Shown: piece after piece, positions 1 to 64,000 of the stretch | How positions within the stretch are numbered: position 1 is the stretch's first letter | Layout of the letters: the number at the start of each line of letters is the position of its first letter | Origin: Methanobrevibacter millerae | GTDB taxonomy: Archaea > Methanobacteriota > Methanobacteria > Methanobacteriales > Methanobacteriaceae | Length of the DNA stretch: 64,000 bases | Reading direction: 5' to 3' | Assembly (NCBI RefSeq): GCF_001477655.1 | Contig: NZ_CP011266.1 | Span: forward strand, 62,001-126,000 | Made by a program: the position numbers and the translations under genes | The notes under the pieces: model-generated | Database searches by the model: none | Seen by the model: only the letters and a program-made list of their open reading frames with translations | What the model was told of the DNA's origin: nothing

Positions 1-842
1 CTGGAGCATCCGTAATATCTCTTAAAAATCAACCGCCACAATCTGTTGCATTTGTACAGGGAGATAATACTAATATTCTACTTACAAATGGTGCAGAAGG
101 TATTTCCATTGGAGCAAAAGACCAGAGTTTAGTCACTGACATGTCAAACAGTGTTGTTTTCTCAAACCACCAAAAAAGTGTAAAACCTAAAGTTGCTGTT
201 CCGGGTATTGCTCCGCCGCCTCATTTAGAGTTTAATTTTGATTTTGATAAGATTAATGCTTTAGTGCTTCAAGTTAATAATGAGATATTTAATATGGCGA
301 TACTTCAACAGAACATTAATACTACTATCAATGATTATAATGCTGCTGCAAATAACAATACTTTAGACCAATATACTGCTAATGAATTTGTGCAGAATCC
401 AACCACTGGTAGTGCTGTTGTTAATAATAATGCTCAGCAACAGAACACTTCACTTATGGATAATCCTCAAGCTAGTACTTTACTACAATCCGCAGGTTCC
501 GATTCTCAAGTATCAAGCGATTCTTCTAGTGCTTCTTCTAGTGCTTCTCAAGATTCATCAGTTCAATCCAGTTCCAATGGCGCTGTTTCTGCTCCTAGTT
601 CCACCCCTACATCTGCCGGTGATAGTTCTTCATCATCCGATAATCAACAACTAGAAAAATTATCTGTAGATGATATTTATGCTTTTGCTATGCAAAAATA
701 TCCTGGAAAAACAATTGATAAAAAGGATATTAAAGATAAAGGTGATTATTATACTGTAGTAGTTAAGGATCCTTCTGGTGGAAGTCAAAAAGTTAAATTT
801 AATGCATTCACTGGAGAATATGAAGGAAAAGTATCATCTTAA
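1..842 (+). CDS. 3' part of a secreted or surface-type protein with a PepSY-like C-terminus
   Basis: The reading frame is open from base 3 to the TAA ending at 842, so the gene starts before the window; 279 residues are visible. An ATG at 141 is in frame but has no ribosome site and is probably internal. The visible part has a hydrophilic N-terminal stretch, an Asn/Gln-rich segment, a long Ser/Ala linker (about residues 170-215) and a compact C-terminal domain of about 60 residues. The spacing of PGKTID, GDYYTVVV and FNAFTGEYEG in that domain resembles PepSY/YpeB-like domains. The low-complexity linker suggests a domain displayed away from the rest of the protein. It lies 12 bases upstream of the zinc-ribbon/pseudomurein-binding gene and is probably co-transcribed with it. 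Function is not recognised; the PepSY call is by pattern only. Confidence 0.6.
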   Translation, partial: GASVISLKNQPPQSVAFVQGDNTNILLTNGAEGISIGAKDQSLVTDMSNSVVFSNHQKSVKPKVAVPGIAPPPHLEFNFDFDKINALVLQVNNEIFNMAILQQNINTTINDYNAAANNNTLDQYTANEFVQNPTTGSAVVNNNAQQQNTSLMDNPQASTLLQSAGSDSQVSSDSSSASSSASQDSSVQSSSNGAVSAPSSTPTSAGDSSSSSDNQQLEKLSVDDIYAFAMQKYPGKTIDKKDIKDKGDYYTVVVKDPSGGSQKVKFNAFTGEYEGKVSS

Positions 843-854
843 AGAGGTATTTTG

Positions 855-1577
855 ATGTTTTGTCCTAAATGTGGTGAAGAAATAAAAGACGGTTCAAAGT
901 TCTGTAAACATTGTGGAAGTGAAATTAAAAAAAATAATAATGCAAATTCAACTACAACCACTGTTACTAAACAACCTAACAATGATGATAGAAATAAAAA
1001 GATTATCATTGGTGTTTTAGTTGCAGCTATCGTAATTTTAGCGGTAGTATTTGTTGGATTTGGAACTGGCCTGTTCAATGGTGATTCAGGCAATGCTAAT
1101 GCTAATGCTCAACCGCAGCAGTCAAATGTTCAAAATTCAAAATCTGTTTCCATGAATAGCTTTCCTGTAAGCGAAGCTCCGGCTTTAGCTCAGGCTATTA
1201 AAAATTCTGGCGGTAACTTCCCGGTTAGCTTCCAGTCACTTTCCCTATCAAAAGCGCAATGTTTGTATGTTTTATCCAAATCAATTACTTCCATTGCGAA
1301 TGGACATCCTGATGCTACAATATCTATAGGTCAGTATTCATATGCTCCACATCCTAGCGGAAATGATAATTCACAGACGATTGCCCGTGAAAATTATGTG
1401 GACATGTGTAAAAGATTCTCATCATGGATGGAAAGCAATAATGCCGCTCCGAATTATGTCGGTGTTTTCACAGGTGGAGTACCTGACATTTCTCCTACAA
1501 AAATGTTGGACATCTGTGTGAGTATTCTAATAGATTATGGAAACACTCATAATTTGCCGGCTTCCGTAAAACTTTAA
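855..1577 (+). CDS. Zinc-ribbon membrane protein with C-terminal pseudomurein-binding repeats
   Basis: The 240-residue protein begins with a zinc ribbon of two CxxC pairs (CPKCGEEIKDGSKFCKHCG, residues 3-21). A charged linker follows, then one membrane segment at about residues 48-72 and an outer part of about 160 residues. Two stretches in the outer part (around RENYVDMCKRFSSWMESNN and TKMLDICVSILIDYGNTHN) match the pseudomurein-binding repeat pattern: hydrophobic helix, then x-x-x-P-x-x-V. The inferred topology is zinc ribbon in the cytoplasm and repeats in the pseudomurein wall. ATG 855 is preferred over TTG 852 because the ribosome site AGAGGT sits 6-7 bases upstream of it. A hairpin terminator follows the stop. 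The zinc ribbon and membrane segment are clear; the repeat call is by pattern. Confidence 0.75.
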   Translation: MFCPKCGEEIKDGSKFCKHCGSEIKKNNNANSTTTTVTKQPNNDDRNKKIIIGVLVAAIVILAVVFVGFGTGLFNGDSGNANANAQPQQSNVQNSKSVSMNSFPVSEAPALAQAIKNSGGNFPVSFQSLSLSKAQCLYVLSKSITSIANGHPDATISIGQYSYAPHPSGNDNSQTIARENYVDMCKRFSSWMESNNAAPNYVGVFTGGVPDISPTKMLDICVSILIDYGNTHNLPASVKL

Positions 1578-1600
1578 GTGATTTTATATCACTTTTTTTT
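1576..1600 (+). terminator. Intrinsic-type terminator after the zinc-ribbon gene
   Basis: AAGTGAT (1576-1582) pairs with ATCACTT (1588-1594) around a 5-base loop and runs directly into eight T residues. It overlaps the stop codon of the upstream gene. Confidence 0.7.
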
Positions 1601-1622
1601 CTATTTTTTAAATTTTAAGAGG

Positions 1623-2168
1623 TTAATCCTCTTTGAATTTATTTTTGTCTAAAGTCTTTACAACACGTGCTGGTGTTCCAACTGCAACTGCATAATCAGG
1701 TACATCTTTTGTAACAATTGCTCCTGCACCTACAATTGCATATTTTCCTACTGTAATTCCAGGTAATATGCTCACACCAGCTCCAATCCAAGCTCCTTTT
1801 TTGATTAAAATCGGTTTGCAGATTAGGATTTGTCTGTCATATTCATCATGGTTGTTTGAAAGCAGTTGAACATTTCCCGCAATCATTACATCGTCTTCTA
1901 TTGTTATTCCACCTCTGGCCATTAAAAGACTGTTTGAATTAATGAAAACATTGTTTCCGATTTTTATATGATCAAATGCAGCTCCAGCTATTGGTGCTAT
2001 AATGGAGCTGTTTTCACCTAAATTGTCTCCCAACAATTCTTTTAAAAGAGAATTATATTCTTCACTGTTTGGTAATGTGTGGTTTAGTTTGAATACTATT
2101 TCTGCCATTTTTTCTGCTTCTATTAATTCCTGTTCTGTCATTTCGCGCATATCTACTAGTTCTTCCAT
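1623..2168 (-). CDS. Left-handed beta-helix acetyltransferase (maltose/galactoside O-acetyltransferase type)
   Basis: This 181-residue protein belongs to the hexapeptide-repeat acyltransferases, which form trimers and move acetyl from acetyl-CoA to a sugar or other hydroxyl acceptor. Repeats of the form [IV]-G-x-x-x-x run from about residue 65 to 165 (IKIGNNVFIN, ITIEDDVMIAG, AWIGAGVSILPG, AIVGAGAIVTKD). The conserved His that acts as catalytic base is in SNNHDEYDR (about residue 108). The end GTPARVVK is typical of the Maa/LacA/NodL group. A GGAG ribosome site precedes ATG 2168. The gene stands alone, convergent to its left neighbour and divergent from the toxin-antitoxin pair. The acceptor cannot be told from sequence; cell-surface sugar is plausible. 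Confidence 0.85.
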   Translation of the reverse strand: MEELVDMREMTEQELIEAEKMAEIVFKLNHTLPNSEEYNSLLKELLGDNLGENSSIIAPIAGAAFDHIKIGNNVFINSNSLLMARGGITIEDDVMIAGNVQLLSNNHDEYDRQILICKPILIKKGAWIGAGVSILPGITVGKYAIVGAGAIVTKDVPDYAVAVGTPARVVKTLDKNKFKED

Positions 2169-2320
2169 TTTGTTAACTCCTTCATTACATTTTCATGTTT
2201 TCATGTTACATTTAATACTATATTTCAGGTGTGAATTATATTTACTTATTTATTTATATGAAATGTTTTCTAAAATTATTTATATTAGGTTTTTAAAATA
2301 TTAGGTATGGAGGAATTTTA

Positions 2321-2575
2321 GTGAGTCATTTGTCTAATGAAAAAATAACATCAAAAATATATAAAGGGTTTCAAACAGTAATTCCAAGTAAAATTCGTAA
2401 AGAATTGGATATTACTATCGAAGATACTTTAAATTGGAAAATTGATGGTGATTTAATGATAATTGAAATTGTAAGGCAAAAACCTTTAAGGGATTTAGAA
2501 AAATTTTCAATATATGCTAATGAAGAAATAGATTCTGTAGAATTAAAAAAGAAATCAGGACGTGGAGAATTCTAA
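2321..2575 (+). CDS. AbrB/MazE-fold antitoxin of a VapBC-like pair
   Basis: This 84-residue protein has an N-terminal SpoVT/AbrB swapped-hairpin DNA-binding domain. The diagnostic run KGFQTVIPSKIRKELDI is at about residues 15-31, followed by a beta strand of the type WKIDGDLMIIE. The charged C-terminal 30 residues would wrap the toxin. The start is GTG 2321 with GGAGG (2309-2313) seven bases upstream. Its stop overlaps the ATG of the PIN gene by one base (TAATG), the usual arrangement for translational coupling of antitoxin and toxin. Such proteins normally repress their own promoter, which would lie in 2220-2310, but no operator is evident. Cognate pairing is inferred from gene order. Confidence 0.8.
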   Translation: MSHLSNEKITSKIYKGFQTVIPSKIRKELDITIEDTLNWKIDGDLMIIEIVRQKPLRDLEKFSIYANEEIDSVELKKKSGRGEF

Positions 2576-2958
2576 TGATATTTGTTGATACAAGTTTTTT
2601 ACTTTCTCTTTTGCTAAAATCTGATGTCAATCATTATAAGGCATTAAAATTAAGCGACACTATTAATGAAAATAAAATGATAAACTCCACTGTTTTGACT
2701 GAAACATTAAATGCTTTTAATGGTGTTGGAGGAAAAACTGGAGTTTCATTGTATGATAATTTTAAGGAAATGTTTGATATAGATTTTTTGACTTTACAAG
2801 ATTATGATGATGCAATGGACATATATTTGGCTTATGATTCGTCAATCAATTTTTCTGATTGTACAATTTTAAAAACTATGCAGAAATTTAATCTTAGTAA
2901 AATAGCAACTTTTGATTCAGATTTTAAAAAAATAAAGGGATTAGATATTATTTGTTAA
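2575..2958 (+). CDS. PIN-domain ribonuclease toxin (VapC-like)
   Basis: The 127-residue protein is a single PIN domain of the VapC type, a metal-dependent RNase. The acidic metal ligands are visible: Asp5 in FVDTSFLL, Glu43 in VLTETLNAF, Asp95 in NFSDCTIL, and Asp114/Asp116 in ATFDSDFKK. Length and residue order fit an intact, catalytically competent toxin. It starts at ATG 2575, one base overlapping the antitoxin stop. The target RNA is unknown; VapC proteins often cut tRNA or rRNA loops. A hairpin after the stop is shared with the convergent hisD end. Confidence 0.85.
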   Translation: MIFVDTSFLLSLLLKSDVNHYKALKLSDTINENKMINSTVLTETLNAFNGVGGKTGVSLYDNFKEMFDIDFLTLQDYDDAMDIYLAYDSSINFSDCTILKTMQKFNLSKIATFDSDFKKIKGLDIIC

Positions 2959-2964
2959 AAAGAT

Positions 2965-2996
2965 AAGAAGATAGAAATTATTTTTCTAATCTTCTT
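2965..2996 (-). terminator. Hairpin between the convergent PIN and hisD genes
   Basis: AAGAAGAT (2965-2972) pairs with ATCTTCTT (2989-2996); inside it AGAAA pairs with TTTCT past one bulged A. On the minus strand it is followed by a short T-run (complement of 2957-2961). It uses the last codons of hisD and may stop transcripts from both sides. Confidence 0.45.
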
Positions 2997-4255
2997 TTGA
3001 ATGAATCTGAATGTGCGAAAAATCCTTCGTATTCAGCTATTGGAACTGAAGTTTTGGATAATTGCTCTAAACCTTCTTTTGTAATTCTTTGAACTGTAGG
3101 CTTTTTGATGAATGCCTCGGTTGAAAGGCCAGAATACATCTTTGCCCCACCTCCGGTTGGCAATACGTGATTTGTTCCGGATCCATAATCTCCTGCTGCT
3201 ACCGGAGAGTATTTTCCTAAAAATATTGAACCGGCATTTTTGATTTGTGATAATGTTTTATCATCGTCTTTTGTGGATATGATTAAATGTTCGGGAGCAT
3301 ATTCATTTGTAACATGAATCGCATCTTCAAATGTAGCAGTGATAATAATTTTTCCACTTTTAGACAATGACTCTTCAATGATTTCACGTCTTGGAGCAAT
3401 TTCTGTTAATTTCAAAACATATTCGTAAGTTTCGTTAGCCAAATCTTCATCATCTGTTACCAAAAAGCATGATGCATTAGGATCATGCTCTGCCTGAGCT
3501 AAAATGTCTGTTGCCAAAAATTCTGCCTCAGCACTTTCATCTGCTAGAATCAATACTTCAGATGGGCCTGCCGGAAACTCAATATCGACTTGTCCATAAA
3601 CCAGTTTTTTTGCCGCAGTAACGAAAATGTTTCCCGGTCCAACTATTTTTTCAACTTTAGGAATGGATTCAGTTCCATAAGCTAGTGCTCCAATTGCCTG
3701 TGCTCCGCCTACCTTATAGATTTCATCAGCACCTGCAATATCTGCTGCAACAAGAATTGCATCAAGGATTTTGCCGTCCTTTTGTGGTGGTGTTACACAG
3801 ACTACCTTCTCGACACCAGCGATTTTTGCCGGAATAACAGTCATCAATATTGAAGAAGGATAAGCAGCTCTTCCTCCGGGGATATAACATCCTGCAGAAT
3901 TTATGGGCCTTACGATTTGGCCTGCAACAATTCCAGGGTTTACTTCAATTTCCCATTCTTGAGGAATTTGTTTTTTGTGGAATTTTTCAATGTTTTGTGC
4001 GGCCTGCTTTAATGCAGTTAATAAAAAGTCATCCAAAGTGTCGTATGCCTCTTTGATTTCATCTTCGCTTACTTTCAATTCATCTACTAAAACGCCATCA
4101 AACTTTTCAGTATATGATTTTACTGCATCGTCCCCATTATCCTTAACATTGTTTAGAATGTCAGATACAGTATCCAAGACATTATTGACATCCTGCTCGG
4201 ATCTTTTTATTGTTTCTGCCAAGTCAATTTCTTCATATTTTAATATATCCATCAT
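2978..4255 (-). CDS. hisD: Histidinol dehydrogenase
   Basis: The enzyme makes the last two oxidations of histidine synthesis, L-histidinol to L-histidine, with NAD and a zinc ion. At 425 residues it has the family length. Family motifs seen include [53 protein letters not shown], the catalytic EYAPEHLII and [13 protein letters not shown]. It begins with two ATG codons (4255 and 4252); AAGGTAG upstream lies within the end of ilvD, four bases away, so the pair is surely co-transcribed and probably coupled. The only other histidine gene in the window is hisB at 39.7 kb, so the pathway is dispersed. Confidence 0.97.
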
Positions 4256-4259
4256 TACA

Positions 4260-5909
4260 CTACCTTAAAATAGCACCGCTGTCTGCAGATTGAACTAATT
4301 TCTGATATAATTTTAACCAGCCGTCAACATCGCTTTCAGGATGCTTTACAGATTTTAATCTTTCAGCTATTTCTTCATCTGTCAGTTCTACATTAATGGA
4401 CCTGTTGTTGATGTCAATTTCAATTATATCTCCGTTTTGAACAGCTGCAATAGGTCCTGATGCCATAGCTTCAGGTGAAACATGTCCTATACATGGTCCA
4501 CGTGTTCCTCCTGAGAATCTTCCGTCGGTAATAAGGCCGACATCTTTTATTCCCATTCCTGCAAGAGCTGAAGTTGAATTTAACATTTCTCTCATTCCCG
4601 GACCACCTTTCGGTCCTTCGTAGATGATAACAACAATATCTCTTTCTTCGATTTCATGGTTGAATATTGCTTCGGTTACTTCATCTTCTGATTTGTATAC
4701 TTTTGCAGGCCCTCTGAGGTGCATTAATTCTTCTGCAACAGCTCCTTTTTTAACAACACTACCGTTTGGAGCAATATTTCCTTTAAGAATTGCTATTCCA
4801 CCATCTTCATGAACAGGATTGTCTAGTGTGTGAATAACATCAGTATTTTTGTTTTCTACATTTTCAAGGTTTTCTTCAATAGTTTTTCCGGTAACTGTCA
4901 TTGGTGAAGTATTGATTTTATCACCTAAAGTTTTTAAAACAGCAGGAATTCCACCAGCCAAATGCAAATCCATCATTGTATCTTCACCAGCGGGAGAAAT
5001 CAATGCAATGTGTGGGACTTCACGGCTGATTTTATCGAATAATTCCAAATCAACATCAACGCCATCAACTTCATATGCAATAGCTGGGATGTGTAAAGCG
5101 GTATTTGATGAACCTCCTAATGCCATATCTATTGCAATTGCATTGTTGAATGCATCTTGTGTTAAAATATCTGATGGTTTTATGTCCTTTTCAACAAGTT
5201 CAATAATTTGTTTTCCTGATTCGAAGGCCATTTGATTATTTTCTTCTGTATCTGCATGTGTTGTAGCACATAATGGAAGAGATAGACCTAATGTTTCTGT
5301 AATACATGCCATTGTATTTGCGGTGAATAATCCTGAACAGCTTCCAGGTCCTGGACAGGCACATTTTTCCATTTCATAAACTTCCTCTTCAGAGATTTTT
5401 CCTGCAGAATGCTCACCGACAGCTTCAAATACTGTAATCAAATCGGCATTTTTTCCTTTATAGTTACCTGCAGCCATAGGTCCACCAGTAACTACTATGC
5501 TTGGAATATCTACGCGACATGCTCCCATAATCATTCCTGGCACGACTTTATCACAGCTTGGAATCAATACTAATCCATCAAAGGCATGTCCTTTTGTCAT
5601 ACTTTCAACGGTAGCAGCTATAATCTCTCTTGAAGGGAGTGAGTATTTCATTCCTTCATGGTTCATACTGATTCCATCACAAATAGCCATTGTATCAAAT
5701 TCAAAGGGAATACCTCCAGCAGCTATAATTCCTTCTTTAACAAATTCAACTAAATCTCTAAGGTGAACATGACCCGGAACGATATCTGTAAAACTGTTAG
5801 CTATTCCAATGAATGGTTTTTTAAAGTCATCATCATCTAGTCCACAAGCCCTTAAAAGAGACCTGTGTGGTGCTCTTTTAATTCCTTTTTTAATATTATC
5901 ACTTTTCAT
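4260..5909 (-). CDS. ilvD: Dihydroxy-acid dehydratase
   Basis: IlvD removes water from 2,3-dihydroxy-isovalerate and 2,3-dihydroxy-3-methylvalerate, the third common step of valine and isoleucine synthesis, using an iron-sulfur cluster. The 549-residue protein is full length. Cluster cysteines are in [11 protein letters not shown] and [18 protein letters not shown]; later motifs are [31 protein letters not shown] and [16 protein letters not shown]. It begins at ATG 5909 after a GGCGAT-type ribosome site. It heads a two-gene unit with hisD. A TATA-like run on the minus strand lies at about 5940-5950. Confidence 0.97.
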
Positions 5910-6006
5910 TTAATCGCCTACTGAACTATTATTATGTTTTTTTATATAATTAAATCATTAGTTTTTTTAATTATATTTTATATAAATTTATGTAAAAGGT
6001 GATTTT

Positions 6007-6891
6007 ATTACAGATAATGATTATGATTTTTCTAAGGATTTAATTGATGATGGTGAATATGAGGAACTCTTAAGGTTGAGGGCGGAAATCCATGAAAAAA
6101 TTGAAAGCTACAATCATAATGCTACTCCAGAAGAGCTTGAAAGAATCAAAAAAATAAAGCAAAAAGTCATTAATAACCATCATTTTTCTGAAAAATTCAA
6201 TAAAAGTCCAGAAAATATGAATAAAAAACAGTTAAATAAACATAATAAATATTATAACTATTTAAATAATATTCTATCTATTTTTCAAAAAAATGTGGAT
6301 ATTGATCCTGGGCGTCTGATTGGATTGACAGATGGTATATTTGGTATGGTAATGACATTACTTATTTTTGGTATGGCATTGCCTGAAATGGAATTATTGT
6401 CCTCTGGAGATTTTTATAATTTTATTGTTTCTTCAATTCCTACAATAGGTGTAACTCTGGTCAGTTTTGTTTTATTAGCTTCATTTTGGATTTATCATCA
6501 TGAATTCATAAAAATTAATAATCTTAATGTACCATATTTATGGCTAAATATGTTCTTCCTAGCATCCATATCATTTGTTCCATTCACCACGTCAGTTGTC
6601 GGTAATTATTCCCAATTTTTCCTGGCAAATGTAGTATTTGGATTAAATATTTTCTTGACAAATTTATTCTTTGTATTAATGTTTTTATATGCTGATAAGA
6701 TGCATTTTCTTGAGGATAAATTATCACGTGAAGAAAAAAAGTATACTTATAATACTTTTTTAATAATTATGGGTTTGACTGTTGTCATTAATCTTTTGGA
6801 TTTCAATTTTTCCAGAAATTTCATTTATCTGTTCTTTTTGGTTCCTGTAATATCAACTATTAGAGATATCATGTTTAGAATGAAAACATAA
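6007..6891 (+). CDS. TMEM175-family potassium channel-like membrane protein, probable ATT start
   Basis: The membrane part (about residues 100-290) has five or six hydrophobic segments and begins with RLIGLTDGIFGMVMTLLIF. This is the signature of the prokaryotic TMEM175 (DUF1211) family, potassium-selective channels built on R-x3-[FL]-x-D-G-x-F-x-[MI]-x3-L. A charged cytoplasmic N-terminal region of about 95 residues, predicted helical, precedes it and is longer than usual. The first conventional start in the frame, TTG 6076, has no properly spaced ribosome site. An excellent site, AGGTGAT (5997-6003), sits three bases before ATT 6007, and the residues from there (TDNDYDFSKDLIDDG) look coding, so ATT 6007 is proposed as start (294 residues). 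Channel function is by family only. Confidence 0.75.
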   Translation: MTDNDYDFSKDLIDDGEYEELLRLRAEIHEKIESYNHNATPEELERIKKIKQKVINNHHFSEKFNKSPENMNKKQLNKHNKYYNYLNNILSIFQKNVDIDPGRLIGLTDGIFGMVMTLLIFGMALPEMELLSSGDFYNFIVSSIPTIGVTLVSFVLLASFWIYHHEFIKINNLNVPYLWLNMFFLASISFVPFTTSVVGNYSQFFLANVVFGLNIFLTNLFFVLMFLYADKMHFLEDKLSREEKKYTYNTFLIIMGLTVVINLLDFNFSRNFIYLFFLVPVISTIRDIMFRMKT

Positions 6892-6941
6892 CATTTAATA
6901 TATATAAATAATAAATATTTTATTTTATTAGGGGGATTATA

Positions 6942-7850
6942 ATGGATAGTTTATTATCTATTTGTGATATTAAAGAGGATGTATCTTATATTATTGATTT
7001 AGCTATTAAAATAAAATCTGGAGAAACTGAAGAAAAGCCATTGGCAGGCAAGACTTTAGCAATGATTTTTCAAAAGTCTTCCACAAGAACCAGAGTTTCA
7101 TTTGATGTTGGAATGTATCAATTAGGAGGAAGAGGAATTTTTCTATCTTCCAGTGATCTGCAAATGGGCAGGGGAGAGCCTATTTCAGATACTGCACGTG
7201 TCTTAAGCCGTTTTGTTGACGGAATAATGATTAGGGCTATTGAACATGATGATGTGATTGAACTCGCTAAATACTCTGATGTACCAGTAATAAGTGGATT
7301 GACTAATTTAGAACATCCTTGTCAGGTTTTAGCAGATGCATTGACAATTAAAGAACATTTTGGTTCATTTGAAAATAAAAAAATATGTTTTGTCGGTGAT
7401 GGAAACAATGTATGTAATTCCCTTTTATTAATTGCTCCTCTTTTAGGTATGGATATTTCTGTTGCCTGTCCTGAAGGTTATGAACCAAATGAAAAAATTT
7501 TAAAGATAGCCAATGAATTTGCAAAAGAAAATAGCACTGAAATAACTGTTTCTGATGATATAAATGTCGCCCTAGATAATGTTGATGTAGTTTATACTGA
7601 TGTTTGGGTAAGTATGGGTGATGAAGATGAAAAAGCTCAAAGAGAAAAAGATTTAGCTCCTTACCAAGTTAATCAGAAACTAATGGATATAGCTAATGAT
7701 GATGCTATATTCATGCATTGTTTGCCTGCAATCAGGGGTCAGGAAGTTTCAGCAGAAGTAATTGACGGACCACAGTCAGTTATTTATGATGAAGCTGAAA
7801 ATAGGCTCCATGCACAAAAAGCTGTTTTATATTATTATCTAAAAGACTAA
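6942..7850 (+). CDS. argF: Ornithine carbamoyltransferase
   Basis: The enzyme makes citrulline from ornithine and carbamoyl phosphate in arginine synthesis. The 302-residue length is normal. The carbamoyl-phosphate loop SSTRTRVSF is at residues 46-54, followed by LEHPCQVLADALT (the HPxQ motif), the ornithine-side DVWVSMGDEDE, and MHCLPAIRGQEV with the catalytic Cys near the C-terminus. DVWVSMG is the ornithine-type version, which separates it from aspartate carbamoyltransferase. A GGGGGAT ribosome site precedes ATG 6942. The gene is monocistronic and its stop overlaps the stop of the convergent small zinc-ribbon gene by four bases (CTAA). Confidence 0.97.
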   Translation: MDSLLSICDIKEDVSYIIDLAIKIKSGETEEKPLAGKTLAMIFQKSSTRTRVSFDVGMYQLGGRGIFLSSSDLQMGRGEPISDTARVLSRFVDGIMIRAIEHDDVIELAKYSDVPVISGLTNLEHPCQVLADALTIKEHFGSFENKKICFVGDGNNVCNSLLLIAPLLGMDISVACPEGYEPNEKILKIANEFAKENSTEITVSDDINVALDNVDVVYTDVWVSMGDEDEKAQREKDLAPYQVNQKLMDIANDDAIFMHCLPAIRGQEVSAEVIDGPQSVIYDEAENRLHAQKAVLYYYLKD

Positions 7851-8119
7851 TGGCCAAAAATTGCAAATATTATAAATATAAATATTAAACAGATACAACA
7901 GCCCCATAATTTACTGTTATCATTATTATTGTTTGCGGTGGTTGATGAATTCGTATTGACTGTTGTTCTATGAACTGGACCTTGGTCGGTTTCAACTGTG
8001 ACTTTTTTAGCTGTTGTCTGTTCTTTTTTAGGTTCTTCATAAACTAGATTAATACCACATTTTCTACAGAATTTGCTTCCATCAGGATTTTCTTCACCAC
8101 ATTCCGGACAAAATTTCAT
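7847..8119 (-). CDS. Small zinc-ribbon protein with C-terminal membrane anchor
   Basis: This 90-residue protein has an N-terminal zinc ribbon (CPECG...CRKCG, residues 4-21), a polar Thr/Asn-rich linker and one C-terminal membrane helix rich in Cys and Ile (about residues 70-88). The ribbon is inferred to be cytoplasmic. The ATG overlaps the stop of the upstream DUF2085-type gene by four bases (ATGA), so the two are translationally coupled. It shares the ribbon pattern with the protein at 855-1577 but has no wall-binding part. No function is known; such ribbon-plus-anchor proteins are common in Methanobacteriales. Confidence 0.75.
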   Translation of the reverse strand: MKFCPECGEENPDGSKFCRKCGINLVYEEPKKEQTTAKKVTVETDQGPVHRTTVNTNSSTTANNNNDNSKLWGCCICLIFIFIIFAIFGH

Positions 8120-8460
8120 AAGTACACACCTATTATATAATAAAAAGTTTTCACGACTATTTTCATAAATATTATTAAACCAATTCCACCAACCAATCCG
8201 GTTAAAAATCTTAGATTATTATTGCTTTGTCTTAGTTCCATTAGCTGAGTAAGTCCGTCGATTGCAGCAGGAATCATTAATATTATTGATATTATTAATA
8301 GATTAATTGTATAATTTATGGGATAAAATAAATTATAAATTAAAAATACTGCTAAACCGGTATAAAATCCTGTACATCTCGCACAAACTGGAAACTGATG
8401 ATTTTTATAAAAAAATGATCTTTCCGGTATTCTATGACATAGAAGTTTAGAGTATTTCAT
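8116..8460 (-). CDS. DUF2085-type small membrane protein
   Basis: The 114-residue protein starts with the conserved cysteine-rich block CHRIPERSF...FPVCARCTGFYTG (residues 8-36), diagnostic of the DUF2085 family. Three hydrophobic helices follow. The paired Cys and His residues could bind metal or an iron-sulfur cluster, but no activity has been assigned to the family to my knowledge. It is the first gene of a two-gene unit with the zinc-ribbon protein, which it overlaps by four bases. There is no strong ribosome site upstream of ATG 8460. Confidence 0.75.
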   Translation of the reverse strand: MKYSKLLCHRIPERSFFYKNHQFPVCARCTGFYTGLAVFLIYNLFYPINYTINLLIISIILMIPAAIDGLTQLMELRQSNNNLRFLTGLVGGIGLIIFMKIVVKTFYYIIGVYL

Positions 8461-8548
8461 AATAATCTAAGTTAGTTAATTGTGTTTATGTTATTGACTT
8501 TTAAACTATATTAACTTTTTTAAATATATCATAGTATAGGTGATTATT

Positions 8549-9037
8549 ATTTCAAAGCAAGATTCTTTACCTGTGTATGGTGTCGGTCCATATTTAATCG
8601 CACCAATGTTTGTTGTTTCAATTATGGGAGTAATACTGTCTTATTACAATATGATTCCTGTCTATAAGATAGATTCAATGTATTGGCTATTTGTTGGACT
8701 TGCGGTTGTTTTAATTTTAGATGCTGCTTTCTTATGGTTAGCTGCTGTTCGAATGTCTGATATTAGTAAAAGAATTGAAAATGGAGAATTGGTTAGTGAT
8801 GGTGTTTACGCACTTGTTCGCCATCCGATATACTCCGCATGGCTACAGATATCTATTGCAATAATATTATTTTCACAAAATATTTACTTATTTATCCTGC
8901 CGATTATATTTTGGATTATATTGTCAATTGCATTGGCCAAAACTGAAGAAAAATGGTTAATAGAAAAATTTGGGGATGATTATGTTTCATATGCTAAAAC
9001 TACAAATAGATTTATTCCTTTTTCTAGACTAAGATAA
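8549..9037 (+). CDS. Isoprenylcysteine methyltransferase-like membrane methyltransferase, probable ATT start
   Basis: This integral membrane protein of the ICMT/PEMT-like family has four or five hydrophobic segments. Its C-terminal half carries the family's cofactor region: VRHPIYSAWL and EEKWLIEKFGDDYVSYAK, ending in a basic tail. These proteins use S-adenosylmethionine; the substrate in archaea is unknown. The first conventional start, GTG 8540, lies inside the ribosome site AGGTGAT (8538-8544) and cannot use it. ATT 8549, four bases past that site, gives a start in the sequence ISKQDSLPVYG (162 residues) and is proposed. A lipid or phospholipid head-group substrate is possible. Confidence 0.7.
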   Translation: MSKQDSLPVYGVGPYLIAPMFVVSIMGVILSYYNMIPVYKIDSMYWLFVGLAVVLILDAAFLWLAAVRMSDISKRIENGELVSDGVYALVRHPIYSAWLQISIAIILFSQNIYLFILPIIFWIILSIALAKTEEKWLIEKFGDDYVSYAKTTNRFIPFSRLR

Positions 9038-9100
9038 CTTATATATATTCAACTATACAAAAATTAAACCATAATAAAAGATTTGAAAAAAGGTTTTAAA

Positions 9101-10795
9101 ATGAGAGGCGGAGAAGCGATAATTGAATCCCTTAAAAAGATGGGAGTAGAAACAATATTTGGTTATCCTGGTGGACAGACCATACCTTTCTATGATATGT
9201 TATATGATGCAGATATAAACCATATCCTAGTTAGACATGAACAAGCAGCAGCTCACGCAGCCGATGGATTTGCAAGAGCTTCAGGTAAAGTTGGTGTGTG
9301 TTTGGCTACTTCCGGACCGGGTGCAACTAACTTAGTTACTGGAATTGCTACTTCTTTTATGGATTCTTCTCCTATTGTAGCTATAACAGGACAAGTTCCA
9401 ACTCATTTAATAGGAAATGATGCATTTCAGGAAGCAGATATTATGGGTATTACTATGCCTATTGTTAAACATAGTTATCAACCTAAAAATCCTAATTTAA
9501 TCCCTTCAATAATTAAAACTAGTTTTGATATAGCTACCAGTGGAAGACCAGGACCAGTTTTAATTGATGTTCCAAAAGAAGTGCAGGAAGGAGAACTCAC
9601 AGAATTTAATGATGATTTGATTCAAACGCCAGGATATAATCCTACATTAAAAGGAAATCCCAGACAAATTAAGAAAGCCTGTGAATTGATTAAGCAAGCT
9701 AAAAGACCATTGATTCTTGTTGGTGCTGGTGTTATTTTGGCTAATGCCACTGAAGAGTTAAACGAATTTGCACATTTAATCAATGCACCAGTCATGACTT
9801 CACTTTTAGGTAAAGGAGCTATTGATGAATATGATGAATTGGCATTAGGTATGCTTGGTATGCATGGAAGGAAAGTTTCAAACGATTCCATTAACGAATG
9901 TGATTTGCTGATAGCTATTGGTGTTAGATTTTCTGATAGGACTACTGGAAGACTGGACAGTTTTGTTCCGGACAGTAAAGTTATTCATATAGATATAGAC
10001 CCTGCAGAAATCGGTAAAAATGTTGATGTGGATTTACCTATTGTAGGGGATGCTAAAAATATTTTAAGTTCATTGAATGATTTATTTAAAGGTTATAAAG
10101 TAACCAATGATGTTAATTCATGGACAGATAAAATTAAGCAAAGAAAAATTGATTTATTGCCAAGAGTTACTTATGATGATGTACCACTTAAGCCTCAAAC
10201 TGTTATTAAGGAAATCAGTGAAGTTTTAACTGCTGATTCTATTTTAACAACTGATGTCGGTCAAAATCAAATGTGGGCAGCTCATTTTTACAACACTCAA
10301 AAACCACGCAAGTTCATCTCTTCAGGGGGTCTTGGAACTATGGGATTCGGTTTCCCATCAGCTATTGGTGCTAAGGTAGCATGCCCTGAAGATCCTGTTG
10401 TCAGTATTAATGGTGACGGTGGATTTTTAATGGTTTGTCAGGAATTAGCTACTGTTTATGATTATGATTTGCCTGTTATTGCAATGGTTTTAGAAAACAG
10501 AACTTTAGGAATGGTATATCAATGGCAAAGTTTATTGTATGATGGAAGACATTCACAGACTGAATTTAAGGATAGTCCTGACTTTGTTAAATTGGCGGAA
10601 AGTTTTGGAATAAATGCAGTCAAAGTTGAAAAGCCAGGTGAAACCAAAGAAGCTTTAAAGACTGCAATTAAAGATAATGAAGCTATTTTGATCGATGTTA
10701 TTATAGATTCTGAGGAAGCTCTTCCAATGTTGCCTCCAGGAGCAGGCATTAATGAAATGATTGGTGAATATAAACTTGAAAAAGATGTGATTTAG
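9101..10795 (+). CDS. ilvB: Acetolactate synthase, large (catalytic) subunit
   Basis: This subunit joins two pyruvates, or pyruvate and 2-oxobutyrate, in the first common step of branched-chain amino acid synthesis, using thiamine diphosphate. The 564-residue protein has the catalytic Glu47 in VRHEQAAAHAADGFARA, the FAD-side central domain, and the cofactor motif GDGGFLMVCQELATV followed by LENRTLGMV. ATG 9101 fits archaeal homologues (MRGGEAI...) and has AAAGGT seven bases upstream; TTG 9083 is rejected. The gene for the regulatory subunit starts right after its stop. A TATA-like TTATATATA lies at 9039-9047, within the end of the preceding gene. Confidence 0.97.
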   Translation: MRGGEAIIESLKKMGVETIFGYPGGQTIPFYDMLYDADINHILVRHEQAAAHAADGFARASGKVGVCLATSGPGATNLVTGIATSFMDSSPIVAITGQVPTHLIGNDAFQEADIMGITMPIVKHSYQPKNPNLIPSIIKTSFDIATSGRPGPVLIDVPKEVQEGELTEFNDDLIQTPGYNPTLKGNPRQIKKACELIKQAKRPLILVGAGVILANATEELNEFAHLINAPVMTSLLGKGAIDEYDELALGMLGMHGRKVSNDSINECDLLIAIGVRFSDRTTGRLDSFVPDSKVIHIDIDPAEIGKNVDVDLPIVGDAKNILSSLNDLFKGYKVTNDVNSWTDKIKQRKIDLLPRVTYDDVPLKPQTVIKEISEVLTADSILTTDVGQNQMWAAHFYNTQKPRKFISSGGLGTMGFGFPSAIGAKVACPEDPVVSINGDGGFLMVCQELATVYDYDLPVIAMVLENRTLGMVYQWQSLLYDGRHSQTEFKDSPDFVKLAESFGINAVKVEKPGETKEALKTAIKDNEAILIDVIIDSEEALPMLPPGAGINEMIGEYKLEKDVI

Positions 10796-11281
10796 ATGGA
10801 TGTAAAATATCATGTTATAAGCACGCTTGTAGAAAATAAACCTGGAGTCTTACAGAAAGTGGCTGGATTATTCACAAGAAGGGACTTTAATATTGACAGT
10901 ATTACAGTAGGTGAGTCTGAAGTGAACGGACTTGCAAGAATGGTTATTACTGTAAAAGCTGATGAAAAAATATTGGAGCAAGTTACAAAGCAATTAAATA
11001 AGTTAGTTGATGTCGTCAAGATTAAAGATATTTCTAAAAATGCAGTTAAAAGGGAATTGTGTCTTATAAAAGTCAATATTCCTAATGAAAAATCTAGAGC
11101 AGAAATTATGCAATATGCTAATATTTTCAGAGCAAAAATTGTTGATGTGACAGAGGAAACATTAATAATTGAAATTACTGGAGATATGGAGAAAATAAAT
11201 GCATTTATATCTTTATTAAAAGGTTATGGAATCAAAAAGATTTCAAGAACTGGTCTTACCGCTATGGCAAGGGGAGTTTAA
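10796..11281 (+). CDS. ilvN: Acetolactate synthase, small (regulatory) subunit
   Basis: The 161-residue protein has an N-terminal ACT domain (VISTLVENKPGVLQKVAGLFTRRDFNIDS at its start) that normally binds valine and gives feedback inhibition. The C-terminal domain (about residues 80-160) activates the catalytic subunit. ATG 10796 directly follows the ilvB stop, so the subunits are coupled and made together. The ACT-domain Gly and Asn needed for effector binding appear intact. The carbonic anhydrase gene follows two bases after the stop, which makes a three-gene transcript likely. Confidence 0.96.
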   Translation: MDVKYHVISTLVENKPGVLQKVAGLFTRRDFNIDSITVGESEVNGLARMVITVKADEKILEQVTKQLNKLVDVVKIKDISKNAVKRELCLIKVNIPNEKSRAEIMQYANIFRAKIVDVTEETLIIEITGDMEKINAFISLLKGYGIKKISRTGLTAMARGV

Positions 11282-11282
11282 A

Positions 11283-11810
11283 ATGACTATATTAGAAAAT
11301 GTTTTAAAGGACAATAAGGAATTTGTGGAAAACTTTGAAGGCGAAGAAATGTCTCACCATGCAGCTAAAAAATTAGCTATTTTAACTTGTATGGATTGTA
11401 GATTAATCGACTTTTTTGAACCTGCTTTAGGTTTAAAAAGGGGTGATGCTAAAATCGTTAGAAATGCAGGTAACTCCATTGTTGGAGAAGATGCAATCAG
11501 ATCAATAGGTGCAGCTTTATACAATCTTGGAGCTGAAGAAGTGATGGTCGTTGGTCACACTGAATGTGGTATGGCTGGTGCTGATGCTGAAGCTTTAAAA
11601 GAAAAAATGCTTCAAAGAGGCATTAAAGAGGAAGACATTGCTCAATATGATTTGGCTGAATGGATTGGTGGATTTGAATCAGAAGAACAAAACGTTATAG
11701 ATGTTGTTGAAAAAATCAAAAATCATCCATTAATTCCAGATGTACCTGTACACGGTCTTATAATTGATATTGTAACTGGTGAGTTAAAAGTCTTAGTAGA
11801 TGGTTACTAA
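11283..11810 (+). CDS. Beta-class carbonic anhydrase
   Basis: A zinc enzyme that interconverts CO2 and bicarbonate, of the small archaeal Cab type (175 residues). Zinc ligands are Cys36 (in TCMDCRL), His92 and Cys95 (in VGHTECGM); the Asp38-Arg40 pair completes the CxDxR motif. An in-frame ATG at 11226 lies inside ilvN and is not used: GGGGAG sits eight bases before ATG 11283. Position immediately after ilvBN suggests co-transcription. Bicarbonate supply to carboxylases such as carbamoyl-phosphate synthase, or balancing CO2 for a CO2-reducing methanogen, is a reasonable role. Confidence 0.93.
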   Translation: MTILENVLKDNKEFVENFEGEEMSHHAAKKLAILTCMDCRLIDFFEPALGLKRGDAKIVRNAGNSIVGEDAIRSIGAALYNLGAEEVMVVGHTECGMAGADAEALKEKMLQRGIKEEDIAQYDLAEWIGGFESEEQNVIDVVEKIKNHPLIPDVPVHGLIIDIVTGELKVLVDGY

Positions 11811-11837
11811 ATCATCTATTTTTCTATTTTTTTTAAA

Positions 11838-12338
11838 ATGATTAATTCAACGTACTATTCATCACCAATTGGAGAAATTCTGCTTGTTTCTAAAGATAAT
11901 AATTTAATTGGAGCCTGGTTTGAAGGACAAAAGCATTTTTTATCCACCATTAATGAAGAGTTAATGGAAAATGAAGATGAAATCCTATTTAAAGCTAAAA
12001 GTTGGCTTTCCAGATATTTCAGTGGTGAAAAACCTAATATCAATGAACTTGATTTGAAACCTGAAGGCACTGACTTTAGATGTGATGTATGGCATATTCT
12101 CTGTGAGATTCCTTATGGTGAAACTGTTACATATAAAGAAATTGCAGATAAAATTGCTCAAAAAAGAGGAATCGATAAAATGTCTGCCCAAGCAGTTGGT
12201 GGAGCAGTTGGACATAATCCAATTTCAATTATAATTCCCTGCCATAGGGTTGTTGGAAGTGATGGAAGCTTAACTGGTTATGCTGGGGGATTGGATAAGA
12301 AAATATTTCTTCTAAAGCATGAAAATCCGGAATTTTAG
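11838..12338 (+). CDS. ogt: Methylated-DNA--protein-cysteine methyltransferase
   Basis: This repair protein takes the alkyl group from O6-alkylguanine onto its own cysteine, a suicide reaction. The active site IPCHRVVG holds the acceptor Cys135; the helix-turn-helix recognition region (TYKEIADKIAQKRG...SAQAVGGAVG) precedes it, and the asparagine hinge is in GHNPISIIIP. Length (166 residues) and an N-terminal ribonuclease-like domain fit the standard two-domain form. No good ribosome site precedes ATG 11838. The stop overlaps the convergent gene by four bases (TTAG). Confidence 0.93.
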   Translation: MINSTYYSSPIGEILLVSKDNNLIGAWFEGQKHFLSTINEELMENEDEILFKAKSWLSRYFSGEKPNINELDLKPEGTDFRCDVWHILCEIPYGETVTYKEIADKIAQKRGIDKMSAQAVGGAVGHNPISIIIPCHRVVGSDGSLTGYAGGLDKKIFLLKHENPEF

Positions 12339-12772
12339 TGTTTATTTTCTAATTTTTTATCTGATCTGTATAATATGTAATTTAAAATTAGTATAATTAT
12401 TGAAAATAGAATGATATAAAATATTCCATTTAACATTAAATTATATTTTACACCATTAAAAGTTAAAGAAATCACATCATTTGATGAAAATAAGTCATAT
12501 TTGAATATGAACGGTACCAGAGCGATAAAGACAATATCAAATATGAGAATATATGCTGCTACAAGAAGAAATCTTTTATAATTATTTTGAACCACCTTTT
12601 CTTCAACAAGCACATTTACTCCATATATTACTGAAAAATAAAGTCCAAACAAACAGCTGACATATATTATCTCTTTAAGTCCATGTATCTGTAAAAAATA
12701 ACATATTACATATGTAATTATTAAAGATGATATGAAAGTTATTACTAGGTATCGTGTAATTCCCCTGTTCAT
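12335..12772 (-). CDS. Four-helix membrane protein of unknown function
   Basis: The 145-residue protein is almost entirely hydrophobic, with four predicted membrane helices (about residues 8-28, 33-53, 68-92 and 115-137) and a short basic C-terminal tail. No family motif is recognised. GGGAT lies about five bases upstream of ATG 12772. Its stop overlaps that of ogt by four bases. It is separated from the next minus-strand gene by 90 bases that contain a terminator, so it is probably transcribed alone. Confidence 0.6.
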   Translation of the reverse strand: MNRGITRYLVITFISSLIITYVICYFLQIHGLKEIIYVSCLFGLYFSVIYGVNVLVEEKVVQNNYKRFLLVAAYILIFDIVFIALVPFIFKYDLFSSNDVISLTFNGVKYNLMLNGIFYIILFSIIILILNYILYRSDKKLENKH

Positions 12773-12838
12773 TTAAATCCCAGTTTAGTTGTTATCATTA
12801 AATTTATTATTCAAGTTATATAAAATTTAAAAAAATAA

Positions 12839-12864
12839 AATATTTCACAATTTTGTGAAATATT
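12839..12864 (-). terminator. Intrinsic-type terminator of the 12863-14308 surface gene
   Basis: A perfect 12-base inverted repeat (AATATTTCACAA at 12839-12850 and its complement at 12853-12864) has a two-base loop. On the minus strand it leads into a T-rich tract (complement of 12826-12838). It overlaps the stop codon of the gene. Confidence 0.75.
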
Positions 12865-14308
12865 ATAAATTGTGCTTTGAATAGGTAGCACAAAAAATAG
12901 CTAATAAAATGATTATTGCAATTGCAGTATAAACAATATTAAAAGGATTACCACTGAAAGTTATTGAATTAGGGATATTCTCCTTTAAATTACTAACGAC
13001 AGTTGTATTATTATTGCTGTCTGTTTTATTTGTTGTTGTATTTGTTGAATTAATAAATTCACTTATAAATCTATTAATAATGTTTTTACCAACAATCTTG
13101 TGGTAATTATTTTGTGGAGGGAAATACTTTTCATATAATCCCATTTTATATGCTATATGGTCTCCCTGTTTTTTAATATCATTGGATACATGCAATTCAG
13201 AGTCATATGCCAGTGCATATGAGCAGATATCAGTATTGTCCGTGCTGCTTACCCATAAATAATAAAATATCAAATCCTTCCATAATGGAGTATGTATAGG
13301 AAATATATTTTTGTTCAGTTCCAATCCAAGCACCTCAGAAATTCCATCGATTGCACTTTCGGTACTTGTGTTATTTATTTTAACTTCACCTGCTGAAGTT
13401 AATACATAAAGATATGGATAACCTTTTTGAATATAAATACCCTGCGATTTGAAATAATTTAAAGCTTTTATGGAAGCGTTAACACCAATTTCTTTAATCA
13501 CATTTTCATTAAGGCTTAAATCTAGAACTTCATCCGTAGATTTGTTTACCATATCAACAGTGACATACGCTTTTTTACCTGGATTTTTTGACCAAATAAA
13601 AGCATTATCATCAAAGTCTCTTGAAGCGCCCAATAATGTATTTGAAGCATATTCAAGAGGTAAATCAATTTGTGGATAAAAATTATAATTATTTTGATTA
13701 CTTATAAATCCAGTGTCATGCGGTTTTTTATTTAAAGTATCATTACTTGAAATTCCAGTAATTAAGGAAGCATTGTTCCAAGAATTAGCGGAAAAACCAT
13801 CATTACTAGAAAATAGTATTTTTTCAGTTCTATTTTCATTAATTTTATTAATTAAAGATTCATCACTCATGTTTCTTTCAATTAAAGGTAACATCAAAAG
13901 ATTACAATCATTATAAGTTACATATCCATTAGGAGAATAAGTATTTTCATTTAAAACATTTTTTTCGGTTCTCTCATCAATTTTAGTTAATTTAAAAATT
14001 TCCACATCAATATTGTCAGTATTAATTTCCAAATTTTCAATATTCACATTAATCATGCTATCAATTGAGCATGTCATTTCTGATGTATTATATTCATTTT
14101 CCGCATCTGGTGAATAAATGATTTCATCTTCACTAATAGCAGAATCATGACTGTTTTCTTGCATGTCAATTGAATCGATCTGAATATTTTCCTCATAAAT
14201 TTGTGTATCTTCACAAACGTCTGTTACATTTTCGTTTGCTGAGACAACACCCATTAAACACAGTGCTAAAATCAATGAAAAAACCATGATTACACCATGT
14301 TTCATCAA
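12863..14308 (-). CDS. Anchored surface protein with one LTSAG/STEA module
   Basis: The 481-residue protein has an N-terminal signal peptide (residues 1-25, ending VSA), a long polar outer part with many N-x-S/T sites, and a C-terminal membrane helix (about 455-476) with a short basic tail. Residues 295-325 (YVLTSAGEVKINNTSTESAIDG) and the following PIHTPLWKDLIFYYLW match a module that occurs twice in the FmdE-domain protein at 33664-36546. The HxHxC FmdE motif itself is absent here. An Asn/Thr linker precedes the anchor. It is divergent from ilvC. Function is unknown; shared architecture suggests a common ligand or partner with the FmdE protein. Confidence 0.7.
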   Translation of the reverse strand: MMKHGVIMVFSLILALCLMGVVSANENVTDVCEDTQIYEENIQIDSIDMQENSHDSAISEDEIIYSPDAENEYNTSEMTCSIDSMINVNIENLEINTDNIDVEIFKLTKIDERTEKNVLNENTYSPNGYVTYNDCNLLMLPLIERNMSDESLINKINENRTEKILFSSNDGFSANSWNNASLITGISSNDTLNKKPHDTGFISNQNNYNFYPQIDLPLEYASNTLLGASRDFDDNAFIWSKNPGKKAYVTVDMVNKSTDEVLDLSLNENVIKEIGVNASIKALNYFKSQGIYIQKGYPYLYVLTSAGEVKINNTSTESAIDGISEVLGLELNKNIFPIHTPLWKDLIFYYLWVSSTDNTDICSYALAYDSELHVSNDIKKQGDHIAYKMGLYEKYFPPQNNYHKIVGKNIINRFISEFINSTNTTTNKTDSNNNTTVVSNLKENIPNSITFSGNPFNIVYTAIAIIILLAIFCATYSKHNL

Positions 14309-14516
14309 TAATCTCCTATTTTTGATATATAATCAATTTCTTAATTATATCCACCATAGATCTATAGCAATACTAAATGTATTACAATAAATTATTTTCT
14401 TTTTTGTTTTAAAAAAATTTAACTATTTATTTACTAGTTACTTATTTAAATATTGAAAAAGATATATAGTATTTAATAATTTTTATTTAATATTTTTTTA
14501 ATAGGAGACGTTAAAA

Positions 14517-15509
14517 ATGAAAATGTATTATGATGCAGATGTAAATACAGATGTACTTGAAGGTAAAACTATTGCTGTAATCGGTTATGGTTCTCAAGGA
14601 AGAGCACAATCCAGAAACATGGCTGATAGTGGTGCTAATGTTATTGTCGGTGTACGTGAAAATGGAAGTTCTTGGAATTTAGTTAAAGAAGATGGCATGA
14701 CTGTAAAAACTATTGAAGATGCTGCAAAAGAAGCTGATATTATTCATATTTTACTTCCTGATGAAATCCAAGAAAAAGTATACAAAGAACAAATCGCTCC
14801 TTATGTTGAAAGCGGAAATACTATTTCATTCTCTCATGGATATAACATTCACTTTGGATTAATTGACCCTGCTGAAGATGTAAATATTGTAATGTTTGCA
14901 CCAAAAGGACCTGGATCCATGGTAAGAAGAACTTACGAAGAAGGATTTGGTATTCCTGGTTTAGTTGCGGTTGAAAGAGATGCAACCGGTGATGCTTTTC
15001 AATTAGCTTTAGGTATGGCAAAAGCTTGTGGATTAACCAAAGCTGGAGTATTAGAAACTACTTTCAAAGAAGAAACTGAAACTGACTTGTTCGGTGAACA
15101 AACTGTTTTATGCGGTGGTATTACTGAGTTAATCAATGCAGGATTCACTACATTAGTTGAAGCTGGATACCAACCTGAAATCGCTTACTTTGAAACCTGT
15201 CACGAAGTAAAACTTATTGTAGACTTAATCTACGAAAAAGGTTTCCAAGGAATGTGGCATGATGTAAGTAACACTGCTGAATATGGTGGTTTAACAAGAG
15301 GAAACAGAATCATTACTCAAGAAGCAAAAGACGGTATGAAACAAGTTTTAAGTGAAATCCAAGATGGAACTTTCAAAAAACAATGGGCTGATGAAAACGC
15401 TACCAACGGAGCTAACTTAAAAGAAATGAGAGCAGCTCAAGAGCAAGAAGACATAGAAATTGTTGGTGCAAGATTAAGAAAAGCTTGTGGATTACAAAAA
15501 GATGATTAA
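14517..15509 (+). CDS. ilvC: Ketol-acid reductoisomerase
   Basis: IlvC carries out alkyl migration and NAD(P)H reduction of acetolactate or acetohydroxybutyrate, the second common branched-chain step. The 330-residue length marks the short class I form. The nucleotide-binding Rossmann loop [13 protein letters not shown] is near residue 22. Magnesium ligands of the knotted C-terminal domain are in [12 protein letters not shown] and the later [25 protein letters not shown] lies eight bases before ATG 14517. TATA-like runs at 14443-14453 and 14461-14468 could serve as promoter. A hairpin terminator follows, so the gene is probably monocistronic. Confidence 0.97.
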
Positions 15510-15530
15510 ATTCATCTTTAACTTTTTTTA
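15498..15530 (+). terminator. Intrinsic-type terminator after ilvC
   Basis: AAAGATGA (15498-15505) pairs with TCATCTTT (15512-15519) around a 6-base loop and is followed by a T-run from 15523. It includes the last codons of ilvC. Confidence 0.7.
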
Positions 15531-15608
15531 TTTTTACTATTTATTTATTAAAGCATAACTTTTTTTAACTATTGATTTTAAAGTATATTTAATTGGGGGA
15601 GTTTTTTT

Positions 15609-16616
15609 ATGGCTTTTATTGGAATGGATCATGGTACTACAGGAATCTCTTTTTGTATCATGGATGATGATGCGGAAATTATTGATATTTTTAAAATTGA
15701 TAGAGAAGATTCTAAAAGTGGTAAGGTTTCGGCTATTGAAGAATTATCAAAAAGATGTGATTTGGAATCTGTAAAGTTAATGGCAATCACTTATGCAATG
15801 GGTGATGGTATAAGCGACATTTTACCGACTGAAAAGGTTGAAGACAGGGGAATATTATCAATCAACGGTGCAGGTAAGGTCACTGGGGGCGGAACCTCCG
15901 TATTTTCAGAACTTGAAAATTCAAATATTCCAAGCATCATGATACCGGGTCTTCACAAGAATTCTACTTCATTAGATGAATTATTTAATGCAGCTTATTC
16001 ACACCAGGCCAGTCCTGAGAAGGTAAGTATTTCATATAATGCAATCAAGGAAACGGGTTGGCAAAATTTTATCGTAGCGGACATATCATCAAACAGCGTT
16101 AACATACTGATTGAGGATTCCAAAATCAAAGGTGCAATTGATGCATGTCTTGGTGCAATGGGTATAGTTCACGGACCAATTGATTTGGAAATGATACGTG
16201 ACATTGACGAAGGCAGAAGAACTGCAAATGAATGCTTTTCACATGCAGGTGCAGTAAAAATTGCCGGAATCGATGGTAAAGTAGCCAACATGAAAAATCA
16301 GCTATTGGAAAACTACAGAAATGGTGATGAAAAAGCAAAGTTGGCTATTGACACATTAATCATGACTGTGGCAATGGAAATTGCAGGTCTTGTTGTAGTT
16401 TGCGAAAATGAAATAGAGGGTATTGTCCTGACGGGTTCCATTGGAAGTGCAACTGAACCGTTCAACTTTGAGGATGAAATCAACAAGTATTTCAAAAACA
16501 AATATGAATTGAAAGTAATATCTAAAGAATCCGGAGCTATTGGTGCGGCTCAAATTGCATATGATGTTTATAATGGTGAAGATAATATTTTAGGCATTAA
16601 TGTTGATTTATCTTAA
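15609..16616 (+). CDS. Methanogenesis marker protein 12 (ASKHA-fold)
   Basis: This 335-residue protein matches a family found almost only in methanogens, with an acetate/sugar-kinase type fold. The start MAFIGMDHGTTGISFCIMD holds the phosphate-1 motif (DHGTTGI), and a second glycine-rich phosphate motif (VLTGSIGSATEP) is near residue 275. GAGKVTGGGTS and ACLGAMGIVHGP are further family blocks. The biochemical role is unknown; strict co-occurrence with methanogenesis suggests action on a coenzyme or on methyl-coenzyme M reductase maturation. GGGGGAG precedes ATG 15609. It is a single gene, convergent to the LSm gene. Confidence 0.9.
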   Translation: MAFIGMDHGTTGISFCIMDDDAEIIDIFKIDREDSKSGKVSAIEELSKRCDLESVKLMAITYAMGDGISDILPTEKVEDRGILSINGAGKVTGGGTSVFSELENSNIPSIMIPGLHKNSTSLDELFNAAYSHQASPEKVSISYNAIKETGWQNFIVADISSNSVNILIEDSKIKGAIDACLGAMGIVHGPIDLEMIRDIDEGRRTANECFSHAGAVKIAGIDGKVANMKNQLLENYRNGDEKAKLAIDTLIMTVAMEIAGLVVVCENEIEGIVLTGSIGSATEPFNFEDEINKYFKNKYELKVISKESGAIGAAQIAYDVYNGEDNILGINVDLS

Positions 16617-16648
16617 TGATAATATTAAATGGTGCTGGCTTTTTAGTA

Positions 16649-16846
16649 TTATTCATTTAAACTAACAAAAACAATATTTCCGCCTTTTAAGGTTTCTATA
16701 CCATTTTCATTTTCTATAACAATATTTAAATAATTATCAATAGCTATGATTTTTCCTTCAGCCTGATTGTTGTCTCTTAACTCAACAGTTACATTTTTAT
16801 TTTTAAACTGGTTAAATAATCTGTTTACTTGGTCTTTATCTGTCAT
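16649..16846 (-). CDS. LSm (Sm-like) RNA-binding protein
   Basis: The 65-residue protein is a single short Sm fold with the two Sm blocks: KNVTVELRDNNQAEGKIIAIDNYLNIVIEN (Sm1) and GGNIVFVSL (Sm2). Archaeal Sm proteins form heptameric or hexameric rings that bind U-rich RNA. The conserved D-x-N-x of Sm1 is present, and the end of Sm2 has G-x-N-I-V in place of the usual RG, which may alter the RNA pocket. The gene lies in the 300-base space between marker-12 and surE. No clear ribosome site is seen at ATG 16846. Confidence 0.8.
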   Translation of the reverse strand: MTDKDQVNRLFNQFKNKNVTVELRDNNQAEGKIIAIDNYLNIVIENENGIETLKGGNIVFVSLNE

Positions 16847-16889
16847 ATATTTTCATCCCTTTTTAATGTATATACTATTATTTTTAAAA

Positions 16890-16897
16890 TTTATATA
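16890..16897 (+). promoter_or_regulatory. TATA box for a probable leaderless transcript
   Basis: TTTATATA ends 23 bases before ATG 16921, the distance expected between an archaeal TATA box and the start of transcription. There is no ribosome site between them, so the mRNA may begin at or next to the start codon. Confidence 0.5.
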
Positions 16898-16920
16898 CTT
16901 TAATGTTTTAATATAGTACT

Positions 16921-17064
16921 ATGTCAATTAATCAATTAGAAAGCAATTTGGAAGCTATTACTAGAACAATAGCAAAACTTAAAAAAGACGGCTGCACTGA
17001 TGAAAAAATTTTAAATGAACTTTATGAAGAACGTGATAAGATTCTTAAAGATTTAAATCTCTAA
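16921..17064 (+). CDS. Small helical (coiled-coil) protein, 47 residues
   Basis: An open frame from ATG 16921 to TAA 17062-17064 encodes MSINQLESNLEAITRTIAKL and a further 27 mostly charged residues ending in KDLNL. Heptad-like spacing of Leu/Ile suggests two short amphipathic helices. There is no ribosome site, but a TATA box sits at leaderless distance. Its last 12 bases overlap the convergent end of surE. Composition is gene-like (acidic/basic helix, no rare runs). It is not recognised, and a protein this small could be spurious. Confidence 0.55.
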   Translation: MSINQLESNLEAITRTIAKLKKDGCTDEKILNELYEERDKILKDLNL

Positions 17065-17832
17065 GTAATCTTTTAATAAATTCAAATCTCCAGTTAAATC
17101 TATTTTTAATGGAGTTATTGTAGTTTTTTGAGCTACTTTTAATTCATAACCGTCGCTGCCTTTTTTATCTGATGTGTAAGGTTCACCGCCAATCCAGTAA
17201 TATGGTTGCCCTCTTGGATCCAGTCTTTTTTCCATTATTGGATTATACATTCTATTTCCTAATTTAACTACTTCAAATTCATCATTAATCGGGTTTGCCG
17301 GAATATTCACATTCAATAAGTCAATGCCTTCGGGCAATCCTTTTTTCAATACTATTTTGGCTAACTTGTTAAGCATTTTTTCAGCAAAACTAAAATCAAT
17401 GTCCACTTCCCCATTTTCAAATTTAATGTCGTCTCTTGTCACTTCCTGGGAAATGGCTATTGTGGGAATTCCAAAGCTTGCTGCTTCAAGTGCAGCCCCC
17501 ACTGTTCCGGATGTAGTTAACTCTGCTTTTCCTAAATTAAAACCAGTATTTATTCCGGATATCATTAAATCCGGCTTTTCATCAAGTAATTCAAATAGGC
17601 CTATTGTCACGGCATCTGTTGGTGTTCCTGTAACTCCATAAGCTATGCTTCCATCTTTTAAAATTCTTTCTTTTACTCTTAATGGCTCATATAATGTTAA
17701 TGCGTGTCCAATTCCACTTTGTTGTAATTCTGGTGCAATGACTAATGTATCACCCAAATCCTCGACTGCTTTTTTGGATGCAAATATTCCTGATGCGGTT
17801 ACTCCATCATCATTTGATATTAAGATTTTCAT
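17053..17832 (-). CDS. surE: 5'-nucleotidase SurE
   Basis: SurE is a metal-dependent phosphatase acting on nucleoside 5'-monophosphates and other small phosphates. The N-terminal MKILISNDDGVTASG holds the metal-binding Asp8-Asp9 pair; further conserved blocks are SGTVGAALEAASFGIPTIAIS and DLLNVNIPAN. The 259-residue length is normal. No ribosome site precedes ATG 17832. The IS4 element begins only 43 bases upstream (duplicated target 34 bases upstream), in what was the divergent promoter region shared with the Mrr-like gene, so expression of surE may be altered in this strain. Confidence 0.95.
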   Translation of the reverse strand: MKILISNDDGVTASGIFASKKAVEDLGDTLVIAPELQQSGIGHALTLYEPLRVKERILKDGSIAYGVTGTPTDAVTIGLFELLDEKPDLMISGINTGFNLGKAELTTSGTVGAALEAASFGIPTIAISQEVTRDDIKFENGEVDIDFSFAEKMLNKLAKIVLKKGLPEGIDLLNVNIPANPINDEFEVVKLGNRMYNPIMEKRLDPRGQPYYWIGGEPYTSDKKGSDGYELKVAQKTTITPLKIDLTGDLNLLKDYLEI

Positions 17833-17866
17833 AGTATTACATATTTTATTTTAAATTATTAAAATT

Positions 17867-17875
17867 TTAGATAAT
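17867..17875. repeat. Left target-site duplication of the IS4 element
   Basis: TTAGATAAT directly abuts the left terminal repeat; the same nine bases abut the right end at 19634-19642. Confidence 0.93.
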
Positions 17876-17913
17876 CATTCCTAGAAACTTAAGGATTTAA
17901 CTTATTTTTAACT

Positions 17914-17935
17914 ATGTTTTCAATATTGAAAACAT
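17914..17935. repeat. Perfect 22-base palindrome inside the IS left end
   Basis: ATGTTTTCAAT is followed immediately by its reverse complement. It lies between the left terminal repeat and the transposase start and could form a hairpin that blocks impinging transcription, or be a transposase or host-factor site. Confidence 0.6.
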
Positions 17936-18122
17936 CTAATTTTTATTTATTTTAATTGAATCAAACGTTATTTATTTTAATACTTGTTTAATTACTTTTA
18001 ATTTATTTATATCTTATTTTAATAATTATTAATAGTTTATTTTAAATATTATGAGTTATATATAATTATATATGTAATTGAAGTTTTTTGATTACGAATT
18101 TAGTTAATTGGAGGAGTATTTT

Positions 18123-19388
18123 ATGTATTCTTTTGATAGGTTTATCAAAAATTTTTTTCGATTATTTGAGTGTTTTATATCAAAAAGATATATTACTGAA
18201 GATAATCGATTTATTAGGGATAGAAAAATGACTCAAAAAGAATATACTGCATTTATTCTTTCCCAAAGGAGCTGTACTAGTTATATTGAAACGATTAGAT
18301 TTTTTACTATGTGGATGAAGAAAGATTTTGAAACGATTTCGAGTCAGGGAATTGGAAAACAGAGAATGTTTATTGACCCTAAAGTGTTTATTGACATGTA
18401 TGAATGTTTTATTGATGAATTATATAACAAATTTCCAGGATTTTCAAAATTTAAAGGATATATTGTCAGTGCGTGTGATGGGAGTATTGTTGATCTTCCA
18501 AATGTTACTTTAACACGTGAAGAATTTCCTGTTGGTGATGAAAACTTGTTAAAAGAAAAAAGAATTCGTGCAAGAGTTTCATGCGTATTGGATGTGCATT
18601 CCAAACATATTTTAACTGTAAAAATTGTTGAAACAGTAGTAAATGAAATTGATTTAGCAATAGAACATCTAAATAACTTAAAACAACGATTAGACATCAC
18701 AAAATTAATTACAATTTATGACAGGGGTTATCCATCAATCGAATTAATGGCAAAAACTATTGATTTGAACTCAAAATTTTTAATAAGACTACCAAAAAAC
18801 GTATTTGCACATCAAATTAAACAAATGAAAACCAATGATGAAATAATACAAATCAACATGACAAACAACAGATTAAAGAAATTTGATGATGAAAATTTAA
18901 AAGAAAAAGCAAGAAAAATGGGACGATTAGAAATAAGAATAGCATTAATAGATATTGGAAATGAAGAACCAGAAATACTAGCAACAAATTTAACACCAGA
19001 AGAATTCTCAACAGAAGATTTAAAAGAATTATATGCAAAAAGATGGACAGTAGAAACAGGATTCGATAGATTAAAAAATCTCATCGAAATCGAAGATTTC
19101 AGCGGAATACGAAGACAAATAATCGAACAAGATTTTTACGCACATATATTCGTTTATAACCTAGCAATAACCATAAAAAACCACGCAGAAAACAATATAA
19201 CAAGAACACCCAGAAATAAAGATAAAAAAATAATTTATCAGTCGAATTTCGCAAAAATAATAGGAAATATCTATTTATTCTTCTTTGACATACTATTTGG
19301 ATCGAGAACAAAAAGAGAAGAAATAATCGATTTTTATAATAAAAGAAGCATCCAAAGAACTAACACAATACGAAGAACATCAATATGA
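18123..19388 (+). CDS. IS4-family DDE transposase
   Basis: The 421-residue transposase carries the IS4 hallmarks: first Asp in VSACDGSIVDLP (about residue 118), second Asp in ITIYDRGYPS (about 200), and the Y-(2)-R-(3)-E-(6)-K signature in YAKRWTVETGFDRLK (about 307-321), which contains the catalytic Glu. The frame is uninterrupted. ATG 18123 is preferred to TTG 18108 because GGAGGAG lies between them. The 3' half is strikingly A-rich compared with neighbouring genes, fitting a transferred element. It cuts and pastes the element through a hairpin or direct mechanism typical of the family. Confidence 0.95.
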   Translation: MYSFDRFIKNFFRLFECFISKRYITEDNRFIRDRKMTQKEYTAFILSQRSCTSYIETIRFFTMWMKKDFETISSQGIGKQRMFIDPKVFIDMYECFIDELYNKFPGFSKFKGYIVSACDGSIVDLPNVTLTREEFPVGDENLLKEKRIRARVSCVLDVHSKHILTVKIVETVVNEIDLAIEHLNNLKQRLDITKLITIYDRGYPSIELMAKTIDLNSKFLIRLPKNVFAHQIKQMKTNDEIIQINMTNNRLKKFDDENLKEKARKMGRLEIRIALIDIGNEEPEILATNLTPEEFSTEDLKELYAKRWTVETGFDRLKNLIEIEDFSGIRRQIIEQDFYAHIFVYNLAITIKNHAENNITRTPRNKDKKIIYQSNFAKIIGNIYLFFFDILFGSRTKREEIIDFYNKRSIQRTNTIRRTSI

Positions 19389-19633
19389 TGAAAAAGAGCG
19401 AAAAACCCCAGATGTTAATAACAAACATCCGGGAAACAAGAAAAAAACACACTAATCAACAATTCAACACACAAAAATTAGTGAGTTTTTAAATCTTGTT
19501 TAATTTTTTGTTCACAAATAATATAAAAAACTTACGAAAAATCAATTATCCATACCAAAATAATATAACAATGTTATTAAAAACCAATTATGATGAAAAA
19601 TTTCATCCAAAAATATATTAAGTTTCTAGGAAT

Positions 19634-19642
19634 GTTAGATAA
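19634..19642. repeat. Right target-site duplication of the IS4 element
   Basis: TTAGATAAT follows the right terminal repeat and is identical to 17867-17875. Confidence 0.93.
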
Positions 19643-19707
19643 TAATAAACTTTAATAATAATTTCATTTATAAATTAATTATAACTGAAACACATGCGGG
19701 TGGAATT

Positions 19708-20613
19708 TTGGAAAAACCACAGTTGATTAATTTTATAGCTAAAGTATTGGAGGATTCTGGTTTTAAAGTATACAAGAACTTTAAGACATCACAACGAGTT
19801 ATTGATATATATGCTGTATTGCCAACAACAATAGGGGATTTTGGTGTTGTCATGGCATGTAACAATTATGATAAAGAGTTTGAAGTTGGAATTGATGTAT
19901 TAAAAGAGATGGAAGATGCAGCTCAAAGTCTTAAGGCTTCAAAGGTTGCCGTTGTTACATCTGCTTATTTTGATAATCAGGCTACTAATTATGCCCTAAG
20001 AAGAAATATCAAATTGGTTGATAGGGATAATTTAACAGAATTGGCCAAAAAATATCAGGACAATTCCCAACAAACCACTTTAGATAGTGATTATTCAACT
20101 GGTGATGTTTCATATGTTGAGGATGAATATCCTGAGTATACTTATGATGCTTCTGATATGGATTATATAATGCGCAGACGTGACAGTAATCCTACTATTT
20201 ATAAAAATACATTATATCCTCAAGTTGAAGAGTATAATTCTCACAATTCACCTTTTTCATTTTTAAATAAGCGTAGAAATAAGAAGACCAATAGTCTTTA
20301 TCCTACAAATTTATATGATTATGGTTATTCTTCAGGCCCATCATTATTTGATCGCCTGCAGCCAATTTTAAGCAATCCTATTGCTGTTATTATAGTTGTT
20401 GTGCTCATTTCATTTTTATTATCTTTCTTATTTGGAAGGGTATTGAAAGTTAATTCTGGTATAAGTGGCTTAATTGAGATGGTTGTGGCATTAGCTCTAT
20501 CTTACGGTTTAACATTTCTTTATGTTGACAGATCAAGATTCTTTATCACCCGTGGTACTGTAATCTTCTTTATTTCACTTATAATATTGATTATTTTAAC
20601 ATTATTATTCTAA
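19708..20613 (+). CDS. Membrane-anchored Mrr/PD-(D/E)xK-like protein with degraded active site
   Basis: Residues 1-115 follow the Mrr-like restriction endonuclease pattern: an N-terminal helix, V-I-D-I-Y (Asp33), a core strand GVVMACNNYDK, then VGIDVLKEMEDAAQSLKASK and a C-terminal VAVVTSAYFDNQATNYA. In active enzymes the strand reads [EQ]-x-K; here it is A50-C51-N52, so cleavage is unlikely. A disordered acidic/polar stretch (120-210) is followed by three membrane helices (about 228-250, 254-275 and 282-301). The start is TTG 19708 with GGTGGA three bases upstream. The IS4 element sits 74 bases upstream. It may sense or bind DNA at the membrane; function is unknown. Confidence 0.65.
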   Translation: MEKPQLINFIAKVLEDSGFKVYKNFKTSQRVIDIYAVLPTTIGDFGVVMACNNYDKEFEVGIDVLKEMEDAAQSLKASKVAVVTSAYFDNQATNYALRRNIKLVDRDNLTELAKKYQDNSQQTTLDSDYSTGDVSYVEDEYPEYTYDASDMDYIMRRRDSNPTIYKNTLYPQVEEYNSHNSPFSFLNKRRNKKTNSLYPTNLYDYGYSSGPSLFDRLQPILSNPIAVIIVVVLISFLLSFLFGRVLKVNSGISGLIEMVVALALSYGLTFLYVDRSRFFITRGTVIFFISLIILIILTLLF

Positions 20614-20635
20614 TTTTTTTCTTTTTTTTGATTTA

Positions 20636-21691
20636 TTAATCCTTTTTTAATTCTAATATAATCAGTATTGCTCCTAAAAGATATAAAAACCAAATCATTA
20701 TGTCTGTCGGACCGGTTTCAATCCATATTAATGTGTGGGTTAATATAATTGAGTATATTCCGATTCCAACTCCTTTTTTAGCAATTGAATGGATTATTTT
20801 TAAAAATGCTCCCATAAACAACATCTGGATTGTAAGGCCGATATAACCAAAATCAAGCATTACCGGACCGAACATTGTTGAGGTTAGGCATACGTCATAG
20901 TGAAGGACATAGTTTCCTATAAATGATCTTGGGCTTCCTGATGAAAATATCATTGATAATATATGTCCATGGGTTGTTCCTGCAAGAGGAATGATTTTTT
21001 CAAACACTTCCTGTGTAAATGCCGCCCTGTAAAATATTAACTCAACGGGGTTTAACGTCCAGGTTTGTGTGGCAATGGACTGTGATGCAATATATCCTAC
21101 AGCAAGTCCTCCAGCAGCAATAACTGCAACGAATAGAATTCCAATCTTTTTAGAAATTTTTCCAAGATAATACATTGTAATGAATACGCTGACAAGTATT
21201 CCTATAACGGAGGTTCTATAACCGTTAAGGCCGAAAATCAATGCTCCAAGCAAAACTAAAAGTAAATATTTTCTATCATAGTATTTTGCAAGTAATATGT
21301 TAATTAAAATTAAAAATAATGGGTAAGCTATTCTCCAAAGATTAGTTGTTGCATTTGCTTTTAATACACTATTAAATAATGGTATTCCACCTAATAATAC
21401 CATATTTAGGCTTTGCAATATCAATGCGAATATAACTAATATCAGTATAATCTTTTCTGATAGAAAATTGATTTCTTTAGTTTTTTCTATTGTAAACTTT
21501 TTGGAAACAATAAAACTAGCAATTGCGAATAATATGGCCGCAAAAATTATTGTTATTATGGTTTGTGTGTTCAAAGGGTCTTTAAACCTATAATTAAAAG
21601 ATCCAATGTAACCCATTATCAAGAAAATTATTATTGCAATCGGTACAATATATGGATGGAAAAAATCTATTTTTCTAGGGCTGAAAGACAT
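20636..21691 (-). CDS. Oligosaccharide repeat-unit polymerase-like membrane protein
   Basis: The 351-residue protein has about ten membrane helices and the general layout of the Wzy/O-antigen-polymerase-like families, including a larger loop between later helices (about residues 215-270, rich in aromatic and charged residues). Such enzymes join lipid-linked sugar units at the outer membrane face. ATG 21691 lies 25 bases inside the end of the upstream cfbB gene and has GGAGG eight bases upstream, so the overlap is real and implies coupled expression. No functional link between the two is obvious. The polymerase call rests on topology and pattern only. Confidence 0.55.
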
Positions 21692-23010
21692 AAGTTTCCT
21701 CCAAAGTTAGGCATAGCGGCTACATGTGTATGCACGTAGCTGGCCAATGTATTTTTTTCCATAAATCCGTCTTGTAAATTGTATGAACCTTTTCCTCGAG
21801 TTATTTTGAATGCAAATTCATTTTTTGGTGTGTCTACAATAACTTTTGAGTAGTGGAATTCATGTCCATGGAATACTTCTCCTTTTTTAGATATTATGTT
21901 GTCTTTTTGAACTTCTGCAATAGTATATTTCAATGCCTGTACACGTTCTGTTAATATTGACTTGTAAGGATATACATTTACTACTGCATCTTCATGTATT
22001 GATTTCATAAGATACATTAAACCACCACATTCGGCAAAGATAGGGCGGTTGTCTAGGTGGAAGTTCTTGATATCTTTAAGCATACTTTGATTATTTGATA
22101 GCTCTTTTGAAAACAGTTCGGGATATCCTCCTCCAATGTATAGTCCATCAATATCCGGTAGGTTTTCATCACTTAATGGCGAGAAATATTCAATTTTAGC
22201 CCCATTTACTTCCAATGATTCAATATTTTCCTTATAATAAAAATTGAAAACTTCATCGTATGCAACTCCAATTTTTACTTTTTGCTTGTTTAGATTATTC
22301 CAAATAGGTTCCAAATCAGAGTTAATCTTAGGAGCAGTTTTGGCAATTTCAACCAATCTATCTAAATCAATCGAATTTTTAATTGTTTCACACCATATAT
22401 CAATGAATTTCAATGAGTTTTCTCTCTCACGTGCAGGAACTAGGCCTAAATGTCTTTGTTCTATTGAAATATTGTCATCGCGTATGATTCCTCCGATAAC
22501 TTCGGTATTCGTAATCTCTTCAATTGATTTTTTGGTTTTTTCGTAGTGTGCCTTGTTTTTAACTTTATTTAAAATAACTCCTGCAATGTTAATTTCAGGA
22601 TCTAATGCCTTAAAGCCCAATACCAATGCAGCAGCACTTTTAACTAAACTTCTGGAATTAATTATTAAAATAACTGGAGCTTTTAGGGATTTGGCTATTG
22701 AAGCGGTGCTTCCAATATCATTTATTGAGTCAATTCCTTCATAAAGGCCTCTGACTCCTTCAATAACTGCAATGTCCTTATCTTTCATCGCCTTATTGAA
22801 TGAGTCCCTGACCTGTCCGTCATGCATAAAGAATGAATCTAAGTTCCTGGAAGTATTTCCAGTTGCTAAAGTGTGGTATGATGGGTCGATATAGTCCGGA
22901 CCTACTTTGAACGGCTGCACATTATATTTTTCAGATAATGCTTTCATGATTCCTGTTGCAATTGTAGTCTTTCCAACTGCACTACCTGTTCCTGCTAAAA
23001 TAACTCTCAT
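21667..23010 (-). CDS. cfbB: Cobyrinate / Ni-sirohydrochlorin a,c-diamide synthase
   Basis: The enzyme uses ATP and glutamine to amidate carboxylates a and c of a tetrapyrrole. The N-terminal ATPase domain has the P-loop [10 protein letters not shown] (residues 7-16), [11 protein letters not shown] and [10 protein letters not shown]. The C-terminal class I glutamine amidotransferase domain has the Cys nucleophile in [10 protein letters not shown] and the catalytic His late in SYVHTHVAA. At 447 residues it is full length. In methanogens this family makes the Ni-sirohydrochlorin diamide on the way to coenzyme F430; the same protein could serve cobamide synthesis. It starts at ATG 23010 and shares 25 bases with the following membrane protein gene. 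Confidence 0.92.
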
Positions 23011-23145
23011 GAATAATAATTTATTTTGATTATATATTATCTTTTTGAAATCATTTGATTTTAGGTATGGTTCTAAAAATCTTGATTCTAAAACTAAATT
23101 TTCAAAAATAGGATTTTTGGTAATTATAGAAAATTTTAAAAAAAC

Positions 23146-23175
23146 AGATTAAGAGGGCATTGCCCCCCTTAATCT
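23146..23175 (-). terminator. Strong terminator of the papain-domain adhesin gene
   Basis: AGATTAAG plus GGGC on one side (23146-23158) pairs with GCCC plus CTTAATCT (23162-23175) with one mismatch. On the minus strand it is followed by seven T residues (complement of 23138-23144). It includes the last codons of the gene. Confidence 0.8.
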
Positions 23176-26100
23176 ACAATAGTAATTTTGTTTGATATGT
23201 TAGTTCCATTGAAACTTGAAGTAATGATATATGAATCATTAGGTGATCCTAATCTAATATTCAATGCAGCATAACCTTCATCATTTGTGGTTCTTTGATA
23301 GAATACTCCGTTAATGTTGAAAGTAATATTTTGATTAGGGAAAGGATTTCCTTGACCATCAACTAATAATGCTTTGAATTGATCGGAAATACCATATTTT
23401 TTAACTAAGTCTTCAGCAAACAGGACAGGCAATACTTCAATGTTATTAGATACTCTACAGTCATTGTACATTGCTGTTATCGTGTAGTTTCCAGGACCTA
23501 AATTAATGTTTAATTTAGCCTGACCTGATTCATTGGTTTGGCGAGTGTACATTACACCATTGATGTTGAATGTGACGTTTTCACCAGCACCTACCACTTT
23601 ACCGTCAGCACCTAAAATAGTAACAACATATTGGGAACCGTTTCTGTAGTATTTTACTAAATCATCATTATCGATTACCCTAGATAATACAGTAATGTTG
23701 TTTGAATGTGTCTGATTATTAAATGGATGATAAGCAGTAATGACATATTTTCCAGCTTCTAAATTAATGTTTAATTTAGCTTTTCCTTCACTGCCATTTA
23801 CTTGGCGAGTGTAGAATACGCCATTGATGTTGAATGTGACATTTGTTCCTTCAGCTAAAGGATTGCCTTGGCCATCAAGGAAAGTGGCATAGTATTGAGA
23901 TTCATTTCTGAATATTTTTACCAAGTCATTACCACGAATAGTAGATAAAACAGTTATTGTGTTTTCAACAGTGGAATTAGTATAATTTTCTCTGCCAATA
24001 TAAGATACAGAACATGTATAATTGCCAGGGTTTAAATTAATGGCAATTGAAGCACTACCGTTTTCATCGGTTGTTCTATTATAAGAAACACCGTTAATAG
24101 AAAGAGTTATATTTTCATTTGCAAATGGATTGCCTTGGCTATCGAATAATTTTACTTCAAATCTTGTGCCGTTTTTATAATACATCACAATGTCTTCAGC
24201 TTGAATAATGACACTTTCCATGGGAATGGTGTACACTTTCAATATTGCTGTTACATTATCTTTAGCAAGGTCCTCCCAATTGACACCATCCACACTTCCA
24301 AATGAAACGTTTTCCTTATGATGATGTCTTGAATTAGATTCGAAAGGTAGAGAACTATTTTTGAATACAACTTTAAAAGTATCATTTGCTGAAATTGGAA
24401 TGTATTGTGTTAATTTGATGGTATGATAACCTGCAAATGGGCTTACGCCATTTTGTGTGTGTTTTAACACTCCATTAACATAAATATCAAATTCATAATC
24501 AACTCCCTCACTATCAAAGTAAGTACCCACGGCTGCAATTAAATCATCTTCAAGAGCAGTGTAGGTATTTGAGAAGTACTTGTATTGATCTACAAAGTTA
24601 TTTAACTGTCCCGCATCTGCTTGATAATTCTTATTGTATGGAACAGTGTTGTTAAATAAGTAAGCCGCATAGTATGGATACTGCTGAGGGTTTTGAGTAT
24701 TGAATGAGGTATCATAATATGATAGGTAGAAATAGCCTTCATCTCCCCACTCTGTACCCCAGCTGTTTTTAATAATCCATGCACCATCACCAGAAGGCGG
24801 ATTTAGGAAATTACTTGCAGGATAATTATCATCCCAACCAACAAGGGTTACCGCATGATTTATACCTTTAGTTCCATTGTAATAACGTGCAGCAGATGTT
24901 TCGTTATAATATTTTGAATTCTCACCTGCATAAATTGCCACTAGAAATGCTCCGTAGTCCATTAATGCTTTTTTAAAGATATAATTGTCTGTTGCATTTT
25001 GACGAGCCGGGAAGAACACTACGTCCTGAACATGTATACTTTCATTTGCCATGTTGATATGGGTGGATACTTTTCCAAGCTCATCATATCTATCCAGATC
25101 GGTTGGATATGGACCGTACCAGTTTACAAGATATCCGACACCTGTGGATTGTTGTGCACCTTCTAAAATTCCATCAACTCCATAAATTGAATATTGAAGC
25201 ATTGTATTTTGAATATTGTCCTGTGAAAAATTATATAATTTTCCGGTTGCTTTAAGCAATGCTGATTCTAAAGCACCGGATGTTGCAAATGTCCAGCATG
25301 CACCCATATTACCCTGGTCTCTGACAGGACCCACTAATCCATAATCCTTTAAATTGAATTTATCAGGTAAGGTGTCAAATTTATAAGGAGTGTTATTAAT
25401 CAGTGTTAATTCTATTCCGTCGTTTACCACAATTGTTGCATAAAATGTGTTGTTAACAGAAACTAAATCATTATTGAATTTATTGTCTTCGGCAATGTCT
25501 TGTGTTGAGAATACTGAGTATAGGGCATTTCCGTTATCCTTAAAGGTGTTGTTTTGTAATGTGAGTTTGGAATCATAGGTGAATACCGCATCCCCTTTGT
25601 TTGATCCGTGATTGTCAATGAAAGTTGAACCCTTGATTAATATGTCTCCTTTATCAAAGTACAATACTCCCCCAATTTCCAAATCTTCTTTAACAACATT
25701 ATTTCTCTTGAATGTGGAATTTTCAATGGATACATCAGCATATGATGTCCATAATACTCCACCATCATACATTGCAATATTATCTTCGAAAGTTGAGTTG
25801 ATGATATTTAACTCAGCTCTAAGCTGCATTACGGCACTTCCAAATGCCGCAAAACAACCATGGAATTTTGAGTTGGTGATTGTCACATAACCCTGATCAA
25901 TATCAGCAAAAATCACCCCACCATCCTTACCTGAAGTGATATTTGTAAATTCACAATCCTCAACAGTTAAATTAACCGCATATTTAACGCCAATTGCACC
26001 AGCACTATTCAAAACAGTAAGATTCCTGAATTTAGTGTTACGTACAGTCACCCTACCATCTTCACCATAAATTGCATTGGCATAGCTTGAACGTGAATTT

Positions 26101-26768
26101 GCAAAAGTAGAACTGTCAACAATCAATGCTCCGCCAGAAAAATAAATATGTGACCATTTTGACTCGATTCCACCTTCAAAAGTGGAATTTAGAACAATTA
26201 CATTACATTTTTCGTTGAAAAAAATGTCTGAACTCTTAGTACCAGTATTTGAAATAAATTTTGAATTGTTTACAACCAAATTAGTAGCATTTAGTTCAAT
26301 TCCACCAGAAGCATATTTGGAGGATGAGTTTTGAATGGTGACATTGTCCAGATAATACTCTGCATTTGGCTGAACGAAAGACACAGCACCATTTAATGCA
26401 TTTTTGATTATCAAATTTTTTAGAGTGACATTGTTCCCAATTATATTAAATATTCTTGCTTTTCCGTTTCCGTCAATACTATATCCGTTACCGTCCAAAA
26501 GGAAGTTGCTTTTGGAGACATTAATTCCATCTGTGAAATTGATGTCATTGCCTTCATCGTAGACATAGTCATGAGTAAGTTTTAATTCATTTAGACTTCC
26601 ATTTATCTCATTATTTAAATCATTGAAGTTATCATTTGATGAATCTACTTTTAACAGATTTCCCTCAGTTGTAAAATCTGTTATATTTTCTTCAGCCGAA
26701 ACCGCTGACACTGTTAATAATATCAGCAATATCAAACTGAAAACAATTGATTTATTTATGTTAATCAT
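23169..26768 (-). CDS. Secreted adhesin-like protein with papain-family protease domain
   Basis: The 1199-residue protein has a signal peptide (1-25), a right-handed beta-helix region (about 60-460) with repeats of the NSTF..N type, and a C1 (papain) protease domain at about 475-720. The catalytic Cys (about 491) is in NMGACWTFATSG, the His (about 638) in GINHAVTLVGWDD and the Asn (about 668) in WIIKNSWGTEWGDEGYF; all are intact. A lectin-like beta domain follows (about 740-840), then four Ig-like repeats of about 87 residues sharing VTFNINGVFYTRQ...LNINL. There is no C-terminal membrane helix, so it is released or held through its repeats. Substrates could be pseudomurein peptide or neighbouring cell-surface protein. 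Many N-x-S/T sites suggest glycosylation. Confidence 0.85.
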   Translation of the reverse strand: MININKSIVFSLILLILLTVSAVSAEENITDFTTEGNLLKVDSSNDNFNDLNNEINGSLNELKLTHDYVYDEGNDINFTDGINVSKSNFLLDGNGYSIDGNGKARIFNIIGNNVTLKNLIIKNALNGAVSFVQPNAEYYLDNVTIQNSSSKYASGGIELNATNLVVNNSKFISNTGTKSSDIFFNEKCNVIVLNSTFEGGIESKWSHIYFSGGALIVDSSTFANSRSSYANAIYGEDGRVTVRNTKFRNLTVLNSAGAIGVKYAVNLTVEDCEFTNITSGKDGGVIFADIDQGYVTITNSKFHGCFAAFGSAVMQLRAELNIINSTFEDNIAMYDGGVLWTSYADVSIENSTFKRNNVVKEDLEIGGVLYFDKGDILIKGSTFIDNHGSNKGDAVFTYDSKLTLQNNTFKDNGNALYSVFSTQDIAEDNKFNNDLVSVNNTFYATIVVNDGIELTLINNTPYKFDTLPDKFNLKDYGLVGPVRDQGNMGACWTFATSGALESALLKATGKLYNFSQDNIQNTMLQYSIYGVDGILEGAQQSTGVGYLVNWYGPYPTDLDRYDELGKVSTHINMANESIHVQDVVFFPARQNATDNYIFKKALMDYGAFLVAIYAGENSKYYNETSAARYYNGTKGINHAVTLVGWDDNYPASNFLNPPSGDGAWIIKNSWGTEWGDEGYFYLSYYDTSFNTQNPQQYPYYAAYLFNNTVPYNKNYQADAGQLNNFVDQYKYFSNTYTALEDDLIAAVGTYFDSEGVDYEFDIYVNGVLKHTQNGVSPFAGYHTIKLTQYIPISANDTFKVVFKNSSLPFESNSRHHHKENVSFGSVDGVNWEDLAKDNVTAILKVYTIPMESVIIQAEDIVMYYKNGTRFEVKLFDSQGNPFANENITLSINGVSYNRTTDENGSASIAINLNPGNYTCSVSYIGRENYTNSTVENTITVLSTIRGNDLVKIFRNESQYYATFLDGQGNPLAEGTNVTFNINGVFYTRQVNGSEGKAKLNINLEAGKYVITAYHPFNNQTHSNNITVLSRVIDNDDLVKYYRNGSQYVVTILGADGKVVGAGENVTFNINGVMYTRQTNESGQAKLNINLGPGNYTITAMYNDCRVSNNIEVLPVLFAEDLVKKYGISDQFKALLVDGQGNPFPNQNITFNINGVFYQRTTNDEGYAALNIRLGSPNDSYIITSSFNGTNISNKITIVD

Positions 26769-26979
26769 AATATAATTTAAGAAAACAGTAACATATATAA
26801 TTTACATAAAAATAACATTTCCTTTTCATTTCTTTGATTAAATCAAAAATTCAATGAATATTTTTTTGTTTGAATCAAAATACTAAATAATTCACTCGAT
26901 TTTACATTCTTTTTATATTAATTAAATCATTTTATATAATATTAAAAATAAAAATTAAATCATAATATATGGTGGTCAA

Positions 26980-28803
26980 ATGAGAATACTATTAATTCAT
27001 TCTGATTATTTAAATTATAATGTAAAAAAGAAAACACCTGTGGCTGAAGAAATCGAAGAAGCCAAACATAACGGTTCTTTTGATGATTCTTTAGTAGTAT
27101 TCACAGCTGTTGAAAAAGAAGACGAAGATAATCCTCAAGGAATTGTTAAAAACTTAGTCAAAGAAGTTTTAAAAACTAATGAACAAGTTAAAGCAGAAAA
27201 TATTGTTTTATATCCATATGCTCATTTATCTTCTTCATTAAGCTCACCAAAAGTGGCAGTTGAGATTTTAAAAGATGCTGAAGAAGCACTTCTGGCTGAA
27301 GATTTAAATGTTCAAAGAGTACCGTTCGGATGGTATAAGGCATTTGAAATATCCTGTAAAGGTCACCCATTAAGTGAACTTTCAAGAACTATCACTGCAG
27401 ATTCAGAAGAAGAAAAAATAGAAAGAAAACCTTCTAAATGGCAAATTCTTGAAGGAAATGAAATAACTGAAATTGAAGATTTTAAATTTGACAATAAGGC
27501 CTTCAAACAGCTTGTCGATTATGAATTAGGTCAAGGTGCATCTGATGAAGGAGAACCTCCTCATGTCAAATTAATGAGAGAAAAAGAAATCTGTGATTAT
27601 GAACCTGCATCCGATGTAGGTAACCTCCGCTGGTATCCAAAAGGAAAATTAATCAGAGATTTATTAGATGATTATGTTTATGATTTGGTAGTTGATCGTG
27701 GCGCAATGCCTGTTGAAACTCCAATCTTTTATGATTTGGACAACCAGGCAATTTACGAACATGCCTACAAATTCGGTGAAAGACAATACAGAACTGACAC
27801 CAAAAAGAATTTAATGTTAAGATTTGCAGCATGTTTCGGTGCATTCAGATTAATGAGCGATTCATTCTTAACCTGGAAAAATTTACCAGCTAAAATCTTT
27901 GAATTAACACATTACAGTTTCAGATATGAGAAAAAAGGTGAAGTTGTAGGTCTTAAAAGATTAAGAGCATTCACCATGCCTGATTTCCACTCTTTCTGTG
28001 CTGATGTACCATCATCCTTGGAAGAGTTTGCAGCCCAAACTGACATGTGTCTACAGACTGGTAAAGACTTGAACCTAGACTTTGAAGTAATCTTCAGAGC
28101 AACCCAGGACTTCTTTGATGAAAATAAGGAATGGATGTATGAAATCGCATCTAAATTCAACAAACCAATTCTTTTAGAAGTATTGCCTGAAAGACATCAT
28201 TACTGGGTTTGTAAAATCGATTTAGCAAATATTGACTACTTAGGTCGTCCGATTGAAAACCCTACAGTTCAAATCGATGTTGAAAGTGGAAAAAGATTTG
28301 ATGTTGAATACTTAGGTGAAGACGGCAAACAGCACAACCCAACAATCTTGCACTGTTCACCTACAGGAAGTATTGAAAGAGTCTTATGTGCAATGCTTGA
28401 AAAGACAGCTATTGAGTTAAATGAAAAATCTCCAATGTTGCCAACCTGGTTAAGCCCGATTCAAGCAAGAATAATAACTGTTGGAGAAGCACATGAAGAG
28501 TTTGCAGAAGAAATTTACGAAAAAATCAATGCTTCAAACATCCGTGTAGATATTGATGACCGTGACGAAAGTGTCGGTAAAAAAATCAGAAACGCATCCA
28601 AAGAATGGATACCTTATATATTTGTTATCGGTGATAAGGAAGTTGAATCCGGTAAATTCCAGGTTACTGTTCGTGAAACCGGAGAAAAAGTGGACATGGA
28701 TGTTGATGAATTAATATCTGAAATTTCAGACAAAAATAAAGGAATGCCTTTCAGAAGATTACCTTTACCAAAGGATATCTCAAAACGCATTAACTTCCAA
28801 TAA
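26980..28803 (+). CDS. thrS: Threonyl-tRNA synthetase, archaeal type
   Basis: It charges tRNA-Thr. The 607-residue protein has the archaeal N-terminal editing domain (residues 1-145, related to D-aminoacyl-tRNA deacylase; [13 protein letters not shown]) in place of the bacterial TGS/SAD domains. The class II core (about 200-500) shows motif 2 in [20 protein letters not shown] and motif 3 in [16 protein letters not shown]. The C-terminal anticodon-binding domain is at 500-607. A GGTGGTC site precedes ATG 26980. The promoter region contains several TATA-like runs (TTTATATAA around 26930). It is followed by fae-hps after a short gap. Confidence 0.96.
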
Positions 28804-28860
28804 TTATATTTACAAATAAAAATAAATTATAAAGTGTTATTATATAACGGAGGAAATTTA

Positions 28861-30096
28861 ATGGACCCAATGTATAGAATAGGAGAAGCTCTTATTGGAG
28901 ACGGCCCTGAATTAGCACACATTGATTTATTAATTGGTGACAAATTCGGCCCTGTTGGTCAAGCTTTCGCTAATGGATTATCCAATCTCTCAGTTGGACA
29001 CACTCCATTAACCAGTGTAATCAGACCAAACTTAATGACAAAACCAGCAACTTTAATTATTCCTAAAGTAACTGTTGGTGATTTAGACGCTGCTAGTAAA
29101 ATATTTGGACCTGCACAAACTGCTGTTGCAAGAGCAGTAGCTGATGCGGTAGAAGACGGTTACATACCAAAAGATATTGTTGAAGATATTGTAATTAACG
29201 TTAGTGTTTTCATTGACCCTTCAGCAGAAGATTACAGAAAAATCTATCAATATAACTATGGAGCTACCAAATTGGCTATTAGAAGAGCTATGGAAGGATA
29301 CCCTTCAATTGATAAAGTTCTCGCAGAAAAAGACCGTGGAACTCACCCAATTATGGGATTCAGAGTACAAAAACTTTGGTCTCCACCTTACTTGCAAGTT
29401 GCTCTTGACTTAGACAGTAAAGAAGCAATGGCTAAAATCCTCAATGATTTACCTGATAAAGAAAGAGTACTTATTGAAGCAGGTACACCACTCGTTAAAA
29501 AATTCGGTGTCGGTGTAGTTGAAGATATCAGAGCACTTCGTCCTTCTGCATTCATCATTGCTGATTTAAAAACTTTAGATGTTGGACGTGTAGAAATTAA
29601 AATGGCAGCTGATGCAACCGCTGATGCAGTAGCTATTTCCGGTTTAGGTACTATTGAATCAATCAAGAAAGCTATTCATGAAACCCAAAAACAAGGTATC
29701 TATGCTATCTTGGACATGATGAATGTAGCTGACTTTGAAGAAAAATTATCACAATTGCCTGATGATTTAAAACCTGATATAGTATTATTACACAGAAACG
29801 TCGATCTTGAAACTTACAAAGCTGAAAAAGGTGAAGATGTAAGTGAAATGACCGAATGGGGTAACATCAAAAAGATTAAAGAAATCCTTGGCGGTGGCTT
29901 AATTGCAGTAGCTGGAGGAATCACTCCTGACAATGTAGAAGAAGCTATCGATAAAGGTGCTGATGTAATTATTGCAGGTAGATACATTATCGGTTCAAGA
30001 GATGTCAGAAGATCTGCTCAAGACTTCTTAGCACACTTCCCACCTGATCCTGATAATATGAGACTTGCAATGGATGAAGACGAACAAGTAAATTAG
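28861..30096 (+). CDS. fae-hps: Bifunctional formaldehyde-activating enzyme / 3-hexulose-6-phosphate synthase
   Basis: The N-terminal half (residues 1-165) is Fae, which couples formaldehyde to tetrahydromethanopterin; the reactive His20 is in [18 protein letters not shown]. The C-terminal half (about 175-411) is Hps, a TIM-barrel enzyme that in archaea runs toward ribulose-5-phosphate from hexulose-6-phosphate, releasing formaldehyde that Fae captures ([38 protein letters not shown]). This fusion is the archaeal route to pentose phosphates in organisms without transketolase-based supply. ATG 28861 has GGAGG eight bases upstream and gives the family start [11 protein letters not shown]; the in-frame TTG 28834 is rejected. 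Confidence 0.95.
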
Positions 30097-30144
30097 ATTT
30101 ATTTCTAATTTATTTTCTATTTTTTTTAAAAAAGAGGTATTTTT

Positions 30145-30423
30145 ATGGGTTTTTGTAATTCTTGCGGCAGACCAATCGTAAAAGAAGATTATGGTACTAA
30201 TGAGGATGGAAGTTTAAATCCTGAATTTTGTAAAGACTGCTTTCAGGATGGAAAATACACCGAGCCGGATATAACATTGACTGAAATGATTGTTCGCAAA
30301 TCAAAAGAGATGATGGAAAAAAATCCAAGATTGCCAGAAACTACAGCAACAGGTATCACCACAACATTCATACCTGGACTTAAAAGATGGAATCCTGAAT
30401 TTAAGGATGATTATCAATTTTAG
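30145..30423 (+). CDS. Putative zinc-ribbon domain protein (zf-ribbon_2 type)
   Basis: This 92-residue protein opens with FCNSCGRPIVKEDYGTNEDG and continues SLNPEFCKDCFQDGKYTEPD, the spaced CxxC...CxxC pattern of a small zinc-binding family found across bacteria and archaea. The C-terminal half is helical and ends in a Trp/Phe-containing tail. Similar domains are often annotated as putative zinc ribbon without known function. An AGAGGT site precedes ATG 30145. Its stop overlaps the convergent coiled-coil gene by four bases (TTAG). Confidence 0.75.
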   Translation: MGFCNSCGRPIVKEDYGTNEDGSLNPEFCKDCFQDGKYTEPDITLTEMIVRKSKEMMEKNPRLPETTATGITTTFIPGLKRWNPEFKDDYQF

Positions 30424-31268
30424 ATTTCTTTATTTAACATAAATTCTTTAACTTTACTTGCAATGTATTCATCGCGAGTTCTTGTTGTTTTTAATTTATA
30501 TAATTCTTCTTCTAAATCGTTGTATTTATCAACTAAATCGTTATAATCAAGACGTAAGTCGTCATAATCTTTTTCTAGGCTTTCGTTGACCTCATACATT
30601 TCTGCATATGAAGTCTTTGTATTGAGATTTTCCTGTTTGAGCTGATCATATTTGGAAGTAACATTATCATAGCTGCTTTTTATATCGGCATGCTCTTCTC
30701 TTAAAGTGGAACATTTGGTTTTCAGGTTTTTATTTTCTTCTTTAATACTTGAATATTTGGTTTTCAGGTTTTCATTTTCTATTTTCATATTCACGTATTT
30801 ATTTTTAAGATTTTCATTTTCTTCAATTAATCTAGAGTGTTTTGTTTTGATTTTATCGTTTTCTTCTTTTAGAATAGTCATTGTGTTTTGTTTTGATTCT
30901 TGGTTAATAGCTTCTAAATTGTTGATTTCATCTTCTTTAGCGTGAAGCTCTTCTTTTAGCTCTTCAATTATTTTTTCATATTCTGAGGAATTATCATTAT
31001 TATTAATTAACTGTTCCAACTTTTCCACTTCCATCATATACAAGTAATTAGCTACTCTGTTTGCATGCAACTCTTCTTCCAGATTATTGAATTCTTCAAT
31101 TTCAGACTGAGGAATTATTAAAACATTTTCTTTATTAGAATAGATGTCTTCATTTTTCGGCACTGTAATTTGAATTTGTTCAGTAGTATATTTCTTTTTT
31201 TCACCAGTTTTTAAAGTTCTGTGATACTCCCTTGAATATTTTTTTACAACACCATGTCCTATTTTCAT
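30420..31268 (-). CDS. Coiled-coil protein of unknown function
   Basis: The 282-residue protein has an N-terminal globular part of about 70 residues (MKIGHGVVKKYSREYHRTLK start, basic, then TTEQIQITVPKN and ENVLIIPQSE, beta-rich) followed by a nearly continuous coiled coil (about 72-265). The coil contains 14-residue repeats such as IENENLKTKYSSIK and EENKNLKTKCSTLR, seen also as a DNA-level repeat around 30720-30790. No transmembrane segment or signal peptide is present, so it is cytoplasmic. It may be a structural or DNA-associated scaffold; nothing in the sequence identifies its role. Confidence 0.65.
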   Translation of the reverse strand: MKIGHGVVKKYSREYHRTLKTGEKKKYTTEQIQITVPKNEDIYSNKENVLIIPQSEIEEFNNLEEELHANRVANYLYMMEVEKLEQLINNNDNSSEYEKIIEELKEELHAKEDEINNLEAINQESKQNTMTILKEENDKIKTKHSRLIEENENLKNKYVNMKIENENLKTKYSSIKEENKNLKTKCSTLREEHADIKSSYDNVTSKYDQLKQENLNTKTSYAEMYEVNESLEKDYDDLRLDYNDLVDKYNDLEEELYKLKTTRTRDEYIASKVKEFMLNKEI

Positions 31269-31414
31269 AAATATTTCCTCAAATAATTACTATTATATTA
31301 ACTTATGGAGTTTAGATATTATAAATATTGTGTATAATCCAGTGTTCAAATCATATTATTAGAAATTTTTAATTGCTTTGAAAAGCAATATATTATCATT
31401 TGGTCGTGGTTGAT

Positions 31415-31999
31415 ATGAAGATTTTTGGAATTTGTGGAAGTCCTAGGGTTAATACGACAGATTATGTGATTCGAAATGCTTTAGATAAATTAAAAAGTCA
31501 TGGTTTAGAAACGGTGTTGTTTTCATGTGCTGGAAAAACGATAAAACCGTGTATGCACTGTGATTATTGTCTAAAAAATAAAAAATGCATAATTGAAGAT
31601 GATATGCTTGATGTTTATGAAAATTTGCAGAATGCGGACGGCATTATTTTAGCTACTCCAGTTCAAAGCGGAGGCATTTCAAGCAATCTCTCAACAATCA
31701 TGGACAGAACACGAGCTCTTGAAGCAATTGATTATAATTTGCTTAGAGGAAAAATAGGCATGAGCATTGCTGTTGGAGGTGACAGAACCGGCGGACAGGA
31801 TTTCGCTCACTTAAAAAACATTACTTATTTCATGATTCATGGTATTATTCCGGTAAGTGGTGGTCCTTTCGGATCCAATCTGGGTGCTTCATTCTGGTCA
31901 AATGACAGTTTGGAAGATGTTAAAAAGGATGAATATGGGATGGAATCTCTCAATAGGGCATTGGTCGAATTTTCAAAGTTCTTAAAAAAGTATATTTAG
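31415..31999 (+). CDS. Iron-sulfur flavoprotein (flavodoxin-like NAD(P)H/FMN reductase family)
   Basis: The 194-residue protein has a flavodoxin-like fold start (MKIFGICGSPRVNTTDYVIR) with the FMN phosphate loop SPRxNTT, and the compact cysteine set CMHCDYCLKNKKC (about residues 46-58) that binds a 4Fe-4S cluster in archaeal iron-sulfur flavoproteins. ATPVQSGGISSNLSTIMDR and GGDRTGGQD are further family blocks. These proteins move electrons from ferredoxin and are linked to oxygen or peroxide defence in methanogens. ATG 31415 follows a GGTTGAT site, so the upstream in-frame GTG codons are not used. A terminator hairpin follows. Confidence 0.88.
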   Translation: MKIFGICGSPRVNTTDYVIRNALDKLKSHGLETVLFSCAGKTIKPCMHCDYCLKNKKCIIEDDMLDVYENLQNADGIILATPVQSGGISSNLSTIMDRTRALEAIDYNLLRGKIGMSIAVGGDRTGGQDFAHLKNITYFMIHGIIPVSGGPFGSNLGASFWSNDSLEDVKKDEYGMESLNRALVEFSKFLKKYI

Positions 32000-32024
32000 G
32001 TAAAAACCTAAATCACTTTTTTTT
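31995..32024 (+). terminator. Terminator after the iron-sulfur flavoprotein gene
   Basis: TTTAGGT (31995-32001) pairs with ACCTAAA (32006-32012) around four A residues, followed by TCAC and a T-run from 32017. It includes the stop codon of the gene and touches the end of the convergent gene. Confidence 0.65.
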
Positions 32025-32492
32025 CATTATTAAAACACCACATCCTACACCAATGATTATTCCGATAACTGCTCCAATAACTAGTGGCAGTCCAAAACTA
32101 TTTCCGTTTTGGGGATTTTCTGTCGGTGTATTCATAACCTGGTTTAATCCTTGCAATATCGTGTCATTATTAACGTCTTTGATAACAATGATCCTATTTG
32201 ATAAATCCTGATGATTTTTTAAGAATTCATCTCCGGTATCCTGATATGCTACAAGCAGTATTCTTTTATTTGTATTGTTAATGCTGTGTTCCAGGATGTG
32301 TGCTACTTCATCCTGTGATGTGAATTTATAAACACTGATATTTTTTCCATTTGCATCAGCTATATCCTTTACGAGTTGTCCATTCGTGTCATTTGCAATA
32401 ACCATTGTATCTGCAGTAACATCAACTCCATGAGCAGATACTGCAGTTATTGCTAGAATGGATACTAATAATAAAATTAATATTTTTTTCAT
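32013..32492 (-). CDS. Small anchored ectoprotein downstream of cbiM (possible CbiN-like role)
   Basis: The 159-residue protein has a signal peptide (1-20, ending AVSA), an alpha/beta ectodomain of about 100 residues (VIANDTNGQLVKDIAD, KRILLVAYQDTG, NRIIVIKDVNND), a polar linker and a C-terminal membrane helix (about 132-155, LVIGAVIGIIIGVGCGVLI) with a KKK stop. Predicted cleavage leaves His as the first mature residue (HGVDV). Layout resembles CbiN/NikN-type accessory subunits of Co/Ni transporters only in topology; it is longer and not clearly homologous. The AGGTGAT site overlaps the cbiM stop (TAGGTGATTAAATG), so it is coupled to cbiM. Confidence 0.6.
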   Translation of the reverse strand: MKKILILLLVSILAITAVSAHGVDVTADTMVIANDTNGQLVKDIADANGKNISVYKFTSQDEVAHILEHSINNTNKRILLVAYQDTGDEFLKNHQDLSNRIIVIKDVNNDTILQGLNQVMNTPTENPQNGNSFGLPLVIGAVIGIIIGVGCGVLIMKKK

Positions 32493-32500
32493 TTAATCAC

Positions 32501-33124
32501 CTATATTTTATTTATCTCCATTATTTCGGGTTTTATTTTTTTAATTGCAGTAATAATTATTATATTTGCAAATCCTTCTATTATTGATATGAATAAGTAG
32601 AATGGAACTAAAGTTGCAAGCAAAACATCAAAATTCATTGCACCGGATATTATTAAAATTGCCACTTGTCCAAAAGTCGCCGCCATGATTCCTATTATTG
32701 TTGAGGCGAAAATTGCAACTTTTTTGTTTATGTCTTCGAATAATTTATAGAATCCATAAGTTACAAAAGACAGTATAAATCCCATTACTAGGAAGTTTGC
32801 TCCAAGAATGGTTATTCCCCCCATATTAAGCATCAATGACTGCATTATCAGACTTAAAAACGAAACTATGTTTGATGAATTCGGTCCAAGCATGATTGCT
32901 ATAAGAGGTATTAAGAAAAAGTGTATAGGAACTCCTAATGGTGATGGGATGGATAAGGATGTTACTGTAATTGTAAATACGCTAAAAATAGCAATAGATA
33001 TAATCCTTTTTTCTTTATTTTCATCTTTAGAAAATTTATAAAGGAATATTGATATTATTATTAGGGTTAATATCCAGTATATTATCGCTTGATTCAGTGG
33101 AACTATTCCATCAGGTAAATGCAT
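32501..33124 (-). CDS. cbiM: CbiM-like cobalt/nickel transport permease
   Basis: This 207-residue membrane protein begins MHLPDGIVPL, the CbiM/NikM signature in which the N-terminal Met-His pair enters the membrane and binds Co2+ or Ni2+. About six helices follow, with SIPSPLGVPIHFFLIPLIAIMLGPN and NMGGITILGANFLVMGF matching conserved loops of the family. CbiM is the substrate-specific part of an energy-coupling-factor transporter. The energising CbiQ and CbiO subunits are not in the window. AGGTGAT lies three bases before ATG 33124, and a TATA run (TTTTTATAAAA, about 33174-33184) is upstream. Ni or Co is likely, since F430 and cobamides need both. Confidence 0.82.
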   Translation of the reverse strand: MHLPDGIVPLNQAIIYWILTLIIISIFLYKFSKDENKEKRIISIAIFSVFTITVTSLSIPSPLGVPIHFFLIPLIAIMLGPNSSNIVSFLSLIMQSLMLNMGGITILGANFLVMGFILSFVTYGFYKLFEDINKKVAIFASTIIGIMAATFGQVAILIISGAMNFDVLLATLVPFYLFISIIEGFANIIIITAIKKIKPEIMEINKI

Positions 33125-33334
33125 AAAATCACCTATATTACTATTATTTATTATTTTATTTATTGTATATTAATTTTTATAAAAAAAGTATTATTTAAAT
33201 TTTTTTCTTTATTTTCTTTTTTTTCCAATAAAATTATTTAATTTTATTTAATTTTTTAAAATTCTTTTTTTTCAATATTTGTATGTCTTATAATTTTATC
33301 ATTGTCATTGTAGTTTAAATATAACATTGTTAAT

Positions 33335-33343
33335 AGTATTACT
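33335..33343. promoter_or_regulatory. AGTATTACT element, copy 1
   Basis: A 9-base near-palindrome in the cbiM/FmdE control region, repeated exactly at 33514 (complement) and 33567. Possible regulator half-site or operator. Confidence 0.35.
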
Positions 33344-33513
33344 TATTTTTTTTATCTCATTTTTATCTTTATTTTTTATTATTTTAATTATTTTTATTTA
33401 ATTTTTCATTTTATTGTTATTATATATTTAATTATTGAAATTAATTATTTAATATTTTTATTTTTTTATTTATTTGGATTTTATTCATTTTACTGTTTGT
33501 CGATTTTGAAAAA

Positions 33514-33522
33514 AGTAATACT
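33514..33522. promoter_or_regulatory. AGTAATACT element, copy 2
   Basis: Reverse-complement copy of the 9-base element, set within a longer hairpin (AAAAAGTA with TACTTTTT). Confidence 0.35.
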
Positions 33523-33566
33523 TTTTTTAATTTTTTATTAAGTTATGTAATAATTAGATTTATATT

Positions 33567-33582
33567 AGTATTACTATAAATC
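33567..33582 (+). promoter_or_regulatory. AGTATTACT element, copy 3, overlapping the TATA box of the FmdE gene
   Basis: AGTATTACT (33567-33575) is directly followed by TATAAATC. A protein bound here would cover the BRE/TATA position about 80 bases before the start codon. Confidence 0.4.
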
Positions 33583-33663
33583 TTACTTTGTATTATGTTT
33601 AATAATTTTTAGACAGAATACGACTTTAAAAAAAATTTATAAATTTATTGGGGAGGCTAAATT

Positions 33664-36546
33664 ATTAGAAAACAATTTATTGTGCTGATGATTTTGTGTG
33701 TAATCTTCACATTATTTGTTGGTGGAGTTTCTGCAGAGGATGTAACATCTGATGTGGATAATGCAGTATTGGCTGATTCAATTAGTTCTGATTTATCTCA
33801 AGTTAATGTTGCGGTAGATTTTGAATTTTCAGATGATAACAGCAAAATTACTCCAACTTTTGGTGTTGTGAATAATACAGTCATATCTCAGAATTATGAT
33901 AACTCATCAAAATATTATAATGTTAAAATTAATTCCACCGGAATTGCAGATAAGATAAATGTTTCAATCTCTGCTCCGGGTTATTTAACTCAATATAAGC
34001 TGGTAGATTCAAAAAGTGTATCTCCGGTTAATGTTAAAATGTTGGCAAGTGATAGTTATAAATTAGGTCATGATGTAACTGCAAAAGCAGATTCATTGCT
34101 TGATTTTAAAAATGCTGATGCAGTATTGGCTATTACTACTGCAGGTGTACCAAAATTAAATGGTAAAACCAGTGAAGCAGCTATTGATGGAATTCTTAAC
34201 TATGCTACTGGCTATGTTTCTTATGGTAGGGGTAATATATTAATGTTACGTCAAACTGCAGTTGATCCTATTGATTTTTGTTTTGTTACAAAAAAGGGCA
34301 ATAATCTCAATGCAGCTATATTCTTGAATGGACAAACAAAAGAGGCATATCTTGGTACAATTTCCGAATATATGACTACATCCCAATGGAATACTTTATT
34401 TAAGGCTGTTGGTGGTGAAAATGCATTTTCATTCGCTAGTTTGGCTAATGGATGGAATGATGGAGTAACCTTCGATGTTTTACAAGAAGCAGCTTTCCAT
34501 GGACACATCTGTGAAGGAACCCTAGGTGGTTATACAATAACAAAAGCATTACTTCAATATTATCCTCCAATTAAAGAAACTGGAAACGGAAAACAATCTC
34601 CTGGTGATATAACTTCCTATAAAGTATTAGGTATTCCTGGAGATTCAGCTAACGATGCTGTTATTTTCTTTTTAGATGCCACCTCTGGTAAAACATCATA
34701 TGTTGGTTTTAATACTACTTCCACAGGTGCAACTGAAAAGATGATTGGTTTTATTCGTTGGAATAGTCAAACTAACAAAGGTACCATTGTTGTAATGGAA
34801 TATGATTCTGATACAAATAAACAATTGTTTGAAAAAGAAACTGGAATTACTGGTGACGGTAGTTTGGAACAATTAAAATACAATACCTGGTGGATTAACA
34901 GAATCTATAAAAATCCTGCAAGTCTTGTTAAAATTTTAATTGAAAAAGAAGGTTTAACAAAAGAACAATATTTATATTTGGTTGGAGTTGAAGATGACGA
35001 TGAAGATGAAGAAGGTCATGTTATTAACGCTACTAATTCCCATGGATTGGATTATGCTTATATTCAAGGATTAGATTTACCTAATGCTACTCGTGACAAT
35101 GTTATCGCAAATAAAGGTTCATTAACTTATAACGATTTTAAAGATATTGGAAGTAAAGCTGCAAAAACGGCTAAAGACATTTATGAAAAAGAATTGGGTG
35201 TTAAAATACATAAAGACATGCCTAATTTGATGGTTTTAACTTCTGCCGGTTATGTAATGATTAATGAACAATCAACCGAAGCATGTTGGGATGGTTTATT
35301 TGAGGAATTAGGCTCTAGATTATCTAGAAAAACATTATTACCTAATCATAAGGCTATTTGGACACCATTATGGTTTAATTTCTTATTAAAACAAGATGAT
35401 GGTTCTTTAATGAGTATATATATGAGATACAATGAGGATGGAACATTCTTTATTGGTGAGTATAATGGAACTCAAGTATATAACATTAATATGACTACTC
35501 TCAACAATTCAGCATTATCTGGCGGAATCAGTGCCAGTGCATACCCTGATGGAAACTACTTCAGTATTCAAAGTATTTCCAATGCATGGTCTGCAGGTCC
35601 TGCATTTGATCAAATAATGTCTTTCTTATTCCATAATCATGCATGCCCTGGTGTACAGCCAGGATTTTTCATAGTTGACTATATCCAAGAAAATTTCCCA
35701 CTCAATGAAAATCAATCTTACATCTATATTGCAAACGAGCAATATTGTAAGGATGACAGTCTTGAATATATATTGGACGTATCTCCTGGTCTCGGTAATT
35801 ATCTTGTTCAAAAATTAACAAGCGATGAATATAAAGGGGCTGATGATTTAGATGAAGAAGGTATATTGATTATTTGGGATTCTGCCAATAATATTGGTCA
35901 GGCTGTATCTATTAGTTATAAATGGCCAAGTCCTGATTTAAGTGCATATGCAACTTCAGAATCTAAAAGAGCTGCTCAAATTCAAGCATTCATTGATTTA
36001 TACAATGGCAATGAAAATCCTATCTTAACTGAAAATTATCATACTGTTGCTCATGGTGACAGCAGATGGATTACTCAAGAGCAATATCAAACCATCATTT
36101 CTGGCGGTGAAGGTAGTAGCCTTAAGTATTTAAGAAGCTTAGATGATGTAAGTAAAGAGGATTTATTAAAAGCTATTGAAGAAAGTAAAGCTAATGCTGA
36201 ATCAAATAATACAAATACAAACACTAACAGTAATACTAATACTAATACTAATTCTAATAGTAATTCAAATGTTCCTTCATCCAGTTCTAATATTGGTTCA
36301 AATACTGCTCAAAGAAGTTATTCAAGTGTCGGAACTTCATCTAACAATAGGGTAAATGATGTTTCTGATGCGTCTGATGAGTCAGATAATTCTGATGGAT
36401 CTCCATCTGATTCAGGTAAATCTTATGAGGTTACTAAACAACCGGTTACTAAATCAGCTTCTAATAATAACTTAATTTATGCAGTTGTTGGAGTTTTAAT
36501 CATTGGTGTTTTATTCGGTGTTGGATATATGAGACGTAAAAACTAA
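33664..36546 (+). CDS. Anchored surface protein with two FmdE-type modules, probable ATT start
   Basis: The protein (960 residues) has a signal peptide, two copies of a composite module, a Ser/Asn linker (about 855-910) and a C-terminal membrane helix (about 933-953) ending MRRKN. Each module has an LTSAG/STEA block (about 155-180 and 522-548) followed by an FmdE-like domain with HGHICEG (His279-Cys283) and HNHACPG (His657-Cys661). The HxHxC set is the family's metal site, and both copies keep it. FmdE domains were named from formylmethanofuran dehydrogenase operons; their reaction is unknown. Starting at GTG 33682 would remove all positive charges before the hydrophobic core. ATT 33664, seven bases after GGGGAGG, restores RKQFIVLMILCVIF, a proper signal peptide; an in-frame TAA at 33658 limits the start to ATT 33661 or 33664. 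Confidence 0.8.
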   Translation: MRKQFIVLMILCVIFTLFVGGVSAEDVTSDVDNAVLADSISSDLSQVNVAVDFEFSDDNSKITPTFGVVNNTVISQNYDNSSKYYNVKINSTGIADKINVSISAPGYLTQYKLVDSKSVSPVNVKMLASDSYKLGHDVTAKADSLLDFKNADAVLAITTAGVPKLNGKTSEAAIDGILNYATGYVSYGRGNILMLRQTAVDPIDFCFVTKKGNNLNAAIFLNGQTKEAYLGTISEYMTTSQWNTLFKAVGGENAFSFASLANGWNDGVTFDVLQEAAFHGHICEGTLGGYTITKALLQYYPPIKETGNGKQSPGDITSYKVLGIPGDSANDAVIFFLDATSGKTSYVGFNTTSTGATEKMIGFIRWNSQTNKGTIVVMEYDSDTNKQLFEKETGITGDGSLEQLKYNTWWINRIYKNPASLVKILIEKEGLTKEQYLYLVGVEDDDEDEEGHVINATNSHGLDYAYIQGLDLPNATRDNVIANKGSLTYNDFKDIGSKAAKTAKDIYEKELGVKIHKDMPNLMVLTSAGYVMINEQSTEACWDGLFEELGSRLSRKTLLPNHKAIWTPLWFNFLLKQDDGSLMSIYMRYNEDGTFFIGEYNGTQVYNINMTTLNNSALSGGISASAYPDGNYFSIQSISNAWSAGPAFDQIMSFLFHNHACPGVQPGFFIVDYIQENFPLNENQSYIYIANEQYCKDDSLEYILDVSPGLGNYLVQKLTSDEYKGADDLDEEGILIIWDSANNIGQAVSISYKWPSPDLSAYATSESKRAAQIQAFIDLYNGNENPILTENYHTVAHGDSRWITQEQYQTIISGGEGSSLKYLRSLDDVSKEDLLKAIEESKANAESNNTNTNTNSNTNTNTNSNSNSNVPSSSSNIGSNTAQRSYSSVGTSSNNRVNDVSDASDESDNSDGSPSDSGKSYEVTKQPVTKSASNNNLIYAVVGVLIIGVLFGVGYMRRKN

Positions 36547-36596
36547 TTTAATAAGATTATTATTCAATAATCTTTTTTATTTTTTTCGTGATTAAT

Positions 36597-37064
36597 ATGA
36601 ATTATAAATTTTTAGCAATATTTGTTTCTGTTTTATTTGTTTTGTCTTGTTTGGGAATGGCTTTTGCACATCCAGGCCATGGCAGCGAATATGTTGAAGA
36701 GGTATCTTCATCTTCAGATAGTTCCCATAGTAGTTCTGTTGCTCAAAGTTCTAATTCTGGAAGCGGGTCTTCTTCTAGTTCTGCAGGTTCTTCTGGTGGT
36801 TCTTCTTCTAGTTCTGCAGGTTCTTCTGGTGGTTCTTCTTCTCAATCTTCTAGTTCTGCAAGCGGCGACAAATCAGTTAATTCAGATAATGATGTTAAAA
36901 ATACAAATGAAAGTCTAAATAATACAACTTCTAATGTAAATTCCTCAATCAATGAAACAAATGATGGTAATGAGTTATTCAGTTTGAATAATATTATTAT
37001 TCTTATATTTGTGTTTATTATTGGGTTTTTAGCAACAATATTAATATTTAAATTATTTAAGTAG
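36597..37064 (+). CDS. His/Ser-rich anchored surface protein
   Basis: The 155-residue protein has a signal peptide (1-24, ending GMAFA) whose removal would expose HPGHGSEYVEEV as mature N-terminus, a Ser/Gly-rich stretch (about 35-85) including a perfect 11-residue tandem duplication, an Asn/Thr region with glycosylation-type sites, and a C-terminal membrane helix (about 130-152). The HPGH start could bind a metal ion. GTGATTAAT serves as ribosome site, so ATG 36597 is chosen over GTG 36588. It lies 50 bases after the FmdE gene on the same strand and is probably co-transcribed, which suggests a shared role at the surface. Confidence 0.65.
   Translation: MNYKFLAIFVSVLFVLSCLGMAFAHPGHGSEYVEEVSSSSDSSHSSSVAQSSNSGSGSSSSSAGSSGGSSSSSAGSSGGSSSQSSSSASGDKSVNSDNDVKNTNESLNNTTSNVNSSINETNDGNELFSLNNIIILIFVFIIGFLATILIFKLFK
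36771..36836 (+). repeat. 33-bp perfect tandem repeat, two copies
   Basis: Units 36771-36803 and 36804-36836 are identical (starting TCTTCTAGTTCTGCAGG) and encode the 11-residue SSSSAGSSGGS-type stretch. Such repeats change copy number by slippage, so linker length may vary between strains. Confidence 0.9.
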
Positions 37065-37152
37065 AAATATTCTACATTTATTTTTTTTCACTAAATTTAT
37101 ATATCATATCCCAGTATAATAATATTAACTAATTTTATATAAGGTCATATTC

Positions 37153-38715
37153 ATGGGAAATAAACTGATAAGAGGTAGTTTAATAATTTTTGCAGGTAAT
37201 ATCATATTCCGTATCGGAGGATATATTTACCGTTTATTAATGGCTATGCTTTTGGGACCAACCATGTATGGTGTTTTAGGTCTTACTTTACCATTTCAGG
37301 GCATTTTTCAGACATTGGGTGCGGGAGGTTTGCCTCCGGCCATAGCTAAATATGTGGCTGAATACAATGCCGTTGAAGAATATGACATGGCCAGACAAAC
37401 CATTTACACAGCTTTAAAAATCATGGTATTTTTAGGGCTTTTATGTGGAGTCTTGATGATTTTTGTTGTAGCTCCTTGGCTGACTTATTCTTATTTGGGT
37501 AAACCTGAAGCATTAGTTCCTTTACAGATTGTTGGACTTATCACACCATTCAGTGTGGTTTTGGGTGCATTCAGAGGAGCATTTCAGGGTGTTTACAAAA
37601 TGGAGTATATATTATATACCCGTGCTATTGAACAGCTTTTCATGATTTTATTTGCAACTGCATTTGTATTAATCGGATTATCTACTGTAGGTGCTTTATG
37701 GGGTACTGTCATAGGCTATTCCCTTGCCGCATTTTCTGCAGTCTATATTTTCAAAGTATACATGCCTAAATATATTCCTGAAGCCAGTCCAGATTTTGTT
37801 TTCACCAAAAGACAGGAGTTAGGTCTTGCTGTTACATTAGTTAAATTTTCCATTCCAGTTATCATAACGGCTATTGCCGAAATGCTTATTTATAATGTCT
37901 GTACAATTGTCATGGGTAAATTTTTAACGTTGGATGCTGTCGGATTTTTTGCAGCGGCAGATCCTATAGCACGTTTGCCTTTGATGATTTCAATTTCAGT
38001 TGCAACTACAATTTTGCCTGCTTCTTCTGAAGCGTTTAAGGTTAAGGATATTCCAACTTTGCAGAAATATGTCAATGAATCATATAAGTATTCATTATTG
38101 TTTGTCGTTCCGATGTGTGTGGGACTTGCTTTATTTGCGGTTCCTACTTTGAGGGTATTGTATTTTGCCAAACCGGAATATGTTGCTGGTGCATCAGCAT
38201 TGGCTATTTTAGCTCTTGGTATGACATTTTATTCAATTTTTGCCATTTCCACAAGTATCGTTCAGGGTATCGGCAATCCGCGCATTCCAATGTATATTTT
38301 AGTATTTGGTGTGTTTGTAACTGCTATTTTAAATTGGATTATGGTTCCTATAATGGGTATTGCAGGAGGTGCACTTGCTACTACACTTGCATGCCTGGCA
38401 ATGATGATTCCTATAATCTATTTTGTATTTAAATTAACTAAGGCAAAGGCTCAAAAATTGCCTGTTATTAAAATCATTGCTGCTTCAGCTATTATGGGTA
38501 TTTTTGCATTATTAATTCCTAAAAATGCTATTTGGCTATTTCCAGGAATTTTTGCCTGTATTATTGTATACTTTTTTGCATTGATTTTGGTTAAATTTTT
38601 CACAAAAGAGGATATTACATCTTTAAGAGAACTTTCCTCAAAATTCGGCCCTATTTCCACAATTGCCAATAAACTTCTTAATTTTGTTGAAAGACTGGAA
38701 TTTAGAAATGATTAA
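37153..38715 (+). CDS. Polysaccharide/lipid-linked oligosaccharide flippase (MOP superfamily, SpoVB/MurJ-like)
   Basis: The 520-residue integral membrane protein has 13-14 predicted helices and begins KLIRGSLIIFAGNIIFRIGGYIYRLLMAMLLGP, the typical first helices of the polysaccharide-transport branch of the MOP superfamily. LGAGGLPPAIAKYVAEY, ARLPLMISISVATTILPA and VQGIGNPRIPMYILVFG follow the family order. These proteins flip lipid-linked sugars or wall precursors to the outer face. In a pseudomurein-walled archaeon it is a candidate for wall-precursor or surface-glycan export, together with UppP (42570) and the polymerase-like protein (20636). The exact cargo cannot be told. Confidence 0.85.
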   Translation: MGNKLIRGSLIIFAGNIIFRIGGYIYRLLMAMLLGPTMYGVLGLTLPFQGIFQTLGAGGLPPAIAKYVAEYNAVEEYDMARQTIYTALKIMVFLGLLCGVLMIFVVAPWLTYSYLGKPEALVPLQIVGLITPFSVVLGAFRGAFQGVYKMEYILYTRAIEQLFMILFATAFVLIGLSTVGALWGTVIGYSLAAFSAVYIFKVYMPKYIPEASPDFVFTKRQELGLAVTLVKFSIPVIITAIAEMLIYNVCTIVMGKFLTLDAVGFFAAADPIARLPLMISISVATTILPASSEAFKVKDIPTLQKYVNESYKYSLLFVVPMCVGLALFAVPTLRVLYFAKPEYVAGASALAILALGMTFYSIFAISTSIVQGIGNPRIPMYILVFGVFVTAILNWIMVPIMGIAGGALATTLACLAMMIPIIYFVFKLTKAKAQKLPVIKIIAASAIMGIFALLIPKNAIWLFPGIFACIIVYFFALILVKFFTKEDITSLRELSSKFGPISTIANKLLNFVERLEFRND

Positions 38716-38784
38716 TATATAGTAAATCTTATTTTATATAACAAACAAAATAAATAATGTTATATATCTTTGGAGGATTATAAT

Positions 38785-39477
38785 ATGACTGATGTAAAAG
38801 CTGGTGTCGAATATAAGATTAATGTAGATGGTAATTCTTTTCTTCTTGACAGCAAAAAATACCAACTACTTGAATCTATTTTGGATACTGGTTCCTTAAC
38901 GGAATCTGCCAAAATGGTCAAAATTTCTTATGGGACCGCACTCAACTATATTGACAAAATTGAATCCACTCTTCAAGTAAAAATTGTGAGTACTTCTAAA
39001 GGAGGTAAAGGTGGTGGTGGGGGCACCACTTTGACTGAAGAAGGTTATTCTATTTTGAAAGAGTGTAAAAAAATCAATGCAATCATGGAGCTTCACAAGG
39101 ATGTAAATGAAATCGAAGCTGAAGTTTTGGCAATTGATCAATCAAAAGGGGTCATGACTGTTAAAATGAATAGTTTTGAGGTTAACATTCCTTTGAATAA
39201 GAACTATGCTGTAGGTGATAAGGTTTTGGCATTGATAAGCTATGACAATATCTTTTTGATGCTGGAACCGCAAAAATCAAGTATCCGTAATATAATAAAG
39301 GGTACTATTGTTGAAATGAGACTCAATAATGAGATTATTCGCGTTAATGTGGATGTTGGGGGAGTCAATATCTATTCAGATATTACTGTATCCGCTGAAA
39401 AGGAATTAAATCTTACTATTGGTAAAGAAATCTATATTGGATTTAAAGCAATGTCTGTGGCTACATTAAAATTGTAG
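38785..39477 (+). CDS. ModE-family transcription regulator with two TOBE domains
   Basis: Residues 1-105 form the LysR/ModE-type winged helix (LLESILDTGSLTESAKMVKI and the glycine-rich loop SKGGKGGGGGTTLTEEG, diagnostic for ModE). Two TOBE/MopI-like domains follow (about 115-165 and 170-230), which bind molybdate or tungstate in characterised members. It would control molybdenum uptake or formylmethanofuran dehydrogenase genes. ATG 38785 has GGAGG eight bases upstream; TTG 38770 is rejected. A ferredoxin gene follows 20 bases later. Whether this protein binds oxyanion is inferred from domain content only. Confidence 0.88.
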   Translation: MTDVKAGVEYKINVDGNSFLLDSKKYQLLESILDTGSLTESAKMVKISYGTALNYIDKIESTLQVKIVSTSKGGKGGGGGTTLTEEGYSILKECKKINAIMELHKDVNEIEAEVLAIDQSKGVMTVKMNSFEVNIPLNKNYAVGDKVLALISYDNIFLMLEPQKSSIRNIIKGTIVEMRLNNEIIRVNVDVGGVNIYSDITVSAEKELNLTIGKEIYIGFKAMSVATLKL

Positions 39478-39497
39478 TTCATTATATGGGTGAGTTC

Positions 39498-39698
39498 ATG
39501 TTACAAATTGAGGTTGATGAGTCTAAATGTATTGGTTGTGGCAAGTGTTATGAGATTTGCCCTAAAGCAGCTAAAATTTGGAAAGTTACACGCGTTGCAC
39601 GTATATTAGATTTGCGATATTGTCATGTCTGTACATTATGTGCAATGGAATGTCCTACAGACTGTATTAAAATCATACGTGATGGTCCAAAGGATTAA
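39498..39698 (+). CDS. Two-cluster 4Fe-4S ferredoxin-like protein
   Basis: The 66-residue protein has two cluster-binding motifs, CIGCGKCYEICP (residues 11-22) and CHVCTLCAMECP (about 43-54), arranged as in 2[4Fe-4S] ferredoxins; the second motif has the CxxCxxCxxxCP spacing. A basic stretch (KIWKVTRVARIL) joins them, which is longer than in typical clostridial ferredoxin. GGGTGAG precedes ATG 39498, so ATG 39486 is not preferred. It lies between a ModE regulator and hisB. It may carry electrons to a molybdenum or tungsten enzyme, but the partner is unknown. Confidence 0.85.
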   Translation: MLQIEVDESKCIGCGKCYEICPKAAKIWKVTRVARILDLRYCHVCTLCAMECPTDCIKIIRDGPKD

Positions 39699-39738
39699 AT
39701 GCTTTAATGTAAAACTAATTATTTTGTAGGTAATAATT

Positions 39739-40317
39739 ATGAGTCGAATAGCTGATGTTGAAAGGAAAACATCTGAAACGGATATAAGAATTAAGATGAA
39801 TCTTGACGGTGTGGGAAAGTATAACATTTCCACTGGAGTAAATTTCTTCAATCATATGCTGGAATCATTTTCAAAACACAGCATGATTGATTTGGACATT
39901 ACTGCTGATGGTGATATTGAAATTGATGATCATCATACTATTGAAGATGTTGGAATTGTACTTGGCGAAGCTTTCCTGAAAGCTATTGGAGATAAAATAG
40001 GCATTAAACGTATGGCTCATGCAATTGTGCCTATGGACGAGTCTGTTGCAACGGTTGCCATTGACATTAGTGGCAGAAGCTACTGTAACATGAACTTGAA
40101 CTTTAAAAATGAAAAAATTGGCGACATGACATCAGACATTGTCGTTCATTTCTTTGAATCATTCGCATCTTCGGCTAAACTTAATATATATGGTGAAGTT
40201 CAGGGTGTAAATGACCATCATAAATGTGAAGCTATTTTTAAAGCATTTGCAAAAGCCTTAAAAGATGCTATAAATATAGAACATGACCAGATGCCATCAA
40301 CAAAAGGAGTTATCTAG
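39739..40317 (+). CDS. hisB: Imidazoleglycerol-phosphate dehydratase
   Basis: This enzyme removes water from imidazole-glycerol phosphate in histidine synthesis, with manganese sites built from paired histidines. The 192-residue monofunctional form shows both metal motifs, [16 protein letters not shown] (about 68-83) and [12 protein letters not shown] (about 158-169), plus [12 protein letters not shown] and the DISGRSYC block. GTAGGT precedes ATG 39739. It forms the end of a plus-strand run and is convergent with mtd. Its partner gene in this window, hisD, is 35 kb away. Confidence 0.96.
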
Positions 40318-40375
40318 TTAATGGATTCATTTCCATTATCTTATTTTTTAGGTTAATTTTTAAAAAAGTTAAAAA

Positions 40376-40401
40376 AATAAGTAGATGTTAGTCTACTTAT
40401 T
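40376..40401 (-). terminator. Intrinsic-type terminator of mtd
   Basis: A perfect 10-base stem (AATAAGTAGA at 40376-40385 with its complement at 40392-40401) has a 6-base loop; on the minus strand it continues as a run of seven T residues (complement of 40371-40377, partly in the stem). It includes the stop codon of mtd. Confidence 0.8.
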
Positions 40402-41227
40402 CTGGTTTTGAGATTAAATCAGTTTTACGACCAGGGTTTCCTTCTTTCATGTGAGGAGTTCTTAAGACTGTGTCGTTGGATTTTTCTAATTCTCTTGCTT
40501 CTTGTGCTAATTTAGCAGCAGCAGCAGCGATTTCGTGTGCAGCAGCAACTAAAGGAATGAAGTTTTCGAATCCTTTGGTCATGAAACAACCTTTCATGTC
40601 TAAGTTTGCGACAGATCCAGCCATTTCGTATGCAGCGATAGCTTTTGCTTTTGCGTATGGGTTAGCAAATTCAGCAGCTTCTACAGCTTTTTCAGCAGTA
40701 ATAATGAGTTTTGGTAATTCGATTTCTTCTCCAGCATCAGCAGCAGCAATTACGCCGTCAATGGTTTTTTGTACTAATCTTAATGCACCAGTTTCTGCTA
40801 ATACTTTTAAGATATCTGCGTTGAAAATAGCCATTTCAGTTGGGTCTAACCATTCTCTTTTTGCACCAATCATTGGGTCAGACATTACAATAATGTAACC
40901 TAAACCTTGTTCGTCCATTTCATCTTTCTTACCTTTACCTGGTGCGTCACCAATGATGATTGCAGGTAAGTCTTTTTCAGATAAGAGTTCTCTTGCTTTA
41001 GCAGGACCAGGTGCTCCTGGGTTTGGTGAAATGAATATTGCGAAATCAGGTTCAAATGCGTCTATTTTAGGGACAACATCTTCTACTTGTTCTGGGTTCA
41101 TTTTTGCTCCAGATCCAAATACTCTTACATCAATATTTGGTCTGTCTGCTCTTTCGTCTAACAACAAATCGATAACTGGTGAAGTACCAATGTTACCACT
41201 TTTGATAATAGCAATTTTAACTACCAT
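40397..41227 (-). CDS. mtd: F420-dependent methylenetetrahydromethanopterin dehydrogenase
   Basis: Mtd reduces methenyl-H4MPT to methylene-H4MPT with reduced F420, a central step of CO2 reduction to methane. The 276-residue protein matches the family along its length: VKIAIIKSGNIGTSPVIDLLLDERADRPNI, FISPNPGAPGPAKARE, IIIGDAPGKGKKDEM, and the acidic/Ala-rich C-terminus. Codon use is strongly biased and the ribosome site AGGAGATATTTAATATG is near-optimal, in line with high expression. It is monocistronic, with tRNA-Val upstream on the same strand and a strong terminator after it. A TATA-like ATTTAAATAA lies at about 41268-41277. Confidence 0.98.
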   Translation of the reverse strand: MVVKIAIIKSGNIGTSPVIDLLLDERADRPNIDVRVFGSGAKMNPEQVEDVVPKIDAFEPDFAIFISPNPGAPGPAKARELLSEKDLPAIIIGDAPGKGKKDEMDEQGLGYIIVMSDPMIGAKREWLDPTEMAIFNADILKVLAETGALRLVQKTIDGVIAAADAGEEIELPKLIITAEKAVEAAEFANPYAKAKAIAAYEMAGSVANLDMKGCFMTKGFENFIPLVAAAHEIAAAAAKLAQEARELEKSNDTVLRTPHMKEGNPGRKTDLISKPE

Positions 41228-41461
41228 ATTAAATATCTCCTATATTTGTAATATTAAATATGGTGGGAAAATTATTTAAATCTTATTATTTAATTATTGT
41301 ATTCAAATAAATATTATGAAAATTAAATATTGTTTAATTGTATAATTATACATCTAAAAAATTAATCAAATTATTATTATATTAAAAAAAATATATACTA
41401 ACATTTAATTAGATTTTTTTGTAATAAGTAATAAATCATAGTTAAAAATAAGAAAAAACAG

Positions 41462-41533
41462 TGGTTCCGACGAGACTCGAACTCGTGATCCCCTCCTTGT
41501 AAGGGAGGTATCATACCACTAGACCACGGAACC
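41462..41533 (-). tRNA. tRNA-Val (anticodon TAC)
   Basis: On the minus strand a 72-base cloverleaf folds fully: acceptor GGTTCCG with CGGAACC, a D-arm with AGTGGTAT loop, anticodon stem CCTCC/GGAGG around loop CTTACAA, and T-arm ACGAG-TTCGAGT-CTCGT. The anticodon is TAC, for valine. The discriminator is A and CCA is not encoded. There is no intron. A TATA box lies about 25 bases upstream and a T-rich tract follows at 41440-41457. Confidence 0.96.
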
Positions 41534-41554
41534 AACAAATTATATTATGGATTT

Positions 41555-41568
41555 AATATTATATAAGT
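41555..41568 (-). promoter_or_regulatory. TATA box of tRNA-Val
   Basis: On the minus strand ACTTATATAATATT is centred about 28 bases before the first base of the tRNA, the archaeal TATA distance for a tRNA start. Confidence 0.6.
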
Positions 41569-41636
41569 CTTTCGTTGAAAAATTATATATAAAAATAAAA
41601 TAATATAATTATTTAGAAAATTTAGATGTGATATAT

Positions 41637-42560
41637 ATGGCTTGGGATGATAGTGCAAGTAAAGTATGGATGGATGGAGAACTCGTAGATTGGAAAGATG
41701 CAACAATCCACTCTCTTTCTCACGTAGTCCATTATGGAACAAGTGTTTTTGAAGGTATACGTGCATATAGTAATGAAAATGGTGTAGCAGTATTTCGTTT
41801 AAAAGAACATGTAAGAAGACTTTTTGATTCTGCTAAAATTTACAGCATACCAATTCCATACACTGAAGAGGAAATCGCTGATGCAATCAAATTGACTATT
41901 AAAGAGAATGGTTTAAAATCATGTTACATACGTCCTATTGTATTTAGGGGATATGGCGAGTTAGGTGTAAATCCTTTAAACTGTCCGGTCAATGTGGTTA
42001 TCGCTGCATGGGACTGGGGATCATATCTCGGTGAAGAAGGAATGGAAAATGGTGTAGATATTGGAGTTTCATCCTGGAGAAAACCTGCTCCAGACACTTT
42101 TCCTGCTTTGGCAAAATGTGGAGCTAACTACATGAACTCCCAATTGGCTAAAATTGAAGCTATTGAACATGGCTATGATGAGGCAATAATGCTTGATTAT
42201 ATGGGTTATGTTTCAGAAGGCAGTGGAGAAAACATATTTTTAGTAGAAGATGGTGTTTTACACACTCCATCACTAGGTTCTTCAAACTTAAGGGGAATCA
42301 CAAGGGATTCCATCATGAAAGTTGCTCGTGACTTAGGATATGAAGTTATTGAAGAGAGAATTGTTCGTGAAAGATTATACTTGGCCGACGAAGTATTTTT
42401 CACTGGAACCGCTGCTGAAGTAACTCCAATAAGATCAATTGATCATAAAACTATAGGTTCAGGTAAAAGAGGACCTGTTGCTAAGGAGATACAGTCAACA
42501 TTCTTTGACATTGTTGAAGGCAAAATCGAAGACAAACATGGATGGTTGGATTACATTTAA
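41637..42560 (+). CDS. ilvE: Branched-chain amino acid aminotransferase
   Basis: A fold-type IV pyridoxal-phosphate enzyme that makes valine, leucine and isoleucine from their keto acids with glutamate. The 307-residue protein has the family start [25 protein letters not shown], the PLP lysine Lys160 in [14 protein letters not shown], and [18 protein letters not shown] and [12 protein letters not shown] for cofactor-phosphate and substrate binding. ATG 41637 fits homologues; a GTG at 41628 precedes it in GATGTGAT, which acts as ribosome site. A TATA run lies at about 41582-41592. uppP follows after nine bases. Confidence 0.96.
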
Positions 42561-42569
42561 GGTGAATAA

Positions 42570-43403
42570 ATGGATATTATTCAAGGTATTATTATAGGTA
42601 TTGTTCAGGGATTGACAGAGTTTTTACCGGTCAGTAGTTCAGCACACTTAATATTTGCCCATAATCTTTTGGGTGTTGAAAGCTCTCTTGCTTTCAGCAC
42701 GTTTCTTCATTTGGGATCATTACTTGCGGTTTTGATATTTTTCCGTGCAGACATTTATAAAATGTTGCGTGCATGGCTTTTAAGTGTAGGCGACATTCTG
42801 CAGCACAGATTTAAGGAAGGTTTTTATTCAGATCCATATAAGAGACTTGCATGGTATGTAATTTTAGCCACTATTCCTGTAGGGATAGTTGGTGTCTTAT
42901 TTGAAAGTCAGGTTGATGCTTTATTTTCTGGAGCATTATATGTTCCGGGATTTTTCCTGTTTGTAACAGGTACGATATTGTACTTGTCTCAAAGGATGGC
43001 ATCAGGCCAGATTGACATGTCACATATGGGATGGTTCCAATCATTGTTCATGGGGTTAGCTCAAGCTTGTGCAATTATGCCGGGGTTATCTCGTTCAGGA
43101 ACTACTATTGCATCAGGTCTTGTAATAGGTCTTGATAAGGAATTTGCTGCAAAATTCAGTTTTATATTGTCAATACCTGCTATTTTTGGAGCATTCATTG
43201 TTCAACTAAAAGATATAGGTTCATCTATGGGGACTGATGCTGCAGCAGTGATTTTAGGTTTTATTGCTGCATTCATTTCCGGGTATATGGCTATCAAATG
43301 GTTGATTGATTTGATTCAAAATAAAAGTTTGGATATTTTTGCTTACTACTGTTGGATTGTAGGAATTATTGTATTTGTTGGTTCAATTGCCCATATCTTC
43401 TAA
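42570..43403 (+). CDS. uppP: Undecaprenyl-diphosphatase (UppP/BacA family)
   Basis: UppP dephosphorylates polyprenyl diphosphate so that the lipid carrier for wall and glycan precursors is recycled. The 277-residue, eight-helix membrane protein has both catalytic motifs: QGLTEFLPVSSSAHLIF (about residues 13-29; Glu and Ser-rich) and PGLSRSGTTIASG (about 170-182). AAGGTGA lies before ATG 42570. It follows ilvE by nine bases and is probably on the same transcript. In this organism the carrier probably serves pseudomurein synthesis and protein glycosylation. Confidence 0.94.
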   Translation: MDIIQGIIIGIVQGLTEFLPVSSSAHLIFAHNLLGVESSLAFSTFLHLGSLLAVLIFFRADIYKMLRAWLLSVGDILQHRFKEGFYSDPYKRLAWYVILATIPVGIVGVLFESQVDALFSGALYVPGFFLFVTGTILYLSQRMASGQIDMSHMGWFQSLFMGLAQACAIMPGLSRSGTTIASGLVIGLDKEFAAKFSFILSIPAIFGAFIVQLKDIGSSMGTDAAAVILGFIAAFISGYMAIKWLIDLIQNKSLDIFAYYCWIVGIIVFVGSIAHIF

Positions 43404-43771
43404 TGGGTATGTAACTCATAATTTTCAATTTTTTCATGGCATTATCTTTCATAATTGTGAACGGTTGGTGTATTTGAAAAAAATTTTAATTTTTTTTCAA
43501 AATTATTCTCTTTTTCTATATTTTTTTTATTGCGAATAGATTTTTCAATTATATATTGTAGATTGAATAAGGTTTTATTTATTTTTAATCTTTTTTATTT
43601 TTTTACATATATTAATATATTTTTTATACTTTTGTTTAATAATAATATATTTATTTAAAATTTTTTTAATCATTTTTTAATATACAATAAACAAAGGCAT
43701 ATATATTTTGAAAATCTTAATTAATACCATATAAACGTTCGAAAATATTTAATTTATTGGAGATTGTTAAT
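43404..43771. other. 368-base intergenic region before the giant adhesin
   Basis: No gene is evident. It holds a hairpin terminator after uppP (43473-43501), a long AT-rich stretch with T-runs, and TATA-like sequences at about 43699-43708 (CATATATATT) and 43729-43736 (CCATATAA) that may drive the adhesin gene. Confidence 0.5.
43473..43501 (+). terminator. Hairpin terminator after uppP
   Basis: TTTGAAAAAAA (43473-43483) pairs with TTTTTTTCAAA (43491-43501) around a 7-base AT loop; the 3' arm itself is the T-run. Confidence 0.55.
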
Positions 43772-46700
43772 ATGGATAAATTTAAAATTGTATTGATTTG
43801 TTTAATATTATGTTTATTTTTATCACTTTCATCCGTGGCGGCGGCAGATAGTGATTTAAATACAACTGACAAAAATTTACTATCGCTAAATGATGTCTCT
43901 GCAAACCCACTTTCATCAACTAATGATGATATGGTGTCTGTTAATGAGAATTCGGAATCATTTACAGCGTTGAAAAATTTAGTAACTAACGGGGGAGATA
44001 TAACTCTTGATAAAAATTATACCTATAGTAGTTCTGATTCATTGTCAAACGGGATTATTATAACAAAGGATGTAACTATCACTGGAAATGGGAATGTAAT
44101 TATTGATGCTAACTCTAAAGCAAGGATATTTAATATTCAGGGTGCAACCGTTACCCTGAGGGGAATTAATTTTACAAATGGTGTCAGTAATTATGGGGGA
44201 GCTATTTTAACTGATAGTAGTTCAACATTAATCGTTGATGGATGTAGTTTTGAAGATAACTCCGCAACTCAGGGTGGTGCTATACGAATAGGAAGTACTA
44301 ACTCAATAATTAAAAATTCTACTTTTTATAGAAATTATGCTTCATTTACTGGAAATGGTTATGGTGGTGGTGCTATAGAAGTATATACTACAGCTACAAA
44401 TACTCTTATAACTAATTGTTCTTTTGAAGAAAATCATGCTGCGGCTCATGGTGGTGCAATTGAAATTAAGGACAATCAAAAGAATGTTATTATTAGGGAT
44501 TCCTATTTCGGAAAAAATTATGCATATGGTAGCGGAGGATCAATTTTTGTTGAGCAATCAAGATATGTCGATATAATCAACAATACCTTCGAAGAAAATT
44601 ATGTGACAACTAACAACCCTACTAATGCTTATGGCGGTGCCATACACTTTAATAATTGGGTTAAAAATATAAATATTATTAATTCTTCATTTTTATCCAA
44701 TAATGCTGGTCGTGGTGGAGCAATTCGTATGGATGGGTCAGAAAATGGATTTGAATATTTCTATTTATACAATTTAACTTTTGAGAATAATTATGCGGTT
44801 TATGAGGGTGGAGGATTTTCTTCAAACCAGGCTTCAAGATATTTTTATTTTGAAAACTGTAGTTTTATAAATTGTACTACAGGCAAATCTAATGCTAATG
44901 GTGGAGGAATGTATTTAAATTCCAGATACTCTCAATTTAAAAACATTACTTTTATCAATTGTTCCTCTCAAAATGGAGGCTCATTGGATATTAAATATGA
45001 TGTTGGAAGCACACTTTCTCAAATAACTATTATTAATTCTTCAGCTCAAAATGGTGGGGCTGTAAGGGTGTTTGATACTAGTTCAATATTATCAAATGTA
45101 GAAATAATTAATTCTACTGCTACAGGTTTAGGTGGTGCTATATATTGGACAGGTAGTTATGGTACTATGTATAATATTAATATTACTAATTCAACTTCTA
45201 ATAATAATGGTGGTGCTATATACTGGTCAAGTAATAATGCATATACTATAGAAAATATTTCTGTTATAAACTCTAGGGCCACTAATGGTGGTGGATTATA
45301 CTTAAACTCTCAAGGAAATACTATTATTAATATAAATTTAATTAATTGTACAGCTACTAATAATGGTGGTGCTTTATATATTAATTCCGATACTCAACAT
45401 ATAACTAATGGTATACTTAATGACAATAAAGCTACTAAATATGGTGGTGCAATTTATGTTGGTAATAATAATTACATATACTTTAATGATTTAACAATTA
45501 ATGCATCAAATGCTTATAATGGTGGGGGATTATACTACGCCGGATGTATAGGTTCAGCATTATGGGTTACAAACTGTACTTTTACCAATAATAATGCATC
45601 ACATAATGGTGGTGGAATATACTATGTAGTCGTTGATGGATTAGGGGATAATCCTGTTGTTTGTCGTGATTATAATGACTTTGACGGTAAAGGTGTATTA
45701 AAAAATGGCAGAACTTCTGTTTCACCTCAAGGTTCAGATGGTTCTACATATGCAAATCACATTAATAGTTCTTATTTCAAAAATAATAATGATTATTCAT
45801 TAAATGTGTCCTCTTTAGCTGATTCAAATGCTATTATGGGTGTAGTAAATATTTCCAGTCCAAAAGATCCTAATAGAAATTCATATATGGTTGTTATCAA
45901 TGTTACTCATGAAGGTGTTCCTGTTTCTCAAATGATTTTGAACACAACTGCAGGTTATGATACTTATTTCAATAGGATTTATGAAAAATTTATTATTAAT
46001 ATTAGGGAAAATTTAACCCGCAATACAAAATATGATGTTTCTGTCGGATTTGAAGATAGTAATTATTTATATAAAGAGGCAACTACTACTTTCACAACAC
46101 TTGACATATGGAATATGGGTGATTTCAAGTATCTTCAAAGTTTAATCGATGATGTTCCTGATGGAGGAGTTCTTGATTTATCCAGATCTTTTGAATTTAT
46201 TTCTAAGGAAGATTATGGAAATAAAGTCACATATCCTGATGATTATTGTATGAATATCACTAAATCCATTATAATTAATGGTAATGGATATTCAATTAAT
46301 GCATTAGGTTATTCCAGAATATTCAATATTACAGCAAATAATGTGATTTTAAATGATATTGTATTTATTAATGGTAATTCTAGCGGTAAATATCGTGATT
46401 CTCTAGATAAAGGTGGAGCTATTTTCTGGGCTGGTCAAAACGGAATCATAAATAATTCGGCTATTGTATATAACTATGCGGGAAGTTATGGTGGTGGTAT
46501 ATACTACAATTCATCTGCTTCAGATTGTACTATTGATGAGTGTCTGTTCTCAAACAATAAAGCTATCAAAAATGGTGGTGCAATTGATTGTAATGCTACC
46601 AAAATGCGTCTTTACAACACTACTTTCGAATCAAATGTTGCTGAAAACGGAGCTGCTCTATGTAGGGAAGCAAGTGCTACCGGTGGATCAGGTAGAAATA

Positions 46701-49700
46701 ACACATTTAGGTTAAACCATGCAGATATTGCTGGTGCAGCTCTTGCATGGATAAAAGCAGAAAAAATCTACATTGATACATATACATTCATTGATAACAC
46801 AGCGGATTTCAGTGGTGGTGCAATATATGTTGGTGTTGGCAGTGCTAACTGTACTATTTTCAATTCCACATTCATTGGAAACAACGTAACTAATTTCACT
46901 GGTGGTCATGGTGGAGCTATTGAATGGTATGCTGTTGATGGTAATATTTTAAATTCAACTTTCATTAATAACAATGCATACACTGGTGGTGCACTCTATG
47001 TTGGAAGTGATTCAGGAAACATTAACATTACTAATTCAGGATTTTTAAGAAACAATGCGATTACTATTGGTGGTGCAATTGATTTAACAGCATCTTCTGT
47101 TGCAGTAAATAACACTTATTTCAGAGAAAACACAGCATCTGAAGGTGGGGCGATATTTGTGGGAGGAACCGGTGAAAACAATTTCATTAACTCCTCATAT
47201 TTCACAAATAATATTGCTACATATGGTAAAGGTGGAGCAATTAACTGGAATGCTTCTGCAGGACAAATATTCAACACTAACTTCACACAAAACTCTGCAG
47301 AATATGGTGGTGCTGTTTACATTGGAGGAAATTCTGACAACAGTCAAATCACAAACGTAACATTCACCGGAAATAATGCTACTTATAATGGTGGGGCTAT
47401 TGACTGGAATGCTACTGGAGGTAAACTTTACAACACAACCTTCATATCAAATTATGCAGGTGAGTATGGTGCTGCTTTATGTAGGGAATCTGGAGCTACT
47501 GGTGGATCAGGTAGAAATAACACATTTAGGTTAAACCATGCAGATATTGCTGGTGCAGCTCTTGCCTGGATGAATGTAACTGGAATCCATATTAATTATT
47601 ATTATTTCTATGACAATACTGCTAATTCAAGTGGTGGAGCAATATATATTGGTAATGGAAGTGACAACTGTATAATTGATAATTCCATATTTGAAGGAAA
47701 CAATGTTACTAATCTGACTGGCGGTCATGGTGGGGCTGTTGATGTAGTTGCAGATAATGCTTCAGTTATTAACTCTAACTTCACAAATAACAATGCGTTC
47801 TATGGTGGTGCTTTATTCGTAGGAAGTGGTTCTGGTAATACCAATATTACTAATTCAATATTCACCAAAAACAATGCTATTTTTGATGGTGGTGCTATTA
47901 ATCTGCAGGCATCTGCTGTGACCTTAAACAACACTCACTTCTACACAAACACTGCTTTAAGAAATGGTGGTGCTCTTTATGTAGGTGGTGAAGGTACTAC
48001 CAATAAGATTTACGATTCAAAATTCGAAGAAAACAATGCTGGAAACAATGGTGGAGCAATATTTTGGAGAGCATATGCAGGTCACATTGCATACTCTAAC
48101 TTTACCAGTAACTTTGCTAATTATGGAGGTGCAATATATCTTAATGGTGTTTCAAGCAACACTAACATTACTCATGTGATTTTCAAATCAAATAATGCTA
48201 CAAAAAATGGTGGTGCTATTGATTGTAATTCTACTCGTATGAACCTTACCTACACATTATTCGAATCTAATTATGCTGGTGAGTATGGTGCTGCTTTATG
48301 TAGAGAATCTGGAGCTACAAATGGTTTTGGATTTTATAATAACTTCACTTCAAATCATGCGGGAATTGCTGGTGCAGCTCTTGCCTGGATGGATGTGAAA
48401 AATATCAACATCAATCATTACATATTCACAAATAACATCGCTGATCAAATGGGTGGTGCTATCTATGCAACAAAAGGCAGTGATAATTTCATTATAAATA
48501 ACTGTGATTTCAAGGGCAATAATGTAACTAACAGTGTTTATGGTCAGGGTGGAGCTATTGATTCAGATTCAACTGGTAACACTATCATAAATTCAAATTT
48601 CACTAACAATAATGCATTTGATGGTGGGGCTATCCACATAGGTAGTGATTCAGGTCATACAAACATTACTAATGTTACATTTAATCGTAACGGTGCTTAT
48701 CATGATGGAGGAGCTATTAATTTAGTTGCATCTGGTGTTCGTTTAAATGACACTCGTTTCTATAGCAACACAGCTTTGAGAAATGGTGGAGCTGTATATG
48801 TTGGCGGTCAAGGTTCAACTAATGTTATTTTAGATTCTCTTTTCGATAAAAATGATGCTGGAAACCGTGGTGGTGCTATTGACTGGCTTGCGCAAAAAGG
48901 TAACATTACATATTCCAACTTTACCAGAAACTCAGCTCATGATGGAGGAGCATTATACTTGAATGGGGAATCAAGTGAAAGTGTATTGTCTCATTTAATA
49001 TTTTCAAATAACACTGCAACAGGAAATGGTGGTGCTATTGACTGTAATGCTACTTTGGTAAACCTTACTCATACCCAATTCACTTCAAATCGTGCAGATT
49101 ATGGTGCTGCTTTAGCTAGAGAATCTGGTGCAACTGGCGGATTTGGTATAAACAATACATTTATCAGAAACCATGCATATGTATCAGGTGCGGCTCTTGC
49201 TTGGTTAGGTGTGTCAAATATCCATATTAACAATTACACATTCATTAATAACACTGCTGACTATAGTGGGGCTGCAATATATGTTGGTTCTCAAAGTGAC
49301 AATTGTATAGTTGATAATTCAACATTTATCGACAACTATGTATCAAATGCTATTTCCGGTCGTGGTGGAGCTATAGATTGGATAGGAAACAACGGTACAA
49401 TCATAAACACTAACTTTACAAGATGCATATCCGTCAATGCAGGTGCGGTATATGTGGCTGAAGGCTCCGATAACATGACCATCAACAATACTGCATTCAC
49501 TTCATGTAATTCATTAACCAATGGTGGTGCACTTGTCTTGTGTGGAGATAATGTGACTATCAGTTATTCCAATTTCATATCTTCTGTTGCTATGGTTGAT
49601 GGTGGTGCTATAGCTGGATTTAACTCAGACAATGCAAATATTAGTTATTGCTTCTTCAAATATAATGTTGCTGCAGGCTATATTGACGTTGATGGTACTG

Positions 49701-52700
49701 TTTATGGTGAGGGTGGAGCAATCTATTGGGAAAACTCAACCAATTTAAGATTATCCAATTCAAAATTCAGACATAATGAGGCCCACTTGTCTGGAGGATC
49801 TATTTCCGCTGATAACTGTAATGATTCTGTTGTATTTAACATTACTACTTATGATGAAACTGCATTTAGAAATGGTGGTTCTATTGCATGGATTAACTCT
49901 AACAATGTAAATATTACAGATAGCTACTTCTATGATTCTGGAGCTAACTATTGTGGAGGAACAGTCTATTTAAGCAATGTATATGATATCAATGTAAAAG
50001 ATTCCAAAATTAATTCCACTTACTCCTCTTGGGATTATGGTGGAGGGATGTATGTTGATGGTAATGTAACGATTGAAAATGTAACATTTAATAACACTCA
50101 CTCTGATAAAACTTATGGTACTGCATTGTATTTCCATTCTGGTAACTCAACAGTAATTAACTGTACATTTGAAAATGCTAAAAATACAATTTTAATCAAT
50201 AAAACTGCTGAAGTGCATTTAACTAAAAATAAAATCACTTCCAATAAGCCAACTAAAAACATAATGTATTTAACAGATATAGATGATGAAATTGTATCTG
50301 ATGTTGTTAATTATGCAATTTGGAATGATGGTAATTTATATCTTGATAAAAACAATTTTGATTATGTAATATATAATAATGGAACGATTTGGACAAAAAC
50401 TACTACTAAGATGCTGAATAATGAATCTTATAATGTGACATGGAACGATTACTTTATATTCTTTGCTAATATTACAGATGATAATTTGAACACAATTATC
50501 TCCGTACATTCCCTAAACACTACTAATAATGTTTATCAGGATGTTGGAAATCATTACATCCTTCCATATAATGCAGATACAATTCAATGTATTTATCAAG
50601 GTAATTTCCATCTCATACCTATTGATAAAGGTTTAAAGATGAACACTGTTTATAACGGTACATTAAATGTTAAGATGCCAGTAACTGTGTCAATTGATCA
50701 AATTGATATTACTCTTGATGGAATTTTAGTAAATGCTACATTAAAACCTGTTGCGGGTAGTAATTATACTATTAAAGGTCAAAATGTAACCTTTTTGGTA
50801 TATGATGGTGATGGTAATCTTGTTAAAAACATCACTGTTGATATTACTGATATTGATGAACATAATATTGTGAATACTGAGTTTACAGCTTGGTCCGTCG
50901 CTAATGCAACATTACCAATGATGAATTTGGGAGCTGGAGTCTATACGATTGGAGCAAGCTATTCTGGAGATACATATCACATGGGTTCAATTGCAATAAA
51001 CACGACCACTATCCATCTGCGTCAGTCCTGGATTATAGTTAATATTGAGAATATAACTTATGGTGAAAATATTATTGCATTAATCACTACAAACTCCAAT
51101 GGAACCGTTCACTTTAATTTGCATGGAAGAAAAGAAGTTCGGGATGTGGAAATGACTAAAGGTCCTGATGGAAACTACACTGGTAGACTTGAAATCACTG
51201 TTGATGAGTATTTAACCACGGGCGACCATGATGTTGGTGTGGTTCTTGAGGAAAATGCATACTATGCATATGCAACCAATTTAACTTCATTTACTATATA
51301 TAAATTAAATACAACTGTCAATGCAACTCCAATTAAACTAATAATTGATGTTGGTGAAAAACAAACAATTATTGTAATTGTAAATGACACTTATGCCAAA
51401 AAGAATGCAACAGGATTTGTAAACATTACTGTTGGTGGTAAAACATACTATGATAAATTGAATCCAAAAGGAGAAGCACAATTCGATGTTTTCGATCTTC
51501 ATAAAGGACAGTACCAGGATATTGAGGTTAATTATGATGGTGATGCATACTTTAACTCAAATTCTGCTAAAGTTTCATTTGCAGTTGGCCAAATCAGTGA
51601 TTATAATATAACTGTAAAAGTCAATGATGTAAAACTTGGTGAAAATGCTACTATTTATATAAGTCTGCCAACAGAAGTCACTAAAAACTTGACTGTATAT
51701 GTCAATAATACAAAATATGAAAATGTGATTGTTAATAATGGATTGGCAATTCTAACTGTAAATACTGCGATTTTAAATAATCCTGGTCAATATATTGTTA
51801 ATGTAACTTATCCTGGTGATGATGTTTATGCATTGAAATACAATAATGGAACTAAATTCAATGTGACTGCAACTGATGACTGGAATTTATATCTATCTGT
51901 TGAAGCGCATACATATGGTCAAAATACTATATTTACACTAACAGTTCCAAGCAATGTCGAAACTAAAAAAGTTAACTTGACAATAGATGGATTATACTAT
52001 CAAGTTACAATTGATGCTAATGGTGAGGGTAGTTTAACATTAAATAATTTGTCTGGCGGATTGCACACAGTTATTGCAAATTACACTGGTGACAGCAGAT
52101 ATCTAACCAAAACAAATTCAACTAAATTCCTGATTAATCAAGCGGCATCTACCGTAACATTATCACAAAATGCAAATGGTGATGTAATAGCTACAGTACT
52201 TCCTACAAATGTGACTGGAACAGTAACATTTTATGTTAATGAAAGAAATTATACTGTTGTTTTAACTGGAAATACTGCACTATTGAATAAAGATTTGACT
52301 GTTAGAAATAACTCAATTGTTGTTATTTACAATGGGGATATTAACTTTACTTCATCCAAAAACTCCACTAAATTCTCTACTGCTAAAAACACTGCTTCAG
52401 TTAATGTTACTGCAATTGATGTTGTTTATGGAAATGTATCTGAAATAACTGTTAAAGTTCCAAATGTTCAAAAGGGATATGTAACCATAACCGTAAACGA
52501 TACTCTAGTGAACGTTACTGTTAAAATCGTAAATGGTGAAGCTAAATTAAATGTCACTGGCTTAGATGTTGGAAGATATATTGTAAATGTGACTTACTTG
52601 GGTGATTCAAATTATGATATTGCTCAAAACCACACTTACTTCAACATTACAAAAGCTAACTTGATTGCTTTAGTAATAGCTCAAAATGTAACTTCTTACA

Positions 52701-55700
52701 TGAATTCAACATTCATTATCATAGTTCCGGATGATTATGCTGGACAGGTAACAATCACTGTTGATGGAAAAACATACTCCGGAGATGTTGCTTCAATAAT
52801 TCAAATGACTAAACTCACTGTTGGTAATAAAACAGCTCATGTAGAATTTACTGATGATAAAAATTATAAAGGAACAGAATTGGATGTAACATTCAATGTA
52901 AATGATGCAGGTGGTTATTCACCTGTAACAACTGTAATAAACAGCACCACTGTTGTTGTAAATGTACCTGAAAATGTAAATGGAAATGTAACTGTCGTTC
53001 TTCCAAACGGAACTAATAAAACAGTAATTGTTGAAAACGGCAGTGCAATAGTAACTCTTGAAAATATGACTCCGGGTACAAACAACATTACAGTAATATA
53101 CACTGATGGAAATAATACGATTACAACAAACGCTACAATAACTGTTCCAAAACATGAAACAAAGATGAATGTAACAGTAAATGAAGCTACAGCTGGTGGA
53201 AATACTACCGTAACAGTTGAAGTTCCAGTAGATGCAACAGGTAATATTACAGTAACTGTTGATGGTAAAACATATACTACAGACAATATTACCAACGGTA
53301 AAGCTATCATAACAATCGAAAACCTCACTGCAGGTGATAAAACATTGATAGTTGAATATAGTGGAAATGCAAACTACACTGCAAACTACACATTAGAAAA
53401 CTTCACGGTTGCACCAGGTAAAGTCGATTCCAATATTATTGTAGTCGACCATGGCAATGGTACTGTGGTTGTTGTCGTTGGTGATAATGCTACTGGTAAT
53501 GTGACTATTAAAGTTGGTGATAAAGAGTTCAATGCTACTGTTGTCGATGGTACAGCTATCGTTAATATTACTAATGTAACTCCAGGCATTCATGAAGTTG
53601 AAGTAATTTATTCCGGTGATGATATACATAGTAATGCAACTGCCACTGCTAATATCACCGCTCCTAAATATGATGCGGGCATGAATGTAACTGTTGGTGA
53701 GGTTAAAGAAGGTGAAGCGATTGTAATTGCTGTTGAAGTCCCTGTCGATGCTACAGGTAATGTTACTATATATGTTGGTGGAAAAGAATATAATACAACA
53801 ATTGAAAAGGGTAAAGCTATTGTTAGTGTTAATAATGTTTCTGCAGGTAATCATACCATTGCGGTTGAATATGCAGGTGATTCTAATTATTCAGCTAACT
53901 ACACTATTGTTAATATGACTGTTGATAAAGCTAAATCCGAGTCTGATTTGACTGTTGTTGATTATGGCAATGGTACTGTGGTTGTTGTCGTTGGTGATAA
54001 TGCTACTGGTAATGTGACTATTAAAGTTGGTGATAAAGAGTTTAATGCTACTGTTATCGATGGTAAGGCTATTGTTAATTTAGAAAATATTACTCCTGGA
54101 ATTCATGATGTGGAAGTGATTTATTCCGGTGATGATAATCATAACAATGCAACTTTAAACACTACTGTAAACATCTCAAAAGGTGTTTCTCCAATGGATG
54201 TTGAAGTTAATAATATCAATGTGGGTGATAATGCAAGGGTTAAAGTAACTCTTGCAAAAGATGCTAATGGTTATGTAACGATTGAAATTGATGGAAAAAC
54301 ATATACTAAAGAAATTATTGATGGTGTTGCAATATTTGAGATTGAAAACCTAATTGCTGGTCAAAAATCAGTATTTGCAACATATGTTGGTGGAGATAAT
54401 TACGCTTCCAGCTATTCATCTAAACAATTCAATGTATCTAAAGTTGATTCTAGTTTAGTTGCTGAAATAGTTGATGTAAAAGTTGGTGAAAAACTAAATA
54501 TAACTGTTCATGTACCTAATGATGCAACTGGACAAGTATTAATTGATATTGATGGTATAGGGTATTATGTAAATGTATCTGGTGGTGTTGGAAATATTCA
54601 AATCCCACGCTTAGGAAACGGAACATATGATGTCACATTAACGTATGTAGGTGATGACAAATACTTGCTTAGTTCAAATTTAACTGAATTCAAAGTCGAA
54701 AAAATATCATCATTTGTAATTCCAACAGCTAATAATATTATTGTTGGTGAAAATGAAGAGATGAAATTCATTGTTCCAGCTGATGCTACTGGAAATGTAA
54801 CAGTTATCATAAACAATGAAGAGTATAACCTCAATTTAAATAATGGTTTACTTGGTGCTGTTTATAAGGAGGGTGAAAAATATTCTGTTGCAATAAGTGG
54901 TGGAAATGGAGAACTTGTAATAAGCGGTCTTCCTAAAGGGGAATATTTGGTAAGTGTAAGATATAATGGTGATTATAAATACTTGCCTTCTGAAAATACC
55001 ACAATGTTTACAGTATCTATGCATAATACTCCAATGGATGTCATTGATCAGGGTAATGGAACTATTAAGGTTATTCTTCCAAGTAATGCTACAGGTATTG
55101 TGACTATAACTGATGGAGATAACGTTTATACAGGTGAAGTAATCAACGGTACTGCAATAATTTATTTGGAAAATACAACTCCTGGAAAACATGATCTTAT
55201 TGTGAAATATGGTGGGGATGGTGATTATTCACCTAATACAACAAATATTGCTGTTGAGTTTCCAAAATATGATACTCCAATAAGTGTTGAAACATCAAAC
55301 ATTTATGTTGGTGAAACTGAAACCGTTGTGGTAACACTTCCTAAAGATGTAACAGGTACAGTAACTATTGAAATTGATAGTAAAGAATACACAACTTCTG
55401 AAATCATTGATGGAAAAGCAATATTTAAAGTTGTGGGTCTTGCATTTGGAAATAAAACTGTTGCTGTTAAATATTCTGGAGATAAGAATTACCGAGACAA
55501 TTACACGACAGGCCAGTTTGTAGTTTCCAAACTTCAATCTGATATCAGTGCTGTTGGAAAAGACATAACTGTTGGAAGCGATGAAATAATCGTTGCATTT
55601 GTGCCAAGTGATGCATCAGGTCAGGTGCTTGTAGACATTAATGGTGTTGGATACTATGGAGAAATCATAAACGGTAAAGCAAATGTTATCATTCCAGATC

Positions 55701-56212
55701 TTCCTAGCGGAAAATACAGCGCAAATGTAATATTTGATGGGGATGACAAATACTTGCCAAGCACAAATCAAATTGGATTCACAGTATCAAAATTTAAGAC
55801 TCCACTATTGGCTATGGGTGATGTAATCCCGCAAGGTGAAGAAGCAACAGTTGTTGTTAAAGTTCCAAATGATGCAACAGGAACTGTAACAATTACAATT
55901 GACAATAAAAAATACACTGCAGAAGTTAAGGATGGTAAAGCAGTATTTAAAGTTCCGGGATTAATAAAAGGTAGCTATGATGTAAATGCATCATACTCTG
56001 GTGATAAAAAATATGAGGCTAATGACACCATAACTGATGTTGAAGTGTATTTCAATGAAACCCCAGCACATCCTGAAAATGGAAATCATAATATAATGAA
56101 TGGTGGCGAAAGTGTTTCATTGGCTAATTATGCAACAGGTAATCCAATAATGGTATTGTTGTTAGTTCTATTTACAATCGGATTAACACAAATAAGAAAA
56201 TTCAAAAAATAA
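43772..56212 (+). CDS. Giant adhesin-like surface protein, 4146 residues
   Basis: An uninterrupted 12.4-kb frame. ATG 43772 follows GGAG and gives a signal peptide (MDKFKIVLICLILCLFLSL start, cleavage near residue 25). Residues 50-2250 are parallel beta-helix repeats of the polymorphic-outer-membrane type (GGAI..., NSTF..N.A). Within them a unit of 272-273 residues occurs four times (starting about 46574, 47390, 48209 and 49028). From about residue 2300 to 4080 there are about 19 Ig-like domains of 85-95 residues with the core G-N-V-T-V-x-V-x-G-K-x-Y and ending Y-x-G-D. The C-terminus (about 4122-4143) is a membrane helix with RKFKK tail. N-x-S/T sites are dense. Function is probably attachment to host or partner cells; the ligand is unknown. 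Confidence 0.93.
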   Translation: MDKFKIVLICLILCLFLSLSSVAAADSDLNTTDKNLLSLNDVSANPLSSTNDDMVSVNENSESFTALKNLVTNGGDITLDKNYTYSSSDSLSNGIIITKDVTITGNGNVIIDANSKARIFNIQGATVTLRGINFTNGVSNYGGAILTDSSSTLIVDGCSFEDNSATQGGAIRIGSTNSIIKNSTFYRNYASFTGNGYGGGAIEVYTTATNTLITNCSFEENHAAAHGGAIEIKDNQKNVIIRDSYFGKNYAYGSGGSIFVEQSRYVDIINNTFEENYVTTNNPTNAYGGAIHFNNWVKNINIINSSFLSNNAGRGGAIRMDGSENGFEYFYLYNLTFENNYAVYEGGGFSSNQASRYFYFENCSFINCTTGKSNANGGGMYLNSRYSQFKNITFINCSSQNGGSLDIKYDVGSTLSQITIINSSAQNGGAVRVFDTSSILSNVEIINSTATGLGGAIYWTGSYGTMYNINITNSTSNNNGGAIYWSSNNAYTIENISVINSRATNGGGLYLNSQGNTIININLINCTATNNGGALYINSDTQHITNGILNDNKATKYGGAIYVGNNNYIYFNDLTINASNAYNGGGLYYAGCIGSALWVTNCTFTNNNASHNGGGIYYVVVDGLGDNPVVCRDYNDFDGKGVLKNGRTSVSPQGSDGSTYANHINSSYFKNNNDYSLNVSSLADSNAIMGVVNISSPKDPNRNSYMVVINVTHEGVPVSQMILNTTAGYDTYFNRIYEKFIINIRENLTRNTKYDVSVGFEDSNYLYKEATTTFTTLDIWNMGDFKYLQSLIDDVPDGGVLDLSRSFEFISKEDYGNKVTYPDDYCMNITKSIIINGNGYSINALGYSRIFNITANNVILNDIVFINGNSSGKYRDSLDKGGAIFWAGQNGIINNSAIVYNYAGSYGGGIYYNSSASDCTIDECLFSNNKAIKNGGAIDCNATKMRLYNTTFESNVAENGAALCREASATGGSGRNNTFRLNHADIAGAALAWIKAEKIYIDTYTFIDNTADFSGGAIYVGVGSANCTIFNSTFIGNNVTNFTGGHGGAIEWYAVDGNILNSTFINNNAYTGGALYVGSDSGNINITNSGFLRNNAITIGGAIDLTASSVAVNNTYFRENTASEGGAIFVGGTGENNFINSSYFTNNIATYGKGGAINWNASAGQIFNTNFTQNSAEYGGAVYIGGNSDNSQITNVTFTGNNATYNGGAIDWNATGGKLYNTTFISNYAGEYGAALCRESGATGGSGRNNTFRLNHADIAGAALAWMNVTGIHINYYYFYDNTANSSGGAIYIGNGSDNCIIDNSIFEGNNVTNLTGGHGGAVDVVADNASVINSNFTNNNAFYGGALFVGSGSGNTNITNSIFTKNNAIFDGGAINLQASAVTLNNTHFYTNTALRNGGALYVGGEGTTNKIYDSKFEENNAGNNGGAIFWRAYAGHIAYSNFTSNFANYGGAIYLNGVSSNTNITHVIFKSNNATKNGGAIDCNSTRMNLTYTLFESNYAGEYGAALCRESGATNGFGFYNNFTSNHAGIAGAALAWMDVKNININHYIFTNNIADQMGGAIYATKGSDNFIINNCDFKGNNVTNSVYGQGGAIDSDSTGNTIINSNFTNNNAFDGGAIHIGSDSGHTNITNVTFNRNGAYHDGGAINLVASGVRLNDTRFYSNTALRNGGAVYVGGQGSTNVILDSLFDKNDAGNRGGAIDWLAQKGNITYSNFTRNSAHDGGALYLNGESSESVLSHLIFSNNTATGNGGAIDCNATLVNLTHTQFTSNRADYGAALARESGATGGFGINNTFIRNHAYVSGAALAWLGVSNIHINNYTFINNTADYSGAAIYVGSQSDNCIVDNSTFIDNYVSNAISGRGGAIDWIGNNGTIINTNFTRCISVNAGAVYVAEGSDNMTINNTAFTSCNSLTNGGALVLCGDNVTISYSNFISSVAMVDGGAIAGFNSDNANISYCFFKYNVAAGYIDVDGTVYGEGGAIYWENSTNLRLSNSKFRHNEAHLSGGSISADNCNDSVVFNITTYDETAFRNGGSIAWINSNNVNITDSYFYDSGANYCGGTVYLSNVYDINVKDSKINSTYSSWDYGGGMYVDGNVTIENVTFNNTHSDKTYGTALYFHSGNSTVINCTFENAKNTILINKTAEVHLTKNKITSNKPTKNIMYLTDIDDEIVSDVVNYAIWNDGNLYLDKNNFDYVIYNNGTIWTKTTTKMLNNESYNVTWNDYFIFFANITDDNLNTIISVHSLNTTNNVYQDVGNHYILPYNADTIQCIYQGNFHLIPIDKGLKMNTVYNGTLNVKMPVTVSIDQIDITLDGILVNATLKPVAGSNYTIKGQNVTFLVYDGDGNLVKNITVDITDIDEHNIVNTEFTAWSVANATLPMMNLGAGVYTIGASYSGDTYHMGSIAINTTTIHLRQSWIIVNIENITYGENIIALITTNSNGTVHFNLHGRKEVRDVEMTKGPDGNYTGRLEITVDEYLTTGDHDVGVVLEENAYYAYATNLTSFTIYKLNTTVNATPIKLIIDVGEKQTIIVIVNDTYAKKNATGFVNITVGGKTYYDKLNPKGEAQFDVFDLHKGQYQDIEVNYDGDAYFNSNSAKVSFAVGQISDYNITVKVNDVKLGENATIYISLPTEVTKNLTVYVNNTKYENVIVNNGLAILTVNTAILNNPGQYIVNVTYPGDDVYALKYNNGTKFNVTATDDWNLYLSVEAHTYGQNTIFTLTVPSNVETKKVNLTIDGLYYQVTIDANGEGSLTLNNLSGGLHTVIANYTGDSRYLTKTNSTKFLINQAASTVTLSQNANGDVIATVLPTNVTGTVTFYVNERNYTVVLTGNTALLNKDLTVRNNSIVVIYNGDINFTSSKNSTKFSTAKNTASVNVTAIDVVYGNVSEITVKVPNVQKGYVTITVNDTLVNVTVKIVNGEAKLNVTGLDVGRYIVNVTYLGDSNYDIAQNHTYFNITKANLIALVIAQNVTSYMNSTFIIIVPDDYAGQVTITVDGKTYSGDVASIIQMTKLTVGNKTAHVEFTDDKNYKGTELDVTFNVNDAGGYSPVTTVINSTTVVVNVPENVNGNVTVVLPNGTNKTVIVENGSAIVTLENMTPGTNNITVIYTDGNNTITTNATITVPKHETKMNVTVNEATAGGNTTVTVEVPVDATGNITVTVDGKTYTTDNITNGKAIITIENLTAGDKTLIVEYSGNANYTANYTLENFTVAPGKVDSNIIVVDHGNGTVVVVVGDNATGNVTIKVGDKEFNATVVDGTAIVNITNVTPGIHEVEVIYSGDDIHSNATATANITAPKYDAGMNVTVGEVKEGEAIVIAVEVPVDATGNVTIYVGGKEYNTTIEKGKAIVSVNNVSAGNHTIAVEYAGDSNYSANYTIVNMTVDKAKSESDLTVVDYGNGTVVVVVGDNATGNVTIKVGDKEFNATVIDGKAIVNLENITPGIHDVEVIYSGDDNHNNATLNTTVNISKGVSPMDVEVNNINVGDNARVKVTLAKDANGYVTIEIDGKTYTKEIIDGVAIFEIENLIAGQKSVFATYVGGDNYASSYSSKQFNVSKVDSSLVAEIVDVKVGEKLNITVHVPNDATGQVLIDIDGIGYYVNVSGGVGNIQIPRLGNGTYDVTLTYVGDDKYLLSSNLTEFKVEKISSFVIPTANNIIVGENEEMKFIVPADATGNVTVIINNEEYNLNLNNGLLGAVYKEGEKYSVAISGGNGELVISGLPKGEYLVSVRYNGDYKYLPSENTTMFTVSMHNTPMDVIDQGNGTIKVILPSNATGIVTITDGDNVYTGEVINGTAIIYLENTTPGKHDLIVKYGGDGDYSPNTTNIAVEFPKYDTPISVETSNIYVGETETVVVTLPKDVTGTVTIEIDSKEYTTSEIIDGKAIFKVVGLAFGNKTVAVKYSGDKNYRDNYTTGQFVVSKLQSDISAVGKDITVGSDEIIVAFVPSDASGQVLVDINGVGYYGEIINGKANVIIPDLPSGKYSANVIFDGDDKYLPSTNQIGFTVSKFKTPLLAMGDVIPQGEEATVVVKVPNDATGTVTITIDNKKYTAEVKDGKAVFKVPGLIKGSYDVNASYSGDKKYEANDTITDVEVYFNETPAHPENGNHNIMNGGESVSLANYATGNPIMVLLLVLFTIGLTQIRKFKK
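46574..49680 (+). repeat. Four-fold 272-residue unit in the giant adhesin
   Basis: Copies begin at about 46574, 47390, 48209 and 49028 (spacings 816, 819 and 819 bases). Each contains GAALCRESGATGG, a NHADIAGAALAW-like block and a GGHGGAI-like block. Copies 1 and 2 share 65 identical bases (46682-46746 and 47501-47565). The fourth copy drifts off near 49680. Confidence 0.85.
53451..54042 (+). repeat. Identical 79-base blocks in two Ig-like domains
   Basis: Bases 53451-53529 and 53964-54042 are identical (513 bases apart, two Ig domains). They encode GNGTVVVVVGDNATGNVTIK and following residues. Neighbouring domains have diverged far more, so recent duplication or gene conversion is likely. 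Confidence 0.9.
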
Positions 56213-56216
56213 TTTC

Positions 56217-56249
56217 GGGAGTGTTACACTCTCAAATTTATCTTTTTTT
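56217..56249 (+). terminator. Terminator of the giant adhesin gene
   Basis: GGGAGTG (56217-56223) pairs with CACTCTC (56227-56233) around TTA, followed by AAATTTATC and a T-run at 56243-56249. Confidence 0.65.
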
Positions 56250-56291
56250 CTTTAATCTACTTTTTTTTTAAATGATGATGGTTAATTCAAT

Positions 56292-57365
56292 TTAACTGCA
56301 TGTTTTTTCTATTTTTTTTCTTAATTTTTCAACAGGCACACCTCGTGCAAGAGCAGTAAACATTGCACCTCCGGCACCTGCACCTTCCTTAACAAAGCCG
56401 TCAAGATAATTTTTCAATCCATCATGGTCTGATTCCTCAAATTTAGGGTCGACGGAATGAAGAGTAATATCTTCATCAATCTGTTTTAATAGTCCTAAGA
56501 GGTCTGCAGTTTCATCTCCTACAACATAAACTGTGGTTGCAAGATTGATTTTTGAAAAATCAAAAGCAGGCTTAATTGATTTTATAACAGCACATGCTGC
56601 CGCCATTTGAGTTCCGCCAGCTAAAATGAGTGGAATTTGTTCATCAACTCCTAAGACAAATCCAGTTACTGCTGCTAGGGTAGGGTCTCCTACGGCACCG
56701 ATTGCCTGAAGGCCGTCTATGTTATCTGTTTCAGGGTTTAGGCCCGCATTTTCGAGTCCTTCATCAACGATTTTTGTCTTCATATCATGGGGATTGTGAG
56801 GCATGCTTCCGCTTACCTTCTCGTTGGCGTCATATCCCAGTGCCCTTAAGACTCCAAGTGCTGTGGTTGTACCTGCAGCAATGCTTTCTCCAATAATTAA
56901 CATTGGGTGGCGTCTTGCAAGCTCAGCACCTAATTCGTGTGCATTTTCATAAATTTCCAATGGATTTAAGACGCCTTTTCCGGTTCTTATGTCTCTTCCA
57001 TATTCATTTCCAAGTCTCATGCACTCTATATTCGGTTTGATTTTACAACCTGCATCAGCAATGATGAATGGGATATCTGCGATTTCTAGTGATGCTTTTG
57101 TTAGCATTGCTGGTGTCGGTGCAGCAGCTTTTCCAACTACTGTCTGTGGGATTTCTTCCATGCATTTAACAGTGCCAAATACCATTAGTTCAGAATCTGC
57201 AGCCGGAGTATATTCAGTTAATTCCGGTGTTGCACCAGCGCCTGATAGTCCGGGTATTAAAGATGTTTCTGTAGTTCCAATTGTACAAATAAATACTGGA
57301 TCAATTACTTCTCCCAGGTATTCCATCAGTTCAGTTGATCCGTAGGTTGTAATTCCATCTATCAT
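56292..57365 (-). CDS. cobT: Archaeal CobT-type nicotinate-nucleotide--base phosphoribosyltransferase
   Basis: It activates the lower-ligand base of cobamides by forming an alpha-riboside phosphate from nicotinate mononucleotide. The 357-residue protein follows the archaeal CobT family: ICTIGTTETSLIPGLSGAGA at the N-terminus, ADIPFIIADAGCKIKPNIE, GESIAAGTTTALGVLRALGY and VGDPTLAAVTGFVLG. The catalytic Glu of bacterial CobT is expected late in the chain; here GGAMFTALARGVPVEKL is the C-terminal part. Methanogens need cobamides for methyltransferase Mtr. Its ATG overlaps the stop of the 57362-57859 gene by four bases, so the two are translationally coupled. Confidence 0.9.
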   Translation of the reverse strand: MIDGITTYGSTELMEYLGEVIDPVFICTIGTTETSLIPGLSGAGATPELTEYTPAADSELMVFGTVKCMEEIPQTVVGKAAAPTPAMLTKASLEIADIPFIIADAGCKIKPNIECMRLGNEYGRDIRTGKGVLNPLEIYENAHELGAELARRHPMLIIGESIAAGTTTALGVLRALGYDANEKVSGSMPHNPHDMKTKIVDEGLENAGLNPETDNIDGLQAIGAVGDPTLAAVTGFVLGVDEQIPLILAGGTQMAAACAVIKSIKPAFDFSKINLATTVYVVGDETADLLGLLKQIDEDITLHSVDPKFEESDHDGLKNYLDGFVKEGAGAGGAMFTALARGVPVEKLRKKIEKTCS

Positions 57366-57859
57366 AATTTTTCCTCAATTTTAGTCAATAATTCAATAAC
57401 CTTCTTGTTCTGATTGATAATTTTTTGATTTTGCAGGAATATTCTGTTCAAATAGTCTGCAGTTGTCTTATCTGGCTTTTTGCCAAATGTCTTACCGTCT
57501 CTTCCTCTTGGAGGAATGCTGTCCAATAATTCGTTTCTGGTAGGTGCCTGCTTGGGTCTTGCAGGAATCATTCCTTTGCTTTTTGGGGCGTCATCTGCCA
57601 TTTCTTCAATATAGTTGTGAGATACTTTCTTTTTACCTTTTTCCTCTAAAAGTTCCATCAATCGAGCATCAACGGCAGCCTCACCTATAAGCATTTCTTG
57701 TTCAACTTCATGATACAATCTCTTTTGTATATTGTATGCATCATAAATGGGAATACCACGTTTTTGGGTTTCTTCCTTAAAAGCATCATTGATGTGAATA
57801 TCCCCAGTTAACTTATTAACTCTTTTTTCCTCAACAGTGTTTGTGTTATAAAATCCCAT
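57362..57859 (-). CDS. Unknown protein translationally coupled to cobT
   Basis: The 165-residue, soluble, charged protein has an N-terminal part with TGDIHINDAFKEETQKRGIP, a Pro/Lys-rich middle (about 95-125: SKGMIPARPKQAP, SIPPRGRDGKTFGKK) that looks unstructured, and a C-terminal helix with coiled-coil character (NRIFLQNQKIINQNKKVIEL). ATG 57859 follows the ribosome site GTGATTAAT; the GTG at 57868 belongs to that site. The last four bases overlap the cobT start (ATGA). No family is recognised. Tight coupling suggests a partner or regulator of CobT. Confidence 0.65.
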   Translation of the reverse strand: MGFYNTNTVEEKRVNKLTGDIHINDAFKEETQKRGIPIYDAYNIQKRLYHEVEQEMLIGEAAVDARLMELLEEKGKKKVSHNYIEEMADDAPKSKGMIPARPKQAPTRNELLDSIPPRGRDGKTFGKKPDKTTADYLNRIFLQNQKIINQNKKVIELLTKIEEKL

Positions 57860-57924
57860 ATTAATCACTTTGTTTTCATTAATTAAATATTATATGTAAT
57901 GAGTTATAATAGAATATATATTAA

Positions 57925-59535
<1,611 letters not shown>

Positions 59536-59868
59536 TTATATTGCATTTTAAATAGAACATGCGGGTGTAAGTATCAAAAATACTGAATATTGATGTTATA
59601 GGTGATTTTACATTTTTAATGCTTAGTTTAAGTTCAGTATATGAATCTATGGATAACTAATTGTCTCTTCTTCTTAAACTTTATAAATTATAAAAAATAT
59701 ACTCTTATTATAGTTAAAATAATTTTTTAAGATAGCATTGAGATTTATATAATATCTGGGTTAAATTACTAATTTATTACATATTTCAATAAATGCTGGG
59801 TTGAGTTAATGAAAATCCAGTTTTGATGTAATTTTAAAAAATTTTTAAACTTTAAAAAAGGTGTTAAT
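59536..59868. other. 333-base intergenic region before the small beta-helix gene
   Basis: No gene is supported. An AGGTGAT motif at 59599-59605 is not followed by a usable frame (the nearby ATG opens 13 codons). ACATGCGGGTG (59557-59567) also occurs upstream of the Mrr-like gene at 19692-19702. TATA-like runs lie at about 59681-59700 and 59746-59753. Confidence 0.4.
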
Positions 59869-61059
59869 ATGAAATTAAAAAATTATCTGATTATTTTTAC
59901 CTTATTTCTGGTGTTAATGTGTTGTGTCAATGCAATCAATGCATCACCTAATGATAAATTGGATATGAATGTACTCGAACTGGATTCTAGTGTGGATTAC
60001 ATTTCAATCAGTAATGAAGAACAAGCAAGCAGTGAGAATAATGAAGTTATAGGCATTGCTGTAGACTCAGAAGATACTGAATTAGCAGCTTCTAATAGTA
60101 ATACTTCACAAAAAAGTGTAAATGGAGCAGATGTTGGAACATTCACGGATTTAAAAAAACTTATTGAAAGTTCAAAAGATGAGGTGTCATTATCTAAAAA
60201 CTATACTTTCAATCGTGGTGTTGATAAGGATTTGACATTCGGTATAGTAATATCTAAACCGATTAAAATCTATGGTAATGGTGTAACAATTAACGGAGAT
60301 AGTAATGCAAGAATCTTTCAAATTGATGCAGATGACGTAACGATAACTGAAATAAATTTGATTAATGGTAGGGAAGATATGTTTGGTGGAGCCATATACT
60401 GGAGTGGTAAAGGTGGTGTAATAGAAAAATCTAACCTTACACATAATATTGCAAGATCTGGTGGAGCTATTTTTGTAAAAAATGGTGGTGTCCTCATAAA
60501 CAACAATCGATTTGAAAGCAATTATGCAAATAATCGGGGTGGAGCCATAATGGTAGTTGGATATCATACATCCATAACTAATAATCTCTTTAAGGACAAT
60601 CATGCTTTGAGATATGATCCTGCAGTTCACTACCAATCTTTTGCTATGATAGATAAATATGACGGCAATGACTTCATAAACAACACGAAAATTGTTTTGG
60701 GTGGAGGTTCTGATTCAGATTCCACAAATCATGCTATAAGTAATGAACAAAAATCTGTTTCTTCCAATAAATATTCAAAAATCGTTGTAAGCAGTAACAA
60801 TAAAGAAATGCCAATCAATAACAATCAACTTACCTTGGACATTCTGAATAAAATTTTTAATCAAGATTTTACTAATGGTTTTCTTTTAGTATATATCGAT
60901 GGAAAACTTGTCTTCAATGGTACAACCACTAGTGATTTAACACTAATAATATGTAACTTATTGGCACTACTCGCTGGTCAACATGAAATATCTGTTGAAT
61001 TTACTGGAAATGATGGAAAAACAAACTCATATAAGGAAAATATAATTCTTGAGGAATAA
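59869..61059 (+). CDS. Short secreted beta-helix adhesin-like protein without membrane anchor
   Basis: The 396-residue protein has a signal peptide (about 1-26), a polar stretch, and a right-handed beta-helix (about 85-270) with the same repeat type as the giant adhesin (GGAIYWSGKGGVIEKSNLTH, SGGAIFVKNGG, RGGAIMVVGYHTSITNN). The start of the helix, FTDLKKLIESSKDEVSLSKNY then NGVTINGDSNARIFQI, closely follows the first helix turns of the giant adhesin and of the papain adhesin. The last 90 residues look like one Ig-like domain (IVVSSNNKEMPINNNQ...LLVYIDGKLVFNG...GQHEISVEF). There is no C-terminal membrane helix. AAAGGTG precedes ATG 59869. It may bind the wall or another adhesin. Confidence 0.75.
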   Translation: MKLKNYLIIFTLFLVLMCCVNAINASPNDKLDMNVLELDSSVDYISISNEEQASSENNEVIGIAVDSEDTELAASNSNTSQKSVNGADVGTFTDLKKLIESSKDEVSLSKNYTFNRGVDKDLTFGIVISKPIKIYGNGVTINGDSNARIFQIDADDVTITEINLINGREDMFGGAIYWSGKGGVIEKSNLTHNIARSGGAIFVKNGGVLINNNRFESNYANNRGGAIMVVGYHTSITNNLFKDNHALRYDPAVHYQSFAMIDKYDGNDFINNTKIVLGGGSDSDSTNHAISNEQKSVSSNKYSKIVVSSNNKEMPINNNQLTLDILNKIFNQDFTNGFLLVYIDGKLVFNGTTTSDLTLIICNLLALLAGQHEISVEFTGNDGKTNSYKENIILEE

Positions 61060-61096
61060 GTTTTAAAACTTTTCCATTTCTTTTTTTTCAGATAAC

Positions 61097-61104
61097 TATA
61101 TAAA
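61097..61104 (+). promoter_or_regulatory. TATA box of the XTP pyrophosphatase gene, leaderless distance
   Basis: TATATAAA ends 23 bases before ATG 61128 and no ribosome site is present between, so the transcript may start at the ATG. Confidence 0.5.
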
Positions 61105-61127
61105 AAATTTTCATCAAAACTATTTTT

Positions 61128-61679
61128 ATGATAACATTTATAACTGGTAACGAACATAAAGTTATAGAAGCAGAGAATATTTTCAAAGATTATGACATTG
61201 AACTTGAGCATATTGACTTGGGCTACATGGAACCTCAGGGAACTCTTGAGGAAGTGGCCGAGTTTGGTGCAAAATATGCTAGTCATAAGCTAAATAGGCC
61301 TGTGATTGTTGAAGATGCTGGTTTATTTATTAGAGCTTTAAAATGGTTTCCTGGAACATATTCACATTATGTACAAGATACATTAGGAAATCAGGGAATA
61401 TTAAAGCTATTAAATAATGTTCCTGACCGTTATGCCGAATTCAGGTCAGTTATTGGGTACTGCGCCCCCAATTCTGAGCCCAAGACTTTTTTAGGCAAGG
61501 TCGAAGGAGAAATATCAGTTGAAGAAAAAGGAGATTTAGGTTTCGCTTTTGATCCTATATTTTATGTTCCTAGTGAGGGTAAGACCTTTGGAGAACTAAC
61601 AACTGAAGAAAAAAACCAATTTTCACATAGAAAAAATTCATTAAAAAAATTTATCGAGTGGTATGCCGCTCAAGATTAA
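61128..61679 (+). CDS. XTP/dITP pyrophosphatase (RdgB/HAM1 family)
   Basis: This house-cleaning enzyme hydrolyses deaminated purine nucleoside triphosphates (XTP, ITP, dITP) to monophosphate and pyrophosphate, protecting nucleic acids. The 183-residue protein has the family start [18 protein letters not shown] (binding the phosphate), [13 protein letters not shown] with the catalytic Asp, [23 protein letters not shown] and [11 protein letters not shown]. It lies just upstream of rpsO, which starts 23 bases after its stop, and is probably co-transcribed with it. No ribosome site is seen, but a TATA box is at leaderless distance. Confidence 0.95.
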
Positions 61680-61702
61680 TATTATATAATTAGGTGTTAT
61701 TT

Positions 61703-62101
61703 ATGGCAAGACCAGAATGGGTAACTTATAGTAACGAAGAAATTGAAGAAATGATTTTAAAATTTAACAGAGAAGGTAAAAGTACTTCCGAAATCGGTAT
61801 TATCTTAAGAGACCAATACGGAATCCCTAAAGTTAAAGATGTAACTGGTGAAAGAATCACTGAAATCTTAAAAAGAAACAATCAAGCTGGAGATTATCCT
61901 GAAGATTTAATGAACTTAATTAAAAGAGCAGTTAACATCAGAGACCACTTAGAAGAAAACCCTAAAGATTTACACTCCAAAAGAGGTTTAACAATTATCG
62001 AATCAAGAATCAGAAAATTAGCAGCTTACTATGTAAATGAAGGCGAATTACCAGAAGGTTGGAGATATAATCCACAACAAGCAGCACTCCTTGTTAAATA
62101 G
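61703..62101 (+). CDS. rps15: Ribosomal protein uS15 (archaeal form)
   Basis: This small-subunit protein binds helix junctions in the central domain of 16S rRNA. The 132-residue archaeal/eukaryotic form has an N-terminal extension ([26 protein letters not shown]) before the S15 helical core ([33 protein letters not shown]). ATG 61703 with AGGTG upstream is chosen over GTG 61694. Codon use is strongly biased, as expected for a ribosomal protein. Its end overlaps the start of the RecJ-like gene. Confidence 0.96.
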
Positions 62102-63422
62102 GGCTAGTGAAGCTAGTAATATGCTCAAAGAGCATATTGAAAATGATGAAATTATTCGCATAATTTCACATAATGATGCTGATGGAATATCAGCAGCGGC
62201 TGTAATAGCGAATGCTTTAAAAGAGGAAAATGCTCAATTTCACACTACTATAGTGCCTAGATTAAAAGAAGATGTAATAAATCAGCTCAGACATGAGCAA
62301 CATGATTTATTTATCTTTTCTGATATGGGCAGTTCCTTTGTTAAGGAATTGAATACTTTTAAAAGTGATGTTATTATAGCTGATCACCATCAGGTGGATG
62401 GAACCGAAGCAGACAGCAATCTGGTTCATGTCAATCCACACTTATTTGAAATTGATGGTAGTAAAGATTTATCCGGGGCAGGTTCAGCATATTTGTGTGT
62501 TCGTGACTTGGATAAAAAACATTTTGCTTATTTTGCACTTGTAGGTGCTTTTGGTGACATGCAAGGCCAAGACGGATTTAATGGTGTCAATAAACTAATT
62601 TTAGAAGATGCAAAAGAAACCAATCTAGAAATTAATGAGGATTTAAAAATTGTTTCAAAAGCATCAGAACCATTATTCAAATCTCTTGCTTACACTTTCA
62701 CCCCACCATTGCCTGGTATCAGTGGTGATTTGGAAGGTTCTACCGCATTTTTAGAAAAAATTGGTTTATCTTACGGTATTAAATTTACTGATTTGGCTGA
62801 TGAAGAAAAAGATGTATTGACAGCTGAATTAATAAAGATTAATCCGGATATTTATGGAGATTGCTATTTGATTCCAAAAGAAATTCCAATGCTTAAGGAT
62901 TTGGAGGAATATGCATATATTTTAGATGCTTGCGGTAAAAACAAAAAATTTGGGTTGGCATTGAGCATTGCTTTAGGTGAAAGAGAAAAAGCACTATCTA
63001 CAGCAACAGAATTGCAACGTAAATATCGTGACCAAATAGTGAAAGGTCTCGAATGGGTAAAAAGAGAAGGTGCTGTTCAATTAAATTCATCACAATATTT
63101 ATACAGTGAAGATAAAGTTTTAAAATCTGTGATGGGTACTATTGCCAGTATTGGATTATCTGTTGAATTGATTGATTCATCAAAACCAGTATTGGGATTG
63201 TCAAGACTTCACAATGATATTAAAATATCCGGTAGAACAACCAGAGATATGGTTGAACGTGGAGTGGATTTAGGAAAGGCTTTACGTGATAGTTCAAACA
63301 ATTTCGGTGGACAAGGAGGGGGCCACGATATTGCAGCAGGAGCTATGATACCTTATGAAAGCAAAGATAATTTTCTCCATTTATTTGATGAAATGATTGA
63401 ATACCAATTAAATAATGATTAA
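62091..63422 (+). CDS. DHH/RecJ-like phosphoesterase (archaeal RecJ/GAN type)
   Basis: An exonuclease-family protein with the DHH motifs: [13 protein letters not shown] (motif I, about residues 26-38), [18 protein letters not shown] (the DHH) and a C-terminal DHHA1 domain with [16 protein letters not shown]. Archaeal relatives bind the replicative GINS complex or act in repair and RNA 5' trimming. The likely start is TTG 62091 ([15 protein letters not shown]), overlapping the end of rpsO by 11 bases; ATG 62121 is an alternative and ATG 62037 would overlap far into rpsO. Placement after rpsO is a common archaeal order. 443 residues from TTG. Confidence 0.88.
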
Positions 63423-63423
63423 T

Positions 63424-64000
63424 ATGTTTTTAACTAAAAAAGAAGAACAAATGTGTGATGGTGAATTTGGTGAAACCATCCGTAAAAGTATGGATATTCT
63501 GGTTGCTTTGGGAGACATTTACGGAGCTTCTAAGTTAGTTGACATTACGTCCGCTCAGGTATCTGGAGTTTCATATAAAACCATAGGTCAGGCAGGTTTG
63601 GAATACCTTGAAGACTTGGCCAGTGAAGAGTTTGAATATTCAGGAATTAATGCTTCACTCAATCCTCCGGGAACTGATTTGGATAACTGGGAAGCTTTAG
63701 GATTTCCGAAAGAATTTTCCATTAAGCAAAATCAAATTGTGGATGCATATGGAAAGCTTGGAATTTCTAAGACTTGTACCTGCACACCGTATCTTGTAGG
63801 TAATGTTCCTAGATTTAGAGATCATGTATCATGGTCTGAATCATCTGCGGTTGCTTATGTTAATTCAGTAATTGGTGCACGTACTAATCGCGAAGGGGGC
63901 CCTGCGGCTCTTGCAGCAGCTATTGTTGGCAAAACTCCTCTTTATGGATTCCACTTGGATGAAAATAGAAAAGCTAACTTGATTGTTAATGTCAACACTG
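63424..64000 (+). CDS. Aconitase-X type phosphomevalonate dehydratase, large subunit (5' part)
   Basis: The frame is open from ATG 63424 past the window end; 192 residues are visible. The start [23 protein letters not shown] and the blocks [33 protein letters not shown] and [26 protein letters not shown] match the large subunit of archaeal aconitase X. In archaea this enzyme dehydrates 5-phosphomevalonate in the modified mevalonate pathway to isoprenoid lipids. Conserved iron-sulfur cysteines (CTCTPY) and the GARTNREGG substrate loop are visible. The small subunit is expected further on but is outside the window. It starts one base after the RecJ-like stop. Confidence 0.9.

Follow-up and report, generated by a model that had tools for sequence, protein, structure and literature searches.

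Methanogens have a large need for nickel (methyl-CoM reductase, [NiFe]-hydrogenases, CO dehydrogenase), and to our knowledge it is poorly known how they acquire the metal when it is scarce or bound. The locus described here lies in a 64,000-nucleotide stretch of the Methanobrevibacter millerae genome (hereafter, the window), and the question it raises is which metal its surface proteins and its CbiM-type transport component handle, and by what route. An earlier note on the sequence had described two divergent units with one control region between them, cbiM with an anchored ectoprotein and a double-FmdE protein with an HPGHG protein, and all four genes were found where that note had placed them (Table 1).

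Table 1. Genes, operator sites and sequence motifs of the locus, in window coordinates
Feature	Position	Strand	Remarks
cbiM	32501-33124	-	207 aa, CbiM/NikM-type S component
Anchored ectoprotein, coupled to cbiM	32013-32492	-	159 aa
Double-FmdE surface protein	33664-36546	+	960 aa (ATT start, 33664) or 954 aa (GTG start, 33682)
HPGHG protein	36588-37064	+	158 aa
Operator copy 1, AGTATTACT	33335-33343	.	AGTAWTACT site
Operator copy 2, AGTAATACT	33514-33522	.	AGTAWTACT site
Operator copy 3, AGTATTACT	33567-33575	.	AGTAWTACT site
HGHIC metal motif, FmdE domain 1	34498-34512	+	H279, H281, C283; invariant in 18 relatives
HNHAC metal motif, FmdE domain 2	35632-35646	+	H657, H659, C661; invariant in 18 relatives
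Fourth ligand C695, FmdE domain 2	35746-35748	+	
KSYEV tail motif before C-terminal TM of double-FmdE protein	36418-36432	+	common to CobN-like proteins

The double-FmdE surface protein

The double-FmdE protein is composed of a signal peptide, a beta-sandwich, an X-FmdE unit that occurs twice, an Asn/Ser-rich linker, a tail and a transmembrane (TM) helix. PF02663 covers two stretches with 75.5 bits in all (Pfam), and a whole-genome profile search gave the two FmdE domains separate scores of 40.8 and 42.2 bits, each exceeding the cut-off of 22.9. The length given in the earlier note, 960 residues, holds for the ATT start and not for the GTG start; the former is better placed because a GGAGG is found 8 nt upstream, at 33651-33655, and orthologues start with MRKQ-like sequences. 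The FHGHxC metal motif of the FmdE core is present in both domains with its His and Cys invariant, and no loss of these residues was seen, both HxHxC motifs being kept without exception in 18 diverse relatives. The fourth Cys ligand is present in domain 2 and is replaced by Ser at that place in domain 1, whose lack of this second Cys counts against the model given below.

A PDB sequence search with the whole protein as query returned no match. The best fold match was 2glz (Desulfitobacterium, PF02663), which the FmdE domains resemble in fold and in the His/His/Cys(/Cys) site. That structure binds mixed Zn/Ni at the equivalent His/His/Cys/Cys site, with more zinc than nickel in the crystal, a point against a nickel model (PMC2954224). 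The solved FmdE members are small proteins, whereas the locus protein contains two copies with X domains and is secreted and anchored. Bacterial X-FmdE proteins (L129, L167-L170) likewise have an X and FmdE unit with a signal peptide, encoded next to a TonB-dependent (ExbB-powered) receptor gene, but they comprise one unit only and have no tail and no CbiM. A CooC-like ATPase gene lies near two of these bacterial loci.

CbiM and its two small partners

CbiM matches PF01891 with 147.6 bits (Pfam; cut-off 23.1) and retains the Met1-His2 and H68 of NikMNQO/CbiMNQO S components. It scores under every NCBIfam cut-off and, as judged from sequence, is a new subfamily of CbiM/NikM-type S components. 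The ectoprotein comprises a signal peptide, a Rossmann-like ectodomain and a C-terminal TM helix; the His at its mature N-terminus (HGVDVT, preceded by A) is invariant, and it also has an HxxEH motif. The HPGHG protein has a signal peptide, a mature N-terminus HPGHGxEY, a Ser-rich stalk and a C-terminal TM helix, and the HPGHG motif recurs in its relatives. Neither small protein has an acceptable Pfam match. No similarity of the ectoprotein to CbiN/NikN was found by BLAST, and a fold search with its model returned generic Rossmann-like matches alone, none below E 0.001. As a small membrane-bound partner with a single external loop, always linked in the sampled genomes to a CbiM of the present type, it occupies the place of NikN/CbiN and is a probable functional stand-in for them, differing in its Rossmann-like ectodomain with N-terminal His.

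A conserved neighbourhood with chelatase and motor genes

The outward-facing metal system tied to CbiM that the earlier note proposed is borne out by the neighbourhood, as 28 of the 31 Methanobacteriaceae genomes sampled have cbiM and the ectoprotein gene close to the FmdE gene, with the His/Cys residues conserved. As a point against, the FmdE gene of Methanothermobacter does not have cbiM beside it. In many relatives the cluster is extended by genes for DUF2162, a MotA/TolQ/ExbB channel and DUF2149, or by genes for secreted CobN-like chelatases, and two loci (L112 and L088) contain the full chain FmdE-HPGHG-CbiM-ectoprotein-CobN-DUF2162-ExbB-DUF2149. In the window's own genome the CobN-DUF2162-ExbB-DUF2149 half is 1.38 Mb from the locus; its CobN-like chelatase, outside the window at 1.48 Mb, matches PF02514 with 714.7 bits, and the closest solved relative is the HmuS heme dechelatase (5e-89), with CobN (3e-72) and ChlH behind. 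The ExbB-type and DUF2149 proteins retain channel-type residues, and in L080 their genes are in an operon with an HmuS/CobN-like chelatase. FmdE and CobN-like proteins end in a common tail, K-S/A-Y-E followed by a TM helix, which is found in about 60 of these sequences, with one chance match among the ORFs of all loci fetched. The locus makes up roughly half of a larger system, whose other components, a CobN/HmuS-like chelatase and an ExbB-type motor among them, are encoded elsewhere in the genome. This linkage and the common tail, like the three palindromes described below, are absent from the earlier note. Two loci filed as bacterial MAGs (L111, L123) are probably methanogen contigs.

The hmuYRSTUV heme-iron operon of Bacteroidota encodes the HmuS de-chelatase, HmuT, the ExbB-type HmuU and the DUF2149 protein HmuV (PMC10434189, PMC12583661). 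In both systems a CobN/HmuS-like membrane-anchored chelatase is encoded with a MotA/TolQ/ExbB protein and DUF2149, and the archaeal genes corresponding to hmuSTUV stand in the same order, with DUF2162. The archaeal system differs in its linkage to the double-FmdE protein and CbiM and in its nickel-type regulation. Beside the listed archaeal loci, where part of the ORFs was identified, no HmuR-type TonB-dependent receptor or HmuY was recognised. Methanogen cells of the present kind have no outer membrane. Archaeal HmuS homologues were called unclear and left without a function in the HmuS paper (PMC12583661).

Operators shared with nickel genes

The control region between the two units contains three AGTAWTACT palindromes, and even two were obtained in none of 5000 dinucleotide shuffles. 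A census by pattern search and fetched regions counted 66 sites in the genome, with 15 neighbour gaps of at most 300 bp against 0.5 expected and 0 for a reversed control. Clusters lie upstream of the NikM-type ECF operon NikMNQO (L037), a gene for a NikA-like protein (L140), the gene for the nickelochelatase CfbA (L142; NF033198, 231 bits against a cut-off of 120) and the gene for a P1B ATPase (L038). Among relatives, a site is present in 29 of 35 regions upstream of FmdE/cbiM, versus 1 of 35 for the control. The genome has one NikR gene, and the operators probably answer to one nickel-responsive repressor, which we infer to be NikR.

In M. marburgensis, CobN1, NikR1 and possible metal-chelating proteins were abundant only under Ni limitation, and the transporter MTBMA_c10530, apparently a neighbour of CobN1, was increased (PMC12350162). 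The CobN-like MTBMA_c10550-10570 of that species (PMC3087415) correspond, with tags matched by gene order, to a three-piece CobN adjoining the FmdE gene in genome G143 (L161). The choice left by the earlier note, nickel, cobalt or another metal, narrows to nickel because the operators are shared with nickel genes and because of the published nickel-limitation proteomics (PMC12350162). The metal of the locus is most likely nickel rather than molybdenum or tungsten, and the nickel assignment is well supported.

A model for nickel capture and hand-over

We consider it probable that, in the class Methanobacteria, the locus forms the surface arm of an uptake system used under nickel limitation, catching nickel in complexed form and delivering it to CbiM. 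The parts, their conservation and linkage, the common tail and the common operators are established at the level of sequence, and the sequence of events would be as follows. The double-FmdE protein would bind nickel outside the membrane at its His/His/Cys sites, probably as a complex, and act together with the secreted CobN/HmuS-like chelatases. The K-S/A-Y-E tail and TM helix of both are a probable dock on the DUF2162-ExbB-DUF2149 complex, a proton-driven motor that could provide the force for removing the metal from its complexes or for resetting the sites. Free nickel would then be relayed by two N-terminal His residues, that of the HPGHG protein and that of the ectoprotein (standing in for NikN/CbiN), to the Met-His site of CbiM. 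CbiM would move it over the membrane, either unaided or together with a CbiQO pair that it borrows. One nickel-responsive repressor, probably NikR, would control all units at the AGTAWTACT sites.

More tentatively, and with less likelihood than either this reading or the first alternative below, the system may be a new importer in which the double-FmdE and CobN/HmuS-like proteins are clients, by a common docking tail, of one ExbB/DUF2149 proton motor that pulls nickel at the wall from complexes or tetrapyrroles (e.g. released F430) and feeds an ATPase-free CbiM. If true, it would amount to a device for TonB-like energy transfer in a cell without an outer membrane. The locus as interpreted here offers a testable function for three orphans, namely the archaeal CobN/HmuS homologues, DUF2162/DUF2149 with ExbB where there is no outer membrane, and surface FmdE domains. 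The interpretation also predicts a nickel regulon whose operator is named, and it links the published proteomics under nickel limitation to a defined set of genes. The supply of nickel matters for the methane output of rumen and digester methanogens. In a literature search we found no mention of DUF2162, no paper joining FmdE, CbiM and ExbB, and no earlier description of such a system.

Alternative readings

Another account of nickel uptake is the main alternative, though we hold it less probable: CbiM would act as an ordinary ECF S component with CbiQO taken from another set, e.g. NikMNQO, the ExbB motor would serve the CobN-like chelatases only, and the FmdE protein would be a passive metal store or concentrator at the wall. 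CbiM may use an ordinary ECF module because in genome G006 (L068) a solitary NikQ-like gene (40% identity) adjoins the FmdE gene divergently, with AGTAWTACT sites between them. A complete NikMNQO belongs to the same regulon, and the motor is unlinked to the locus in the window's genome, where it is linked to CobN, and in the nearest relatives. Of the three CbiQ encoded in the genome, two belong to complete Ni/Co sets and the third to another ECF set. Against this account, the FmdE protein has the tail of the CobN-like clients, and in 17 of 31 genomes the motor genes come immediately after FmdE-HPGHG or CbiM-ectoprotein (at most 4 kb from the locus in 17 of 31, and behind CobN-like genes in 3 more). 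Unlike in NikMNQO/CbiMNQO, moreover, no CbiQ or dedicated CbiO adjoins cbiM among the ORFs at the window's locus, and the sampled loci of relatives have no CbiQ nearby, L068 excepted, and no dedicated CbiO.

It is improbable that the same architecture serves to extract cobalt from cobamides and supply it to CbiM. The CbiM family name, the CobN-like partners and the cobalt-transporter labels of NCBIfam on CbiM homologues would suit cobalt or corrinoids, but the closest solved S component is NikM2, the operators stand at the Ni-type ECF operon and CfbA with no cluster before the genome's own cobalt-type CbiMNQO, and the related M. marburgensis operon responds to nickel limitation (PMC12350162). 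A structural or adhesive role in the wall for the FmdE and HPGHG proteins, with cbiM nearby by chance, is very unlikely: their Asn/Ser-rich linkers and TM anchors are like those of wall proteins, and paralogues without cbiM exist (L072, L078, L061-L063), but the metal motifs are invariant, the gene order is fixed and the operators are of nickel type.

Hardly credible is the molybdenum or tungsten system that the earlier note had allowed for under a ModE-type gene (38770-39477; TOBE domain; TIGR00637, 69.7 bits, below the cut-off of 98.5), which is found close to the locus across several genera, but relatives of CbiM, FmdE and HmuS handle divalent cations, the order FmdE-HPGHG-CbiM-ectoprotein is kept without ModE in many genomes, and this gene was rejected as regulator of the locus since the AGTAWTACT sites mark nickel genes and the ModE-type gene itself has none. 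A further group of sites (1502278-1502636) was considered as regulating mtd and rejected, as the sites lie behind that gene; they are 113-470 bp upstream of a 121-aa ORF, which is followed by an FdhA/FwdB-like ORF.

Composition of the locus and conserved metal ligands

The window (G000:C1:62001-126000) comes from a single-contig genome of 2.54 Mb in the class Methanobacteria, and all four genes that an earlier note had named from the sequence were found in it. The minus strand carries cbiM and, at a spacing of 8 nt, a 159-aa anchored protein (hereafter, ectoprotein); the double-FmdE and HPGHG proteins are encoded on the plus strand, beyond a divergent control region of 539 bp (G+C 11.7%). The FmdE frame probably starts at ATT 33664, which is preceded by GGAGG, rather than at GTG 33682. 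Pfam identified CbiM (147.6 bits) and two FmdE stretches in the FmdE protein, and gave no credible match for the ectoprotein or the HPGHG protein.

Both HxHxC motifs of the FmdE protein are invariant in 18 diverse relatives, among which a fourth ligand, C695, is kept in domain 2 and the equivalent place in domain 1 is an invariant Ser. The predicted ectodomain (pLDDT 86, pTM 0.87) has Desulfitobacterium FmdE (2glz) as its top fold match (E 3e-3), and in that solved structure the equivalent His/His/Cys/Cys binds mixed zinc and nickel (PMC2954224). The FmdE sites would hold nickel or a nickel complex. HxxEH is invariant across relatives of the ectoprotein, which is predicted to be exposed outside and, once mature, to begin with His; in nearly all relatives of the second small protein, HPGHG directly follows the predicted signal peptide. 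These two proteins may relay the ion to CbiM. The nearest solved chain to CbiM is NikM2, and CbiM H2 and H68, kept in 29 copies, align with its His2 and His67, which bind nickel in NikM2 together with Met1.

Conserved neighbourhood

Of 31 Methanobacteriaceae genomes, a sample drawn from best matches and hence biased towards intact loci, 28 have cbiM and the ectoprotein gene, invariably paired, no more than 4 kb from the FmdE gene. Genes for DUF2162, MotA/TolQ/ExbB and DUF2149 fall within 4 kb in the cluster in 17 (in one, G017, only the latter two), and in three further genomes they are located behind CobN-like genes. The entire chain FmdE-HPGHG-CbiM-ectoprotein-CobN-DUF2162-ExbB-DUF2149 occurs in some genomes (loci L112 and L088); Methanothermobacter-type genomes have FmdE-CobN-DUF2162-ExbB-DUF2149 without CbiM. 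The sole DUF2149 gene of the window's genome is at 1476 kb, within CobN-DUF2162-ExbB-DUF2149, and the system is therefore divided between two loci. Of the 152 genomes searched in the phylum, 120 matched a profile of the FmdE protein, in all four families, with partial relatives counted too.

The window also encodes a 481-aa secreted anchored paralogue that keeps the sequence of X, the domain preceding FmdE, and has neither an FmdE domain nor the KSYE tail. It is an orphan here; its type is directly upstream of DUF2162-ExbB-DUF2149 in relatives (L083, L084). The archaeal locus was also met on contigs filed as Bacillales and actinobacterial MAGs (L111, L123), likely binning errors.

Shared tail, motor and likeness to HmuS

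FmdE and CobN-like proteins end alike: K-S/A-Y-E, some 15–20 residues, a single TM and a short basic terminus. In a scan of all ORFs of the fetched loci this tail was confined to these two groups, apart from one chance match, and we therefore take both to be clients of a single membrane partner. In ExbB, GPTLGLMGT and a second Thr pair are conserved, as is an Asp where the TM of DUF2149 begins; such residues are expected in ExbB/ExbD-type channels. The tails would dock on ExbB/DUF2149 and the motor would drive release; we consider the chances that the FmdE protein is coupled to the motor to be evenly balanced.

The heme dechelatase HmuS is a closer relative of this genome's CobN-like protein (5e-89) than either CobN or ChlH. 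In Bacteroidota, hmuT, an ExbB-type hmuU and a DUF2149 hmuV come after hmuS (PMC10434189, PMC12583661); the HmuS authors called the use of homologues by archaea unclear (PMC12583661). Judged by its parts, as read from sequence, the archaeal system would work like an hmu system. The hmu operon, however, has a receptor and a hemophore, whereas neither was seen among the ORFs identified at the archaeal loci and the metal evidence there is for nickel, and we therefore do not class it as an hmu operon.

Operator sites and the choice of metal

The putative operator palindrome AGTAWTACT occurs three times in the 539-bp control region; two copies were reached in none of 5000 shuffles. Its 66 sites in the genome give 15 neighbour gaps of at most 300 bp, where 0.5 were expected and 20000 simulations gave no more than 6; the reversed pattern, used as a control, gave no such gap. 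Outside this locus, clusters lie upstream of a Ni-type ECF operon (L037), whose S component is NikM2-like (5e-31, versus 2e-13 to cobalt CbiM), a NikA-like binding protein (L140), a heavy-metal P1B ATPase (L038) and the sirohydrochlorin nickelochelatase CfbA (L142), which exceeds its NCBIfam cut-off. The cobalt-type CbiMNQO of L038, whose CbiM matches cobalt CbiM at 3.5e-71, has no such site upstream. The CobN-motor operon (L080) is preceded by a single site, at a distance of 187 bp. Of the 35 FmdE/cbiM upstream regions examined in relatives, 29 carry sites (58 in total; the control pattern occurs once). The genome has one NikR gene, and NikR is assumed to bind the palindrome. The metal handled is very probably nickel.

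Further clusters precede mcrB, the operon of a nickel enzyme, and a unit of a 121-aa and an FdhA/FwdB-like ORF (L139). This unit may serve as a substitute under nickel limitation, comparable to the Elp proteins of PMC12350162. The site pair in L138 lies between genes for very large surface proteins, just upstream of the CobN-like gene; these proteins may be part of this nickel response. The pair in L141 precedes a CoaB-like gene that adjoins a fibrillarin-like gene, with no evident nickel link.

Positions of operator sites and additional genes
Feature	Locus	Position	Genome coordinates
481-aa paralogue	window	12863-14308 (-)	
Sites before mcrB and the 121-aa/FdhA-like unit	L139	12388, 12684, 6279-6637	G000:C1:1496000-1514000 (locus)
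Site pair amid large surface proteins	L138	3729, 3761	G000:C1:1487728-1487768
Site pair upstream of CoaB-like 219-aa protein	L141	6128, 6340	G000:C1:2251127-2251347
CfbA-like nickelochelatase, fused double CbiX-type, long His-rich stretch HSHHHHHDHDHGHHHEHHHHHD	L142	5552-6454	G000:C1:2530551-2531453
CobN-like gene in three or four frames	L161	6866-11794	
CobN-like gene in three or four frames	L089	9605-14479	
Solitary NikQ-like gene	L068 (G006)	9546-10313	

Published nickel-limitation data

In M. marburgensis, one study reports CobN1, NikR1 and possible metal-chelating proteins as abundant only under nickel limitation, with the transporter MTBMA_c10530 raised (PMC12350162). The CobN-like MTBMA_c10550-10570 were listed by Kaster et al. 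(PMC3087415). In G143, a relative's genome, the CobN adjoining the FmdE gene consists of exactly three separate ORFs, after which come DUF2162, ExbB and DUF2149, and we infer that MTBMA_c10530 is one of these last three genes.

The broken CobN-like frames were seen in two Methanothermobacter genomes, although production of the protein has been reported from nickel-limited cells; other genomes have the gene intact. The breaks may reflect frameshifting, a sequencing error or a gene in separate pieces.

Powering of CbiM

No CbiQ or CbiO adjoins the window cbiM. Of the three CbiQ genes in the genome, two belong to complete Ni/Co sets and one to another ECF set. Among the tested relatives a NikQ-like gene was found only in L068, where it and the FmdE gene diverge from a region with AGTAWTACT sites; no CbiO adjoins it. 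Given this gene, CbiM may borrow an ECF module, and ATPase-free transport by CbiM is therefore offered as a reading only.

Bacterial relatives

In one bacterial class around locus L129, 9 of 56 genomes encode single X-FmdE proteins with a signal peptide. A TonB-dependent receptor gene adjoins the X-FmdE gene in L129, L167, L168, L169 and L170, and a CooC-like ATPase gene is nearby in L169 and L170. In another bacterial locus, L130, a plain FmdE gene is close to CbiM-type ECF genes. These loci are consistent with a metal complex being handled outside the cytoplasm with power from ExbB/TonB.
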